DNA from: Acidaminococcus intestini DSM 21505 | GTDB taxonomy: Bacteria > Bacillota > Negativicutes > Acidaminococcales > Acidaminococcaceae | Direction: 5' to 3' | DNA: 50,582 nucleotides | Assembly: GCF_000425045.1 (NCBI RefSeq) | Contig: NZ_AULA01000015.1 | Location: 1 to 50,582 of the forward strand | Shown here: in pieces, positions 1 to 50,582 of the stretch | Numbering within the stretch: position 1 is the stretch's first letter | Layout of the letters: each line of letters starts with the position of its first letter | Program-made: the position numbers and the translations under genes | Notes under the pieces: generated by a model | What the model was told of the DNA's origin: nothing | The model's input: the letters and a program-made list of their open reading frames with translations, nothing else | The model's database searches: none

Positions 1-1
1 G

Positions 2-298
2 AGGCAGAAGACTGAATTGGCTGCGAAGCGGGAGCTAAACAAATGGTTAGCTATGGTAATGGGCTACAACTTAGATGCTTTTAAAGGGATTTTAAGATCT
101 TTTAAAGATTGGGAGGCTGCAATTATTCAAGCAATTATCCAGCCATACTCCAATGGATTCACAGAAGGCTGTAACAACCTGATTAAGACGGTTAAGAGAG
201 TTGCATTTGGAATGCGTGATTTCAACAGATTTAGGAACCGGATTCTCTATGTGAATTGGCAAAAAAGGAACTCGGCAAATGCCTTGCCGAGTTCCTAA
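2..298 (+). CDS. ISL3-family transposase, C-terminal fragment (cut by window edge)
   Basis: The reading frame is open to the left edge, so only about the last 98 residues are seen. The segment YSNGFTEGCNN followed by LIKTVKRVAFGMRDFNRFRNRI matches the end of ISL3 (DDE) transposases, where the Glu of GFTEG is the last catalytic acid. The frame ends at a TAA that is part of a 13-bp stem-loop (266-296), and a terminal inverted repeat lies at 319-331. Function is DNA cleavage and strand transfer of the element. Whether the upstream part is intact cannot be judged here. Confidence 0.85.
   Translation, partial: RQKTELAAKRELNKWLAMVMGYNLDAFKGILRSFKDWEAAIIQAIIQPYSNGFTEGCNNLIKTVKRVAFGMRDFNRFRNRILYVNWQKRNSANALPSS
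266..296 (+). terminator. Stem-loop at the 3' end of the transposase gene
   Basis: A perfect 13-bp stem (266-278 with 284-296) and a 5-nt loop overlap the last codons and the first base of the stop codon. Only a short A-run follows on the plus strand, so it is a weak classical terminator. It may instead stabilise the transposase mRNA end. Confidence 0.5.
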
Positions 299-318
299 AA
301 GGCGATTTAGTTGTGGGG

Positions 319-331
319 CACCCCAACATTT
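319..331 (+). repeat. Right terminal inverted repeat of the left ISL3-like element
   Basis: CACCCCAACATTT at 319-331 is the exact reverse complement of AAATGTTGGGGTG at 50282-50294, which lies just upstream of a second transposase start. Position and orientation fit the right and left ends of two copies of the same type of IS. The exact outer boundary and any target duplication cannot be fixed from one end. Confidence 0.75.
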
Positions 332-346
332 GACAAAGAACCAAAT

Positions 347-395
347 AAAAAATCCCCAGTAATGAATCTCTCATCATTCCTTACTGGGGATTTTT
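347..395. terminator. Bidirectional rho-independent terminator
   Basis: A 15-bp stem (348-362 with 381-395) has an A-run on its 5' side and a T-run on its 3' side, so it can work in both directions. It separates the IS from the gdhA region. It probably belonged to a gene that preceded the IS insertion. Confidence 0.75.
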
Positions 396-474
396 GTCAT
401 CTCTCGATGAGGGGAGAAATTTCCGTGACCCCCTCCCCTCTAAGGGGAAGGAATCTTCTGCCGCCACACAAAAT

Positions 475-506
475 AAAAGAGGCGCCACCGAAGTGGCGCC
501 TCTTTT
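475..506 (-). terminator. Terminator of gdhA
   Basis: GAGGCGCCAC/GTGGCGCCTC stem with a CGAA tetraloop and A/T tails on both sides, 43 bp past the gdhA stop codon. The symmetry makes it active in both directions. Confidence 0.85.
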
Positions 507-548
507 GTTATCGTGTTTCACAAACACGAACCGTTGTGGGTTCTTAGA

Positions 549-1787
549 TTAAAGGCCTTTTCTCAGTTTGAGGGCTTCAGCAATCGTGCCGATAGCTACG
601 ATGTAAGCACCTACACGCATGGTGGTGTTGTACTTCTTAGCAGCATCGTAAACGTTTGCGAAAGCTTTGACCATCATCTGTTCCTGTCTGTCAACAACTT
701 CTTCTTCGGTCCAGAAGTATCTGTAGAGGTTCTGTACCCATTCGAAGTAGGAAACAGTTACGCCGCCGCCGTTAGCGAGAACGTCAGGAACAACTTCGAT
801 GCCTCTCTTATGGAGGATGACATCAGCTTTATCATCGGTCGGGCCGTTAGCAGCTTCGACGATCATCTTAGCTTTGATCTTGTCAGCGTTCTTTTCAGTG
901 ATCTGGAGTTCCAGAGCAGCCGGAATCAGAACATCAACATCCTGGAGAAGAACTTCGTCGCCGCTGATAGCGGTAGCACCAGGATAGCCTTTGATCAGGC
1001 CGTCATGAGCTTTGGCATATTCTTCAACTTTGTACGGATCCAGGCCGTTGGCATCATAGATACCGCCGGAGATATCGGACAGGGCAACAATCTTCAGGCC
1101 TTTATCGGCTGCGCATTTAGCAGTCCAGGAACCAACGTTGCCGAAGCCCTGGATAGCGATGGTTGCATCTTCCGGTTTGATGTTGTGGCGTTTCAGCAGT
1201 TCCAGCGTAGCGGTGATAACGCCACGGCCGGTAGCGGAGGTACGGCCAAGGGAGCCGCCCATGCAAACAGCTTTACCAGTGATAACACCCGGTTCGAACT
1301 GGCCTTTGATGATGGAGAATTCATCGGTCATCCAAGCCATGATCTGAGCGTTGGTGTTAACGTCAGGAGCAGGAATATCCATCTTTTCGCCGATAACCGG
1401 AGCAATCTTGTCGATGTAGCCACGGGTCAGTCTTTCGAGTTCGCCTTTGGAGAGCTTGCGAGGATCAACGATGACGCCGCCTTTGCCGCCGCCGTAAGGC
1501 AGACCAGCAATTGCGCATTTCGTGGTCATCCAGAAGCCCAGCGTCTTTACTTCATCCATGGAAACGTTCTGATGGAAACGAACGCCGCCTTTGCCCGGGC
1601 CAAGCACCGTGCTGTTGCAGGAACGATAGCCAGTGAATACTTCAACGTGACCATCATCCATCTTTACAGGGATGCTGACTTCAACCGTGCGTTCCGGGTT
1701 GGAGATGATCTTTTCGATGTTGGGATCCAAGTTGATCAGCTTGGAAGCTTCAGCCATAGGGATTTGTGCCATTTCAAATAAACTCAT
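549..1787 (-). CDS. gdhA: Glutamate dehydrogenase (NAD-type)
   Basis: 412 aa, full length for the hexameric Glu/Leu/Phe/Val dehydrogenase family. It carries out oxidative deamination of glutamate to 2-oxoglutarate and ammonia, the first step of glutamate fermentation in this group. Visible motifs are GPGKGGVRFH (61-72, substrate lysine K66), K90 in MTTKCA, the catalytic K102 in LPYGGGKGG, and a Rossmann GFGNVGSWTA in the second half. The start is supported by GGAGG at 1796-1800. Transcribed alone, with its own extended -10 promoter and terminator. The cofactor (NAD versus NADP) is inferred from family type and organism, not proved by sequence. Confidence 0.95.
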   Translation of the reverse strand: MSLFEMAQIPMAEASKLINLDPNIEKIISNPERTVEVSIPVKMDDGHVEVFTGYRSCNSTVLGPGKGGVRFHQNVSMDEVKTLGFWMTTKCAIAGLPYGGGKGGVIVDPRKLSKGELERLTRGYIDKIAPVIGEKMDIPAPDVNTNAQIMAWMTDEFSIIKGQFEPGVITGKAVCMGGSLGRTSATGRGVITATLELLKRHNIKPEDATIAIQGFGNVGSWTAKCAADKGLKIVALSDISGGIYDANGLDPYKVEEYAKAHDGLIKGYPGATAISGDEVLLQDVDVLIPAALELQITEKNADKIKAKMIVEAANGPTDDKADVILHKRGIEVVPDVLANGGGVTVSYFEWVQNLYRYFWTEEEVVDRQEQMMVKAFANVYDAAKKYNTTMRVGAYIVAIGTIAEALKLRKGL

Positions 1788-1834
1788 TTGTAGCGCCTCC
1801 TAAAAAATAGTATCTAATGAACCCTTACGAGCAC

Positions 1835-1843
1835 ATTATAGCA
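1835..1843 (-). promoter_or_regulatory. Candidate extended -10 promoter of gdhA
   Basis: On the minus strand TGC-TATAAT forms an extended -10 box about 50 bp upstream of the gdhA start. No good -35 hexamer lies at 16-18 bp, which is usual for extended -10 promoters. Confidence 0.5.
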
Positions 1844-1904
1844 CAATTCAGAGTTGACAGAGTATTTTTTTGTATTTTGTATACAATTTGTTTTTCTACA
1901 TCGA

Positions 1905-1929
1905 AAAAGCTAGGCACAGCCTAGCTTTT
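1905..1929 (-). terminator. Terminator of the HD-domain gene, overlapping its stop codon
   Basis: An 11-bp stem (1905-1915 with 1919-1929) with a 3-nt loop. Read on minus, the HD gene stop codon TAG (1921-1923) lies inside the stem, followed by a T-run. This compact layout ends the transcript directly at the stop codon. Confidence 0.75.
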
Positions 1930-3144
1930 CATTGTATTTGTAAATTGTTCGTAGACCTTGTCAAAAGGAATGCCAGCAATAATTTTTCCCTCATATTGCT
2001 TGGGCAGGGCCTTGATGACGCCGGCTAAATGACTCGAGGTGATGCCGCACTGGATGCTCAAAAACGCTTCCATAAAGGCCGCCAAGTGGTCGCAGCCCTT
2101 GAGCATGGCTCCGTCAATGGGTTCATAGCGGTCTTGGTTGTAGGCCTCGGGAATGTCCCCCGTAAGGAGCACCACACGCCCCTCTTTGCGGATCCGGTTC
2201 TGGAATTCATGCATGGTGAAGTTCATGATGTCGCCATGCCAGCTGTCAGGCAGGAGGGGCAGGAGGATTTCCTTCATCTGCCGGTTCTCGATTTCCTTGA
2301 TCAGGTCATCAAGGCCTTCGATGGACCGTTTGATGGGCGAAATGATATCCCGCGTAAGGACTTCGGGCAGGTCATGCCAAAGTCCACCCAAAAAGTCATT
2401 GACGACACGGCTGCGGCAGGCCCCCAGCTTGCGGGCACAGAAATAACCCATGATGGCCACCACCAACACATGCCCCATGACGGAAGTCTCAGGTACGCGG
2501 GGCGACTGGCTCCAGCGCTTTTGGAACCGCAGTTTTCCAATGAGGTCGACGAATTTGCGGGTCTTTCCTTCCATGGCAATCTTCTGGACGCCGGCAAGGT
2601 TATAATGCTCTTCCAGTTCATCCCGAATGGTGCTTTTGATCTCTTCAACGCCAAAGATGCCTTCATTCATATGGTAGATGATGCGGAACTCCCATTCCGT
2701 GGCAAGATAGTGGGCAGCGCGGAGGATCTGCTTTTCAAGGCTATGATCCTTTTCATCATAATAATGGCGCATTTTTTTCATGAAGTGACTGCCTTTTAAG
2801 GAAGGAATGCGCTGCTCCAGTTCCCGGTAGACCCACTTATTGAGAAGAGGGCCCTTTTCACGCATGAGTTCATGGTAGATGGGCGGCTTGATGTCCGTCA
2901 GGACGACGCGGTGCAAAAATTCAAAGATGCCGCCTTCAACAAGGACTTCCCAATCAAGACGCGCTCCATGATCTTGTTCTTCACAGCGGGCAAGAACGTA
3001 CATGATCATCATTTTATGGGCCTGCTTATCCAGTTCCGTAAAGCCCTGGGGCCGGATATGATCGTTCCAGCGCTGAATATGGGCAGCTTCAAAGATAAAT
3101 TCAATAAGATCCCGGGGAAGTCCCAAGGTTTCAAGTGCGGTCAT
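1921..3144 (-). CDS. Tandem HD-domain phosphohydrolase, YfbR-like
   Basis: 407 aa. The C-terminal half carries E219-x5-H225 and H257-D258 in WHDLPEVLTRDIISPIK, close to the HDASEVLTGDLPTPVK signature of the 5'-nucleotidase YfbR, so a metal-dependent phosphohydrolase is likely. The N-terminal half repeats the layout (RW at 25-26, E37-x5-H43, H78-R79 then VLTDIKPPIY), but Asp of the HD pair is Arg, so that copy is probably non-catalytic. The start is supported by AAAGGAG 6 nt upstream. Transcribed alone, towards the gdhA promoter. The substrate is unknown. Confidence 0.75.
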   Translation of the reverse strand: MTALETLGLPRDLIEFIFEAAHIQRWNDHIRPQGFTELDKQAHKMMIMYVLARCEEQDHGARLDWEVLVEGGIFEFLHRVVLTDIKPPIYHELMREKGPLLNKWVYRELEQRIPSLKGSHFMKKMRHYYDEKDHSLEKQILRAAHYLATEWEFRIIYHMNEGIFGVEEIKSTIRDELEEHYNLAGVQKIAMEGKTRKFVDLIGKLRFQKRWSQSPRVPETSVMGHVLVVAIMGYFCARKLGACRSRVVNDFLGGLWHDLPEVLTRDIISPIKRSIEGLDDLIKEIENRQMKEILLPLLPDSWHGDIMNFTMHEFQNRIRKEGRVVLLTGDIPEAYNQDRYEPIDGAMLKGCDHLAAFMEAFLSIQCGITSSHLAGVIKALPKQYEGKIIAGIPFDKVYEQFTNTMKS

Positions 3145-3330
3145 GGCAGCTCCTTTCCCCTGCTTTCCGGCAGGTGCCCTTCTTTATGGAATCATTCTTT
3201 TGATGCTCTTATTATACCCTTTTCTCATGGTCTCTGGGGGCATTTTTCGGGGCTCCATCGACTGTTTCACAAAAAATTCGTGCTTTTTTCCCTCTTTTTC
3301 AAAAATCACGGCCTTTTTCCGCAAAAATCT

Positions 3331-3359
3331 TTGTACAAATCCCGCCTATGCTATATAAT
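3331..3359 (+). promoter_or_regulatory. Sigma-A-type promoter of potABCD
   Basis: TTGTAC (3331-3336), a 17-bp spacer and a perfect TATAAT (3354-3359). The transcript would begin near 3366 and carry a leader of about 95 nt with two dyads (3389-3412 and 3445-3457). Confidence 0.75.
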
Positions 3360-3388
3360 GGTAAGACATCCTTAAAAATTTGCATGAC

Positions 3389-3420
3389 CGCTGATTTTTA
3401 GCCAAATCAGCGCTTTTCTT
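3389..3420 (+). promoter_or_regulatory. Leader stem-loop with pyrimidine tail, possible attenuator of potABCD
   Basis: CGCTGATTT/AAATCAGCG stem (3389-3397 with 3404-3412), a 6-nt loop, then CTTTTCTT. It lies between the promoter and potA. The tail is a poor but possible terminator tract. No known riboswitch consensus was recognised. Confidence 0.4.
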
Positions 3421-3444
3421 GCGAAAATCCACTGATAGAGAAAG

Positions 3445-3457
3445 GTTGTGACACAAC
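3445..3457 (+). promoter_or_regulatory. Palindrome between ribosome-binding site and potA start
   Basis: GTTGTG-A-CACAAC is a perfect 6-bp dyad starting right after the purine-rich GAAAGG and ending 4 nt before the ATG. The linear distance from GAAAGG to the ATG is about 16 nt, which is too long, and folding of the dyad would shorten it. It could equally be a DNA operator. Confidence 0.4.
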
Positions 3458-3461
3458 AAAG

Positions 3462-4469
3462 ATGAAAGAGATGATCCGACTGGTAGGCATTACCAAGGAA
3501 TTTGAACAAAATACCATCATCCCTACCTTGGACCTTACCATTGGCGACGGAGAATTTGTCACCCTCCTCGGCCCTTCGGGCTGCGGCAAGACGACCATCC
3601 TCCGCATGATTGCCGGCCTTGAGCATCCGACGACTGGTCATATTTATTTGGATGACGAGGACGTGACCTCCCTTGCGCCCTATAAAAGGAATGTCAACAT
3701 GGTGTTCCAGCACTATGCCCTCTTCCCGCATATGACGGTTGAAGACAATATTCGCTTTGGCCTCATGATGAAAAAGGTGCCCAAGGAGGAACAGGATAAG
3801 CGCATCGATCAAGTGCTCTACCTCACGCAGCTGGAAAACCTCCGCTACCGCAAACCGCAGCAGATGAGCGGCGGCCAGCAGCAGCGCGTAGCCATTGCCA
3901 GAGCCGTCGTCAATAACCCTAAGGTGTTGCTTCTTGACGAACCGCTGGGTGCCCTTGACTATAAACTGCGCAAAAAGATGCAGCTTGAACTGAAGAATCT
4001 CCAGCGCGGGCTTGGCATCACTTTCATCTATGTTACGCACGATCAGGAAGAAGCCCTCACCATGAGTGATCGGGTCATCATCGTAAAGGACGGCCGCATT
4101 GAGCAGGACGACCCGCCTGCGGCCATCTACCAATATCCCAAGAGCCAGTTTGCCGCAGGCTTTATTGGTGAAAACAACTTCTTTGACATTGAAGGCGATG
4201 AGGACCACGTCCTTGCCGTAAGGCCCCAGTTCATCGAGGTCTCCAAGGAAAGCGAGGACCTTGAAGGAACGCCCAAGGAACCTTTCTATTATGGATCCGT
4301 TGTGGAACTGCTGTTTACGGGGACTTTTGATAAGGTCTTTATCCGGCTGGACAACACCAACCAAATGGTGACAGCCTACCAATATTATGATGACAAGAAA
4401 CGGTGGAAGGCGGACGACCGCGTTGGCATCAGATGGAACGCCGAAGAAGCCGTGAAGGTGATAAAATGA
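3462..4469 (+). CDS. potA: Polyamine ABC transporter, ATP-binding subunit
   Basis: 335 aa. ATPase that drives spermidine/putrescine uptake through PotB-PotC. Motifs: Walker [10 protein letters not shown] (37-45), Q-loop at Q83, signature MSGGQ (135-139), Walker B VLLLDE (155-160), D-loop ALD and H-loop VTHDQ, followed by a C-terminal TOBE-like regulatory region. First gene of potABCD, and its stop overlaps the potB start (ATGA). The start codon follows a 13-bp palindrome that sits between the best ribosome-binding site (GAAAGG, about 3440-3445) and the ATG. Substrate is inferred from the operon; other polyamine-like compounds are possible. Confidence 0.92.
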
Positions 4470-5326
4470 AGCGGGGAAAGCTCCTTGTCGTCCCGGCCAT
4501 GGGATGGCTGACCCTCTTTTTTGCCCTGCCCCTCCTTATCGTCGTGGTCGTGTCCTTTGCGTCCCGTACCGCCTACGGGCAAGTCGTCTTTAACTGGACG
4601 CTCGCAAACTACACTCGCTTTTTCGAGCCTCTGTACCTGACGATTTTTGCATCGACCCTCGTCACGGCCTTCGTGACAACGCTCCTTACTTTTGCCATGG
4701 GCTACCCCGTAGCCTACACCATTGCTATGATCCTGCCCAAAAAGTGGCAGCAGGCGGGCATCATCCTCGTCATGATTCCTTTTTGGATCAACTTCCTGAT
4801 CCGCTCCTTTGCGTGGGTCATCATCCTGCGTTCCCAAGGACTTGTCAATACGTTCCTCCTCTACATGGGATTCATTGAAAAGCCGCTCAACCTGCTCTAT
4901 AATGACGCAGCCGTCCTTCTGGGCATGGTCTACGCCTTGCTTCCTTTTATGGTGCTTCCCATCTATGTTTCCCTGGAACAGATGGATAAAAGGCTCCTGG
5001 AAGCAGCCAGCGATCTTGGTGCCCCGCCCAGCGTGGCCTTCCGCAAGGTGACCCTGCCCCTTACCATGCCCGGTGTAGCCGCAGGTTCCATCCTCGTCTT
5101 CATTTCTTCGTTGGGGATGTTCGTCGTTCCGGATATCATGGGCGGCGCCAAAAGCGCGCTCATGGGCAACATCATCCAGAACCAGTTCCTTGCTGCACGC
5201 GATTGGCCCTTTGGCAGTGCCCTTTCAATCATCCTGGCATTTTTGGCCCTGTTGATGATCCTTTTGTACTACAAGGCCCTTCAGGCCCAGAAAGGAGGCG
5301 CCCAGCATGCAAAAAACCTGGCGTAG
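4466..5326 (+). CDS. potB: Polyamine ABC transporter, permease subunit 1
   Basis: 286 aa when started at the ATG overlapping the potA stop; a longer in-frame start at 4403 lies inside potA and is less likely. Six hydrophobic segments are visible. The EAA loop that contacts PotA is [22 protein letters not shown], with the family's conserved Gly. It forms the inner-membrane channel with PotC. Its end overlaps potC by 20 bp, indicating translational coupling. Confidence 0.9.
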
Positions 5327-6104
5327 TACGCTCCTTGTGGCCTACACCTTGGCCATCCTGGCCTTTTTGTACCTGCCGCTATTTATCCTTACCCTCTATT
5401 CCTTCAACGATTCCCGCATCAATGCCGTCTGGGCCGGCTTTACGCTCAAATGGTATGCGTCCCTGCTCAGCAATGACCGCGTCCTTGAGGCCCTGACCAA
5501 TTCCCTGCTCATCGCTTCCATTACAACGGTCGTGACAACGATCATGGGAACCTTCGCTGCCATTGCCCTCCATCGCTACCAATACCGTTCGAAAACCGTT
5601 CTCAACAGTCTGCTCTACCTTCCGATCCTCATCCCGGAAATTGTCATGGGGCTGTCGCTTTTGATCCTTTTTTCCCAGCTCGGTCTTTCCCTTGGGAAAC
5701 CGACCCTGATTGTGGCGCACATCACGTTCTGCCTGTCCTTTGTCATCATCACCGTCGGAGCCCGTCTGGAAGGAAGCCGGCAGGATATCGAAGAGGCCGC
5801 CAGCGACCTTTACGCGACGCCGCTGCAGGCCTTCCGCTATGTAACGCTTCCCATGATTGCGCCAGGCATCATCGCCGGGGCCCTCATGGCCTTTACCCTT
5901 TCCATCGATGACTTTGTCATCAGCTTCTTTGTGGCGGGCCCTGATTCGACGACCCTGCCCCTTTACATCTATGCCATGGTTAAACGGGGCATTTCCCCGC
6001 AGATCAACGCCCTTTCCACCTGTATGATGCTGGTCACGGTTTCCCTTGTGGTCGTAAGCCAGCTTTTGCAGATGAAGAGCCTCCATGATACCCGAAAGGA
6101 GTAA
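5307..6104 (+). CDS. potC: Polyamine ABC transporter, permease subunit 2
   Basis: 265 aa, the usual PotC length. Membrane protein with about six spanning segments and the EAA motif EEAASDLYATPLQAFRYVTLP near residue 165. AAAGGAGG lies 8 nt before the ATG, inside the end of potB. Pairs with PotB to form the translocation path. Confidence 0.9.
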   Translation: MQKTWRSTLLVAYTLAILAFLYLPLFILTLYSFNDSRINAVWAGFTLKWYASLLSNDRVLEALTNSLLIASITTVVTTIMGTFAAIALHRYQYRSKTVLNSLLYLPILIPEIVMGLSLLILFSQLGLSLGKPTLIVAHITFCLSFVIITVGARLEGSRQDIEEAASDLYATPLQAFRYVTLPMIAPGIIAGALMAFTLSIDDFVISFFVAGPDSTTLPLYIYAMVKRGISPQINALSTCMMLVTVSLVVVSQLLQMKSLHDTRKE

Positions 6105-6107
6105 GCT

Positions 6108-7169
6108 ATGAAAAAATTCCGCACCCTTTTTACCCTCATCTTGGCCCTTTTCCTCCTTGCTGCTGCCGGCTGCGGCGGCGGAAAGGAAACAAAAAAAGAA
6201 GAAGGCCGTGTCCTCAACATTTTTAGCTGGGCTGATAACTTCAATCCTGAAGTCATCAAGGAATTCGAGAAAAAATATGACTGCAAGATCAACTATGACG
6301 TCTTTGCCAATAATGAAGAACTCCTTGCCAAACTGCAGGCCGGCGGCGCCCAATATGATGTTATCCAGCCTTCGGACTACATGGTCACGACCATGAAAAA
6401 ACTGGGCCTTTTGGAAAAACTCGACAAGAGTAAGATGCCCAATACGGAATTCGTCATGGATAAGCTCAAAAAGAATACCTTTGACCCCAATGGTGAATAT
6501 TCCGTCGTCTACACCTGGGGTATGACAGGCATCATCTACAACAAGAAATACGTCAAAACGGCTCCGACCAGCTGGCAGGATCTGTGGAACCCTGTATACA
6601 AGGGACGCGTCATCCTCCTCAACGACAGCCGTGAAGTCATTGGCATGGCCCTCAAGAAACATGGTTTTTCCAACAACGCAACGGATCCGGGCCAGATTGA
6701 CATTGCCTTCAAGGACCTCAAGACCCTGGCGCCGAACGTCCTTGCTTACGATACGGATTCCATCAAGCAGAAATTCATTGCTGAAGAAGCGTGGATCGGG
6801 ATGATGTGGTCCGGCGATGCCCACTTTGTCCATAATGACAATCCCGATGTCGGCTTTGTCATTCCTAAGGAAGGAACCACCGTTTGGGCCGATACACTGG
6901 CCATTCCCAAAGGCGCCAAGCACAAAGAGCTGGCAGAAGCCTTCATCAACTTCCTCTACGATCCGGAAGTCAGCGTCAAAAACTATGAATACATTGGCTA
7001 CAATGACCCGAACACGAAGGCCACTTCCCTTCATAAAAAAGACTTCATCAACGATCCCATGTTGAAGATGGCTGTTGACGAAATCGATAAGGGCGAATGG
7101 CTCACCGATATCGGCGATGCGATTACCCTTTATGACAAGGATTGGACGGAACTGAAGACCATCAAATAA
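6108..7169 (+). CDS. potD: Polyamine-binding lipoprotein
   Basis: 353 aa extracytoplasmic solute-binding protein. A lipoprotein signal is clear: MKKFR, a hydrophobic stretch and lipobox LAAAGC with Cys22 as the lipidated residue. The mature part begins LNIFSWADNF, typical of PotD/PotF, and contains YDVIQPSDYMV and the later AEEAWIGMMWSGDA. It starts 3 nt after the potC stop and is the last gene of the operon. In an outer-membrane Negativicute it would sit on the periplasmic side of the inner membrane. Confidence 0.92.
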   Translation: MKKFRTLFTLILALFLLAAAGCGGGKETKKEEGRVLNIFSWADNFNPEVIKEFEKKYDCKINYDVFANNEELLAKLQAGGAQYDVIQPSDYMVTTMKKLGLLEKLDKSKMPNTEFVMDKLKKNTFDPNGEYSVVYTWGMTGIIYNKKYVKTAPTSWQDLWNPVYKGRVILLNDSREVIGMALKKHGFSNNATDPGQIDIAFKDLKTLAPNVLAYDTDSIKQKFIAEEAWIGMMWSGDAHFVHNDNPDVGFVIPKEGTTVWADTLAIPKGAKHKELAEAFINFLYDPEVSVKNYEYIGYNDPNTKATSLHKKDFINDPMLKMAVDEIDKGEWLTDIGDAITLYDKDWTELKTIK

Positions 7170-7178
7170 ATAAACTGG

Positions 7179-7207
7179 GACCGCTCTTGTGAGGGCGGTC
7201 TTTTTTT
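7179..7207 (+). terminator. Terminator of potABCD
   Basis: GACCGC/GCGGTC stem extended by two weaker pairs, followed by seven T residues, about 10 bp after the potD stop. Confidence 0.85.
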
Positions 7208-7296
7208 ACGGCAAGAAAGACGCTCCTTACGGGGTATCTAGAATATCGATGGCTAAATGCCTTGTAATTTTTAGGAAAAGGACTACAATATTAAAC

Positions 7297-7320
7297 GCGG
7301 CAGGGTGATTCCCCTGCCGC
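7297..7320 (+). promoter_or_regulatory. Leader stem-loop upstream of the 78-aa gene
   Basis: GCGGCAGGG/CCCTGCCGC stem (7297-7305 with 7312-7320), 6-nt loop, then TGATTTT. It ends 9 bp before the purine-rich ribosome-binding site. It could be a weak terminator or a 5' stabilising element of the following short mRNA. Confidence 0.45.
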
Positions 7321-7344
7321 TGATTTTGCGAGGGGGTAATGACC

Positions 7345-7581
7345 ATGACAGAAAAAGATTATGAAACCAAGGTCCAGGAGATTGCGCAAAGCGCCTGCTA
7401 CGACAAGGCAGAGAAATTGGACCTTACCTATAAAGGCTACCACGTATTTGATGCCCAAGGGACTTCAAGTGTCCTTTCCGGCTATCCGCTCTTCATCCTT
7501 GCGGGAAAAGGAACGGTCCGCCGCGCCGATATCCATGAAACATACGATATCATGGGAGCACTGACGCAGGAAGCACGCTAA
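7345..7581 (+). CDS. Unknown 78-aa protein
   Basis: I do not recognise the family. The second of two close ATGs (7345) is preferred because GAGGGGG lies 8 nt before it but only 2 nt before 7339. The protein is soluble, with no signal peptide or membrane segment. It has one cysteine (SACYDKAEKL) and a central YKGYHVFDAQG...GYPLFILAGKG that suggests beta strands, then an acidic/His tail. It is flanked by its own leader hairpin (7297-7320) and a strong terminator (7589-7632), so it is a separate monocistronic unit and likely a real gene. Confidence 0.65.
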   Translation: MTEKDYETKVQEIAQSACYDKAEKLDLTYKGYHVFDAQGTSSVLSGYPLFILAGKGTVRRADIHETYDIMGALTQEAR

Positions 7582-7588
7582 GAAAGTC

Positions 7589-7632
7589 AAAGGGCGTGCG
7601 AAGGAATGCAGATTTCTTCGCACGCCCTTTTT
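7589..7632 (+). terminator. Strong terminator after the 78-aa gene
   Basis: Perfect 15-bp stem (7589-7603 with 7616-7630) ending in a T-run. It separates the small gene from the permease gene at 7709. Confidence 0.9.
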
Positions 7633-7708
7633 CTTGTCTGGGACAAGGTCCCATAGTATACTGAAGATATAAGAAATCATTTCATGAAGAAAGCAGCGTG
7701 ATACAAGC

Positions 7709-8893
7709 ATGGATTCTCAGCAAACTTCTGTTTTTTCAAATGGACTCCTCTGGTTTGGTGCCGGTATTTCCATTGCGGAAATCCTTACAGGCATGCTCCT
7801 CTCCCCTTTGGGATGGGAAAAGGGCCTCTGGGCCATCTTCATCGGCCATATCATTGGCGGTGCCGTCATGCTCGGAGCGGGCATCATGGGAGCCCGGAGC
7901 CGGTGCAGCGCCATGGAAACGGTCAGCTTTTCCTTTGGTAAGGAAGGCGCCAGGTTCTTTGCCGGCATCAACGTCATTCAGCTCATCGGCTGGACGGCTG
8001 TCATGATTGTCAGTGCGGCAGCAGCCGCCGAAATCATTGTGCCTTTGGGAATGGCGCTCTGGGACCTCATCATTGGCGCCCTCATTGCCCTATGGATTAT
8101 CATGGGAATGACAACCCTTGGACGGGTCAACGTCCTTGTCATGACTGCCCTCTTTCTTTTGACTGCCGTCCTTTCAGGCACCATCTTTGGCGCTGACACT
8201 GCCGCGGCGCCAAGCGGCACCATCACCTTTGGAGGCGCCGTGGAACTAGCTGTCGCCATGCCGCTTTCCTGGCTCCCGGTCATTTCGGACTATACACGAG
8301 AAGCGGAAAAACCGGTGAAAGCAACCGTCGTCAGCTGCCTGACCTACTTTGCCGCCAGCTCCTGGATGTTTGTCATCGGTATGGGCGCGGCCCTTTTTAC
8401 GGGTGAAAGTGACATTGCAAAGATTATGCTCGGTGCCGGCCTTGGCGTATCGGCCATCGTCATTATCCTCTTGTCGACGGTCACGACAACCTTCCTTGAC
8501 GCTTATTCAGCGGGCGTATCCGGCCGGGCCCTGACAACATGCCTTTCGGAAAAAGGACAGGCCCTCATCGCAACGGCCCTTGGCACACTCCTTGCCATCA
8601 CCGTTGACGCCAGCCGCTTTGAAGACTTTCTCTATTTCATCGGTTCCGTCTTTGCTCCTATGACGGCCATCATGCTGGCGGATTACTTTTTTATCCATGA
8701 AAACCACCAAAAAGAACGTGTAAGCGTCCTGAAACTCCTGATTTGGGCCATCGGCTTTGGCCTTTATCGCTATCTTCTCAATGCCGATACGCCGCTCGGC
8801 GTAACCTTCCCCGTCATTGTGGCCGTCATGGTGATGGATGTGGTTGTGAGTAAAATAGTAGGTCAGTCCAAAAATCGGGCTGATTTGAAGTAG
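7709..8893 (+). CDS. cytX: CytX-type permease (NCS1 family), probably hydroxymethylpyrimidine uptake
   Basis: 394 aa with about 11-12 hydrophobic segments. The N-terminus LLWFGAGISIAEILTGMLLSPLGWEKG and the later NVIQLIGWTAVMI and PLSWLPVISDYTREA match the CytX group of nucleobase:cation symporters, usually linked to thiamine-pyrimidine salvage. No thiamine riboswitch is seen in the 75 bp upstream and no thi gene is nearby, so the substrate is uncertain (cytosine or another pyrimidine is possible). No strong ribosome-binding site precedes the ATG. The last ten or so codons lie in a 19-bp repeat shared with 30655-30673. Confidence 0.75.
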   Translation: MDSQQTSVFSNGLLWFGAGISIAEILTGMLLSPLGWEKGLWAIFIGHIIGGAVMLGAGIMGARSRCSAMETVSFSFGKEGARFFAGINVIQLIGWTAVMIVSAAAAAEIIVPLGMALWDLIIGALIALWIIMGMTTLGRVNVLVMTALFLLTAVLSGTIFGADTAAAPSGTITFGGAVELAVAMPLSWLPVISDYTREAEKPVKATVVSCLTYFAASSWMFVIGMGAALFTGESDIAKIMLGAGLGVSAIVIILLSTVTTTFLDAYSAGVSGRALTTCLSEKGQALIATALGTLLAITVDASRFEDFLYFIGSVFAPMTAIMLADYFFIHENHQKERVSVLKLLIWAIGFGLYRYLLNADTPLGVTFPVIVAVMVMDVVVSKIVGQSKNRADLK

Positions 8894-8906
8894 AACGTGA
8901 GACCCT
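8863..8906 (+). repeat. Dispersed repeat copy A, covering the 3' end of cytX
   Basis: TCAGTCCAAAAATCGGGCT at 8863-8881 is identical to 30655-30673. Both continue into ATTTGA and then a looser match (AGTA, ACGYGAG, CC). Copy A supplies the last codons and the stop of cytX. Confidence 0.7.
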
Positions 8907-9047
8907 AACTTTAGAATAGATGAAAGGGAAACGGCGCGGCTTCTCATCCACCACCAATAAGGCATGCTTGCCTCATTTTATATGGCAACATGCAGCCTTC
9001 GCTTCCCGCCTTGGCAAAGGCAGATCGATGCTGCGCACCGAGTAACT

Positions 9048-9101
9048 AAGGCAGAACACGAAGGCGTGTCGTTCCGGAAGGTATCGCTATCTTTCTGCCT
9101 T
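9048..9101 (+). other. Nested stem-loop, candidate structured RNA or terminator
   Basis: AAGGCAGAA (9048-9056) pairs with TTCTGCCTT (9093-9101). Inside lies ACACG-AAGG-CGTGT. The right arm is followed by TTCTGCC without a clear T-run. Confidence 0.4.
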
Positions 9102-9142
9102 TTCTGCCATCAACCACTTGCAAAAAATAGGTAAAATATAAG

Positions 9143-9182
9143 AGCCCTACCCCGAATCTGCGCTGATGTTCGGGGTAGGGCT
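9143..9182. terminator. Perfect 14-bp stem-loop without a T-tract
   Basis: AGCCCTACCCCGAA/TTCGGGGTAGGGCT with a 12-nt loop. The flank TACTTG is not U-rich, so a classical terminator is doubtful. It may be a transcription boundary or the end of a repeat element. Confidence 0.5.
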
Positions 9183-9476
9183 TACTTGTAGGCTTATGTT
9201 TTTGGGTCTTTTGCCTTACGAGCAGGAGCAAGGCACATTCTTCGATGGTTCAAAGCCGTGAATCGCAAGACACCGCGAAGCGATTTGGCAGTAGGACCGT
9301 GTGACCAAAAAATCAATTCGGTGCCCTCCCTGAGGGCGGTTTGGTGCCGCATGTTTGGTTCTTTTTTCCTTAGCGGGGTTACTTTTACAACACAACACTG
9401 CCCTCCAGCGGCACGATGCTTGCTCTGACTCAAAATCAAAGCTTGACAGCAGCGCAGCCATGGCTGCTGCCAACAC

Positions 9477-9513
9477 AAAAAAACTCCCCTTCCCGCAGGA
9501 AGAGGAGTTTTTT
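9477..9513 (-). terminator. Terminator of the citrate transporter gene
   Basis: A stem with one mismatch (CTCC-CTTCC / GGAAG-GGAG) and CGCA loop, flanked by A- and T-runs, 10 bp beyond the transporter stop codon. Confidence 0.85.
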
Positions 9514-9522
9514 ACTGTTAGG

Positions 9523-10854
9523 TTAGATGTGGAACAGGCCGAGAAGGGCACCGCAAAGAAGGGAAATCCAGGACAGGACCCACAGTCTCGGAGCACAGAA
9601 CTTCAGGAGTTCCTTGATTTCGATCCCAGCAAGACCGCAGGCGAGGAAGGTCGTTGCAGCATGCGGGGTAACGAGAACGCCGTAGTTCTTACCAATGAGC
9701 ATGGCCATAGCCATATCATGGGGATCAACACCGAACTGCTGACCAACGCCGATAGCCAGCGGCAGCAGACCAAAGAAGTAGGAGTCCGTACCGAGCATCA
9801 TGCCGATAGGCACAGCAAAGATACCGAAGATATCCTGCAGGTGACCGCCCAGTGCCGTCGGAACGAGAACGATGAGCATTTTGGCCATTTCCTTCATCAT
9901 ACCGGTCTTGGACAGAACGCCCAGGAAGACACCGGAAGCAAGAAGGATCATCGGCATGGTCAGTGCCGTGGCAGCGTGCATTTTAATGGCACGAGCCTGA
10001 TCGGCTGCAGAATGGAAGTTGGCGATCAGCGCAATGGCAAGGCCAAACATGAAGGCGGCATACATCGGAATCTTAGTGAAGCAGAGCAGGCCGATAACAA
10101 AGAGGGTCAACAGTCCGTTGAACCAAATCATCTTTGGACGAGCCATGAATTCCTTATCCGCATCACTCAAAGAGTCATCGCTGCTGTTGGAGTTTTCTTC
10201 AGAAAGTTCAGCGGCTTTGCCCGTCGGAACAAGGCCAGCACCGCGGCGTTTTTCCATGACGCCCATGTAGGCGGCAAAGGCAACGAGGATAACAAGGCCT
10301 ACGCCCTGAAGAGGAATGAGTTCCTGCCACAGAACGTTGACGTCAGCATTGAGGACAACGCCCGTACGAGCGACAGGACCGCCCCAAGGAAGCAGGTTCA
10401 TGATAGACATGGCAGCACCGATAATGCAGACGAGCACAACGGGGCGCATGTGAAGTTTCTTGTAGATCGGCAGCATAGCCGGGATGGTGATGAGCAGCGT
10501 GGAAGCAAGGGCGCCGTCAAGGTGGGAGATAACAGCGATGAGGCTCGTTGCAACCGTAACCATGACGATGTTGGAGCCCGCTTTCTTGACGAGCCAGTTA
10601 ACCATCGGATCGAAAAGACCCATATCCCCCATCATGGAGAAGTAAACGATGGAGAAAATGAACAGAACTGCCGTGGACCAGGTCTTACCAACACCAGCCT
10701 TGACGAATTCAAAGATCTGTGCCGGCGTGAACCCGCAGATCAATGCGGCAATGACCGGTACAATAACAAACAGAGGCACAGGGTTCGATTTGGAACGAAT
10801 CAGTGCCGCGACGATGATGACAATCATCGCAAAGCCAACAACACCCAAAAACAT
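9523..10854 (-). CDS. CitMHS-family citrate (metal-citrate:H+) transporter
   Basis: 443 aa, almost entirely hydrophobic with about 11-12 spans and a hydrophilic loop near residues 225-250. SHLDGALASTLLITIPAMLP and NLLPWGGPVARTG match the CitMHS family, which takes up citrate complexed with divalent metal. AAGGAGGT lies 8 nt before the ATG. It is adjacent to the citrate lyase module but separated from citXG by about 540 bp and a terminator, so it is its own unit. Citrate as substrate is inferred from family and context; related tricarboxylates are possible. Confidence 0.85.
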   Translation of the reverse strand: MFLGVVGFAMIVIIVAALIRSKSNPVPLFVIVPVIAALICGFTPAQIFEFVKAGVGKTWSTAVLFIFSIVYFSMMGDMGLFDPMVNWLVKKAGSNIVMVTVATSLIAVISHLDGALASTLLITIPAMLPIYKKLHMRPVVLVCIIGAAMSIMNLLPWGGPVARTGVVLNADVNVLWQELIPLQGVGLVILVAFAAYMGVMEKRRGAGLVPTGKAAELSEENSNSSDDSLSDADKEFMARPKMIWFNGLLTLFVIGLLCFTKIPMYAAFMFGLAIALIANFHSAADQARAIKMHAATALTMPMILLASGVFLGVLSKTGMMKEMAKMLIVLVPTALGGHLQDIFGIFAVPIGMMLGTDSYFFGLLPLAIGVGQQFGVDPHDMAMAMLIGKNYGVLVTPHAATTFLACGLAGIEIKELLKFCAPRLWVLSWISLLCGALLGLFHI

Positions 10855-10869
10855 GATACAACCTCCTTA

Positions 10870-11340
10870 AGATTCTTTAGGTCCTAGAAACCGGGCGATG
10901 TCTCGGGGGCCGTTTTATGAATTGTAGGATAATTTCTTACTGTCAAGCGATCGGAAAGTATCGTTTGAAACAGTACGCCCTTCATCTTTCCTCTGAGAAG
11001 AGAATAGCATATGACAAACTTGAAAACTAATATAAGGTTTGAAATATTTTCTATAAGCTTATCCTTATGTTATGTCTATTTCCCTAGGAAGAATCAGGTG
11101 TTTCGGGTTTCGCTCTTATTTATCGAATTTAAGTTATTTTAAGAAAATTTTAAAATTAGGGATATCTAACCTTTTATTTTCAGTCATTTTCTTTTTTTTC
11201 TTCATTTTCCCGTCCCCTTTTTTGGCATCCAAGAAATCAAGAATAAGAGCGTCAAGGGGGTCCTCATGTTTTAGCTGTTTTTCCATAACACGCCGCTGTC
11301 AAAAGCGGCATGGATAAGCGCCCTATCTAAGCGTTCTTCC
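10870..11340. other. Long intergenic region upstream of the citrate transporter
   Basis: AT-rich, with no convincing gene. On minus, TTGACA (10941-10946) and TACAAT (10921-10926) are only 14 bp apart, so the promoter is uncertain. A 10-bp inverted repeat with arms CGCTCTTATT (11111-11120) and AATAAGAGCG (11242-11251) spans 121 bp. Nothing else is supported. Confidence 0.4.
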
Positions 11341-11374
11341 AAAAAAAGCTGACCCCCTTCTTTGGGGATCAGCT
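11341..11374 (-). terminator. Terminator of the LysR-citXG unit
   Basis: AGCTGATCCCC/GGGGGTCAGCT stem with one G-T pair, followed on minus by seven T residues, about 20 bp beyond the citXG stop. Confidence 0.85.
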
Positions 11375-11395
11375 CATATGGTTGAAGTTTGCCGG

Positions 11396-12787
11396 TTAGG
11401 TCGACAGCCCTTGAAAAAGAGACTCCATACGGTAAAGGAAGATGGATAGGATGAGCAGGTCCGCACAGCCGCCAGGACTGATGTGACGGGCCACAAAATC
11501 ATCGTTGAGCTTCCATACGGCAGCAAGTCCTTCTTCCGTAAAGGCCCCGCCCTTTTGTAGAATGTCCTGGGCTGCCTGTTGAGCATAGTATAGGGTTTGC
11601 CGGTCGCTCCGACTGAGGATATTCGTGTCTTCCACGCCAGCCATGAGGCGCAGGAGGGTTTCAATATAAATCTCATTGGTCCCCTTTTTTTCAGTAAAGA
11701 GTTCCCGTAAAGCCGGCAGGCCAATGGATGAAACAGCGGGGAACCCATCCATCGCTTCCCCGCGGATCCCGCGGCAGCCTTCCTTTATGTAAAGGACTTC
11801 CCCATGGGTGTGGGGATGATAGGGATCGATCTTGCGGAAGTCTTCTTCAAGGATGGGCGTCACGGTCTCCCCTACTTCCTTAAGGATGGTTTCGCCTTTG
11901 ACCCTATGGTCCCGCTTCAGGGCCCGCAGCGTAAAGGCAGAGACCGTTCCTAAAGAAAAGATGATGCCTTTATGGGTATTGACGTTTCCCGTAGCCCGGA
12001 ACATGGCCTTTTCCGCGGCAGCCCCCATGGGGCGCAGGGTACGAAAGAGCGCCTCACCACTTCCCGCAAAGTTCCATCCCGTTTCGGCCATGCTGAGGAG
12101 ATGGGGCAGGATTGCTTCCGTGCTTTTTTTGAAGGTTTCCTGGTCCATATCATCATGAGCACCAGGATTGTCAAGGTCCACCAGACCCGGTTTGGGGGTT
12201 GCTGTCACTTCTCCCAAAAGGGCTTCTTTCATGGAATCCTGGGTATGGGAAAGGACGAAATCGGTTAGGATCCGCTCCACATTACGGATCAGGACGGGCA
12301 GGCTGTGTTTGCGGCTCCGGGCACAGCCTTTGGCGGGCTCACTGCAGACAAAGCAGCGCCGCTCAGGAAGGCCAAGTTCCTCCCGCGACAGCTTCCGTCC
12401 GTTGGTATCAAGGACATCCATATCAAAAAGACGGCCCAAACGGTCCTCATTTTCAAGGCGTGCCGCAATGTCTTTCACGGTTCCAGCGGCCCCGTCGAGG
12501 ACATAGTATTTTTCATAGCCGGTCTTATAATCGATGACTTTATGAAAAAGGATGGGAATCCCTGCTCCTACAAGGGCCTTTTCCAGACGGCGTACGCCTT
12601 CTTCAAACCCTATACGGATAAGGGGCGACACCTTCTGCGGTCCAGGGATGTTCATCGTAAAAAACAGCAGCGGTTTGTGGAACCGCTCGAGGAGCTTCCG
12701 CTGAGCCAAGGCCCGTCCGTCCCGAGCCCGCAGCATATCGGGGACTTCCACGCGAAGTTCCGGAGGTACAGTGAGTTTATTTTTCAT
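11396..12787 (-). CDS. citXG: CitX-CitG fusion: holo-citrate lyase synthase and prosthetic-group precursor synthase
   Basis: 463 aa. Residues about 1-165 are CitX (RLFDMDVLD and CFVCSEPAKGCARSRKH), which transfers the triphosphoribosyl-dephospho-CoA group to CitD. The remainder, from about 170, is CitG (EVTATPKPGLVDLDNPGAHDD, GNVNTHKGIIFSLG), which makes that group from ATP and dephospho-CoA. Such fusions occur in some Proteobacteria. The ATG at 12787 is chosen over an in-frame ATG at 12850; it overlaps the LysR gene end by 11 bp. A purine-rich GAAAGG lies about 13 nt upstream, so initiation may depend on coupling. Confidence 0.9.
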   Translation of the reverse strand: MKNKLTVPPELRVEVPDMLRARDGRALAQRKLLERFHKPLLFFTMNIPGPQKVSPLIRIGFEEGVRRLEKALVGAGIPILFHKVIDYKTGYEKYYVLDGAAGTVKDIAARLENEDRLGRLFDMDVLDTNGRKLSREELGLPERRCFVCSEPAKGCARSRKHSLPVLIRNVERILTDFVLSHTQDSMKEALLGEVTATPKPGLVDLDNPGAHDDMDQETFKKSTEAILPHLLSMAETGWNFAGSGEALFRTLRPMGAAAEKAMFRATGNVNTHKGIIFSLGTVSAFTLRALKRDHRVKGETILKEVGETVTPILEEDFRKIDPYHPHTHGEVLYIKEGCRGIRGEAMDGFPAVSSIGLPALRELFTEKKGTNEIYIETLLRLMAGVEDTNILSRSDRQTLYYAQQAAQDILQKGGAFTEEGLAAVWKLNDDFVARHISPGGCADLLILSIFLYRMESLFQGLST

Positions 12788-13712
12788 TCGTCGGATTGAT
12801 CCTTTCTTTTTTCCCAAGGGTCCTGATGAGTTCGATAAAGGCCCGGGCATAGGGGCTCAGGTACGCGTCTTTTCTCGTGCAGACATAGCAGTAGCGCTTA
12901 TTGGCAACGCCCAGGAGCGGATAAAGGACACAGTCACCCTGCTCCATAAAATAATGGTCCAAATAGACATCCGGACAGATAAAGACAGCATCCATGGTGC
13001 TGACAAGCCGCTTCCCCACTTCGATGCTGCTGGTTTCAAGGACCAAATGGGGTTTGATGTCGTATACGTCAAAAAGGGTATCCTGGACCTTACGGACGTT
13101 ATGCCCTTCTGTAATGGAAATAAAGTCTTCATTCTTTGCTTCCGTAATATGGATGGGCACACCGGGATCGATGCGCTGGGCCAGCATGGTCAGCTTGTTG
13201 GCGACCAGTACGACGTCTTCGGTCTCGACAAGTTCGTAAATGAGTTCGTCGTTTCCCGGTGACGTCGTCATGATGGCAATATCGACATCGCCGTTGAGGA
13301 CGGATTTTTCCGTAATGTTGCTCCCTGCTTCCTTGATTTCCAGTTTGATGTGGGGATAGCGCTGGCGGAATACGGGCATGACCCGGGGCAGCATCTGCAT
13401 TGCCCGCTGAATAGGGATTCCCAGACGCAGGGTGCCGTACCCTTCATATTGGATGTCCGAGACTTCATGAAGCAGGTTCGTACTGATGGTAATGATCTTT
13501 TTTACGGCCGCAATATACTTTTTCCCCGCTTCTGTAAGCACGATGGGTTTAGTATTGCGAAGAAAGATCGGTGCACCAAGATATTTTTCCACAGCCTTGA
13601 TGGTCTGGCTCAGGGCCGGCTGTGAAACATGCATGGTCTTGGAGGCATTGGTGATGCTGCCTTCCTTGATGATTTCCATGATATACTGCGCGTGCTTCAA
13701 GTTAAGTCCCAT
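12777..13712 (-). CDS. LysR-family regulator, probable citrate-module regulator
   Basis: 311 aa. N-terminal winged helix-turn-helix (about 1-65: AQYIMEIIKEGSITNASKTMHVSQPALSQTIKAVE) and a substrate-binding domain (about 90-300). It lies upstream of citXG on the same strand and diverges from citDEF, the normal arrangement for a LysR regulator of its neighbours. AGGAG lies about 9 nt before the start. The ligand is probably citrate or a derivative (inference). A minus-strand terminator (13761-13782) lies 49 bp upstream of the start, in its own leader. Confidence 0.9.
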   Translation of the reverse strand: MGLNLKHAQYIMEIIKEGSITNASKTMHVSQPALSQTIKAVEKYLGAPIFLRNTKPIVLTEAGKKYIAAVKKIITISTNLLHEVSDIQYEGYGTLRLGIPIQRAMQMLPRVMPVFRQRYPHIKLEIKEAGSNITEKSVLNGDVDIAIMTTSPGNDELIYELVETEDVVLVANKLTMLAQRIDPGVPIHITEAKNEDFISITEGHNVRKVQDTLFDVYDIKPHLVLETSSIEVGKRLVSTMDAVFICPDVYLDHYFMEQGDCVLYPLLGVANKRYCYVCTRKDAYLSPYARAFIELIRTLGKKERINPTNEK

Positions 13713-13760
13713 TCTTTGCTTCTCCTGTACAGGTTAGGATGGATCATTTCTCCGTGCTCT

Positions 13761-13782
13761 AAAAAAGCCCTCTTAGGGCTTT
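13761..13782 (-). terminator. Terminator inside the leader of the LysR gene
   Basis: AAAGCCCT-AAG-AGGGCTTTTTT on minus: 8-bp stem, 3-nt loop and six T residues. It sits between the likely LysR promoter (13946-13974) and the LysR start, so most transcripts would stop before the gene unless this is controlled. On plus it lies upstream of the citDEF promoter. Confidence 0.6.
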
Positions 13783-13849
13783 GCTTTTGCTTGGTTCCGG
13801 CAGGAGAAATGCATCTCATTTAACATCATTTGGTCCCGTATTCAGAATG

Positions 13850-13876
13850 TTTCTTAATTTCACGTCAATTAAGAAA
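13850..13876. promoter_or_regulatory. Long inverted repeat in the cit control region, candidate operator
   Basis: TTTCTTAATT (13850-13859), a 7-bp spacer and AATTAAGAAA (13867-13876). With one extra base the symmetry extends to TGT and ACA at the outer ends. It lies 39 bp upstream of the citDEF -35 box, a usual place for activator binding. Confidence 0.6.
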
Positions 13877-13914
13877 ACAGTGTCAATCGGGCCAACCCAC
13901 AAGGGATGCGGGGT

Positions 13915-13944
13915 TTGACAATATAATAAGATTCGACTTATGGT
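13915..13944 (+). promoter_or_regulatory. Promoter of citDEF
   Basis: Perfect TTGACA (13915-13920), 18-bp spacer and TATGGT (13939-13944). The -10 is weak, consistent with a promoter that needs an activator. Confidence 0.6.
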
Positions 13945-13955
13945 CATTATACCAT
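13926..13955. promoter_or_regulatory. Two abutting 16-bp dyads over the divergent cit promoters
   Basis: ATAAG-N6-CTTAT (13926-13941) and ATGGT-N6-ACCAT (13940-13955) overlap by 2 bp. They cover the citDEF spacer and -10 and the LysR-side -10, where a regulator dimer could control both directions. Confidence 0.5.
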
Positions 13956-13974
13956 TATTTATATTAGTTTTCCA
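13946..13974 (-). promoter_or_regulatory. Promoter of the LysR-citXG unit
   Basis: On minus: TGGAAA (13969-13974), 17-bp spacer, TATAAT (13946-13951) preceded by TGG, giving an extended -10. The leader to the LysR start would be about 225 nt. Confidence 0.55.
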
Positions 13975-14045
13975 ATTTTTCCTGTGCTACTATCAAGGTG
14001 TAAGACTGTAAACAGTTCTTTTCTAGAAATGAAGGAGGAATTTTC

Positions 14046-14345
14046 ATGGAATTAAAGAAGGCAGCCATGGCTGGCACCGTTGAGTCCTCCGATGCCCAAA
14101 TCACCGTTGAACCCGGTACGAATGGCATCGAACTCAATATTGAAAGCAGTGTCATCCAACAGTATGGCAGACAGATCAAGGCTGTTGTCTTGGAAACCCT
14201 GAAGAAACTCGATGTTAAAAACGCTAAGGTTTCCGTAGTTGACAAAGGTGCACTCGACTGCACGCTGAAAGCACGTGTAGAAGGCGCCGTTTTCCGCTCC
14301 ATCAATGATGATCCGGATACGCCGAATCCTTGGGAGGTCTTATAA
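14046..14345 (+). CDS. citD: Citrate lyase acyl carrier protein (gamma subunit)
   Basis: 99 aa, full length. It carries the phosphoribosyl-dephospho-CoA group on Ser14 in AGTVESSDAQ, matching the modified Ser14 of the E. coli protein. DKGALDCTLKARVEGA is the conserved C-terminal core. GAAGGAGGA precedes the ATG at good spacing. First gene of citDEF, and citE starts 1 nt after its stop. Confidence 0.95.
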   Translation: MELKKAAMAGTVESSDAQITVEPGTNGIELNIESSVIQQYGRQIKAVVLETLKKLDVKNAKVSVVDKGALDCTLKARVEGAVFRSINDDPDTPNPWEVL

Positions 14346-14346
14346 T

Positions 14347-15261
14347 ATGGCAGTGATCAATACGAACCCCAACTTCAAGCGTCTCAGAAGATCCATGATG
14401 TTCTTGAACGCTCAAAAACCGAGCCTCATCAAAGACCCGTATGTATATAAACCCGATTCCATCATGCTTGACCTGGAAGACGCCGTGGCTGAAAACCAAA
14501 AGGATGCCGCCCGCTATTCCCTGTTCCATGCCCTGAAGGAAATCGATTATCATGGCTGCGAACGCGTTGTCCGTATCAACGGCCTGGAAACTCCGCACTG
14601 GAAGGAAGATATCCGCGTCTGCGTAGCTGGCGGGGCCGATACAATTCGTATTTCCAAAACGGAATCCGCTCAAGATGTTAAACTCGTAGAAGAAGCCATC
14701 ACGGCTGCTGAAAAGGAATTCCATAAGGAAGTGGGTTCTACCCTCATCATGGCCGCTATCGAATCGACGAAGGGGATCCTCAACGTCTACGATATCTGCC
14801 AGGCTTCTGACCGTCTTTTTGGTGTAGCCCTTTCCGGCGGCGACTACACCCGTGACCTGCAGACCTCCATTTCCAAGACCGGTGTCGAACTCATGGGCGC
14901 CCGTCAGCAGATGGTCATTGCTGCACGCGCTACGGGCCGTATGTGCTTTGATACGGTCTATACCGACCTGGATGACATGGAAGGCTTCCGCAAGGATGTC
15001 GAAATGATCAAGACCATGGGCTTTGACGGCAAATCCATCATCAACCCGCGTCAGATTCCGGTCTGCCACGAAGTCTTCACGCCGAACGAAAAACAGATTC
15101 GTTGGGCTGAAGCCGTTGTCCGCGAAATCGACACCAAGAAGGCGATGGGGATTGGCGTATTCACCCTGAACGGCAAGATGCTTGACGTAGCTTTCTATGA
15201 TGGCGCAAAAAGAACGATCGCCCTGGCAAAAGCTGCCGGTGTTTATAAGGGGGATTTATAA
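14347..15261 (+). CDS. citE: Citrate lyase beta subunit (citryl-ACP lyase)
   Basis: 304 aa, HpcH/HpaI aldolase fold. It splits citryl-ACP into acetyl-ACP and oxaloacetate. Key segments: LDLEDAVAENQKDAAR (metal-site acid), RINGLETPHW, AAIESTKGILN and FDGKSIINPRQI. The ATG at 14347 with GGGAGG 9 nt upstream is preferred over an upstream ATG inside citD. Confidence 0.95.
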   Translation: MAVINTNPNFKRLRRSMMFLNAQKPSLIKDPYVYKPDSIMLDLEDAVAENQKDAARYSLFHALKEIDYHGCERVVRINGLETPHWKEDIRVCVAGGADTIRISKTESAQDVKLVEEAITAAEKEFHKEVGSTLIMAAIESTKGILNVYDICQASDRLFGVALSGGDYTRDLQTSISKTGVELMGARQQMVIAARATGRMCFDTVYTDLDDMEGFRKDVEMIKTMGFDGKSIINPRQIPVCHEVFTPNEKQIRWAEAVVREIDTKKAMGIGVFTLNGKMLDVAFYDGAKRTIALAKAAGVYKGDL

Positions 15262-15262
15262 T

Positions 15263-16828
15263 ATGAAGAATGCAGTAGGTAGAGAAATTCCAGAGGAAAT
15301 CCTGAAAGCAACCGGTAAGGAACCGTTCCAGGGAAGCTTCTCCAAACACCTCGTTGCTTATCAGGCTGCCACCCATACGGTTGCACCTGTAATTGACCCG
15401 AGTTACAGCAAAGTTGTCGATTCCATTGAAGATGTCCTGAAAAAATGCGGCATCAAAGATGGCATGACCCTCTCCTTCCATCATCATTTCCGTGAAGGGG
15501 ACTATGTTGTCAACATGGTCATGGAAGCCGTCCACAAGATGGGCATCAAAGACCTGACCATTTGCGCGACTTCCCTGGGTAAGGCCCAGACCCCGATTGT
15601 CCCGATGATCGAAGATGGCACCATCACGAACATCCAGGCTTCCGGCGTGCGCGGCAAGATTGGTGAAGCCATTTCCAACGGCAAACTGAAAGGCCTTGCC
15701 ATCATGCGCGGTCACGGCGGCCGTGTCCGTGCCATCGAATCTGGTGAAGTCCATGTTGACATTGCCTTCATTGGTGCTCCTTGTGCCGATGATATGGGCA
15801 ACTGCCGGGCTTTCGGCAGCGCTAACGGCAGTGACTGCGGTGTTCTCGGCTATGCAGCCGTAGATGCCCAGTATGCTGACAAAGTTGTCGTTGTCACCGA
15901 TACGCTCGTTCCCTTCCCCAACGTTCCTGCTTCCATTGACATGACGAACGTTGACTACGTTGTCAAAGTTGACGCCATTGGCGATCCCAGCAAGATTGCT
16001 ACGGGGGCTGCCAAACCGACAACGGACCAAAGAAAGCTCCTCATGGCCAAATACGCGGCTGATTTTATGACCTATATGCCTTGGTACAAAGATGGTTTCA
16101 TCTACCAGACCGGTGTTGGCGGGGCTTCCATTGCTTCCACCAAATACCTGGCTGACCATCTGAGAAAAGATGGCATCAAGATTGGCGTAGCCATGGGCGG
16201 TATCGCTCAGCCGATCTGCGAACTGCAGCATGAAGGCCTCATCGACAAGATTGCTGATACGCAGGATTTTGATACGGCTGCCATTGAAGACATCAAGACG
16301 AACCCGAACCATTATGAAATCACGACGAGCCAGTATGCTGACCCCTTCAACAAGGGCGCTTACGTCAATAAACTGGACTTTGTCATCCTCGGTGCCCTCG
16401 AAGTTGATACGAAATTCAATGTCAACGTTGTTGTCGGCTCCGACGGTGTCATCACCGGGGCACAGGGCGGTCATCCGGATACGGCTGCCGGTGCTAAATG
16501 CACCATCGTCATTGCGCCTCTGCTTCAAGGCCGCAGCCCTGCAATCTGCACGGAATGCACGACCATCACGACGCCGGGTGAGACCGTTGACGTTGTTGTC
16601 ACCGATTACGGCATTGCCATCAACCCGAAACGTACGGACATCATTGAAGCTGCCAAAGACTGCGATCTGCCGATCTGCACCATTGAAGAGCTTCGCGACA
16701 AAGCTTACGCCATGGTTGGCGAACCCGACCCCGTCCAGTTTGATGACCGCGTTGTCGGTATCATCGAAGCCCGTGACGGCTCCATCATGGATGTTGTCCG
16801 CAAAGTAAAACCTTACGAATTTAAATAA
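15263..16828 (+). CDS. citF: Citrate lyase alpha subunit (citrate:acetyl-ACP transferase)
   Basis: 521 aa, slightly longer than a typical CitF. It exchanges acetyl on CitD for citrate. It starts 1 nt after the citE stop with GGGGGAT 8 nt upstream. Recognisable segments are LSFHHHFREGDYVVNMV and GAQGGHPDTAAGAKCTIV. Last gene of the operon. The ligase gene citC, which acetylates the complex, does not follow it as in many cit operons. Confidence 0.95.
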   Translation: MKNAVGREIPEEILKATGKEPFQGSFSKHLVAYQAATHTVAPVIDPSYSKVVDSIEDVLKKCGIKDGMTLSFHHHFREGDYVVNMVMEAVHKMGIKDLTICATSLGKAQTPIVPMIEDGTITNIQASGVRGKIGEAISNGKLKGLAIMRGHGGRVRAIESGEVHVDIAFIGAPCADDMGNCRAFGSANGSDCGVLGYAAVDAQYADKVVVVTDTLVPFPNVPASIDMTNVDYVVKVDAIGDPSKIATGAAKPTTDQRKLLMAKYAADFMTYMPWYKDGFIYQTGVGGASIASTKYLADHLRKDGIKIGVAMGGIAQPICELQHEGLIDKIADTQDFDTAAIEDIKTNPNHYEITTSQYADPFNKGAYVNKLDFVILGALEVDTKFNVNVVVGSDGVITGAQGGHPDTAAGAKCTIVIAPLLQGRSPAICTECTTITTPGETVDVVVTDYGIAINPKRTDIIEAAKDCDLPICTIEELRDKAYAMVGEPDPVQFDDRVVGIIEARDGSIMDVVRKVKPYEFK

Positions 16829-16839
16829 TCTGTATGCTG

Positions 16840-16870
16840 AAAAGCCGCTCCCTTAGGGGCGGCTTTTTTT
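16840..16870 (+). terminator. Terminator of citDEF
   Basis: AAAAGCCGC/GCGGCTTTT stem, interrupted by one mismatch near the loop, with a T-tract, 11 bp after the citF stop. Confidence 0.85.
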
Positions 16871-16976
16871 AGACATTAGGACCTAGTTTGCAGCCTCTTT
16901 TCTTTTCATTATAAAAGGGTCCCTTGCCTTATCCCCTCGTTTCAGCCTTTTCGATTATTCATTTCCCTGAACATAA

Positions 16977-17020
16977 AAAGAACCTGTAAAAACGAAATGT
17001 CAGCGTTCTTACAGGTTCTT
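16977..17020 (-). terminator. Terminator of the O-antigen ligase-like gene
   Basis: AAGAACCTGTAA/TTACAGGTTCTT 12-bp stem with a 19-nt loop and, on minus, GGTTCTTTTT as the tail, just beyond the stop at 17032. Confidence 0.75.
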
Positions 17021-17031
17021 CTTTTTATTTG

Positions 17032-18282
17032 TTACACTTTGGCTTCATCCTTGGTCAAAAATCCAAGGGCAATGATCATCGCATTGAAGATCCAGAAATA
17101 TATGCCCAGCTGTAGATTAAACAGGGTATAATCCGTCATCCCTGCGACAAAGATGCCTACAAGGGACGCAATATAACCGCAGGCAAGGCCGCGGATCCAG
17201 GGCTCTGCCTCACGATGCCGGATGCTGCGGGCAAGGACCGCCAACTGATACATGATGTACAGGAAAAGGGCAAGGCCCGGAATGCCCAGCTCGGCCGCAA
17301 TGTTGGTCAAAAGATTGTGGCTATGGTACATGATGACGCTGGGATCCACATAACCGAAATTATAGTCAGGGAAGGCAAATTGATAGCCGTACCAGCCCAC
17401 GCCAAAAGGATGCTCCTCAATCATGGAGGTCGCACTGTCCATGTACATCAGACGCAGCTCTGCCGATGTATCCTTGATGGAAAAGATGGACATGATGCGG
17501 GCCGACAAACGGTCCCAGCCAATCCACAGGACCCCTAGTCCCCCACCGATGAAAGGCAGGAACGCTTTGTGGTAAAAAGCGCCGGCAAAGACAAAGAGGA
17601 CAAAGAATAGGGCAATCCAATTGCCGCGGGAGAACGTGAGGATCAGACAAGTAATGGCAAGAAGAAAGATCACTGCAAGGGAGGCCCTTCTCTTGCCGCC
17701 TTTCAAGGGAGCAAAGAGGCCTTCACTGTAGGCCGCGGTCATGACAAGGAAACTGGCGAGGATATTGGGGTTTTCCAACGTTGAGACAGCCCGTTTGGTC
17801 ATGAGCGGGAACGCGGCGTGATCGATCCATTCCGCATCCTGGATGGCAATGACACCAAAAAAGTACTGATAGATGCCGTAAAGCGCCACCAGACCGGCCG
17901 AGACCATAAAGACCTTGACAAGAAACAGGGACCGCCGGCCCGTACTGCCGTAACGCAGGACAAAATAGAATGAGCCGGCCTTGAGTCCTACCACAACAAT
18001 CCAGTTATAGGCGCTTAAAAAAGGCTCCTGGGACCAACAAACACTCACAGCAGATAGGAGAAAGAGCGCCCATAAGGGGCGGCTGATCTTTTTGGGAACC
18101 GTCACCTTGGGCCAGAACTGTCCCGTCTTTAGGATATTCGCAAAATTCAGCACCACCATGACGAGAAACAGGCCAATGGCAAGATTCAGATGGATCGGCA
18201 GAAGGAAAACATACGCCACAAGGAGTCCGTAAAGGATCTGGTTCAGGTTCCAAGATTCGGGAAAGATTTGTTTATGTGTCAT
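17032..18282 (-). CDS. O-antigen ligase/polymerase-like membrane protein
   Basis: 416 aa, Wzy_C/WaaL type. About 10-12 membrane spans with a large extracytoplasmic loop (about 260-320) containing HPFGVGWYGYQ and YHSHNLLTNIAAELGIPG, where the His and Arg/Asn features typical of ligases lie. It would join or polymerise glycans on the outer face of the inner membrane, consistent with a lipopolysaccharide-bearing Negativicute. Its start overlaps the folC stop (ATGA), so the two are coupled. No other glycan genes are nearby; the true substrate is unknown. Confidence 0.75.
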   Translation of the reverse strand: MTHKQIFPESWNLNQILYGLLVAYVFLLPIHLNLAIGLFLVMVVLNFANILKTGQFWPKVTVPKKISRPLWALFLLSAVSVCWSQEPFLSAYNWIVVVGLKAGSFYFVLRYGSTGRRSLFLVKVFMVSAGLVALYGIYQYFFGVIAIQDAEWIDHAAFPLMTKRAVSTLENPNILASFLVMTAAYSEGLFAPLKGGKRRASLAVIFLLAITCLILTFSRGNWIALFFVLFVFAGAFYHKAFLPFIGGGLGVLWIGWDRLSARIMSIFSIKDTSAELRLMYMDSATSMIEEHPFGVGWYGYQFAFPDYNFGYVDPSVIMYHSHNLLTNIAAELGIPGLALFLYIMYQLAVLARSIRHREAEPWIRGLACGYIASLVGIFVAGMTDYTLFNLQLGIYFWIFNAMIIALGFLTKDEAKV

Positions 18283-19568
18283 AGGAAATCCTCTGAGAGG
18301 CCCTTTGCCTTGAAGGTGCCCACAAGATAAAGGGAGCCGCAGACAAGGACCACATCATCCGGTCCGGCCTCATGGACCGCCGTTTCGAAAGCAGTCTTGA
18401 GATCATCCATAGGAATGGCCTTTTTATGTAGGCGACGGGCAAGGACATCGGGCTTTTCGGCCCGCGTGCCGTTATCAGCAAGAACGGTATAGATCGTATC
18501 CGTATCCCGGAAGAGGATCTGGGCCACTTCGCTTACATCCTTATCCCCCATCATGCCAAAGATGAAATAACGATGGCCATGGGGATAATAGGTATCAAGG
18601 GCCCGCCGCAGAACCGTCACGCCGGAAGGATTATGGGCCCCGTCCAGGATCACGTCGGGCCGTTCATGGATAAGTTCCATGCGGCCTGGCCAGGTCGTGA
18701 GATCCATGCCCTTGAGGATCTTCTTTTCTGTAATGGCAGGATCCTTTTTTGCCAGCACTTCCGCGGCTTTAAGGGCCACGGCAGCATTCACGATCTGATG
18801 GGCGCCGGCAAGATGGATGGTAACTTCCCGCTCACCGGAATGAAACGGATAGAGGAAGAGCTGTTCCTGCATGGATCCAGCAAGCAGGGTTGCGGAAAAA
18901 TCCTCACCATAGACATAAAGAGGTGCCGATTTTTCTTCACTTGTGACCCGAATGACTTCAAGGGCACTGCCGTCAGCGGCGGTCACAACAGGAACGTGAT
19001 CCTTGATGATGCCGGCCTTTTGTTCCGCAATGGCTTCAATGGTCTTTCCCAGCCGGTCCGTATGCTCCAAGGTAACGTTCGTAATGACGGAAAGCTCTGG
19101 CACAATGACGTTCGTCGAATCCCAAAGGCCGCCCATGCCGACTTCGATGACGGCATAATCCACCTTTTCCTTGGCAAAATAAAGGAAGGCCATGGCGGTA
19201 ATGACTTCAAACTGGGTCGGCTGTTCGCCGCCATTTTTGAGGAATGTATCGACAGCAGCCTTGGTTTCTTCCGTCACAGCAGCAAAATCCTCATCGGAAA
19301 TATCAACGCCGTCGATGGACATACGCTCATTATATTTAACAAAGTGGGGCGACGTATAGCACGCTGTCTTTTTCCCCGAAGCCGTGAGGATATGGGACAG
19401 GTAGGAAGCCACGCTCCCCTTTCCGTTGGTTCCCGTTATATGGATGGTCCGGATCTTGCGTTCCGGGTGATCCAAGAGTTCCACAAGGCCCGTGATGCGT
19501 TCCATACCGAGATGGATGCCAAATTTACCAAGACTTTCGATATACTGCATCGCTTCGTTGTAGTTCAT
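18279..19568 (-). CDS. folC: Folylpolyglutamate synthase/dihydrofolate synthase
   Basis: 429 aa, Mur-ligase-like ATP-grasping fold. P-loop HITGTNGKGSVASYLSHIL (43-61), YAVIEVGMGGLWDSTNV (about 138-154) and DGAHNPSG in the C-terminal domain. Adds glutamate to folates. It follows valS by 80 bp, the same order as in Bacillus, so it is probably in the valS transcript under T-box control. Confidence 0.93.
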   Translation of the reverse strand: MNYNEAMQYIESLGKFGIHLGMERITGLVELLDHPERKIRTIHITGTNGKGSVASYLSHILTASGKKTACYTSPHFVKYNERMSIDGVDISDEDFAAVTEETKAAVDTFLKNGGEQPTQFEVITAMAFLYFAKEKVDYAVIEVGMGGLWDSTNVIVPELSVITNVTLEHTDRLGKTIEAIAEQKAGIIKDHVPVVTAADGSALEVIRVTSEEKSAPLYVYGEDFSATLLAGSMQEQLFLYPFHSGEREVTIHLAGAHQIVNAAVALKAAEVLAKKDPAITEKKILKGMDLTTWPGRMELIHERPDVILDGAHNPSGVTVLRRALDTYYPHGHRYFIFGMMGDKDVSEVAQILFRDTDTIYTVLADNGTRAEKPDVLARRLHKKAIPMDDLKTAFETAVHEAGPDDVVLVCGSLYLVGTFKAKGLSEDFL

Positions 19569-19648
19569 GATTCTCCTCCGGTCCCATTAAGGCAAGGACC
19601 GCGCCAGAAGGCCAGGGCAGGCTTTTCCTGCCCGGACCCAGATTGAGG

Positions 19649-22306
19649 TTACTGGAGTTTTTGAAGTTCCTTCAGTTGGTCTTCAAGGGCGGTAAGACGC
19701 GCCTTGACGTCTTCTTTCTTCGCTTTTTCCTTTTCCACGACCGCTTCCGGAGCTTTGGCGAGAAACCCTTCATTGGAAAGCTTGCCCTCAATGCGGGACA
19801 GTTCCTTTTTGGCCCCGTCAAGTTCCTTCGTCAGCCGCTTCATTTCCTTTTCCACGTCAATGAGACCCTTAAGGGGCAGATAGACCTTGGCGCCTGTCAC
19901 AACGGCTGTCATGGCGTTTTCCGGCGCTTCGTCATTGATATCGCCCAATGTCAGCGTGTCCACCGTGCCCAAGCGTTCGACGTATTCCGGATGGCCTTCA
20001 AAGACGCTGCGGAAAGCAGGTTCCACCAAGATCGTGGCCGGCGCTTTCTTCCCAGGGGCAGCGTTTACTTCGGCCCGCATGTTGCGGATGGCTTTGATGG
20101 CATCCATCATGACCGTCATTCCGCTTTCCACGCTTTCATCCATGAGGGATTCATCCGCCACAGGCCACGGCGCAATCATGATGCTCTCCCCTTCATGGGG
20201 CAGATGCTGCCAGATTTCTTCCGTAATGAACGGCATATAAGGATGCAGCAGCTTCATGGCATCGCCCAGGACGCGGCAGAGGACGAATTGAGCCGTTGAC
20301 CGTTCTTCCGGATGCTCCTTATCATAAAGGCGGGGTTTGATAAGTTCGATGTACCAGTCACAGACTTCACCCCAAATGAAATCGTAGATGAGGCGGCCGG
20401 CTTCTCCGAGTTCAAATTTTTCGAGGAAGCTTGAAACGTCCTTGATGGTGTGCTGCAGGCGGGACAGGATCCAGCGGTCAGCAAGGGTCAGAGGCGCCCG
20501 TTTAGCCGAAGCATCATACCCATCGAGGTTCATGAGGGCAAAGCGCGACGCGTTCCAGATCTTATTGGCAAAGTTTCGCGTTGCTTCGATGCGGTTCCAA
20601 TAAAAACGCATATCGTTGCCCGGCGTATTGCCTGTAATGAGCATGAAGCGCAGCGTATCGGCTCCATATTTGTCAACAACTTCCAAGGGGTCAATGCCGT
20701 TACCCAGGGATTTACTCATCTTCCGGCCCTGTTCATCGCGGACAAGACCATGGATGAAGACATGCTTAAAGGGAATTTCCTTCATAAATTCCATGCCCAT
20801 GGTGATCATGCGGGCAACCCAGAAGAAAATGATGTCATAGCCCGTCACCAGGACGCTCGTCGGATAAAACTGCTGCAGTTCGTCCGTCTTGTCCGGCCAG
20901 CCAAAGGTGGAAAAAGGCCATAGACCGGAACTGAACCAGGTATCAAGGGCATCTTCATCCTGATGGATGTTGTGGCTGTGGCAGTGCGGGCATTCCGTCA
21001 AATCCGTCCGGGACGCCATCTGCTTTCCGCAGTCGTCACAGTACCACACAGGGATACGGTGACCCCACCAGATCTGGCGGGAAATGCACCAGTCATGGAT
21101 GTTGTCCATCCAGTTCGTATAGGTCTTCGTGAAACGGTTCGGCACAAACTGGATGCGCCCGTCTTCAACGCATTCCACGGCGGCCTTCACGAGGGGTTTC
21201 ATTTTGACAAACCACTGCGTGGAAATAAGGGGTTCCACGACGTGGTGGCAGCGCTGGCAGTGACCGACAGCATGGGGCGCGTCTTCGATCTTGACGAGAA
21301 GACCCAAGTCCTTCAGGTCCTGGACGATATGCTTGCGGCATTCGTAACGGTCTTCCCCTTCGTATTTGCCGGCGTCCGCCGTCATCTTGCCGTCAAGACC
21401 GATGACCGTCAGACTGGGCAGCTTCTGGCGCTGCCCCACTTCATAGTCGTTGGGATCATGGGCCGGCGTAATCTTTACGGCGCCCGTACCAAATTCAAGG
21501 TCAACGTATTCGTCGGCCACAATGGGGATAAGGCGGTCCATGATGGGAAGGCGAACCTGTTTTCCCACAAGGTCCTTATAGCGTTCATCCTTGGGGTTTA
21601 CGGCAACGGCCGTATCGCCGGGAATGGTTTCCGGACGGCTCGTGGCAATTTGGAGATAGCGCCCGGCTTCCCCTTCGATGGGATAATTCACATACCACAG
21701 ATGGCCCTCGTCATCCTGGTGTTCCACTTCAACGTCAGACAGGGCCGTACGGCAGTTGACGCACCAATTGATGATGCGCGTTCCCTTATAGATGAGGCCT
21801 TTTTCATAGAGGCTGACAAAGGCCTCACGGACAGCACGGGAAAGTCCTTCATCCATGGTAAAGCGCTGACGGTCCCAGTCGCAGGAAATGCCCAGGCTCT
21901 TGAGCTGAGTCACGATGCGGTCGCCATATTCTTCCTTCCACTGCCAGACCCGTTCCAGGAATTTTTCACGGCCCAGGTCATAGCGAGTGAGGTTTTCCTT
22001 CTTTTTCAGTTCCTCTTCCACTTTGATCTGCGTGGCAAGTCCCGCGTGGTCATACCCGGGAAGCCAGCAGGTATTGTCCCCCATCATACGATGCCAGCGC
22101 ACGAGGATGTCCTGCAGGGTATTATCAAGGGCATGACCCATGTGGAGCTTACCGGTGATGTTGGGCGGCGGAATGACCACACTGAAGGGTTTCCGGCTCT
22201 TATCGACGGGTTGATGGAAAAAGCCATGTTCCACCCAATATGCATACCATTTCTTTTCCACTGCCGCCGGGTCATAGACCTTGGGGATGTTGTTTTCTTC
22301 TGCCAT
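19649..22306 (-). CDS. valS: Valyl-tRNA synthetase
   Basis: 885 aa, full-length class I enzyme. PPPNITGKLHMGHALD carries the HIGH-type box (55-58); GRKMSKSLGN carries KMSKS (529-533); the editing domain lies around 200-360; the C-terminal coiled-coil arm (about 815-885) ends LTALEDQLKELQKLQ. It charges tRNA-Val. The mRNA leader has a T-box with a valine specifier. Confidence 0.97.
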   Translation of the reverse strand: MAEENNIPKVYDPAAVEKKWYAYWVEHGFFHQPVDKSRKPFSVVIPPPNITGKLHMGHALDNTLQDILVRWHRMMGDNTCWLPGYDHAGLATQIKVEEELKKKENLTRYDLGREKFLERVWQWKEEYGDRIVTQLKSLGISCDWDRQRFTMDEGLSRAVREAFVSLYEKGLIYKGTRIINWCVNCRTALSDVEVEHQDDEGHLWYVNYPIEGEAGRYLQIATSRPETIPGDTAVAVNPKDERYKDLVGKQVRLPIMDRLIPIVADEYVDLEFGTGAVKITPAHDPNDYEVGQRQKLPSLTVIGLDGKMTADAGKYEGEDRYECRKHIVQDLKDLGLLVKIEDAPHAVGHCQRCHHVVEPLISTQWFVKMKPLVKAAVECVEDGRIQFVPNRFTKTYTNWMDNIHDWCISRQIWWGHRIPVWYCDDCGKQMASRTDLTECPHCHSHNIHQDEDALDTWFSSGLWPFSTFGWPDKTDELQQFYPTSVLVTGYDIIFFWVARMITMGMEFMKEIPFKHVFIHGLVRDEQGRKMSKSLGNGIDPLEVVDKYGADTLRFMLITGNTPGNDMRFYWNRIEATRNFANKIWNASRFALMNLDGYDASAKRAPLTLADRWILSRLQHTIKDVSSFLEKFELGEAGRLIYDFIWGEVCDWYIELIKPRLYDKEHPEERSTAQFVLCRVLGDAMKLLHPYMPFITEEIWQHLPHEGESIMIAPWPVADESLMDESVESGMTVMMDAIKAIRNMRAEVNAAPGKKAPATILVEPAFRSVFEGHPEYVERLGTVDTLTLGDINDEAPENAMTAVVTGAKVYLPLKGLIDVEKEMKRLTKELDGAKKELSRIEGKLSNEGFLAKAPEAVVEKEKAKKEDVKARLTALEDQLKELQKLQ

Positions 22307-22331
22307 ACTTCCAAAAGCCTCCTTAGCCTGT

Positions 22332-22369
22332 AAAAAAAATAAACCCGTCCCATCAGATAGGACGAGTTC
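22332..22369 (-). terminator. T-box-controlled terminator before valS
   Basis: AACTCGTCC/GGGACGGGTT stem with G-T pairs and an 8-nt loop, then TATTTTTTTT on minus. It is mutually exclusive with the antiterminator formed by the GGTGGTACCGCG core. Confidence 0.85.
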
Positions 22370-22560
22370 GGTCGCGGTACCACCTATTTTCCCAATTGCT
22401 TGGGCAACTTGAGGACGTAACGAGCCAAACGGGCGGGCTTACTTTGGTTCAGCACGCCAGCTCCCGGGCGACTTCAAGGGATTTTCCTAGATGCTTGCAC
22501 CGGCCGCATCTTCTCTTAAAAGGAAAGGGCCCCCTACTCCTCCCGTTCAACGCTTTTTAC
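22332..22560 (-). promoter_or_regulatory. T-box leader of valS with GUC (Val) specifier
   Basis: On minus the leader has a stem I start with GGAGGAGTAGG, a specifier region ending TTGAA-GUC-GCC, the T-box core GGTGGTACCGCG (22373-22384), and a terminator (22332-22369). The specifier GUC is at 22470-22472. Uncharged tRNA-Val would pair with GUC and with the antiterminator bulge and allow read-through into valS. Confidence 0.9.
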
Positions 22561-22571
22561 ATATATAGCTT

Positions 22572-22600
22572 ATTTTACCAAGGAGCGCGGGGAATGTCAA
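22572..22600 (-). promoter_or_regulatory. Promoter of valS
   Basis: On minus: TTGACA (22595-22600), 17-bp spacer, TAAAAT (22572-22577). Start of transcription would be near 22565, just before the T-box. Confidence 0.8.
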
Positions 22601-22614
22601 TCTTTCCGCCGGTT

Positions 22615-22650
22615 CCAAAAAAGGAACCTGCAGCTGCTGCCACAGGTTCC
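22615..22650 (-). terminator. Terminator of the universal stress protein cluster
   Basis: GGAACCTG/CAGGTTCC 8-bp stem with a 12-nt loop and six T residues on minus, 7 bp past the stop of the last Usp gene. Confidence 0.8.
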
Positions 22651-22656
22651 CTTGTG

Positions 22657-23088
22657 CTATTTGACGATGATCACCGGTACGGGCGACAGCTGGGCCACCT
22701 TGCTGCTCACGCTGCCCAGGAGGAATTCCTCCACGCCTGACAGACCGCGTTTACCGATGACAATGGCATCGGCACCTTTTTCCCTAGCCACGGTAACGGC
22801 CATTTCAGCGGCGTCGCCAAATTCCATGTCGAACTCGGCTGCACCAGCAAAATCCTTCAGTTTGTCCTTTGCCGTATCAAGGACCATCTTACCAATCTGG
22901 GTTGGTTTCACGCTCGTATCCTTGACGGGCTTATTGCCAACGACAATGAGCTGGTTGACTTTATTGCTCGGCACCACATGGATGACAATGAGTTCACCGC
23001 CCACAGCCTTTGCCATATCCGCCGCCGTTTCAAGAGCACGGAAACTGGTTTGGGAACCATCAATCGGAACGAGGAATTTCTTGAACAT
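22657..23088 (-). CDS. Universal stress protein, fourth of the cluster
   Basis: 143 aa, single Usp domain. N-terminal FLVPIDGSQTSFRAL has the Asp/Gly nucleotide-site start, and GKRGLSGVEEFLLGS fits the ATP-binding G-x2-G-x9-G-S motif. Cytoplasmic; probably an ATP-binding dimer. Last of four Usp genes in a row, preceded by a good GGGGGTGG ribosome-binding region. Its role beyond a stress or starvation link is unknown. Confidence 0.9.
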   Translation of the reverse strand: MFKKFLVPIDGSQTSFRALETAADMAKAVGGELIVIHVVPSNKVNQLIVVGNKPVKDTSVKPTQIGKMVLDTAKDKLKDFAGAAEFDMEFGDAAEMAVTVAREKGADAIVIGKRGLSGVEEFLLGSVSSKVAQLSPVPVIIVK

Positions 23089-23128
23089 AAGACCACCCCC
23101 TAGTTACGGCGTCTTTTCTTTCCTCTGC

Positions 23129-23566
23129 CTATTTCACGATAAGGACAGGGACAGCGGCGTACTGCGCCACGCGGGAGCTGACGCTGCCCAAGAAAAATTC
23201 AGCGATGCCGGACAGGCCACGGCTTCCGATGACGATGGCATCTGCATGTTTGTCCTTGCTGAGTTCAATAATCCGGTCCGAGGCATGGCCCACATCCATG
23301 AGATAGTCGACCTTGCCCGTAAAGCCTTCCATCTTGGTTCTTGCCGTGTCAAGAACACTGCTGCCAATACGGGTCAACTGGTCATTTTCTGCAGCAACAG
23401 CCGTCTGGTCCAAGCTGTTGATATAAAGATCGGCACTGCTGTAAGTCTGGACGATATGAGCTACAATGAGCTCACCGTCATACTTCACAGCCAGATCCTT
23501 TGCCGTTTCAAGGGCTCTCCAGCTCGTCGAGGAACCATCAACAGGAACTAAGATCTTCTTGAACAT
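23129..23566 (-). CDS. Universal stress protein, third of the cluster
   Basis: 145 aa. ILVPVDGSSTSWRALE at the start and GSRGLSGIAEFFLGS, fitting the ATP motif, near the end. It is very like the first Usp (24094-24531): both share the 15-residue ATP-motif segment, near-identical C-termini (QYA-VPVLIVK) and the SLDQT/PLDQA region, pointing to a recent duplication. 40 bp precede the next Usp. Confidence 0.9.
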   Translation of the reverse strand: MFKKILVPVDGSSTSWRALETAKDLAVKYDGELIVAHIVQTYSSADLYINSLDQTAVAAENDQLTRIGSSVLDTARTKMEGFTGKVDYLMDVGHASDRIIELSKDKHADAIVIGSRGLSGIAEFFLGSVSSRVAQYAAVPVLIVK

Positions 23567-23627
23567 ACACCTCTACCTCCTTACCTTAGGGGAACCTCCC
23601 TATTCCTAGCGTCAGGTACCATACCTG

Positions 23628-24056
23628 CTATTTGACGATGGTCACCGGACAATGGGCACTTTGGGAAACCTTTGTGCTGACACTGCCCAGGAAGAATCCG
23701 GCAAGGACGCCCATTCCGCGATTGCCCATGACGATGAGGTCCGCGTCAATGGTCTCTGCCACTTCGCAGATTTTTTCCGCCGGATCGATATCGACATATT
23801 TCTTGAAGGTGATCTTGTCATAGCCTGATTTTCCTGCCTCCCGCTGTGCCAGTTCAAGCGGGGTCAGGCGGGCCGATTCAATCTCGTTGCCGTCCTTATC
23901 CTTCACAGCCGGTTTGATACGGCTCAGGTCGTAGGGAATATCCACATTGAGGACAACAATCTCACTTGCAAAATGTTTCCCCAACTCAATGGCAAAATTC
24001 ATGGCACGCAGGGAAATATCGGACCCATCAATGGGAACCAGGATCTTTTTCATCAT
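23628..24056 (-). CDS. Universal stress protein, second of the cluster
   Basis: 142 aa, the most divergent of the four. ILVPIDGSDISLRAMN, then a longer charged middle (RIKPAVKDKDGNEIESARLTP), then GNRGMGVLAGFFLGS fitting the ATP motif. C-terminus HCPVTIVK. Co-directional and closely spaced with its neighbours. Confidence 0.9.
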   Translation of the reverse strand: MMKKILVPIDGSDISLRAMNFAIELGKHFASEIVVLNVDIPYDLSRIKPAVKDKDGNEIESARLTPLELAQREAGKSGYDKITFKKYVDIDPAEKICEVAETIDADLIVMGNRGMGVLAGFFLGSVSTKVSQSAHCPVTIVK

Positions 24057-24093
24057 AGGAAACTCACCTCCATAAATACGCGGGCCGCAGTCC

Positions 24094-24531
24094 TTATTTT
24101 ACGATGAGGACCGGCACCGAAGCATACTGGGAAACCTTGGAACTGACGCTGCCCAGGAAGAATTCGGCAATGCCGGACAGGCCGCGGCTGCCGATGACAA
24201 TGGACGTGCAGGCCTTTTCCTTGCTGACAGCAATGATCCTCTCGGACGGATGACCGACTTCAAGAAGGAATTCTTTTTTGCCCTTGAAGTCCTGCATTTT
24301 TTCCTTGGCCGTTTCAAGGACGCTGTTGCCGATCTTTGTCAGTTCTTCATTACCTTGGCTGATGGTGGCCTGATCTAAGGGCACAACCAAGAGTGCAGCA
24401 TTGTTATAGGGTTGAATGACATTGACAACAACCATTTCCCCACGGAATGCTTCGGCCAGTTTCTTTGCTTCTTCCATGGCTTTCCAACTCGTTTCAGACC
24501 CATCAACAGGGACCAGGATCTTCTCAAACAT
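24094..24531 (-). CDS. Universal stress protein, first of the cluster
   Basis: 145 aa when started at 24531, where TTGGAGGTGG precedes the ATG and the standard MFEKILVPVDGSETS begins; a longer frame to 24666 is not family-like. ATP motif GSRGLSGIAEFFLGS. First gene of the four-gene cluster, read from the AT-rich region 24532-24859. Confidence 0.9.
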   Translation of the reverse strand: MFEKILVPVDGSETSWKAMEEAKKLAEAFRGEMVVVNVIQPYNNAALLVVPLDQATISQGNEELTKIGNSVLETAKEKMQDFKGKKEFLLEVGHPSERIIAVSKEKACTSIVIGSRGLSGIAEFFLGSVSSKVSQYASVPVLIVK

Positions 24532-24859
24532 ATAACCACCTCCAAGTGATCTGCTATTCTTATCCTTATTGTCCTTATTCGCCCTTCGTTTTGGGAACCC
24601 TTTTATTTTTACCGTATTGTGAGAAAAATTTTTCCTATAAGAAAATATATGACAAAAGTTACACAATAGAGGTAAACTGTCTCTATTAACCTTATATTAT
24701 GCTCAATTTGTTTCTCATTAGTCCCTTCTTTCCCATCTCATGATCTTCTTATTTGATTATCATCAAAATTCCAAGCTTTTTTCTAAAAAAGGAAAAATTT
24801 TCTTTTCTCCGACCATCGTGTATAATGATGGCTGAAAACTGATTGATTGAGGTGTCACT
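24532..24859. other. AT-rich divergent control region, Usp cluster and small membrane protein
   Basis: No gene is supported. It must hold the minus promoter for the four Usp genes and a plus promoter for the 127-aa gene. A plus-strand TATAAT (near 24822) with GTG just before it lies about 32 bp upstream of the plus gene. No clear minus hexamer pair was found. Confidence 0.4.
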
Positions 24860-25243
24860 GTGGAACTTTTTATTTTTATTCTTCTCCTTTCCCTTATGTC
24901 CTTTTCCGTCGCCTTTTTGGTCTACGGATTCTGCCTCCGTTTTTTCGGGGCTTCAGGGACTAAGTCAAAGATTGCCCAATGGACGCTGACGCCCCTTGTG
25001 GTCATCTTATGGAACCTCCTCGTCATTACGCGCAATGACATTTCCCGCGCCATCTTGGGCGCCCTCCCCATGGTCGCCCTTGCAGCCTTTGTCATCTACT
25101 ACAAAATAAAGCATGGCCAAGACGACGCACCGGAACCGCACGAGTTCATTGAGAAACGGACCAGTGCCAAGTCCTTGAAGCACAAGGAAAAAATCCGCAA
25201 ACGGGAAGAAGCAAAGCGGGCGCGGCGGGAAAAGAACAAATAA
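24860..25243 (+). CDS. Unknown small membrane protein with a basic tail
   Basis: 127 aa from a GTG start with TGAGGTG a few bases upstream. Three hydrophobic segments (about 3-28, 42-57 and 65-81) are followed by a strongly charged C-terminus (KSLKHKEKIRKREEAKRAR and more). The tail would lie in the cytoplasm by the positive-inside rule and may bind nucleic acid or acidic lipids (inference). I do not recognise the family. Followed by a bidirectional terminator. Confidence 0.7.
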   Translation: MELFIFILLLSLMSFSVAFLVYGFCLRFFGASGTKSKIAQWTLTPLVVILWNLLVITRNDISRAILGALPMVALAAFVIYYKIKHGQDDAPEPHEFIEKRTSAKSLKHKEKIRKREEAKRARREKNK

Positions 25244-25263
25244 GGGGCAGCCCTGTAAAAAGG

Positions 25264-25306
25264 AAAAGCTGTGAAGCAAGAACACGCTTGTTTCACAGCT
25301 TTTTTA
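25264..25306. terminator. Bidirectional terminator between convergent genes
   Basis: A long stem: AAAAGCTGTGAA and CAAG pair with CTTG and TTCACAGCTTTT around a short loop, with A and T tails on both sides. Confidence 0.85.
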
Positions 25307-26764
25307 CTAGCCAATGATGAGGACGCCCAAGGGATAACCAACAAAGGCCATCGCCAGAAGGGCCAGAAGGGAAAAGATACCGCCCCAAATAAACATATCC
25401 CGAGCCGTTGTCCAGCCCGAGCTGATGGCCACGGTATTGATGGTCGACTGACCGGCAGGCGTCATGTTGCAGATCCCAGCTCCAAACCCAATGAGGCAGA
25501 CGACGGCACCAACGGCCACCGTTCCCTGCGGCAGGGCCTGCAGGACCGAAAGGGCCACGGCACTGACCACAGTCGTCGTAACGATATTCGATGAAAAATT
25601 CGTTTCAAGGATGCACCAAGCAAAGAAGAAGAGAATGATGCCTTCTGCAGGAAGTGAAGCGGCTACAGGGCCCAACATAGTGCTCAGCCATTCCTTGATG
25701 CCCATCTCCTGGTTGGTCAGGGCCGACCCCAGCATAGTGGCAGCCCCGGTCATGAGGATAGCCGCCCAAAGGATCCCGTTGGAAACAGCTTCCTTGAAGC
25801 TTAGGAGCGGCTCCCCGTTTTCCCGGAGGATAAAAAGGAGGATGCAGCCCAAAAGGGGCGGCATGGCCGTCGTATAGCGGCTGAGGCTCTTATAAAGCCA
25901 AGGGCTCACGCCACGCAATAGGCTCGGTCCCACCCACAGGATGACGGTCAGCGCCATGACGGCAAGGATCATGACTTCCCTGCGGCTTGTCTTGGGAACG
26001 AGGGTTTTCAGTTCCATCGCTTTTCTTAGGTCCATCTGCGCAAGATCACTGGGGCGATAGATATAGCGGAAAACGGCAATGAGGGAAAGGACAAGGACCA
26101 GCCCCGTCGGGATGCCGACAGCCATATACTGAAACTGGTTCACCTCAATCCCCGCAGCCGCTTTGTAATAGCCAATGGCAAGGGTTGGCCAGACATGTCC
26201 AATGGCAGTCATGCCCGACGAAAGGCTGATGCAGAAAGCCGTCCCCAGCATGAGCATATTGCCAGTCTGGCTCTTTTTCTTTATTTGAAGCACTTCATAG
26301 ATATCCTCCAAAAATGGCATAAAGGCCACAAAAAGGACAGATGGGCTGATGAAAAGTCCCATGAAGGTCACGGAAAATAAGAGGAAAGAGACAAAGCACC
26401 AAGGGCCTTTCCGGGCAAAGCGGTTCGTGACAAAAGCCACAGCGCAGCGCCGGACAAAAAACGTCTTTGACAGCGGATAAACGAGAACAAAAGTAAAGAG
26501 CAGGAACGCAACCGTCACATTTCCAAAGGCGCCCCGAAAAACAGCGGGAAATCCAAAATGAGGCAACAGGCCCAAAAGAAACAGGGTAATGAGGCTCGGC
26601 CAATCAATGGAAATGGTGATCCACATCATGAGCGATGACAAAAAGACGCCCAAAACAGCGAGTCCTTCCAGCGTAAGGGGCGGCGTCGGGGTAAGGCGCG
26701 AGACCGCAAAGCCAGCGGCCAGCGACACGATCATCCAAACGAGGTCCTTCGTCTGTTTCGTCAT
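25307..26764 (-). CDS. SLC13/DASS-type anion or dicarboxylate permease
   Basis: 485 aa with about 11-12 spans. MGLFISPSVLFVAFMP, LETNFSSNIVTTTVVSAVA and GAGICNMTPAGQSTINT lie where the two SNT/ST-x-A hairpin signatures of SLC13 transporters are expected. It probably imports di- or tricarboxylates or sulfate with Na+ or H+; the substrate is not decidable. It starts inside the stop of the chorismate mutase-ACT gene (ATGA overlap), so the two are translationally coupled, an unusual pairing. Confidence 0.8.
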   Translation of the reverse strand: MTKQTKDLVWMIVSLAAGFAVSRLTPTPPLTLEGLAVLGVFLSSLMMWITISIDWPSLITLFLLGLLPHFGFPAVFRGAFGNVTVAFLLFTFVLVYPLSKTFFVRRCAVAFVTNRFARKGPWCFVSFLLFSVTFMGLFISPSVLFVAFMPFLEDIYEVLQIKKKSQTGNMLMLGTAFCISLSSGMTAIGHVWPTLAIGYYKAAAGIEVNQFQYMAVGIPTGLVLVLSLIAVFRYIYRPSDLAQMDLRKAMELKTLVPKTSRREVMILAVMALTVILWVGPSLLRGVSPWLYKSLSRYTTAMPPLLGCILLFILRENGEPLLSFKEAVSNGILWAAILMTGAATMLGSALTNQEMGIKEWLSTMLGPVAASLPAEGIILFFFAWCILETNFSSNIVTTTVVSAVALSVLQALPQGTVAVGAVVCLIGFGAGICNMTPAGQSTINTVAISSGWTTARDMFIWGGIFSLLALLAMAFVGYPLGVLIIG

Positions 26765-27348
26765 TTGGCGGCACCGTCCTTCCGGTCATTCTGGAGAATG
26801 ACAAAGCCTTCACTTTCCTTGGAAAGCTGGAAAAGGAGCTTCTGCATGGCCGTATCGGACAAGTCTCCCAAGATGGTGAGGTCAAAGGTCACGGAGTGGG
26901 TCCCTTCGTTGAAGGACATGAGTTCCATATACTGCATGTTGAAGCCATAATCACCTACCATGCTGAGGATGCTGCTCATGGCGTTGGGCTCGTCCGGACG
27001 GGTCAGACGAATCTTGACGCGCCAGCCGCCGGGAGTCGTGTCAATGCCGGCAGAAAGTTCCTTGAAAAGATCCGGATTCCAATCAAAGAGCAGGCCATAT
27101 TGAAACATGCGGCTTGTTTCCATGATTTTCCGCACCACGGCAAGGTATTCCGGCAGACGGTCAGCTGGAACATCCGCCCCCAAACGGTCCAAGATGGCCT
27201 TTTCCCGGTCCCTCCGATAGATTGTGGTCTCCCCTGCCGCCTGCTTTGCCTTGGCCACTTCCAAAGAGCAGTCCATACGGCGCAGGATGAGTGTCTTGAT
27301 CTGGGGATCAAGGGCATCGATTTCTTTTCTCACATCTTCTAATTTCAT
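26761..27348 (-). CDS. Chorismate mutase (AroQ type) with C-terminal ACT domain
   Basis: 195 aa from the ATG at 27348, preceded by AAAGGAAGG. Residues 1-85 are an AroQ chorismate mutase with the expected ligands by analogy to E. coli: R7, R24, K35, R48/E49, S79 and Q83. Residues about 108-190 form an ACT regulatory domain (VKIRLTRPDEPNAMSSILSMV). The prephenate dehydratase domain normally between the two in a P-protein is absent. It should make prephenate under possible aromatic amino acid control. Coupled to the SLC13 permease. Confidence 0.8.
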   Translation of the reverse strand: MKLEDVRKEIDALDPQIKTLILRRMDCSLEVAKAKQAAGETTIYRRDREKAILDRLGADVPADRLPEYLAVVRKIMETSRMFQYGLLFDWNPDLFKELSAGIDTTPGGWRVKIRLTRPDEPNAMSSILSMVGDYGFNMQYMELMSFNEGTHSVTFDLTILGDLSDTAMQKLLFQLSKESEGFVILQNDRKDGAAK

Positions 27349-27386
27349 ATTCTTGCCTTCCTTTCTACTTTCCTGCTGGATTCCTA

Positions 27387-27433
27387 CAAAAAAGCAAAAG
27401 TGCCTGAAAAGGGATTCCAGGAACACTTTTGCT
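27387..27433 (-). terminator. Terminator of the dehydrogenase gene
   Basis: AGCAAAAGTG/CACTTTTGCT stem, extended by CCTG/CAGG, with a T-run on minus. It lies between the dehydrogenase stop (27445) and the chorismate mutase start, splitting the region into two units. Confidence 0.8.
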
Positions 27434-27444
27434 GAAGGAGTCAA

Positions 27445-28521
27445 TTACGCTTCTTCAATTCTTTTGACGACCTCGTCACCCACTTCACTTGTCGTGGCCG
27501 TACCGCCCATGTCAGGCGTGAGAATTGTTTTTTCTACGAGCATGGCTTCGATGATTGCAAGAAGCCGGCGACCCCATTCAGGGTGGCCGAAGAAATCAAG
27601 CATCTGGCTGGCAGACCAAATGGAAGCCAAGGGATTGGCCTTTCCCGTACCGGCAATATCCGGTGCGCTTCCGTGGATGGGCTCAAACATGGATGGATAG
27701 GTCCTTTCAGGATTGAGGTTTGCCCCGGCAGCAAGGCCCATGCCGCCTGAAATGGCGGCGCCAAGGTCAGTCAGGATGTCCCCAAACAGATTGGAGCAGA
27801 CCACCACTTGGTACCGTTTGGGATCTTTGACCATGAACATGCTCGCTGCATCGACCAGATAGGAATGGGTTTCCACTTCGGGATATTCCTTTCCCAGTTC
27901 CGCAAAGATCTGGTCCCAGAAAACCATGGAATAATTGAGGGCATTGCCCTTACTGATGCTGGTGAGGCTGCGGTGTTCCTTTTTAGCCAGTTCATAGGCA
28001 TAGCGCATGATGCGCTCTGTCCCAAAGCGGGAGAAGACCCCGTTCTGGATGACTGTTTCCCGCGGCGTGCCCGGATAGAGCCAAGCTCCGGAACCAGCGT
28101 ACTCTCCTTCGCTGTTTTCCCGGATAAAGACCATGTCGATATCTTTTTCCGTAATCCCCACTAGCGGGCAGGGTGCACCTTTAAGAAGCTTGACAGGGCG
28201 CAGGTTGACATACTGATCAAAATCGTGACGGATGCGCAGAAGCAGGTCACGGAGGGAAATATGGTCCGGAACACCGGGATAGCCCACCGCGCCCAAATAG
28301 ATGGCATCAAAATGGCTCAGCGTCTCGATGCCGTCCTCAGGCATCATCTTTCCCGTCTTTAGGTAGTATTCACAGCCCCAGGGAAATTCCGTAAATTCGA
28401 AGGAAAAACGACCGTCTTTTTGAGCCACGGCAGCAAGGGCCTTTTGCCCTTCCCGCAGGACCTCCGGTCCAATCCCATCGCCGCCGATGACAGCCACACG
28501 ATACACGGTTTTTGTTGACAT
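27445..28521 (-). CDS. Isopropylmalate/tartrate/D-malate dehydrogenase-type enzyme
   Basis: 358 aa from the second of two adjacent ATGs, 7 nt after AGGAGG. NAD-dependent beta-decarboxylating dehydrogenase fold: [10 protein letters not shown] at the start, [19 protein letters not shown] then NLRP typical of tartrate/D-malate enzymes, [12 protein letters not shown], and the [14 protein letters not shown] cofactor loop. D-malate to pyruvate and CO2, or tartrate oxidation, is more likely than leucine synthesis because no leu genes are near. 20 bp after a radical SAM gene, so co-transcribed. Confidence 0.85.
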
Positions 28522-28541
28522 CATTCCACCTCCTTTATCCC

Positions 28542-29528
28542 TTACGAAAGGGAACACGTCACAGGAGAAAAATTCAGGGCCGCAGCCGCCTTGGCTCCTG
28601 GTTCAGCGACCTTTTCCAGCCATTTGAGGTCATAAGGTTCAAATGTCACGCGGCTGTATTTTTCCACGTCAAGGACGGTTCCATCCCAGTCCGAATCGAT
28701 CCGTCCCGTCTGTTTGATGAGGATGTCGTACAAAATGGCGCAGTCCCGACCATCGCTGTCTTTTTCAAAGATCGTGCTGTAGGGCAGCGTCTTATGGTAG
28801 ACAAGTTCCAGGTCCTTGTACGTAAAGTGGAACCCGCAGCGCATGCGGCAGCCGTCAAGGCCAGTATACCGAGCCACTTTCCTAAGATCCTGAAGGATCT
28901 TGTCCCCCTGCCTGTCATAGAGGTTTTCCGGCGTTGTTTCCGTATAGTCGAAACGGAACTGGATGCTCGGCGCATGGACCTTACGGAAGCGTTCCATAAA
29001 GGGTACAAGCTGCTCCTTCGGATAGTTCTTATAAAGGACGCAGTTGATCCGGAAACGGACAGGCAGCTTTTCCAGAAGGGAATCATTGGATTCCTGGACG
29101 AAATGCTGCATATGGCGCGAAATGTTAAGACAGGTAATCTTCTGCTTGTTCCGCTCCAAAAAAGCCAGGATTTCTTCCTCGGTCTGGGTCTGGGACACGG
29201 GCAGGGTCGTATTGATATAGACCTTGTGCGTCAATGAGACCTTATCGAGCATCTGCTGCAGACTTTCGAGATTGGCCAACGGTTCACCGCCTGTAAAGAC
29301 AAAATCACAATACGGCGTCAGACGGTCCATCGTTTCCATGCTTTTTTTGATGGCTTCCAGGGAAAAGCCCGTGCAGTCTGCATATTCTTCCTTATTGACG
29401 CAGAACGGGCAGTTGTTCTTGCAGTCATAAGGTACAAAGACCGTGACCGTCGCACCGCCTTCTCTCGTCTTATACGGGAAGGACTTTGCCGCTGCGGCCA
29501 GTTTGGCATCAAGTGTTCTTGTTATCAT
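28542..29528 (-). CDS. Radical SAM protein of unknown function
   Basis: 328 aa from the ATG at 29528 behind GAGGGGAT. The CKNNCPFC motif (about 41-48) binds the [4Fe-4S] cluster and FTGGEPL is the SAM-contact motif. Later cysteines in LDGCRMRCGFHF and CAILYD do not form an obvious SPASM domain. Resembles MoaA/pyruvate-formate-lyase-activase-type radical SAM proteins, but I cannot name the reaction. Co-transcribed with the malate/tartrate-type dehydrogenase and divergent from the FliB-like gene. The GGCGCC repeats at 29558-29575 form a leader hairpin. Confidence 0.8.
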   Translation of the reverse strand: MITRTLDAKLAAAAKSFPYKTREGGATVTVFVPYDCKNNCPFCVNKEEYADCTGFSLEAIKKSMETMDRLTPYCDFVFTGGEPLANLESLQQMLDKVSLTHKVYINTTLPVSQTQTEEEILAFLERNKQKITCLNISRHMQHFVQESNDSLLEKLPVRFRINCVLYKNYPKEQLVPFMERFRKVHAPSIQFRFDYTETTPENLYDRQGDKILQDLRKVARYTGLDGCRMRCGFHFTYKDLELVYHKTLPYSTIFEKDSDGRDCAILYDILIKQTGRIDSDWDGTVLDVEKYSRVTFEPYDLKWLEKVAEPGAKAAAALNFSPVTCSLS

Positions 29529-29783
29529 CAAAATCCCCTCAACCTTTTTTAGCTTCAGGCGCCAAAAGCGGCGCCCTGTGGACAAGGGGAAAACACAGGA
29601 TGGCGCACTTTCCCCCCAAAATCTCACTATTGTTTATTCTACCATAAAAAATTGGTAGATTTCAATTTTTTGTTTCTTTCTCTGGCAGCTGCGCCCATTT
29701 TTACAGGAAAAAAGAGTTTTTTCTCCGCCAAAGGGAGGCAGCGATGTATAATAGAAGGATCCTACGCATTCGAGGTGAATTCC

Positions 29784-30647
29784 ATGATTTCCATCCTGCC
29801 CCAAGGTTTCAATGATTTCCATTGCAAGGCTGGTGCCTGCCGCCATACATGCTGCCAAAAATGGGAAATCGATATTGATGACGATACAGCAGACTACTAC
29901 CGCGGCCTTAAGACGCCCCTGGGCAAAAAAATCCAAGACCATATGGAAAAAGGTCCTGACGGCTGGCATTTCAAATTAACCGATAAGGGCTTCTGCGCCC
30001 TTCTGCGGACGGACGGACTTTGTGAAGTAATTACAGCGCTGGGGGAAGATAAGCTCTGTGACATCTGCACAGTCCATCCCCGCTTTTTCACCTATGTCGA
30101 TGAATTTATTCTCTGCGGCACGGGCCTTTGCTGCGAAGCCTCATGCGAGCTTCTTTTGGCCCCTCACGAACCGCTTACCTTTACGGAAGAAGACACAGCT
30201 TTTATCTATACCTTCAAGGAACTTTTGGACTTCATGGGCTTTTCCCTGCCGGAAAGCCTGACCCACTATGCCCCGCTTTTCAGCAGCAAATCCTGTCAAA
30301 GCATCTTGGCTGACCTCATGATTACCGAACCCATTGATGAAGCATGGACGGAAGAGATCCGCAGCCTGCAGGGCATGATCCCCGCCTTACTGGAAAAAGT
30401 GGCTTCCTATGAAAAGACCTATGACCCCATTTCCTTTGACCGGATCTATCAATTTATTTTTTACCGTCAGCTTGATAAAGTCGAAGCCTACGGCCTTGAT
30501 GCGGTCCGCGCCTATGCCCGGCGCAGCACGGACTTCATCTTCATGGAAACAGCCCTTCACGGCAACCTTGAAGAAGCCCTGCGCCGCTGGTCCGAACAGA
30601 TTGAATATGATACAGATAATGTGGATTGGCTATTGGAACGGCTTTAA
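29784..30647 (+). CDS. FliB-like (flagellin lysine N-methylase family) cysteine-cluster protein
   Basis: 287 aa from the ATG at 29784 with GAGGTGA upstream; a longer frame from 29652 lacks family character. The N-terminus QGFNDFHCKAGACRHTCCQ, then GFCALL, KLCDICTVHPRF and CGTGLCC give about a dozen cysteines, as in FliB and YkgJ-type iron-sulfur proteins. FliB methylates flagellin lysines, but no flagellar genes are in the window, so the target is unknown. A TATAAT (29747-29752) lies upstream without a good -35. Repeat copy B begins 8 bp after the stop. Confidence 0.8.
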   Translation: MISILPQGFNDFHCKAGACRHTCCQKWEIDIDDDTADYYRGLKTPLGKKIQDHMEKGPDGWHFKLTDKGFCALLRTDGLCEVITALGEDKLCDICTVHPRFFTYVDEFILCGTGLCCEASCELLLAPHEPLTFTEEDTAFIYTFKELLDFMGFSLPESLTHYAPLFSSKSCQSILADLMITEPIDEAWTEEIRSLQGMIPALLEKVASYEKTYDPISFDRIYQFIFYRQLDKVEAYGLDAVRAYARRSTDFIFMETALHGNLEEALRRWSEQIEYDTDNVDWLLERL

Positions 30648-31264
30648 TTTTTACTCAGTCCAAAAATCGGGCTCATTTGATGAAGTACGCGAGTCCATTG
30701 CTTAAAAAAGATTTTATGGAAACAATGGCCTCCTCATAGCCTATTGTACGATGAACCTTCCCACGTTTGGGGATAGCATACGCCTGGGCGCTTCCTTTCC
30801 CAACCTTGTGTCATCCCCTCCAGCGCCCAGCTTATCAAAGCGGAAGCTTTTTGCGATCTTCATTCCATAGGGCCCATCTACTTTGTCTCCCACGGGCCTC
30901 AATCTCCTCAACGTACCGGCCTCTGGCCGTAAGGAAACTCACGCGTCGCTCATTTACTTTTGGGAGCGCCGCTTCAAAGAACCTTCGCGCATCAACTCCC
31001 ACGGCGCTATACCAGTGGGATTGCTGCCGTCGTTGGAAGCGGGGTTCCTCACAAAAGGAGCCATCTGACCCGAATTGATAAAAGGCAAATGGAAGAAAGA
31101 ACGGAAGGCAAAAGATGATAAACTAACCCCTAAACCGAACGTAAGCGCTGGTTCAGGTTAGGGTTCTTAGGGATTAGTTGGATCTAGTGAGCCTCTGCTC
31201 TTTTTGAAATCAGGATCAATGAGACAGCCCTTGGGAGGAAATTTTTTGATGCCCTCTGACAAAG
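30648..31264. other. Gene-free region rich in dyads
   Basis: About 620 bp with no supported gene. Short frames in several phases lack ribosome-binding sites. Dyads: CTGGGCGCT (30784-30792) with AGCGCCCAG (30822-30830); AGCGCCG (30965-30971) with CGGCGCT near 31002-31008; TCCCAC (30997-31002) with GTGGGA (31015-31020), competing with it; and AACTAACCCCTAA with TTAGGGATTAGTT (about 31120-31180, one mismatch). It may be a structured RNA, an element remnant or a decayed gene. Confidence 0.5.
30655..30698 (+). repeat. Dispersed repeat copy B, just after the FliB-like gene
   Basis: Same 19-bp core as 8863-8881 (30655-30673) with weaker similarity to about 30698. It begins 8 bp after the stop codon. 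Confidence 0.7.
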
Positions 31265-31296
31265 AAAAAGCCTCCACCTTTTGGTGGAGGCTTTTT
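31265..31296 (-). terminator. Terminator of the rpiB-upp-comEB unit
   Basis: Perfect AAAAAGCCTCCACC/GGTGGAGGCTTTTT stem with a TTTT loop, directly after the comEB stop. Active in both directions. Confidence 0.9.
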
Positions 31297-31300
31297 GCTT

Positions 31301-31762
31301 TTACTCGTCTTTTTTCGGTTTGAATTCTTCCAAGGTCAGTTGCTTATCGCTTGCCAGCATCTCCTGTGCCAACCGGTCAGGATACGGATGGGCATAGACG
31401 ATGCGCTCAATCCCGGCATTGATGAGGATCTTGGAGCAGACAACACAGGGCTGATGCGTGCAGTACAGCGTCGCGCCTTTGGTGGACACGCCGTTTACAG
31501 CCGCCTGGATGACGGCATTTTGTTCGGCGTGGATACCGCGGCAAAGTTCGTGGTTCTGACCGCTGGGGACATGGAGCTGCTCCCGAAGGCATCCCACTTC
31601 CTCACAATGGGCGATGCCCTTTGGCGTTCCATTGTAGCCCGTGGCAAGGATCTGCCGGTCCTTGACCAAAACGGCACCTACTTGTCGGCGCAGACAGGTG
31701 GAGCGCTTGGCAACCACCTCAGCGATTTCCATAAAATAACTGTCCCAGTCCGGTCTTTTCAT
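31301..31762 (-). CDS. comEB: Deoxycytidylate deaminase family (ComEB-like)
   Basis: 153 aa zinc deaminase. HAEQNAV gives the His ligand and catalytic Glu; HQPCVVCSK gives the two Cys ligands. Likely converts dCMP to dUMP for thymidylate synthesis. It follows upp by 3 bp. Confidence 0.85.
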
Positions 31763-31765
31763 AGG

Positions 31766-32398
31766 TTACTCCAGCGTACCAAAGACGCGGTCGCCGGCAT
31801 CACCAAGACCGGGAACGATATAGCCATTTTCATTCAGATGGTCATCAAGGGCTGCCGTATAAATGGGCACTTCCGGATGGCTGCGGTTGACAAGGGCAAC
31901 CCCTTCCGGCGCGGCCACAAGGCACATAAAGCGAAAATGTTTGTAGCCATCCTGCTTGAGCATGGTAATGGCAGCTTCGGCACTGCCGCCCGTAGCGAGC
32001 ATGGGGTCGATGAGGATGATTTCCGCATCCTTGTCTTTAGGCATCTTGCAGTAATATTTGATGGGCTGCAGCGTTTCCTCGTCGCGGGTAAGGCCAATAT
32101 GGCCCACTTTGGCTTCCGGCACAAGGTCCATGACCGCATCAAGGAATCCCAGACCGGCGCGGAGAATCGGCACCACCGTGATTCCCGATACATCAAGTTC
32201 ATAGCCCGTTGTTTCAGCAAGCGGTGTCGTGACTTTCTTGTGACGGACAGGCAGATCACGGGTCACTTCAAAAAGCAGCAGCTGGGCAATTTGGTCAAGG
32301 AGCTGTCTGAAATCCTTTGGCTGCGTGTTCTTATCTCGGAGACGGGTCATTTTTTCTTTAATCAAGGGATGGTCAACGACATGGATTTGCATCTTCAT
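31766..32398 (-). CDS. upp: Uracil phosphoribosyltransferase
   Basis: 210 aa, full length. Makes UMP from uracil and PRPP. PRPP loop LIDPMLATGGSA and the C-terminal uracil site YIVPGLGDAGDRVFGT are present. AAAGGAGA precedes the start. It lies in the pyrimidine salvage end of the rpiB unit. Confidence 0.95.
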   Translation of the reverse strand: MKMQIHVVDHPLIKEKMTRLRDKNTQPKDFRQLLDQIAQLLLFEVTRDLPVRHKKVTTPLAETTGYELDVSGITVVPILRAGLGFLDAVMDLVPEAKVGHIGLTRDEETLQPIKYYCKMPKDKDAEIILIDPMLATGGSAEAAITMLKQDGYKHFRFMCLVAAPEGVALVNRSHPEVPIYTAALDDHLNENGYIVPGLGDAGDRVFGTLE

Positions 32399-32452
32399 TT
32401 CTCCTTTATCTTGTTCACTTTAATGGGATAATAGGGCCCCATCGTATCAGGG

Positions 32453-33016
32453 TCAGCGCAGGTGCTTATCCGGATATACGGCCCGGGCACCACCAATGAG
32501 GGGCGGACGGGTAAAGGCCGCCGTGAGAACGGCTTCGCCCAATTTCTTTCGCGAAAGGCGGACAGGAACGGCGACGGGTTTAAGGTGCATGCCGATCAGG
32601 GTCTGACCAATATCAAGCCCCAAGTCAGCACGAAGGGCAAGGACCACTGCCGGTTTGGAAAAGCCCTCATAGGCCGCCGTTGCCCAAGCGCCGCCCGCGT
32701 GTTCCACGGGTCGCACCGTCACTTCCTGGAGTCCCAGTTTTTCCATGGTCTTTTCCTCGACAACAAGGGCCCGATTCAGGTGCTCGCAGCACTGGGCCGC
32801 CAGCATGATCTTATGCTTTTTGGTCACTTTATGGACAGCGGCAAAAAAAGCTTTTGCTGCTTTAAGGCTGCCCCCCGTACCAATACGGTTGCCTAAGATC
32901 TCACTCGTGGAGCAGCCAATGACAAGGACGCTTCCTGCCTTGGCATTTCCCTTGCGGATCAGTTCTTCAATGGATTCTTCCAGTTCCTGTACCAATTCTT
33001 CCAGTTTCACATTCAA
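32453..33016 (-). CDS. YwlG-like (TIGR01440/DUF436) protein of unknown function
   Basis: 187 aa, close to the family's usual 180. VLVIGCSTSEILGNRIGTGGS, QCCEHLNRALVVE and DIGQTLIGMHLKPVAVPVR are typical. The order rpiB-ywlG-upp is as in Bacillus, though ywlE and glyA are absent. No function is established to my knowledge. Confidence 0.85.
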   Translation of the reverse strand: MNVKLEELVQELEESIEELIRKGNAKAGSVLVIGCSTSEILGNRIGTGGSLKAAKAFFAAVHKVTKKHKIMLAAQCCEHLNRALVVEEKTMEKLGLQEVTVRPVEHAGGAWATAAYEGFSKPAVVLALRADLGLDIGQTLIGMHLKPVAVPVRLSRKKLGEAVLTAAFTRPPLIGGARAVYPDKHLR

Positions 33017-33024
33017 GACCTCTT

Positions 33025-33465
33025 TTATTTTTCAAGGGCCATGATCTTTTCCACACGGCCTTCATGATAGCTGCCAAGGAAGGAAGCATTGAGATAGGCT
33101 TCCATGATTTCCTGGGCAAGGCCCGGCCCCAGAACGCGGGCCCCCATGCAGAGCACATTGGCATTGTTGTGCTGTCTGGCTTTGGCAGCCGAATAGCAGT
33201 CATTGCAAAGGGCTGCGCGGACGCCCTTCACCTTATTGGCCGCAATGCTCATGCCGATTCCCGTGCCGCAGATGAGGATGCCTTGATCCCCTTTGCCGCT
33301 GGCAATGGCTTCTCCCACCTTTTGGGCATAGTCCGGATAATCGACACGCTCCTGTTTATGGATTCCATAGTCCTCCACTTCATAGCCTTTTTCAATGAGG
33401 ACCTTCTTCAAGGTTTCCTTAAGTTCAAAGCCGCCGTGATCGCAGCCCATAATGATCTTCATCAT
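33025..33465 (-). CDS. rpiB: Ribose-5-phosphate isomerase B
   Basis: 146 aa. GCDHGGFELKE at the start and LICGTGIGMSIAANK with the catalytic Cys are diagnostic. Interconverts ribulose- and ribose-5-phosphate. Two ATGs in tandem (33465, 33462) follow AAAGGGGG; the second has better spacing. A terminator (33576-33613) upstream makes it the first gene of the rpiB-ywlG-upp-comEB unit. Confidence 0.93.
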   Translation of the reverse strand: MMKIIMGCDHGGFELKETLKKVLIEKGYEVEDYGIHKQERVDYPDYAQKVGEAIASGKGDQGILICGTGIGMSIAANKVKGVRAALCNDCYSAAKARQHNNANVLCMGARVLGPGLAQEIMEAYLNASFLGSYHEGRVEKIMALEK

Positions 33466-33575
33466 CGTTCCCCCTTTGCTTGGTTACGGTTGGATTACTC
33501 TACCTTTCATTTTAACACAAAGGCTTCTTCTTGTTGTCACTTAATTTTATACATCACTTTTGCATGATTTTGCAC

Positions 33576-33613
33576 AAAAAAGCTGTGAAGAAATCCGTCC
33601 ATTCCCTCACAGC
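33576..33613 (-). terminator. Terminator after sua5
   Basis: GCTGTGA/TCACAGC stem with additional weaker pairs inside a long loop, and six T residues on minus. Separates the sua5 unit from rpiB. Confidence 0.7.
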
Positions 33614-33717
33614 CATATTTGATTGTATTCCAGGAGCCTGCGCTCAGGACCAGTGAAAAAGGAATGTCCTGCTTATTTTTCGAAATATTCAGCGCTTTTT
33701 CCCACGTCCCTGTTCTT

Positions 33718-34833
33718 TCATCTTTCCGGCATCCCTTCCATGACAAGGGTTCGCAAACATTCAGGAACGGCGCCGCTGCGATGATAAAGAAGGCCTCCTT
33801 CGGCCCAGATGATGTTATGCCCGGCCGATTTGCGCAGGCGGTTCATGATGGCAAGCCCCATCTGATCCTCACGCACCCCTTCTCCCAGGATGAGATCCAC
33901 GCCTTCGCTGTCAAAGGCGCGCAGGTCATGGAAAAGCGTTCCGGCGTAAGCTTCAAGGGTGGCCCCTCCATTATGGATGACAAAATTGCCGCCCTTGGGG
34001 AAATGGTCCACCGTCGCCTTCAAGGCAATGACACCGGTCCGAAGACCATGGGCTTCGGCCATGATGGCAAGGCGGATGAGGCCCAAAGAAGCTTCCGGTC
34101 CTTCCACAAGAAGCATGGGAGCGGTCGGGGCATAATGCCGATACTTCATGCCCGGTGCCTTGGGTGTTTCCCCTTTTTTGACAAGCCCTGGGTCCAAGGC
34201 CACGCGGCCCATGGCCATCTTGATCATTTCCCGTGTAATTCCGCCGGGCCGCAGGATCACCGGATCCTTGCCCGTCGTGTCAATGATGGTCGATTCGACA
34301 CCGATGTCGCAGGCACCGCCATCAAGGACGCCGGCAATGATACCGTCCATATCAAGGAGCACATCCTGAGCGGTCGTCGGACTCGGTTTTCCTGATTTGT
34401 TGGCTGAAGGGGCTGCAATAGGGCATCCCGCCGCCCGGATCAGGTCCCGTGCAACAGGATGGCTGGGAAAACGCACAGCCACCGTATCAAGGCCAGCTGT
34501 CACGACATCAGGAATCTTATCCGATTTCGGCACAATGAGGGTCATCGGGCCGGGCCAAAAGGCCTCCATCAAGGCTTGGGCCATCGGCGAAAGCCCTTTT
34601 GTAAGCGCCTCCATATCCTCTTTTTCGGCAATATGGAGAATCAGGGGATTATCGGCCGGACGGCCCTTAGCGGCAAAGATTTTCCGGCATGCCATACCGT
34701 CAAGGCCATTGGCCCCAAGGCCGTAGACCGTTTCCGTCGGGAATGCGACAACTTCCCCTTTCCGGATCAAGGCGGCCGCTTCCGCTATGGCTTGGTCCCG
34801 CTTAGTTTCCAGTTTCCATAATTTTGTCTGCAT
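33718..34833 (-). CDS. sua5: Threonylcarbamoyl-AMP synthase (Sua5 type)
   Basis: 371 aa. N-terminal YrdC domain (about 10-200: FPTETVYGLGANG, KGRPADNPLILH, SANKSGKPSPTTAQ) and C-terminal Sua5 domain after the linker PGMKYRHYAPTAPM. Makes threonylcarbamoyl-AMP for t6A37 in tRNAs. About 28 residues follow the normal domain end (NRLRKSAGHNIIW), a small extension. It overlaps the prmC end by 32 bp. Confidence 0.92.
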   Translation of the reverse strand: MQTKLWKLETKRDQAIAEAAALIRKGEVVAFPTETVYGLGANGLDGMACRKIFAAKGRPADNPLILHIAEKEDMEALTKGLSPMAQALMEAFWPGPMTLIVPKSDKIPDVVTAGLDTVAVRFPSHPVARDLIRAAGCPIAAPSANKSGKPSPTTAQDVLLDMDGIIAGVLDGGACDIGVESTIIDTTGKDPVILRPGGITREMIKMAMGRVALDPGLVKKGETPKAPGMKYRHYAPTAPMLLVEGPEASLGLIRLAIMAEAHGLRTGVIALKATVDHFPKGGNFVIHNGGATLEAYAGTLFHDLRAFDSEGVDLILGEGVREDQMGLAIMNRLRKSAGHNIIWAEGGLLYHRSGAVPECLRTLVMEGMPER

Positions 34834-35698
34834 AGGTTGTCCCCTCTTTTGCTGCTAGGACCATGCGGTCAATCCCCGCATAGTCAAGAAAGACGCGGGC
34901 CGCGCCGCAGCCGTTTTGAACAAGAAGGTCTGCAGCAGCCGCGCCTTCACCAATGCCCACTTCAAAAGCAAACAGGCCATCTTCCTTAAGATAAGCCATG
35001 CCTTCCCGCACGATGCGACGGTAAAAATCAAGGCCGTCTTCCCCGCCGTCAAGTGCGCCCAAGGGTTCCTTCCGCACTTCCGGAGAAAGGCCGGCCAGAT
35101 CCTTTTTGGGAATGTAGGGTGGATTGGAAACGATGAGATCAAACTTGCGGCCTTCAGGCACCTTTTCAAAAAGATCGGATACGATGATTTCACTGCGGTC
35201 CGTGACGCCCAGATTCTTGGCATTCTTCCGTGCGACCGCAACAGCCCCTTCTGAAATATCGACGCCAAGGCCCTGAGCCTCCTTCCGCTTTAGCAGGAGG
35301 GAAATCAAAATGGCTCCGCTTCCCACGCCGAGTTCCAAGATATCAAGGGGCCCGTCGGCTGTCACGGCAAGGATCTTTTCGACAAGCAGCTCCGTTTCCG
35401 GACGAGGAATGAGCGTATCAGCAGTCACGGCAAAGGTATAATCGAGAAACCCTTTCTCGCCGAGGATATAGGCCACGGGTTCCCGCTTTGCCCGGCGCAT
35501 GACGTAGCCTCGATACGCCGCCAGTTCCTCTTTTTCCAAGGGCTGGTCAAAATGGGTATACAGGTCGATGCGCCGCATCCCAAGAACGGCGCAAAGAAGC
35601 AGTTCCGCATCAAGGCGCGGCGACTCGATGCCTTTATCCTCAAAATAAGCCTTGGTCCAATTGAGGATCCGTAAGATTGTCCACATCTCCTGCATCAT
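34802..35698 (-). CDS. prmC: Release factor glutamine methyltransferase
   Basis: 298 aa. SAM motif [10 protein letters not shown] (121-130) and catalytic SNPPYIPK (191-198), with the N-terminal release-factor-binding helices. Methylates the Gln of the GGQ motif of release factors. Its start overlaps the prfA stop (ATGA), coupling it to its substrate gene. Confidence 0.95.
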
Positions 35699-36774
35699 TT
35701 CACCTGCTGTAATTTTTTTGTCTGTTCTTCCGTCATGAGGGCCCCTAGGAGTTCATCCAAGTCTCCGTTCATGACATCCGTCAATTTATGGAGCGTCAGG
35801 CCAATGCGATGGTCCGTAACGCGCCCTTGAGGGAAATTGTACGTCCGGATGCGTTCACTCCGGTCCCCGGTTCCAACCTGGCTGCGGCGCTCGCTTTCCT
35901 CGGCCGCGCGCTGTGCTTCCTGGGCCGCCCCGTAGATACGGGAGCGAAGAACGCGAAGACACTTTTCACGGTTCTTTGCCTGGGATTTTTCATCCTGGCA
36001 CTGGGCCACGATGCCTGTGGGGATATGCGTCATACGCACAGCCGATTCCGTCTTGTTGACATACTGCCCGCCGGCACCGCCAGCGCGGTAGGTGTCGATG
36101 CGGATGTCGCTCATCTTGATATCAACATCCACTTCCTCAGCTTCCGGCATGACCGCCACTGTTGCCGTCGACGTATGGATACGTCCCTGGGCTTCGGTTT
36201 CGGGAACGCGCTGGACACGGTGGACGCCGCTTTCAAATTTCATGTGGCTGTAGACGTCGCTGCCGGACACCATGAAGATGACTTCTTTGAAACCACCAAG
36301 CCCCGTAGGACTGGAATCCATGAGTTCCACGCGCCACCCCTTGGTTTCGGCATAGCGGGTGTACATGCGGAAAAGGTCCCCAGCAAAAAGGGCCGCTTCA
36401 TCGCCGCCGGCACCGGCGCGGATTTCCATGATGATGTTCTTTTCATCATTGGGGTCTTTAGGCAGAAGGAGGATGGTCAGCCGCTTTTCATAGTCTTCCA
36501 GCTGCGGGGCCAGTTCCTTCATTTCCATTTCGGCCATGGCCGCCAGTTCCTCATCGCTCTCTCCCATTTCCAGAAGGGCCTGATCGTCATCATAGGTCTT
36601 CTGTAATTTTTGGTAGGCCCGATAGGTTTCCACCACATCGGTCAGTTTTGCGTGGGCCTTGGTATATTTCTGCCACTGCGCCTGGTCACTGATCACGGAA
36701 GGATCGCTGATCTTTGCTTCCAGGTCGATATAGCGGTCTTCTAAGGCCTGGAGTTTATCCAAATGTTCAAACAT
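35695..36774 (-). CDS. prfA: Peptide chain release factor 1
   Basis: 359 aa, full length. [18 protein letters not shown] contains the GGQ (235-237) that hydrolyses peptidyl-tRNA. The stop-codon-reading tripeptide is PET (191-193) in [19 protein letters not shown], in place of the usual PAT of E. coli. Reads UAA and UAG. 14 bp after the yqhQ-like gene. Confidence 0.96.
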
Positions 36775-36788
36775 GGCTTTGTCTTCCT

Positions 36789-37670
36789 TTATTCTTGTTC
36801 ATGGCTTTCGTCAGGAGGCAGGACTGCCTTGAGGGAGGCAATGGCCACCTCAATCTGACTGTCATCCGGTTCCCTTGTCGTCAGTTTCTGCAGGAGCAGA
36901 CCCGGCAGAATGGCCCGGCGTACCCAGGGATGCTCGATATGGTTGCCCGCATAGCGAATGATTTCATAACTGATTCCCGCCACGACAGGCATGAGCACAA
37001 TGCGGCTCATGATCCGTACGGGAAGGCTGGGCCAGCCCAAAAAGGCAAAGATGAAGATGCTGATGAGCATGACAATCATGAGGAAGTTCGTCCCGCAGCG
37101 GGGATGGAGCGTCGAAAAAGGACGCACGTTCTCCACGACAAGGGGGAGTCCGTGTTCATAGGTGTAGATGGTCTTGTGCTCGGCTCCATGGTATTGGAAG
37201 ACCCGCTGAATCTCTTGCTGCCGCGAAATGCCCCCTATATATAGAAGGAAAATGCCCAGACGCAGGAACCCCTCGACAAGGTTCAAGGCAACAGGCCCGA
37301 CTCCGCGGTCCTGTAAAAGCCGCATGGCCCCGGTCGGTACAACGACAAATAAAAGGACGGCAAGAAGGACGCTCACCGTAATGGTAAGGGCCATTTCCTT
37401 ATCGTCCAGCTTTTCTTCTTCTTCACCCGATATCTGGGCCGAATAGGACAGGGCCTTCATTCCATCAACCAAGGATTCAACGAGAGAAACGACGCCTCGC
37501 AGAAACGGTTTTTTAAAAAAAGGATAACGGTCCCTGATACTTGAAACCGGTTTGACATCTACGGCAATTTCCCCATTTGCCTGCCGCACGGCAACGGCCA
37601 TCTTTTCCGGCCCCTTCATCATGACCCCTTCAATGACAGCTTGGCCGCCGACACTGAGTTTTTTCGTCAT
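36789..37670 (-). CDS. DUF1385 membrane protein, YqhQ-like
   Basis: 293 aa. N-terminus [23 protein letters not shown] is diagnostic of DUF1385. Several membrane spans in the middle and the signature [13 protein letters not shown] and [13 protein letters not shown]. Function unknown; it travels with rpmE and prfA in many Firmicutes (from memory). Confidence 0.9.
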
Positions 37671-37694
37671 TTTGGTTCTTCTCCGTATAGCAAT

Positions 37695-37718
37695 ACAGCA
37701 GAGCCAAGGCTCTGCTGT
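37695..37718 (-). other. Intercistronic hairpin between rpmE and the yqhQ-like gene
   Basis: Perfect 11-bp inverted repeat ACAGCAGAGCC/GGCTCTGCTGT with 2 bases between the arms and no T-tract. More likely an mRNA processing or stability element than a terminator. Confidence 0.5.
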
Positions 37719-37730
37719 CGGTTCGCATTT

Positions 37731-37937
37731 TTATTTGGAATCCTTGCCGTATCTCTTGTTGAACTTTTCGATGCGGCCTCTTGCGGACATATCACGCTGC
37801 TTGCCCGTGTAGAACGGATGGCATTTGGAGCATACATCTACGCGGAGTTCCTTTTTTACGCTGCCCGTCTTGAACGTGTTGCCACAGCCACAGATGACCG
37901 TGCATTCACCATAGTTAGGATGAATTCCTTCTTTCAT
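37731..37937 (-). CDS. rpmE: Ribosomal protein L31 (zinc-binding form)
   Basis: 68 aa. Zinc-type cysteines ICGCGN and [13 protein letters not shown] are present, so this is the C+ form. 50S subunit protein. It has its own promoter flanked by an inverted repeat. AGAGGTG precedes the start. Confidence 0.96.
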
Positions 37938-37982
37938 GTCTTTGACACCTCTTTCTCATATTACACCAATATATCCAGACAT

Positions 37983-38030
37983 TAATGCCTTAGTATTGTA
38001 CCACACAAGAAAGAGCGACGCAAGGCATTA
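37983..38030. promoter_or_regulatory. Inverted repeat flanking the rpmE promoter
   Basis: TAATGCCTT (37983-37991) and AAGGCATTA (38022-38030), perfect 9-bp arms 30 bp apart. The right arm overlaps the -35 and the left lies just beyond the -10. It could be a pair of operator half-sites or an RNA hairpin at the end of the upstream LysR transcript. Confidence 0.45.
37995..38023 (-). promoter_or_regulatory. Promoter of rpmE
   Basis: On minus: TTGCGT (38018-38023), 17-bp spacer, TACAAT (37995-38000). Confidence 0.65.
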
Positions 38031-38042
38031 TTTGTTGGGAAT

Positions 38043-38924
38043 TTAAAGCTTTCCCGCTTCCACAAGGTCCAGGATGGTCTTCATGCCGCTGGTGAGCCAT
38101 TTATTCTTATGATAGAAAAGCTGGCGGTACATGTGCATGTGAAAGCCCGGTACGTTGACAATCTTGAGTTTATCCCGATAATAGGAATTTTCCATGACGT
38201 AGCGGGGCAAGAACGTAAAGCCCATGCTGCGCTGCACCATATCAAGGATGAAATCCGTATCCCCCACTTCCAGAAAAGGCTGGATTTCAAGATTCTTGGA
38301 CGCCAGGAATTGATCCAGGGCACGGCGGTAGTTGTCCTCTTTTTCTGTAAGGAAGAAAGGCTGACTAATGAGTTCTTCAAGGGCCACTTCGTTTCGGTAG
38401 ACCAAAGGTGAATCAATGGACCCAATAAAGACAATGTCCTCTTTTTCCTCAAGGACCTTTTCCCATTTGACGTTGTAGACCTTTTCATCAAGGATATAGA
38501 CAAAGTCCACTTGGTTATGGTCCATTTTATCCAGAAGGGCGGATGGGCTGTCGAGCGTAATCGTCAGGTTCATGTGGGGATAATTTTCCCCGAAGAACTG
38601 AATCAATTTGGGCATCTTGCATTTGCACAGGGACTGGATCATCCCGAGGTGAAGCGTCTCAGCTGGCGGTTTTTCCTGCATCACGACGCGGATCTCTTCT
38701 AATTGATGGAGCACGGGGACAATGCGCTGGCAAAGTTCCTTCCCCGGCTGGGTGAGACCTACCTGTTTTCCCATACGGTCAAAAAGACGCACGCCAAGTT
38801 CCTGTTCCAGCCCATGAATTTGTACACTCAGGGCGGACTGCGAGTATCCTAAATCTTTCGCTGCTTTTGAGAAACTTTGCAATTCCACAATTTTCAAAAA
38901 GCTCCTCAATTGTCTTAGTTCCAT
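38043..38924 (-). CDS. LysR-family regulator, divergent from the symporter/serine genes
   Basis: 293 aa. Winged helix-turn-helix in 1-60 (LRSFLKIVELQSFSKAAKDLGYSQSALSVQIHGLEQELG) and a LysR effector domain. Divergent from the DAACS symporter with 171 bp between, so a likely regulator of symporter and serine dehydratase (inference). Effector unknown. Confidence 0.9.
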   Translation of the reverse strand: MELRQLRSFLKIVELQSFSKAAKDLGYSQSALSVQIHGLEQELGVRLFDRMGKQVGLTQPGKELCQRIVPVLHQLEEIRVVMQEKPPAETLHLGMIQSLCKCKMPKLIQFFGENYPHMNLTITLDSPSALLDKMDHNQVDFVYILDEKVYNVKWEKVLEEKEDIVFIGSIDSPLVYRNEVALEELISQPFFLTEKEDNYRRALDQFLASKNLEIQPFLEVGDTDFILDMVQRSMGFTFLPRYVMENSYYRDKLKIVNVPGFHMHMYRQLFYHKNKWLTSGMKTILDLVEAGKL

Positions 38925-38984
38925 TTTATTTCCACGCGCCTTTCGCTTTCATATTTTTTCATTGCTCATTTTAATTTTATTAAT

Positions 38985-39013
38985 TTGATTTATATTATAC
39001 CATATAGTATAGT
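38985..39013 (+). promoter_or_regulatory. Promoter of the symporter gene
   Basis: TTGATT (38985-38990), 17-bp spacer, TATAGT (39008-39013). An imperfect 16-bp dyad TATAC-N6-GTATA (about 38996-39011) overlaps the -10 and could be a LysR site. A minus-strand TATAAT (38994-38999) lies in the spacer for the divergent gene. Confidence 0.55.
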
Positions 39014-39026
39014 GAAATTACAGAAA

Positions 39027-39067
39027 AATCAAACGTGATGTTCCTGACCGATGGAACCAGTTTGATT
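39027..39067 (+). promoter_or_regulatory. 5' leader hairpin of the symporter mRNA
   Basis: AATCAAAC (39027-39034) pairs with GTTTGATT (39060-39067), with an inner GTTCC/GGAAC stem (39040-39044 with 39053-39057). It begins only a few bases after the predicted transcription start and has no T-tract. Confidence 0.5.
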
Positions 39068-39095
39068 CATTTACAAAAGGGGAGGATTTTATTTC

Positions 39096-40286
39096 ATGAA
39101 ACTCGGTCTTGTTCCAAAAATCATCATTGGTATCATCCTAGGTACCCTCATCGGGCAGTACATGCCGACAGAGGTCTGCCGCCTCGTTGTCACCTTATCG
39201 GGGATCTTCAGTAACTTCCTGAAGTTTGTCATCCCGATGATGATCCTGGCTTATGTCACGATGGGGATTGCTGACCTGACCCAAGGCGCCGGCAAACTGC
39301 TTCTCATCACGGCCCTTTTGGCCTATGGTTCCACCCTCATTGGCGGCACGTTCTCTTTTTTCGTCGCTGACAATCTTTTTCCTTCTTTCATTAGCAGCAA
39401 TGTTACGGAACAGCTTTCCAAGGTCGCAGGCGTTACTCTCGAACCGTTCTTTTCCATTTCCATTCCACCGATCCTTGACACGATTTCCGCTGTTGTGCTC
39501 GCCTTCATCCTGGGTCTGTCCCTGTCCGCCCTTAAAGGCAAAACCATTGGCGACACCCTCTATGGTACTGTAAAGGACTTTTCCGGCATCATCGACGCTG
39601 TTCTGACCCATGCCATCATCCCGTTCCTTCCGCTTTATGTCTGCGGAACCTTCGTCGATATGACCAAATCGGGCAAAACCTTTGTTATCCTGGGCGTTTT
39701 GTGGAAAGTCTTCCTTGTGGTCATCGCCATGCACTTCATCCTGCTCTTCGTTCAGTTCATGGTTGCCGGCACCATCGGCCACAAGAACCCCTTCATGCTC
39801 ATGAAGAACCAGGTTCCTGGCTATACCACCGCATTGGGGACCCAGTCTTCTGCCGCCACCATTCCGGTCAACCTGGAATGCGCCAAGGCCAACGGTGTCA
39901 GCGAACAGATCCGTAACTTCGTCATTCCGCTTTGCGCCAACATCCATATGTGCGGTTCCATGATCACCATCACAGCCTGTGCCACGGCAGTCTGCCTCAT
40001 GAACCAGATTCCTATCCATCTGGGCACGGTTGTTCCTTTCATCATGACCCTCGGCATTGCCATGGTTGCTTCTCCGGGTGCTCCTGGCGGCTCCATCATG
40101 ACGGCCCTGCCTTTCCTTTGGATGATCTTTGGTAAACAGCTGGGTGACCCCAACGGCCCGATCTGCGCCCTCATGGTTGCCCTTTACATCACTCAGGATT
40201 CCTTCGGCACGGCCTGCAACGTTTCCGGTGATAACGCCATTGCCGTCGTCATTGATAAAGTTTATAAGACTTGGATCGAAAAATAA
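39096..40286 (+). CDS. Dicarboxylate/amino acid:cation symporter (DAACS), probable serine/threonine uptake
   Basis: 396 aa, SLC1-like fold with 8 spans and two re-entrant hairpins. GTQSSAATIPVN is the serine-rich HP1 motif, MCGSMIT lies in the NMDGT position, and SPGAPGGSIM is in HP2. The Na+-coupled transport function is by family. Serine or threonine as substrate is inferred from the sdaAB-sdaAA genes that follow. GGGGAGG precedes the ATG. Confidence 0.85.
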   Translation: MKLGLVPKIIIGIILGTLIGQYMPTEVCRLVVTLSGIFSNFLKFVIPMMILAYVTMGIADLTQGAGKLLLITALLAYGSTLIGGTFSFFVADNLFPSFISSNVTEQLSKVAGVTLEPFFSISIPPILDTISAVVLAFILGLSLSALKGKTIGDTLYGTVKDFSGIIDAVLTHAIIPFLPLYVCGTFVDMTKSGKTFVILGVLWKVFLVVIAMHFILLFVQFMVAGTIGHKNPFMLMKNQVPGYTTALGTQSSAATIPVNLECAKANGVSEQIRNFVIPLCANIHMCGSMITITACATAVCLMNQIPIHLGTVVPFIMTLGIAMVASPGAPGGSIMTALPFLWMIFGKQLGDPNGPICALMVALYITQDSFGTACNVSGDNAIAVVIDKVYKTWIEK

Positions 40287-40307
40287 GCATTTCGCTTTCA
40301 TTTTGCC

Positions 40308-40374
40308 AAGGGTGCCACTCCAATCTTGAAACAACGTCTTGCTTCATTGGATCAAAGGGGCACCCTTCCCTTTT
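40308..40374 (+). terminator. Terminator or attenuator between symporter and serine dehydratase
   Basis: AAGGGTGCC/GGCACCCTT outer stem, TCCAAT/ATTGGA inner stem, then CCCTTTT. The short T-run suggests partial read-through into sdaAB, for which I see no separate promoter. Confidence 0.65.
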
Positions 40375-40393
40375 ACCCTAAAGGAGGGTTATC

Positions 40394-41062
40394 ATGAACG
40401 TATTTGACATCATCGGGCCGATCATGATCGGTCCTTCCAGTTCCCATACAGCCGGTGCTGTCCGTCTGGGCCGCGTCGCCAACAAGGTCTTGAACCAGGA
40501 AGCACCCAAGGAAGTCATGGTTGAACTGTCCGGGTCCTTTGCCAAGACCTATCGGGGCCATGGCACGGATCGGGCGCTCTTAGCAGGTATCATGGGCTAC
40601 CACAGCTATTCTGAGGAAATCCGCGACATTTTTTCCATTGCCGATAAAGCCGGCATCACCTATCGTTTTGTGCCCACCCAGATTCCGGGCAGTCATCCCA
40701 ATACAGCCCGCATCCACGTCAAGGGCGTCAACGGCACCCCGGTTGTGGTCCAAGGGGCCAGCATCGGCGGCGGCAATATCCGTGTTGACTCCATCAATGG
40801 CATGGCCGTTGACTTCAATGGGGAACACAACACCATCCTGGTCCCCCATTACGACCGTCCGGGCGTCATTGCAGAAGTCACGAACATCATGTGGCAAAAA
40901 TACAAAGACGTCAACATTGGAAACTTCAAGCTTTCCCGTCCTGTCAAAGGGGGCATTGCCATGATGACGATTGAAATCGATGGCATGCCGCCGGAAGGCA
41001 TGATTGAAGATATCCGGACCGTGAAGAACGTGACCAACGTCTTTCTCATCCGTTCCATCTAA
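40394..41062 (+). CDS. sdaAB: L-serine dehydratase, beta subunit
   Basis: 222 aa. IIGPIMIGPSSSHTAGAVRLGRVA is the diagnostic start; an ACT domain occupies about 148-222 (HYDRPGVIAEVTNIM). With the alpha subunit it converts serine to pyruvate and ammonia using a [4Fe-4S] cluster. AAAGGAGGG precedes the ATG; sdaAA follows 23 bp later. Confidence 0.95.
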   Translation: MNVFDIIGPIMIGPSSSHTAGAVRLGRVANKVLNQEAPKEVMVELSGSFAKTYRGHGTDRALLAGIMGYHSYSEEIRDIFSIADKAGITYRFVPTQIPGSHPNTARIHVKGVNGTPVVVQGASIGGGNIRVDSINGMAVDFNGEHNTILVPHYDRPGVIAEVTNIMWQKYKDVNIGNFKLSRPVKGGIAMMTIEIDGMPPEGMIEDIRTVKNVTNVFLIRSI

Positions 41063-41085
41063 TTGCCGCGTAAAGGAGAACCACC

Positions 41086-41976
41086 ATGTTAAGTTATGAT
41101 TCCATTGCTTCCCTCGTGGAAGCTGCTGAAAAAGAAGGAAAAAAAATCAGTGAAGTCGTCCTTGCCGATCAGGCTGCTGATATGGGCCTTTCGGAAGAAG
41201 AAGTCTTCGCAAAGATGGACCATGATGTCGATGTCATGATTGAGGCGGTCCAGTTTGGCAAACGGAAGGATCAAAAGTCCACGAGCGGTCTCACCGGCGG
41301 CGAAGGCTACAAAATGGATGTATACAGCACGGAAACCAAGGGCGGCCTTTCCGGCAATATTGTGAGCCGCGCCATGATGCGGGCCCTTTCCGTATCCGGC
41401 TGCAACGCTTCCATGGGGCGCATCGTGGCTACGCCGACGGCCGGCAGCTGCGGCATCATGCCTGGCTGTCTCCTTACCCTCATGGAAGATAAGGGCATGG
41501 ACCGCAAGGATGTGGTCATGAGCATGTTCACGGCGGCAGCCTTCGGAATGGTCATCGCCAAGAACGCCTGCATCGCCGGCGCCCAAGGCGGCTGCCAGGC
41601 AGAATGCGGCAGCGCGGCCGGCATGACGGCCGCTGCCATGGTCGAACTATCAGGCGGTACGCCTTCACAATGTGCTGACGCCTGTGCCGTTGCCATCGCC
41701 AACCAGCTCGGCCTTGTCTGCGACCCTGTCGCCGGCCTTGTGGAAATTCCCTGCGTAAAGCGTAACGCCGGCGGCGTTGTCATCGCTTTCTCCTCTGCCG
41801 ATATTGCCCTTGCCGGCATCGGCTCCTGCATTCCCGTTGATGAATGCATCATCGCCATGAGAAATGTCGGCAATGCCCTTCCTGCCAGCCTTCGAGAAAC
41901 AGCAGGCGGCGGTCTTGCTGCCACGCCGACCGGTCGCCGCATGAAAGAACAAGTTTTTGGCAAAGATAAGGAGTAA
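41086..41976 (+). CDS. sdaAA: L-serine dehydratase, alpha subunit
   Basis: 296 aa. TPTAGSCGIMPGCL, AGAQGGCQAECGSAAGM and GLVCDPVAGLVEIPC carry the cysteines expected to bind the cluster. Oxygen-sensitive enzyme of anaerobes. AAAGGAGAA precedes the start. Ends in a shared terminator. Confidence 0.95.
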   Translation: MLSYDSIASLVEAAEKEGKKISEVVLADQAADMGLSEEEVFAKMDHDVDVMIEAVQFGKRKDQKSTSGLTGGEGYKMDVYSTETKGGLSGNIVSRAMMRALSVSGCNASMGRIVATPTAGSCGIMPGCLLTLMEDKGMDRKDVVMSMFTAAAFGMVIAKNACIAGAQGGCQAECGSAAGMTAAAMVELSGGTPSQCADACAVAIANQLGLVCDPVAGLVEIPCVKRNAGGVVIAFSSADIALAGIGSCIPVDECIIAMRNVGNALPASLRETAGGGLAATPTGRRMKEQVFGKDKE

Positions 41977-41982
41977 GAACGT

Positions 41983-42019
41983 AAAAGACCTTCCAGCTGC
42001 CGCTGGAAGGTCTTTTTTT
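41983..42019. terminator. Bidirectional terminator between sdaAA and pth
   Basis: Perfect 14-bp stem AAAGACCTTCCAGC/GCTGGAAGGTCTTT with a TGCC loop and A/T tails, shared by the two convergent operons. Confidence 0.9.
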
Positions 42020-42020
42020 G

Positions 42021-42614
42021 TCAGATGGCCTTTTTCTCCCGCTTGACTTTTTGATTGTATTTTTGGCTCAGCTCGTTTATAGAAGCACCCTTCATCCAGT
42101 CTTCCACGGCGTCTGCCGCCTTTTCCAGGATCTGGGCAATCGTTTCCCGATCCGTTCCCTCAAATCGATGCAGGACATGGGAAACTACAGCTTCCTGGAC
42201 ACGCAGGGGATGGCCGATGCCCACTTTGATGCGAGGATAGTGTTCACTTCCCAGCGCCTTTTCAATGGACTTAAGCCCATTATGGCCACCGGATGTTCCC
42301 TGTTTACGGATCCGGAGCGACCCTACGGGAAGGTCCATATCGTCCTGGATGACTAGGACGTCTTCCGGCTGCAGATGGTAGAAACCTGCAAAATCACGGA
42401 CGGCATCGCCGCTAAGGTTCATGTATGTTGTGGGTTTGATGAGAAGCACTTTTTCCGGGACCCGTTTTTCCAAATAAAAGGCCCGTTCTGCCTTTCTCCA
42501 ATCCCCTTCCATACCCCAGCGCCGGGCCAGGATATCAGCTGTCATAAAGCCAATATTATGGCGCGTCATCGCATATTCCGGACCAATATTGCCGAGGGCA
42601 ACTACGAGTTTCAC
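42021..42614 (-). CDS. pth: Peptidyl-tRNA hydrolase
   Basis: 197 aa from a GTG at 42614 with AAGGAGG 8 nt upstream; an ATG frame to 42695 is less likely because it lacks a site and a family N-terminus. Catalytic His19 in YAMTRHNIGF; KPTTYMNLSG, IQDDMDLPVG and GGHNGLKSIE are present. The usual GNPG is GNIG here. Releases tRNA from stalled peptidyl-tRNA. Last gene of the ispE-to-pth operon. Confidence 0.95.
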   Translation of the reverse strand: MKLVVALGNIGPEYAMTRHNIGFMTADILARRWGMEGDWRKAERAFYLEKRVPEKVLLIKPTTYMNLSGDAVRDFAGFYHLQPEDVLVIQDDMDLPVGSLRIRKQGTSGGHNGLKSIEKALGSEHYPRIKVGIGHPLRVQEAVVSHVLHRFEGTDRETIAQILEKAADAVEDWMKGASINELSQKYNQKVKREKKAI

Positions 42615-42700
42615 TCCCTGTTCCTCCTTTTTAGGTGACAAAAGGAGCTGCTGCAGAGTGTGCTGCAGCAGCTCCCGAATGGCCCCAAAGCTCACGTTCC

Positions 42701-43666
42701 TTACTCCTCGAAGAGCTGGCTGATGGACAGCTGATTGTAGATGCGAAGGATGGTCTCCGCCAAAATAGGAGCCACGGAAAGTTGGGTAATCTTCGGATGT
42801 TTCTTATTCGGAGGCAGGGGAATCGTGTTCGTAACGATCAATTCCTTGATGTTGCTCTTGGCGATGCGGCTGAGAGCCGGATCGGTCAGGATGGGATGGG
42901 TGCAGCAGGCATAAATTTCCTTGGCACCGAACTTTTCAAGGGCTTTGGCCCCTTCCGTCAGGGAACCTGCCGTATCCACAATGTCATCCACCATGATGCA
43001 GATCTTGTCCTTGACATCACCGATGAGGTTCATGACTTCTGCCACACCCGGTTCCGGACGGCGCTTGTCGATAATGGCAATGCCGCAGTTGAGGCGCGTG
43101 GCAATCTTGCGGGCACGGCTGACACCCCCTAGATCCGGGGAAACAACAATCATGTCTTCATGACTGAACCCTTTTTCCTTAATGTAGTCAGCAAGGATTG
43201 GGCCGCCAGGCATATGGTCTACAGGGATATCAAAGAAACCTTGGATCTGGGCAGCATGCAGGTCAATGGTGACAACGCGGGTAATACCGGAAACAGCCAT
43301 CAGATCAGCCATCAGTTTTGCCGTAATCGGTTCGCGGCCGCGGGCTTTGCGGTCCTGACGGGCATAGCCATAAAAAGGCACAACGGCCGTAATATGTCTT
43401 GCGCTGGCACGTTTGAAGGCGTCGCACATGATGAGCAGTTCCATGACATTGTCATTGACGCTGGGTCCGCAGGTCGGCTGGATAACAAATACATCCTTGC
43501 CGCGGACACTTTCATTGATCATGACCTGAACTTCGCCGTTGTTGAAACGGTTGATGACGGCATCCCCTACTTGTGTGCCCAGATACGCGGCAATTTCGCG
43601 TGCCAGGTCCGGATTGGCGTTACCGGAGAAAATCTTCATGTCATCGCCTGTCTTATTACCCAACAT
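42701..43666 (-). CDS. prs: Ribose-phosphate pyrophosphokinase
   Basis: 321 aa. Makes PRPP. YARQDRKARGREPITAKL, the PRPP loop CIMVDDIVDTAGSL and ATP-site residues are present. GGGGGT is 6-7 nt before the ATG at 43666; MKIFSGNAN at residue 10 is the more common family start but lacks a good site. PRPP is the effector of the PurR encoded upstream. Confidence 0.95.
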   Translation of the reverse strand: MLGNKTGDDMKIFSGNANPDLAREIAAYLGTQVGDAVINRFNNGEVQVMINESVRGKDVFVIQPTCGPSVNDNVMELLIMCDAFKRASARHITAVVPFYGYARQDRKARGREPITAKLMADLMAVSGITRVVTIDLHAAQIQGFFDIPVDHMPGGPILADYIKEKGFSHEDMIVVSPDLGGVSRARKIATRLNCGIAIIDKRRPEPGVAEVMNLIGDVKDKICIMVDDIVDTAGSLTEGAKALEKFGAKEIYACCTHPILTDPALSRIAKSNIKELIVTNTIPLPPNKKHPKITQLSVAPILAETILRIYNQLSISQLFEE

Positions 43667-43752
43667 TCTTATACCCCCAACTATTTTGTAAAAAATTTAT
43701 CAGTACGCTACCAATAGGTAAAGTATACAACGGGAGGCCGTCAAAAACAACC

Positions 43753-45123
43753 TCATTTTTCCCGATGCTTCTTAGCCCAACCCTCGAGGTTCACCTGTTT
43801 GCCCCGCGCTACGGCAAGTGCGTCTTCCGGCACATTCTTCGTAATGGTCGATCCGGCCGCGACATAACTTCCCCGACCAACGGTAACCGGCGCCACCAGG
43901 TTGCTGTTGCAGCCCACAAAGGCGTTGTCCTCGATGGTAGTGCGGTGTTTTTCCTTACCATCATAGTTGACCGTGATGGTGCCGCACCCCATATTGACGC
44001 CGCTGCCAATGTCGCTGTCACCGATGTACTGAAGATGGGGCAGCTTGCTTCCTTCGCCGACCGTGGAATTTTTCACTTCGACAAAGTTGCCGACCTTGAC
44101 ATGATCGGAAAGCACCGTATGGGGGCGCAGATGATTGAAGCAGCCCATCGTCACTCCATTTCCGACACGGCAGTCATGAGCATAGGCAAACTGGATGGAT
44201 GACCCATGGCCGACGGTGACATTCGTAAAGCGAACATTGGGCCCAATGACGCAGTCCTCGCCGATTTCCGTCTCTCCTTCGAGGAGGGTAAAGGGATACA
44301 GGACCGTATCACGACCCACCTTGACCCCTTTTTCCACAAAGGTCGTGGAAGGATCCATGATGGTGACGCCTTCATCCATGAGACGGCCCACAATGCGCTC
44401 ATTCATGACGCGCTGGGCCTGAGCCAGCTGGCGGCGGGAATTGATGCCCATGACCATGTCAAAGTCCTGGGTCTTGATGCCGCACACATCGCGGCCCCGT
44501 TTCAGGCATTCGGCCAAGATATCGGTCAAATAATATTCCCCTTGGGCATTGTCATTGGACAAGTTTTCCAGAAGGGTAAAAAGCAGCGGCATTTCCACGC
44601 AGTAAATCCCCGTATTGATTTCGTGAATCTTCCGCTGGGCCTCACTGGCATCCTTTTCTTCCACGATGCCCGTAACGCGGCCTACACTGTCACGCAGAAT
44701 GCGGCCATAGCCGAAGGGATTGGGGGCGTCTGCCGTAAGGACACTGACGCCGGCACCGCTTTCAAGGTGCGTCTCATAAAATTTCTTCAGCTCCGCGCCT
44801 TCCAAAAGGGGCGTATCCCCGCAGAGGATGAGGGCCGTTCCTTTTTCCCCGCCCAAAAGATCCCGCGCCTGGAGAACGGCATGACCCGTTCCCAGCTGTT
44901 CTTTCTGGATGGCCACACGGGCCCGGGTTCCGAGGAACTCCGTGACCTTTTCCGAGCCAAACCCGACAATGACGATCTCATCATCGACACCGGCCTCCCC
45001 TGCTGCGTCAAGGACGTGTTCCAGCATGGGTTTTCCCGATAATTTATGTAGGACCTTAGGGAGTTTGGATTTCATCCGCGTTCCCTTTCCTGCCGCAAGA
45101 ATTATGGCAGCAAATTCTGACAT
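43753..45123 (-). CDS. glmU: Bifunctional GlcNAc-1-P uridyltransferase/GlcN-1-P acetyltransferase
   Basis: 456 aa, full length. N-terminal uridyltransferase (LAAGKGTRMKSKLPKVLH, 11-28) and C-terminal left-handed beta-helix acetyltransferase (hexapeptides from about 250; NYDGKEKHRTTIEDNAFVG). Makes UDP-GlcNAc for peptidoglycan and lipopolysaccharide. 41 bp after ilvA. Confidence 0.96.
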   Translation of the reverse strand: MSEFAAIILAAGKGTRMKSKLPKVLHKLSGKPMLEHVLDAAGEAGVDDEIVIVGFGSEKVTEFLGTRARVAIQKEQLGTGHAVLQARDLLGGEKGTALILCGDTPLLEGAELKKFYETHLESGAGVSVLTADAPNPFGYGRILRDSVGRVTGIVEEKDASEAQRKIHEINTGIYCVEMPLLFTLLENLSNDNAQGEYYLTDILAECLKRGRDVCGIKTQDFDMVMGINSRRQLAQAQRVMNERIVGRLMDEGVTIMDPSTTFVEKGVKVGRDTVLYPFTLLEGETEIGEDCVIGPNVRFTNVTVGHGSSIQFAYAHDCRVGNGVTMGCFNHLRPHTVLSDHVKVGNFVEVKNSTVGEGSKLPHLQYIGDSDIGSGVNMGCGTITVNYDGKEKHRTTIEDNAFVGCNSNLVAPVTVGRGSYVAAGSTITKNVPEDALAVARGKQVNLEGWAKKHREK

Positions 45124-45164
45124 GGTTCGATAGCCTCCTCATGGATAGGCCCGCATAAAATCTG

Positions 45165-46379
45165 TTAGCGGACCTCGATAGTATATCCTGCTTGGCGTAG
45201 CTCTTCTTCAATCTCATTGACATGAGCTGCGTTCTTGGTTTCCAGTTCGACGGAAACGAGGGTTTCACCAAGAAGCAGGCTGCGATCCACCCGTTCGTGG
45301 GTGATGGACAGGATGTTAGCCTGCATTTTTTCAAGGTGTTTGATGAATTTTACAAGTTCGCCCGGCCGGTCAGCCATTCTCGTTTCTAATTTCACGCGGC
45401 GTCCCGTCCGCATGAGCCCCGTTTCGATAATCCGGGAAACGGTGTTGACATCAATGTTGCCGCCGCTGATGACAAGGGCCGTCTTGCCCGGTGTAGGGAT
45501 AAGATGCTGCAGGGCAGCCGCAACCGGCATGGCACCGGCGCCTTCCATGACCAGTTTGCCCCGTTCGAGGACAAGCAGCATGGCAGCTGCAATATCTTCT
45601 TCCTTAACCAGAAGCATATCATCGACATACTTTTGGATCAAGGAAAAAGTCAGTTTTCCCGGCATCCCAACAGCACAGCCATCGGCAATGGTCTTGCCCG
45701 ACGGATGACTGACCCATTTGTTCTGCTTCTTACCAAGATAAATGGCCGGGGCCTTTTCACTCTGCACGCCATAGACCTTGACATGGGGCGCCTTGTTCTT
45801 GACGGCCGTGGCAATCCCGGAAAGCAGTCCGCCGCCGCCAGCAGGAACAACAATGTTTTCAATATCAGGGCACTGTTCAAGGATTTCAAGCCCTACCGTC
45901 CCTTGACCGGCAATGACCATGGGATCATCATAGGGATGAACGAAATAAGCGCCGGTTTCCTTTTGGATTTCCATGGCCTTGGCCAAGGATTCGTCGAAAG
46001 TCTTGCCGTGGAGGACAACATTGGCACCATAGCCCTTGGTTGCCTGCACCTTGGCAAGGGGGGCGGCTTCCGGCATGACGACCGTGGAACGGATAGCGTT
46101 CATGGTCCCGCCGAGGGCAACGCCCTGGGCATGGTTGCCGGCAGAGGCTGCAATGATTCCGCGCTCTTTTTGTTCCGGGCTCAAAGTCATGATGCAGTTA
46201 GAAGCACCGCGGATCTTGAAGGAACCTGTGCGCTGGAGATTTTCAAGTTTCAGGTAGGTTTCCCTGTCTGCCAAAGTGGTAATCGTGTGGGACATGTCAA
46301 GGGGCGTCTCATGGACCAGACCTTTCAGACGGGCTCTAGCTTCTTCAATGGCGTTGAGTGTTACACTTGCTTCGTTCAT
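45165..46379 (-). CDS. ilvA: Threonine ammonia-lyase (short form with one ACT domain)
   Basis: 404 aa. PLP lysine K55 in GSFKIRGAS; glycine loop PAGGGGLLSG; ACT domain about 330-404. Converts threonine to 2-oxobutyrate and ammonia; catabolic use is likely in this organism, biosynthetic use possible. It sits between purR and glmU, where Bacillus has ridA and spoVG. Confidence 0.93.
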   Translation of the reverse strand: MNEASVTLNAIEEARARLKGLVHETPLDMSHTITTLADRETYLKLENLQRTGSFKIRGASNCIMTLSPEQKERGIIAASAGNHAQGVALGGTMNAIRSTVVMPEAAPLAKVQATKGYGANVVLHGKTFDESLAKAMEIQKETGAYFVHPYDDPMVIAGQGTVGLEILEQCPDIENIVVPAGGGGLLSGIATAVKNKAPHVKVYGVQSEKAPAIYLGKKQNKWVSHPSGKTIADGCAVGMPGKLTFSLIQKYVDDMLLVKEEDIAAAMLLVLERGKLVMEGAGAMPVAAALQHLIPTPGKTALVISGGNIDVNTVSRIIETGLMRTGRRVKLETRMADRPGELVKFIKHLEKMQANILSITHERVDRSLLLGETLVSVELETKNAAHVNEIEEELRQAGYTIEVR

Positions 46380-46433
46380 GTTTGGTTTTCCTCCTTAAAA
46401 GAAAATCTTGAATGGGATAATGGGGATGGATTC

Positions 46434-47246
46434 TTATAACATTTCGGGAACGATGTCAACCGCTTTACTGGTTTCATCGACACCCCGAAGCGTCAGCAGG
46501 GATGCATATTCACGAACAAGTTTCTTGGCAGGTTCCTTGGCAGCAATGAAAAGATAGACGCCGACGACTTCCGCGCCCACTTCTTCGGCAAGTTCGCACA
46601 AGCCGTTGGCTGTACCGCCGGCACGCATGAAGTCATCGATGACAAGGACGCGGGCCCCATGGGGCAGGGCTTTTTTAGGAAGCGACATGGACTGGATCTT
46701 CTTAGTGGAACCAGACAGATAGCTGATGCTCACGGCCGGGCCTTCCGTAATACGCGCTTCCTTGCGGGCCATGACCATGGGAATATTGAACGCCTTGGCA
46801 GCAGACAGGCCCAAGGGAATGCCTTTTGTTTCAACGGTCATGATGTACTGGGGTTTCAGTTCGATGCTGCGCTGCATGATGATTTCTCCCAGACGCGATA
46901 CAATCTGGGGATTGAGGATGAGGTCATTCATATAGATCATGCCGCCCGGCAGGACGCGGTCCGGTGAATTGAGGCGTTCACAAAGCTCACCCAAGAACTG
47001 ATTGTCCGATTTGGCCGTGTGGTAAGGAATGAAACGGACGCCGCCGCTGGCGCCGGCCACCGTCTCAATGATGCCAAGGTCATAGGCAGCAAGACCGTTG
47101 CGAACAGTCTGCACATCCTCACTCAGCGTGGATTTGGCGACAGTGAATTTGTCGCAGAAATAGGAAAATGGAAACAGCTGGAAAGGCTTATCCGTCAGTT
47201 CCTTGGTCAGGGCCACGATCCTTTCCAAACGTTTTACTCTAGCCAT
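46434..47246 (-). CDS. purR: Pur operon repressor (Bacillus type)
   Basis: 270 aa. N-terminal winged helix (about 1-75: KRLERIVALTKELTDKPFQLF, FCDKFTVAKSTLSEDV) and C-terminal phosphoribosyltransferase-like domain with the PRPP loop VLVIDDFMRAGGTANG. Represses purine genes when PRPP is low. Upstream of prs in the same operon. Confidence 0.94.
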   Translation of the reverse strand: MARVKRLERIVALTKELTDKPFQLFPFSYFCDKFTVAKSTLSEDVQTVRNGLAAYDLGIIETVAGASGGVRFIPYHTAKSDNQFLGELCERLNSPDRVLPGGMIYMNDLILNPQIVSRLGEIIMQRSIELKPQYIMTVETKGIPLGLSAAKAFNIPMVMARKEARITEGPAVSISYLSGSTKKIQSMSLPKKALPHGARVLVIDDFMRAGGTANGLCELAEEVGAEVVGVYLFIAAKEPAKKLVREYASLLTLRGVDETSKAVDIVPEML

Positions 47247-47291
47247 AAGATCCCCTCTACTTTCTGATGCATGACTTGCGCTTATGTCTTT

Positions 47292-47996
47292 TTATGGTTC
47301 GTGTTTCTTGGTTGGTACCAGGTGCTGTTCTTCAATGACGCGGAGCAAGGTTCGTTCCGCATTTTCCATATGGGTCTTGACGGCCATCTGGGCTTTTTCC
47401 ACGTCCCGCTGGGCAATGGCATCCACAATGGCTCGATGTTCCAAAAGCATTTCGTCAAGACGGCCCGGGTAAGGCATGCTCCGTTCACGGATGCTTGTGA
47501 TCTGCTGCCGAAGGGTGCTGATGATGTTCATGCAGCGTTTATTGCGGCTGGCCTTATAGATGACATCATGGAAAGCCGTATCCATTTCAACGATTTTTGC
47601 ATAGTCAAGACGGCTCACATACGTCCTTGTGGCAATGAGATATTTATCCATTTCCTCGATTTCAGAATCCTCGATGCGCTCTGCCGCAAGCCCTGCCGCC
47701 AAGGTTTCAAGGGCCGTACGAATCTCATAGACTTCATTGATGTCATGGATTGATACGTCGGCAACGTAAGCACCGCGCCGCGGAATCATGACCACAAGGC
47801 CTTCCTGTTCCAAGTTGCGGATGGCTTCCCGGATTGGGGTCCGGCTGACCCCCATTTCGTCAGCAAGCTGCAGTTCCGTCAGACGCATCCCGGCGGGAAA
47901 ATCCCCGCTCAAGATGGCATCCCTGATATTTTCAATGACCACTTCCCGAAGCGGTTTATAAGTATCCAGGGGAATCTGCCTCAAATGTTTAACCAT
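47292..47996 (-). CDS. GntR-family (FadR/FCD subgroup) regulator
   Basis: 234 aa from 47996, where GGAGGAG precedes the ATG; overlaps ispE by 8 bp. N-terminal winged helix (LQLADEMGVSRTPIREAIRNLEQEGLV) and C-terminal all-helical FCD domain with likely metal ligands (DTAFHDVIY, HRAIVDAI, KTHMENAE). Effector probably an organic acid (family knowledge). Its target is not evident. Confidence 0.9.
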   Translation of the reverse strand: MVKHLRQIPLDTYKPLREVVIENIRDAILSGDFPAGMRLTELQLADEMGVSRTPIREAIRNLEQEGLVVMIPRRGAYVADVSIHDINEVYEIRTALETLAAGLAAERIEDSEIEEMDKYLIATRTYVSRLDYAKIVEMDTAFHDVIYKASRNKRCMNIISTLRQQITSIRERSMPYPGRLDEMLLEHRAIVDAIAQRDVEKAQMAVKTHMENAERTLLRVIEEQHLVPTKKHEP

Positions 47997-48852
47997 AATA
48001 CTCCTCCGTACAAGCCACATCCAGAAGCAGGTCCTGGGAAAAAGTTTCCCGGAGCTTTTCCTTCAGTCGGCATGCCGTTTCTTCATCTTTTACAAGACCA
48101 AAGACGGTAGGGCCGCTGCCGCTCATCATGGCCTTTTCCGCACCTAGACGAAGCATCGCCTCTTTCAAGGCAACCAGAAAGGGAACCTTTTCCAAGGTAA
48201 CCGCTTCCAGGTCATTATTGAGCGCAGAAAGAAGGGCCTTCGTGTCGTGGTGCTCGAGTGCGGCCACACAGGCATCGGTATCCGTTTCTTTCCGGTCCTT
48301 TACGCCGTCCAAGGCGCGATAGACCTCTGCCGTCGAAACCCCTAGGGCCGCTGGTTTGGCAAGGACCATCCAGAGCGTAGGTGACGGAGGCAGCGGTCTC
48401 ATCAATTCCCCTCTTCCAAGGGCGCGCTGCGTCCCACCGGCAATACAGAAAGGAACGTCACTGCCAATTTCAGCAGCCGCTTCTTCCAATTGCCCCCTTG
48501 AAAGGGGCTTTCCATAGTACCGGTTGAGGATGCGCAGGACCCCTGCTGCATCTGCACTGCCGCCAGCAAGACCGGCAGCAAGATAAATGCGTTTTTGGAT
48601 GTGGATGTGAACCGCCGGCTTTATTTTTGTCCATTTTTCAAAAACAAGGGCTGCTTGGTAAGCCAGATTGCGTTCATCACAAGGCAAGGCTGAGCTATCT
48701 ATGGTCAAGGTAAGGGTAGGAGCTTCTTCCAGCGTAATCGTGTCCGCAAGGGAGATACTCTGCATGACCATATCGACATCATGAAACCCATCGGCACGGC
48801 GCTTTCCAACGCGCAGGGCCAGGTTGATCTTGCCAGGGGCGAATTCCTTCAT
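47989..48852 (-). CDS. ispE: 4-diphosphocytidyl-2-C-methyl-D-erythritol kinase
   Basis: 287 aa from the ATG at 48852, 9 nt after GAGGTGG; a GTG 6 bp earlier is too close. GHMP kinase fold: APGKINLALRVGKRRADGFHD at the start and ATP loop LAAGLAGGSADAAGV. MEP isoprenoid pathway. First gene of the ispE-gntR-purR-ilvA-glmU-prs-pth operon. Confidence 0.95.
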   Translation of the reverse strand: MKEFAPGKINLALRVGKRRADGFHDVDMVMQSISLADTITLEEAPTLTLTIDSSALPCDERNLAYQAALVFEKWTKIKPAVHIHIQKRIYLAAGLAGGSADAAGVLRILNRYYGKPLSRGQLEEAAAEIGSDVPFCIAGGTQRALGRGELMRPLPPSPTLWMVLAKPAALGVSTAEVYRALDGVKDRKETDTDACVAALEHHDTKALLSALNNDLEAVTLEKVPFLVALKEAMLRLGAEKAMMSGSGPTVFGLVKDEETACRLKEKLRETFSQDLLLDVACTEEYYG

Positions 48853-48884
48853 GTTCACTTTCCACCTCTTTGTATTGTGTATTC

Positions 48885-48913
48885 ATTGTACCGTGAAACG
48901 CCAATAAAAACAA
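48885..48913 (-). promoter_or_regulatory. Promoter of the ispE operon
   Basis: On minus: TTGTTT (48908-48913), 17-bp spacer, TACAAT (48885-48890), about 33 bp before the ispE start. Confidence 0.6.
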
Positions 48914-48993
48914 GTAAATTGTGAACATTCGCAAGAATATTTTCAAAAAACGTTCTTGTTCAAAATGTCCATCTGTCAAAGTACATGAAAACA

Positions 48994-49002
48994 TGATAGA
49001 AT
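48994..49002 (+). promoter_or_regulatory. Candidate extended -10 for the YitT-type gene
   Basis: TGA-TAGAAT on plus, about 110 bp upstream of the start codon. No good -35. Confidence 0.4.
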
Positions 49003-49110
49003 AGGACAAGCAACGAAAAAGCAAAACTGAATGAATGGGATAAGCACGGACTTAAGATGCATCCATCCTTTCCTGTGCCCGTTCCTGATCAAACAAAGAA
49101 GGTGACCTCC

Positions 49111-49992
49111 ATGAAAAAACACATCATCAAGTATCTCCATTTTGCCCTGGGCTGTTTCATCATGGCCCTTGCCATCAACGTTTTCCTCGTCCAGCACCAT
49201 TTCCTTTCCGGAGGGATTGCAGGTCTTGCCATGCTGATTTACTATATTGCAGGCTTTCCCATGGGCGTCACAAGCTTTCTGCTCAACGTGCCGCTCTTTT
49301 ACATGGCCTATAAATTCATGAGCCGCAAATTCCTCGTGGATAGCCTCATTGGAACCGCGCTCTTTTCCATCTTCCTTGATGGGACGGCCTTCCTCTCCCA
49401 CACAACCTATGTCACAGATCCCCTTCTTACCTGTATTGCTGGCGGAGCCCTTGAAGGCATTGGTGCGGCTTTGGTCTACCGTGTGGATGGATCGACGGGC
49501 GGCGTCGATATCCTAGGGTTCATTGCCAAGAAATTCTACAACATTGGAATCAGTACAACCAACTTTATCTTCAATGCCATTGTCGTTACTTGCGCCCTCT
49601 ACTTTGTCGGCCTTGAACCGGTCCTCTACAGCCTCGTCCTGTTCTTCCTCTGCTTTAAGGCCACAAACGTCGCCATGGTGGGCTTTGACTACAAAAAAAG
49701 TGTGCTCATCATCACCCAGCAGCCTGATACGATCCGCAAGCTGGTCATCAGTGAAGTGAACCGAGGCATTACCATTCTCAAAGGGGCCGGCGGCTATACG
49801 GGAAAAGACAAGGAAATCCTTCTTGTCGTCGTAAAGATTCGCCAGTTGGGACACCTGCTGAAACTCATCGAGCGCGTCGACCCTGCTGCCTTTGTCCTCG
49901 TCCAAGACGCAAACGATGTCTTTGGACGGGGCTTCACCCAGCCCGATGTCTACCTGCCGCCAGCAGAAGGTGAAAAAGAAAAGCACGCATAA
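49111..49992 (+). CDS. YitT-family membrane protein with C-terminal DUF2179 domain
   Basis: 293 aa from the ATG at 49111 behind GAAGGTGA; an upstream ATG at 49057 is not family-like. Five to six spans (about 8-200), including FLSGGIAGLAMLIYY and DGSTGGVDILGFIAKKF, then a cytoplasmic DUF2179 domain (EVNRGITILKGAGGYTGKDK). Function unknown. Single gene with a strong terminator. Confidence 0.9.
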   Translation: MKKHIIKYLHFALGCFIMALAINVFLVQHHFLSGGIAGLAMLIYYIAGFPMGVTSFLLNVPLFYMAYKFMSRKFLVDSLIGTALFSIFLDGTAFLSHTTYVTDPLLTCIAGGALEGIGAALVYRVDGSTGGVDILGFIAKKFYNIGISTTNFIFNAIVVTCALYFVGLEPVLYSLVLFFLCFKATNVAMVGFDYKKSVLIITQQPDTIRKLVISEVNRGITILKGAGGYTGKDKEILLVVVKIRQLGHLLKLIERVDPAAFVLVQDANDVFGRGFTQPDVYLPPAEGEKEKHA

Positions 49993-50010
49993 AGAAAGTC
50001 AGCCAAAGAA

Positions 50011-50056
50011 AAAAACGGCTTTCCATAGGTAAAAGAGCCTATGGAAAGCCGTTTTT
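50011..50056 (+). terminator. Terminator of the YitT-type gene
   Basis: Perfect 19-bp stem (50011-50029 with 50038-50056) with an 8-nt loop; the right arm ends in TTTTT. One of the strongest in the window. Confidence 0.9.
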
Positions 50057-50281
50057 CCCGTTAGGGCGTTTTTAGGACGTCCCATGCTGGAGCACCGTGC
50101 CAGAGCCGTTATGTCAAGGGCCATGGAGCAAGCAAAAAAGCGTCCATTCCTTTTTCCTTTATTTGGATGGCCTCAGATTCCCTTTTCTTCCCTGCCATAG
50201 GAGCATCCAAAGGGCCAAGAAAACCGGATCAGAAGCGGGCTTTCCTTGTTCCTCCGTCTATTCGAAAAAAGGTTCTATAAT

Positions 50282-50294
50282 AAATGTTGGGGTG
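50282..50294 (+). repeat. Left terminal inverted repeat of the right ISL3-like element
   Basis: AAATGTTGGGGTG, exact reverse complement of 319-331. It lies about 105 bp upstream of a transposase start, the expected place for the left end. The 225 bp before it (50057-50281) hold no gene that I can see. Confidence 0.75.
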
Positions 50295-50317
50295 AGGAAA
50301 TATTCTTTCCTCACCCC
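50289..50317 (+). terminator. Stem-loop just inside the right element's left end
   Basis: Perfect 12-bp stem GGGGTGAGGAAA/TTTCCTCACCCC with a 5-nt loop. It could stop or fold transcripts entering from outside and keep transposase expression low. Confidence 0.6.
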
Positions 50318-50398
50318 ATTTTTGCATAAAAAAGTGGACATAGACGGCATCCACTCTTACAATTAAATCGCCAAACCTAAATGAAAGGAAGATGGCCT

Positions 50399-50582
50399 AT
50401 GTCCACATTTGATTATATAGCAAATTCCTTGAATGTCAAAGGTAACGTAATAAAAAAATGCATCCACAGTGAGCAACAAATTGAATTTATTATGGAACTG
50501 AATCGAGCTGTTGTCCAATGCCCTAATTGTCATGCGAAGACCGATAGAATCAAGGATTACCGTTGGCAAAGGATTGCTATCG
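50399..50582 (+). CDS. ISL3-family transposase, N-terminal fragment (cut by window edge)
   Basis: 61 residues are visible. VVQCPNCHAKTDRIKDYRWQR is the N-terminal zinc-finger region of ISL3 transposases (CPxC visible; the second Cys pair lies beyond the edge). AAAGGAAG sits 8 nt before the ATG at 50399; an in-frame ATG at 50381 overlaps that site and is less likely. Same strand as the fragment at 2-298. Confidence 0.8.
   Translation, partial: MSTFDYIANSLNVKGNVIKKCIHSEQQIEFIMELNRAVVQCPNCHAKTDRIKDYRWQRIAI

What the first reader, a model, noticed from the sequence alone, without database searches (positions are those of the whole stretch)
8863..8906. 19-bp identical repeat at the 3' ends of two unrelated genes 22 kb apart
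TCAGTCCAAAAATCGGGCT occurs at 8863-8881, inside the last codons of cytX, and at 30655-30673, 8 bp after the FliB-like gene, with weaker similarity for about 25 bp more. Both copies are followed by about 600 bp without genes but rich in dyads. This suggests a dispersed element that targets or marks gene ends, and in cytX it supplies the stop codon.
Basis: seen in the sequence. Interest (0 to 1): 0.55.

Follow-up and report, generated by a model that had tools for sequence, protein, structure and literature searches.

The report
Folded repeats just behind stop codons

Summary
The 19-mer is most of a hairpin (hp1: 7-bp stem, loop usually AAAAATC) that opens a two-hairpin head of about 100 nt. A covariance model of the head has 84 matches (78 distinct places) in this 2.28-Mb genome, 16 and 3 in two species of the same genus (inferred: Acidaminococcus), and none in 52 genomes outside the genus. 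Both stems covary. The copy behind the FliB-like gene belongs to an element of about 527 bp; the cytX copy is a weaker head followed by other repeats. Placement is not random: hp1 starts 0-15 nt after the stop codon of a same-strand gene in 21 of 68 heads (1.4 expected), and in 9 of 16 heads read in the two other species, behind different genes. Eight of eight congeners hold the FliB-like gene without a head behind it. In cytX the element supplies the last codons and the stop. No Rfam family covers it, no plasmid, phage or viral match and no intact matching transposase was found. Best reading: a lineage-specific, non-autonomous repeat working like REP or BOX elements, which becomes the 3' UTR of its host gene. 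Its function and its mover are unproven.

The parts
7709..8893 (+). cytX-like permease gene; last nine codons and stop TAG read from the repeat head
   Evidence: Pfam Transp_cyt_pur; C-terminus against homologues
8856..8946 (+). head of the cytX copy (model R1, 42.4 bits); hp2 poorly kept
8863..8883 (+). hp1 of the cytX copy, TCAGTCC-AAAAATC-GGGCTGA
8927..9066 (.). other dispersed repeat behind the cytX head (about 19 places in the genome)
   Evidence: query 78-217
9134..9191 (-). palindrome hp3, scores better on the minus strand
9205..9369 (.). third dispersed repeat (about 16 places in the genome)
   Evidence: query 356-520
9472..9519 (.). terminator-like dyad before the convergent gene that ends at 9523
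29784..30647 (+). FliB-like host gene with native C-terminus; stop 30645-30647
30648..30746 (+). head of the FliB copy: TTTTTAC linker, hp1, hp2 (model R1, 77.8 bits)
30655..30675 (+). hp1 of the FliB copy
30747..31028 (+). body shared with five other copies; not coding
31029..31121 (+). conserved 3' module
31120..31174 (+). palindrome hp3 at the end of this copy
31265..31296 (.). terminator-like dyad between the element and the convergent deaminase gene
31301..31762 (-). convergent deaminase gene, kept next to the FliB-like gene in 6 of 8 congeners

Best explanation
A lineage-specific family of non-coding, non-autonomous interspersed elements. Each starts with a two-hairpin head (hp1: 7-bp stem, loop mostly ANAAATC; hp2: a longer stem); complete copies go on through a variable body to a conserved 3' module, some then to a palindrome hp3. 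Shown here: dispersal, covarying stems, tandem and mosaic copies, no sign of coding, and hp1 placed just behind stop codons on the gene's own strand in three species. Shown for two host genes (FliB-like, M48 peptidase): the protein end is native or nearly so and the congeners read have no head there. Inferred: the element arrives as a mobile insertion between stop codon and terminator and becomes the 3' UTR; hp1 next to the terminating ribosome then acts as REPs do in E. coli, tuning translation or mRNA decay. Copies that land a few codons upstream replace the last residues and the stop.
For: 19 copies against 0 reversed; 48 against 1 for the loosened pattern; 84 model matches, 17 of them used to build the model. 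94.0% of cells paired against 77.7% shuffled, 11 of 22 pairs changed on both sides, covariation 0.467 against 0.046-0.159 when slid. Stop-codon peak: 21 of 68 at 0-15 nt, null 2.1%; strict null 21 of 61 against 1.36, opposite strand 0 of 61 against 1.2. Same in 9 of 16 heads read in G002 and G005, behind proteins not similar to those here. No head behind the FliB-like gene in 8 of 8 congeners nor behind the M48 gene in 7 of 7 read. Body not coding.
Against: No transposase or other mover identified; the right edge and any target duplication are undefined. 38 of 68 heads are not within -31 to +25 nt of a same-strand stop. Same-strand placement as a whole is not in excess (43 of 61, 38.1 expected). 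Heads in arrays do not show the peak (0 of 10). The whole FliB element folds little better than shuffles (z -1.14), unlike the cytX stretch (z -3.89). No expression data; the gene caller and null are my own and use only stretches fetched around copies.
Confidence: 0.55

Rival explanations
1. Purely parasitic repeats without a role. They insert widely, and the gap between stop codon and terminator is one of few places that tolerate them, so the peak is a scar of purifying selection.
For: Copies in other spacers and in arrays; BOX, RUP and SPRITE show a like preference for regions behind genes, read as tolerance (PMC3049150, passages).
Against: Does not by itself explain one orientation at 0-15 nt (21 same, 0 opposite) or the like spacing with different linkers in G005.
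Confidence: 0.3
2. Left-overs of an IS200/IS605-type element (palindrome-associated elements): hairpins at the ends are cut as single strands by a Y1 transposase now lost or supplied elsewhere.
For: End hairpin without inverted repeats; conserved TTTTAC in front of hp1 (T, T, A, C in 56, 48, 51 and 38 of 71 at -4 to -1); Y1 domains occur in 7 of 9 genomes of the genus.
Against: The only Y1 place here is partial with a stop inside and has no head beside it; the TTTTAC is missing in many copies.
Confidence: 0.12
3. Inherited regulatory 3'-UTR structures or terminators of these genes, not insertions.
For: Covariation and fixed place behind stop codons.
Against: Orthologous genes in congeners lack them; host genes are unrelated and none is shared between species.
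Confidence: 0.02
4. Chance identity of two 19-mers.
For: None beyond there being only two exact copies in the window.
Against: 0.03 expected; 19 against 0 and 48 against 1 in the genome.
Confidence: 0.01

Closest known systems
REP / BIME repeats (GTAG- and CGTC-tagged families)
   Same: Hairpin repeats with covarying stems, outside genes; in E. coli a part lies within 15 nt of stop codons, where REPs are reported to lower translation (PMC12306157, passages). Stem and loop sizes fall in the range given for GTAG families (PMC3733652, passages).
   Different: No GTAG or CGTC tag beside hp1; a long second hairpin and a body of hundreds of bp; head-to-tail arrays, which PMC3733652 calls absent or rare for REPs; no RAYT gene found.
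Pneumococcal BOX, RUP and SPRITE repeats
   Same: Lineage-bound, modular, folded repeats of variable length; SPRITE is enriched close to 3' ends of genes (PMC3049150, passages).
   Different: BOX and RUP have terminal inverted repeats and target duplications; none was found here (one copy). Lengths, sequences and the two-hairpin head differ; sequence not compared directly.
Palindrome-associated elements of IS200/IS605
   Same: Hairpin at an end, no inverted repeats (recalled; PMC7290912 seen in a listing only).
   Different: No intact parent with matching hairpins found in this genome.

Membership tests
REP (GTAG/CGTC superfamilies) | GTAG or CGTC tag at one end of the hairpin, unpaired | tested here: not met
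   Consensus before hp1 is TTAC over 71 heads; TTTG or TTCG behind it
REP (GTAG/CGTC superfamilies) | Short palindrome, stem 5-13 bp, loop 2-20, many copies | tested here: met
   hp1 stem 7, loop 7, 78 distinct places
REP (GTAG/CGTC superfamilies) | RAYT transposase flanked by inverted copies (GTAG type) | tested here: not met
   One partial Y1_Tnp place, no head beside it
REP (GTAG/CGTC superfamilies) | Pairs in opposite orientation | tested here: not met
   Arrays found are head-to-tail, 149-163 bp apart (coordinates)
MITE | Terminal inverted repeats | tested here: not met
   First against last 120 nt of window 30648-31174, no match; one copy only
MITE | Target site duplication | tested here: inconclusive
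   Right edge not defined; no close empty site, congeners too diverged
IS200/IS605-derived element | Y1 transposase acting on the same end hairpins | tested here: not met
Any Rfam family | Match at the gathering score over the element | tested here: not met
   Window: only a T-box elsewhere. Ten loci: two tRNAs above threshold, six others below it
Group II intron derivative | Reverse transcriptase or intron core | not tested
   No reverse-transcriptase search was made

The most novel reading that the evidence does not exclude
A mobile element whose insertion is steered by gene ends: it measures from the stop codon on the coding strand, perhaps by acting on the mRNA or on DNA opened behind the last ribosome or polymerase, so that each insertion spares the protein and gives the gene a new folded 3' UTR. 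Like spacing with different linkers, in three species behind different genes, does not exclude this.
Probability: 0.1. Interest if true: 0.85.

Novelty: new variant of a known kind. Interest (0 to 1): 0.47.

Why it matters
If the placement holds, an unrelated repeat family in another lineage fills the niche that REPs hold in E. coli, right behind stop codons. That makes it testable whether such hairpins are put there by targeting, by tolerance or by use. It also matters for annotation: the element rewrites protein ends (cytX and at least one more), holds spurious open frames, and lies at several contig ends of the draft assembly.

Tried and rejected
Coding body: an open frame runs through several full copies, but substitutions show no third-position excess over all pairs, gaps break the frame, and the window's 103-aa frame has no Pfam family. 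Known RNA: no Rfam family over the element. Carriage on other replicons: no match for the 527-bp element in the plasmid and phage collections, none for one exact pattern in viral contigs. Named genomes: one exact pattern found nothing in genome contigs, the model nothing in 11 named genomes. hp3 as a fixed 3' end: rejected, because of 39 hp3 places 22 have no head upstream (three further weak places were not entered). Read from literature: searches listed no paper on such repeats in Acidaminococcus, which does not prove absence; passages of the A. fermentans genome paper mention CRISPR repeats only. Also consulted by passages: PMC8040213, PMC2267715, not used.

Failed or faulty steps: a term the tool does not accept; an accession recalled from memory, not held; one of 19 copies located wrongly, redone; locus L247 read on the wrong strand; it equals L196, which was read rightly; M48 part read wrong frames, redone.

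Full report
Check. In the own genome (G000, 2,282,467 bases in 55 contigs; the window is contig 14) it has 19 places at up to 3 mismatches and none for the reversed pattern.

What the motif is. With the next two bases it is a hairpin, TCAGYCC-AAAAATC-GGRCTGA. A pattern that allows other stems has 48 places at up to 2 mismatches against 1 for the control, with stems such as TCGGAGC/GCTCCGA, TCGGCGC/GCGCCGA, TCAGTCC/GGACTGA and TCAGAGC/GCTCTGA: the stem varies in matched pairs while the loop stays near ANAAATC. Behind it come TTYGATG and a second, longer hairpin, hp2. On 17 heads (16 distinct) 94.0% of cells pair against 77.7% in shuffles, 11 of 22 pairs show changes on both sides, and the covariation score is 0.467 against 0.046-0.159 when the partners are slid. 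Two measures exceed shuffles less clearly (46 and 53 of 500 shuffles reach them).

How many. Model R1 of the head has 84 matches at E up to 0.01 in the own genome, the 17 it was built from among them. Six lie antisense over another head, which leaves 78 distinct places. I examined 71 for context; the 12 weakest rows and one antisense row (C28:21872) were left out before counting. Some contigs begin or end inside copies (C31:4-98, C51:3413-3469, and C2, whose last element reaches the contig end), so the number is probably a lower bound. Within the genus G005 has 16 matches, G002 3, G003 one weak, and five genomes none. Of 61 genomes searched with stricter filters only G000, G002 and G005 matched, so 0 of 52 outside the genus. 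In 11 named genomes there was none. The genus is inferred as Acidaminococcus, because the cytX loci of G008 and G001 are identical to loci titled A. provencensis and uncultured Acidaminococcus sp..

The full element. Six copies, the FliB one among them, align over roughly 470 bp from TTTTTAC on. A 3' module of about 95 nt occurs at 32 places in the stretches held; at 26 of them its end lies 289-546 bp behind a head start. Some copies go on to a palindrome, hp3, which also covaries (9 of 16 pairs with changes on both sides, 88.8% of cells paired against 79.5%), but hp3 is an independent repeat too: of 39 places entered, 13 have a head upstream on the same strand, 4 one on the other strand, 22 none. 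Head-to-tail arrays occur with heads 149-163 bp apart (coordinates). The cytX copy shares only the head, with hp2 poorly kept, and is followed by two other repeats with about 19 and 16 places in the genome and by an hp3 in the other direction.

Where they sit. With genes called by a codon score of my own, 68 of 71 heads have an upstream gene. In 30 of 68 hp1 starts -31 to +25 nt from the stop of a same-strand gene (null 8.1%, p 1.7e-15) and in 21 of 68 at 0-15 nt (null 2.1%, p 5e-19). With strictly non-coding positions as null the numbers are 21 of 61 against 1.36 expected, and for opposite-strand genes 0 of 61 against 1.2. Same-strand genes as a whole are not in excess (43 of 61, 38.1 expected), so the bias lies in the short distance. 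First units carry it (30 of 58), trailing units of arrays do not (0 of 10). Of the heads of G002 and G005 with loci at hand (3 of 3 and 13 of 16), 9 of 16 lie 1-15 nt behind a same-strand stop, with other linkers and other stems. Among 48 upstream frames compared, only three pairs are similar, each within one genome.

Insertion. The FliB-like gene is present in 8 of 8 congeners and its C-terminal region aligns, so its stop is native or nearly so; here TAA is followed at once by TTTTTAC and hp1, while in 6 of 8 congeners I see, by eye, a hairpin with a run of T in the next 160 nt, and in none a head. The convergent deaminase gene is kept in 6 of 8; 62-352 bases lie between the match ends there, 659 here. 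The M48 peptidase gene shows the same: 7 of 8 congeners were read, none with a head; here the linker begins 3 nt after TAA. In cytX the element overlaps the coding end. Ten distinct homologues have 385-388 aa (eight), 392 and 396 aa and none of this tail; here the protein has 394 aa and its last nine codons and stop lie in the element. A second protein ends in SKNRSDLM and a third in SVQKSD, also read from heads.

What moves it. Unknown. The only Y1_Tnp place of this genome is partial, with a stop inside, and has no head beside it. One copy tested has no terminal inverted repeats. The whole FliB element folds little better than shuffles (z -1.14), the cytX stretch does (z -3.89).

Comparison. 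REPs of E. [quoted passage not shown] REP families carry a GTAG or CGTC tag, and the GTAG kind goes with RAYT genes (PMC3733652, PMC2817692, passages); neither feature is met here. Pneumococcal SPRITE repeats lie close to 3' ends of genes (PMC3049150, passages). My view is that this family works like REPs but is not a member by their defining features.

Verdict. Mobility is likely, action as a 3' UTR plausible, targeting of stop codons open.

Noticed in passing
window 22355-22559 (-): T-box leader (Rfam RF00230, 124.7 bits) in front of a long minus-strand frame at 19649-22306.
   Followed up: no
window 8927-9066 and 9205-9369: Two further dispersed repeats in the cytX spacer, with about 19 and 16 places in the genome.
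   Followed up: partly
window 9134-9191 and 31120-31174; 39 places in G000: Palindromic repeat hp3 that covaries and often occurs without a head.
   Followed up: partly
C31:4-98, C51:3413-3469, end of C2 in G000: Contigs begin or end inside copies, so the repeats probably break the draft assembly.
   Followed up: no
L254 (G000 contig 6, 46046-46315): Partial Y1_Tnp frame with an in-frame TAG, not beside a head.
   Followed up: partly
C37:569-666 in G000: A 511-aa frame ends in SKNRSDLM read from a head, the same frame of the element as the cytX tail SKNRADLK.
   Followed up: partly
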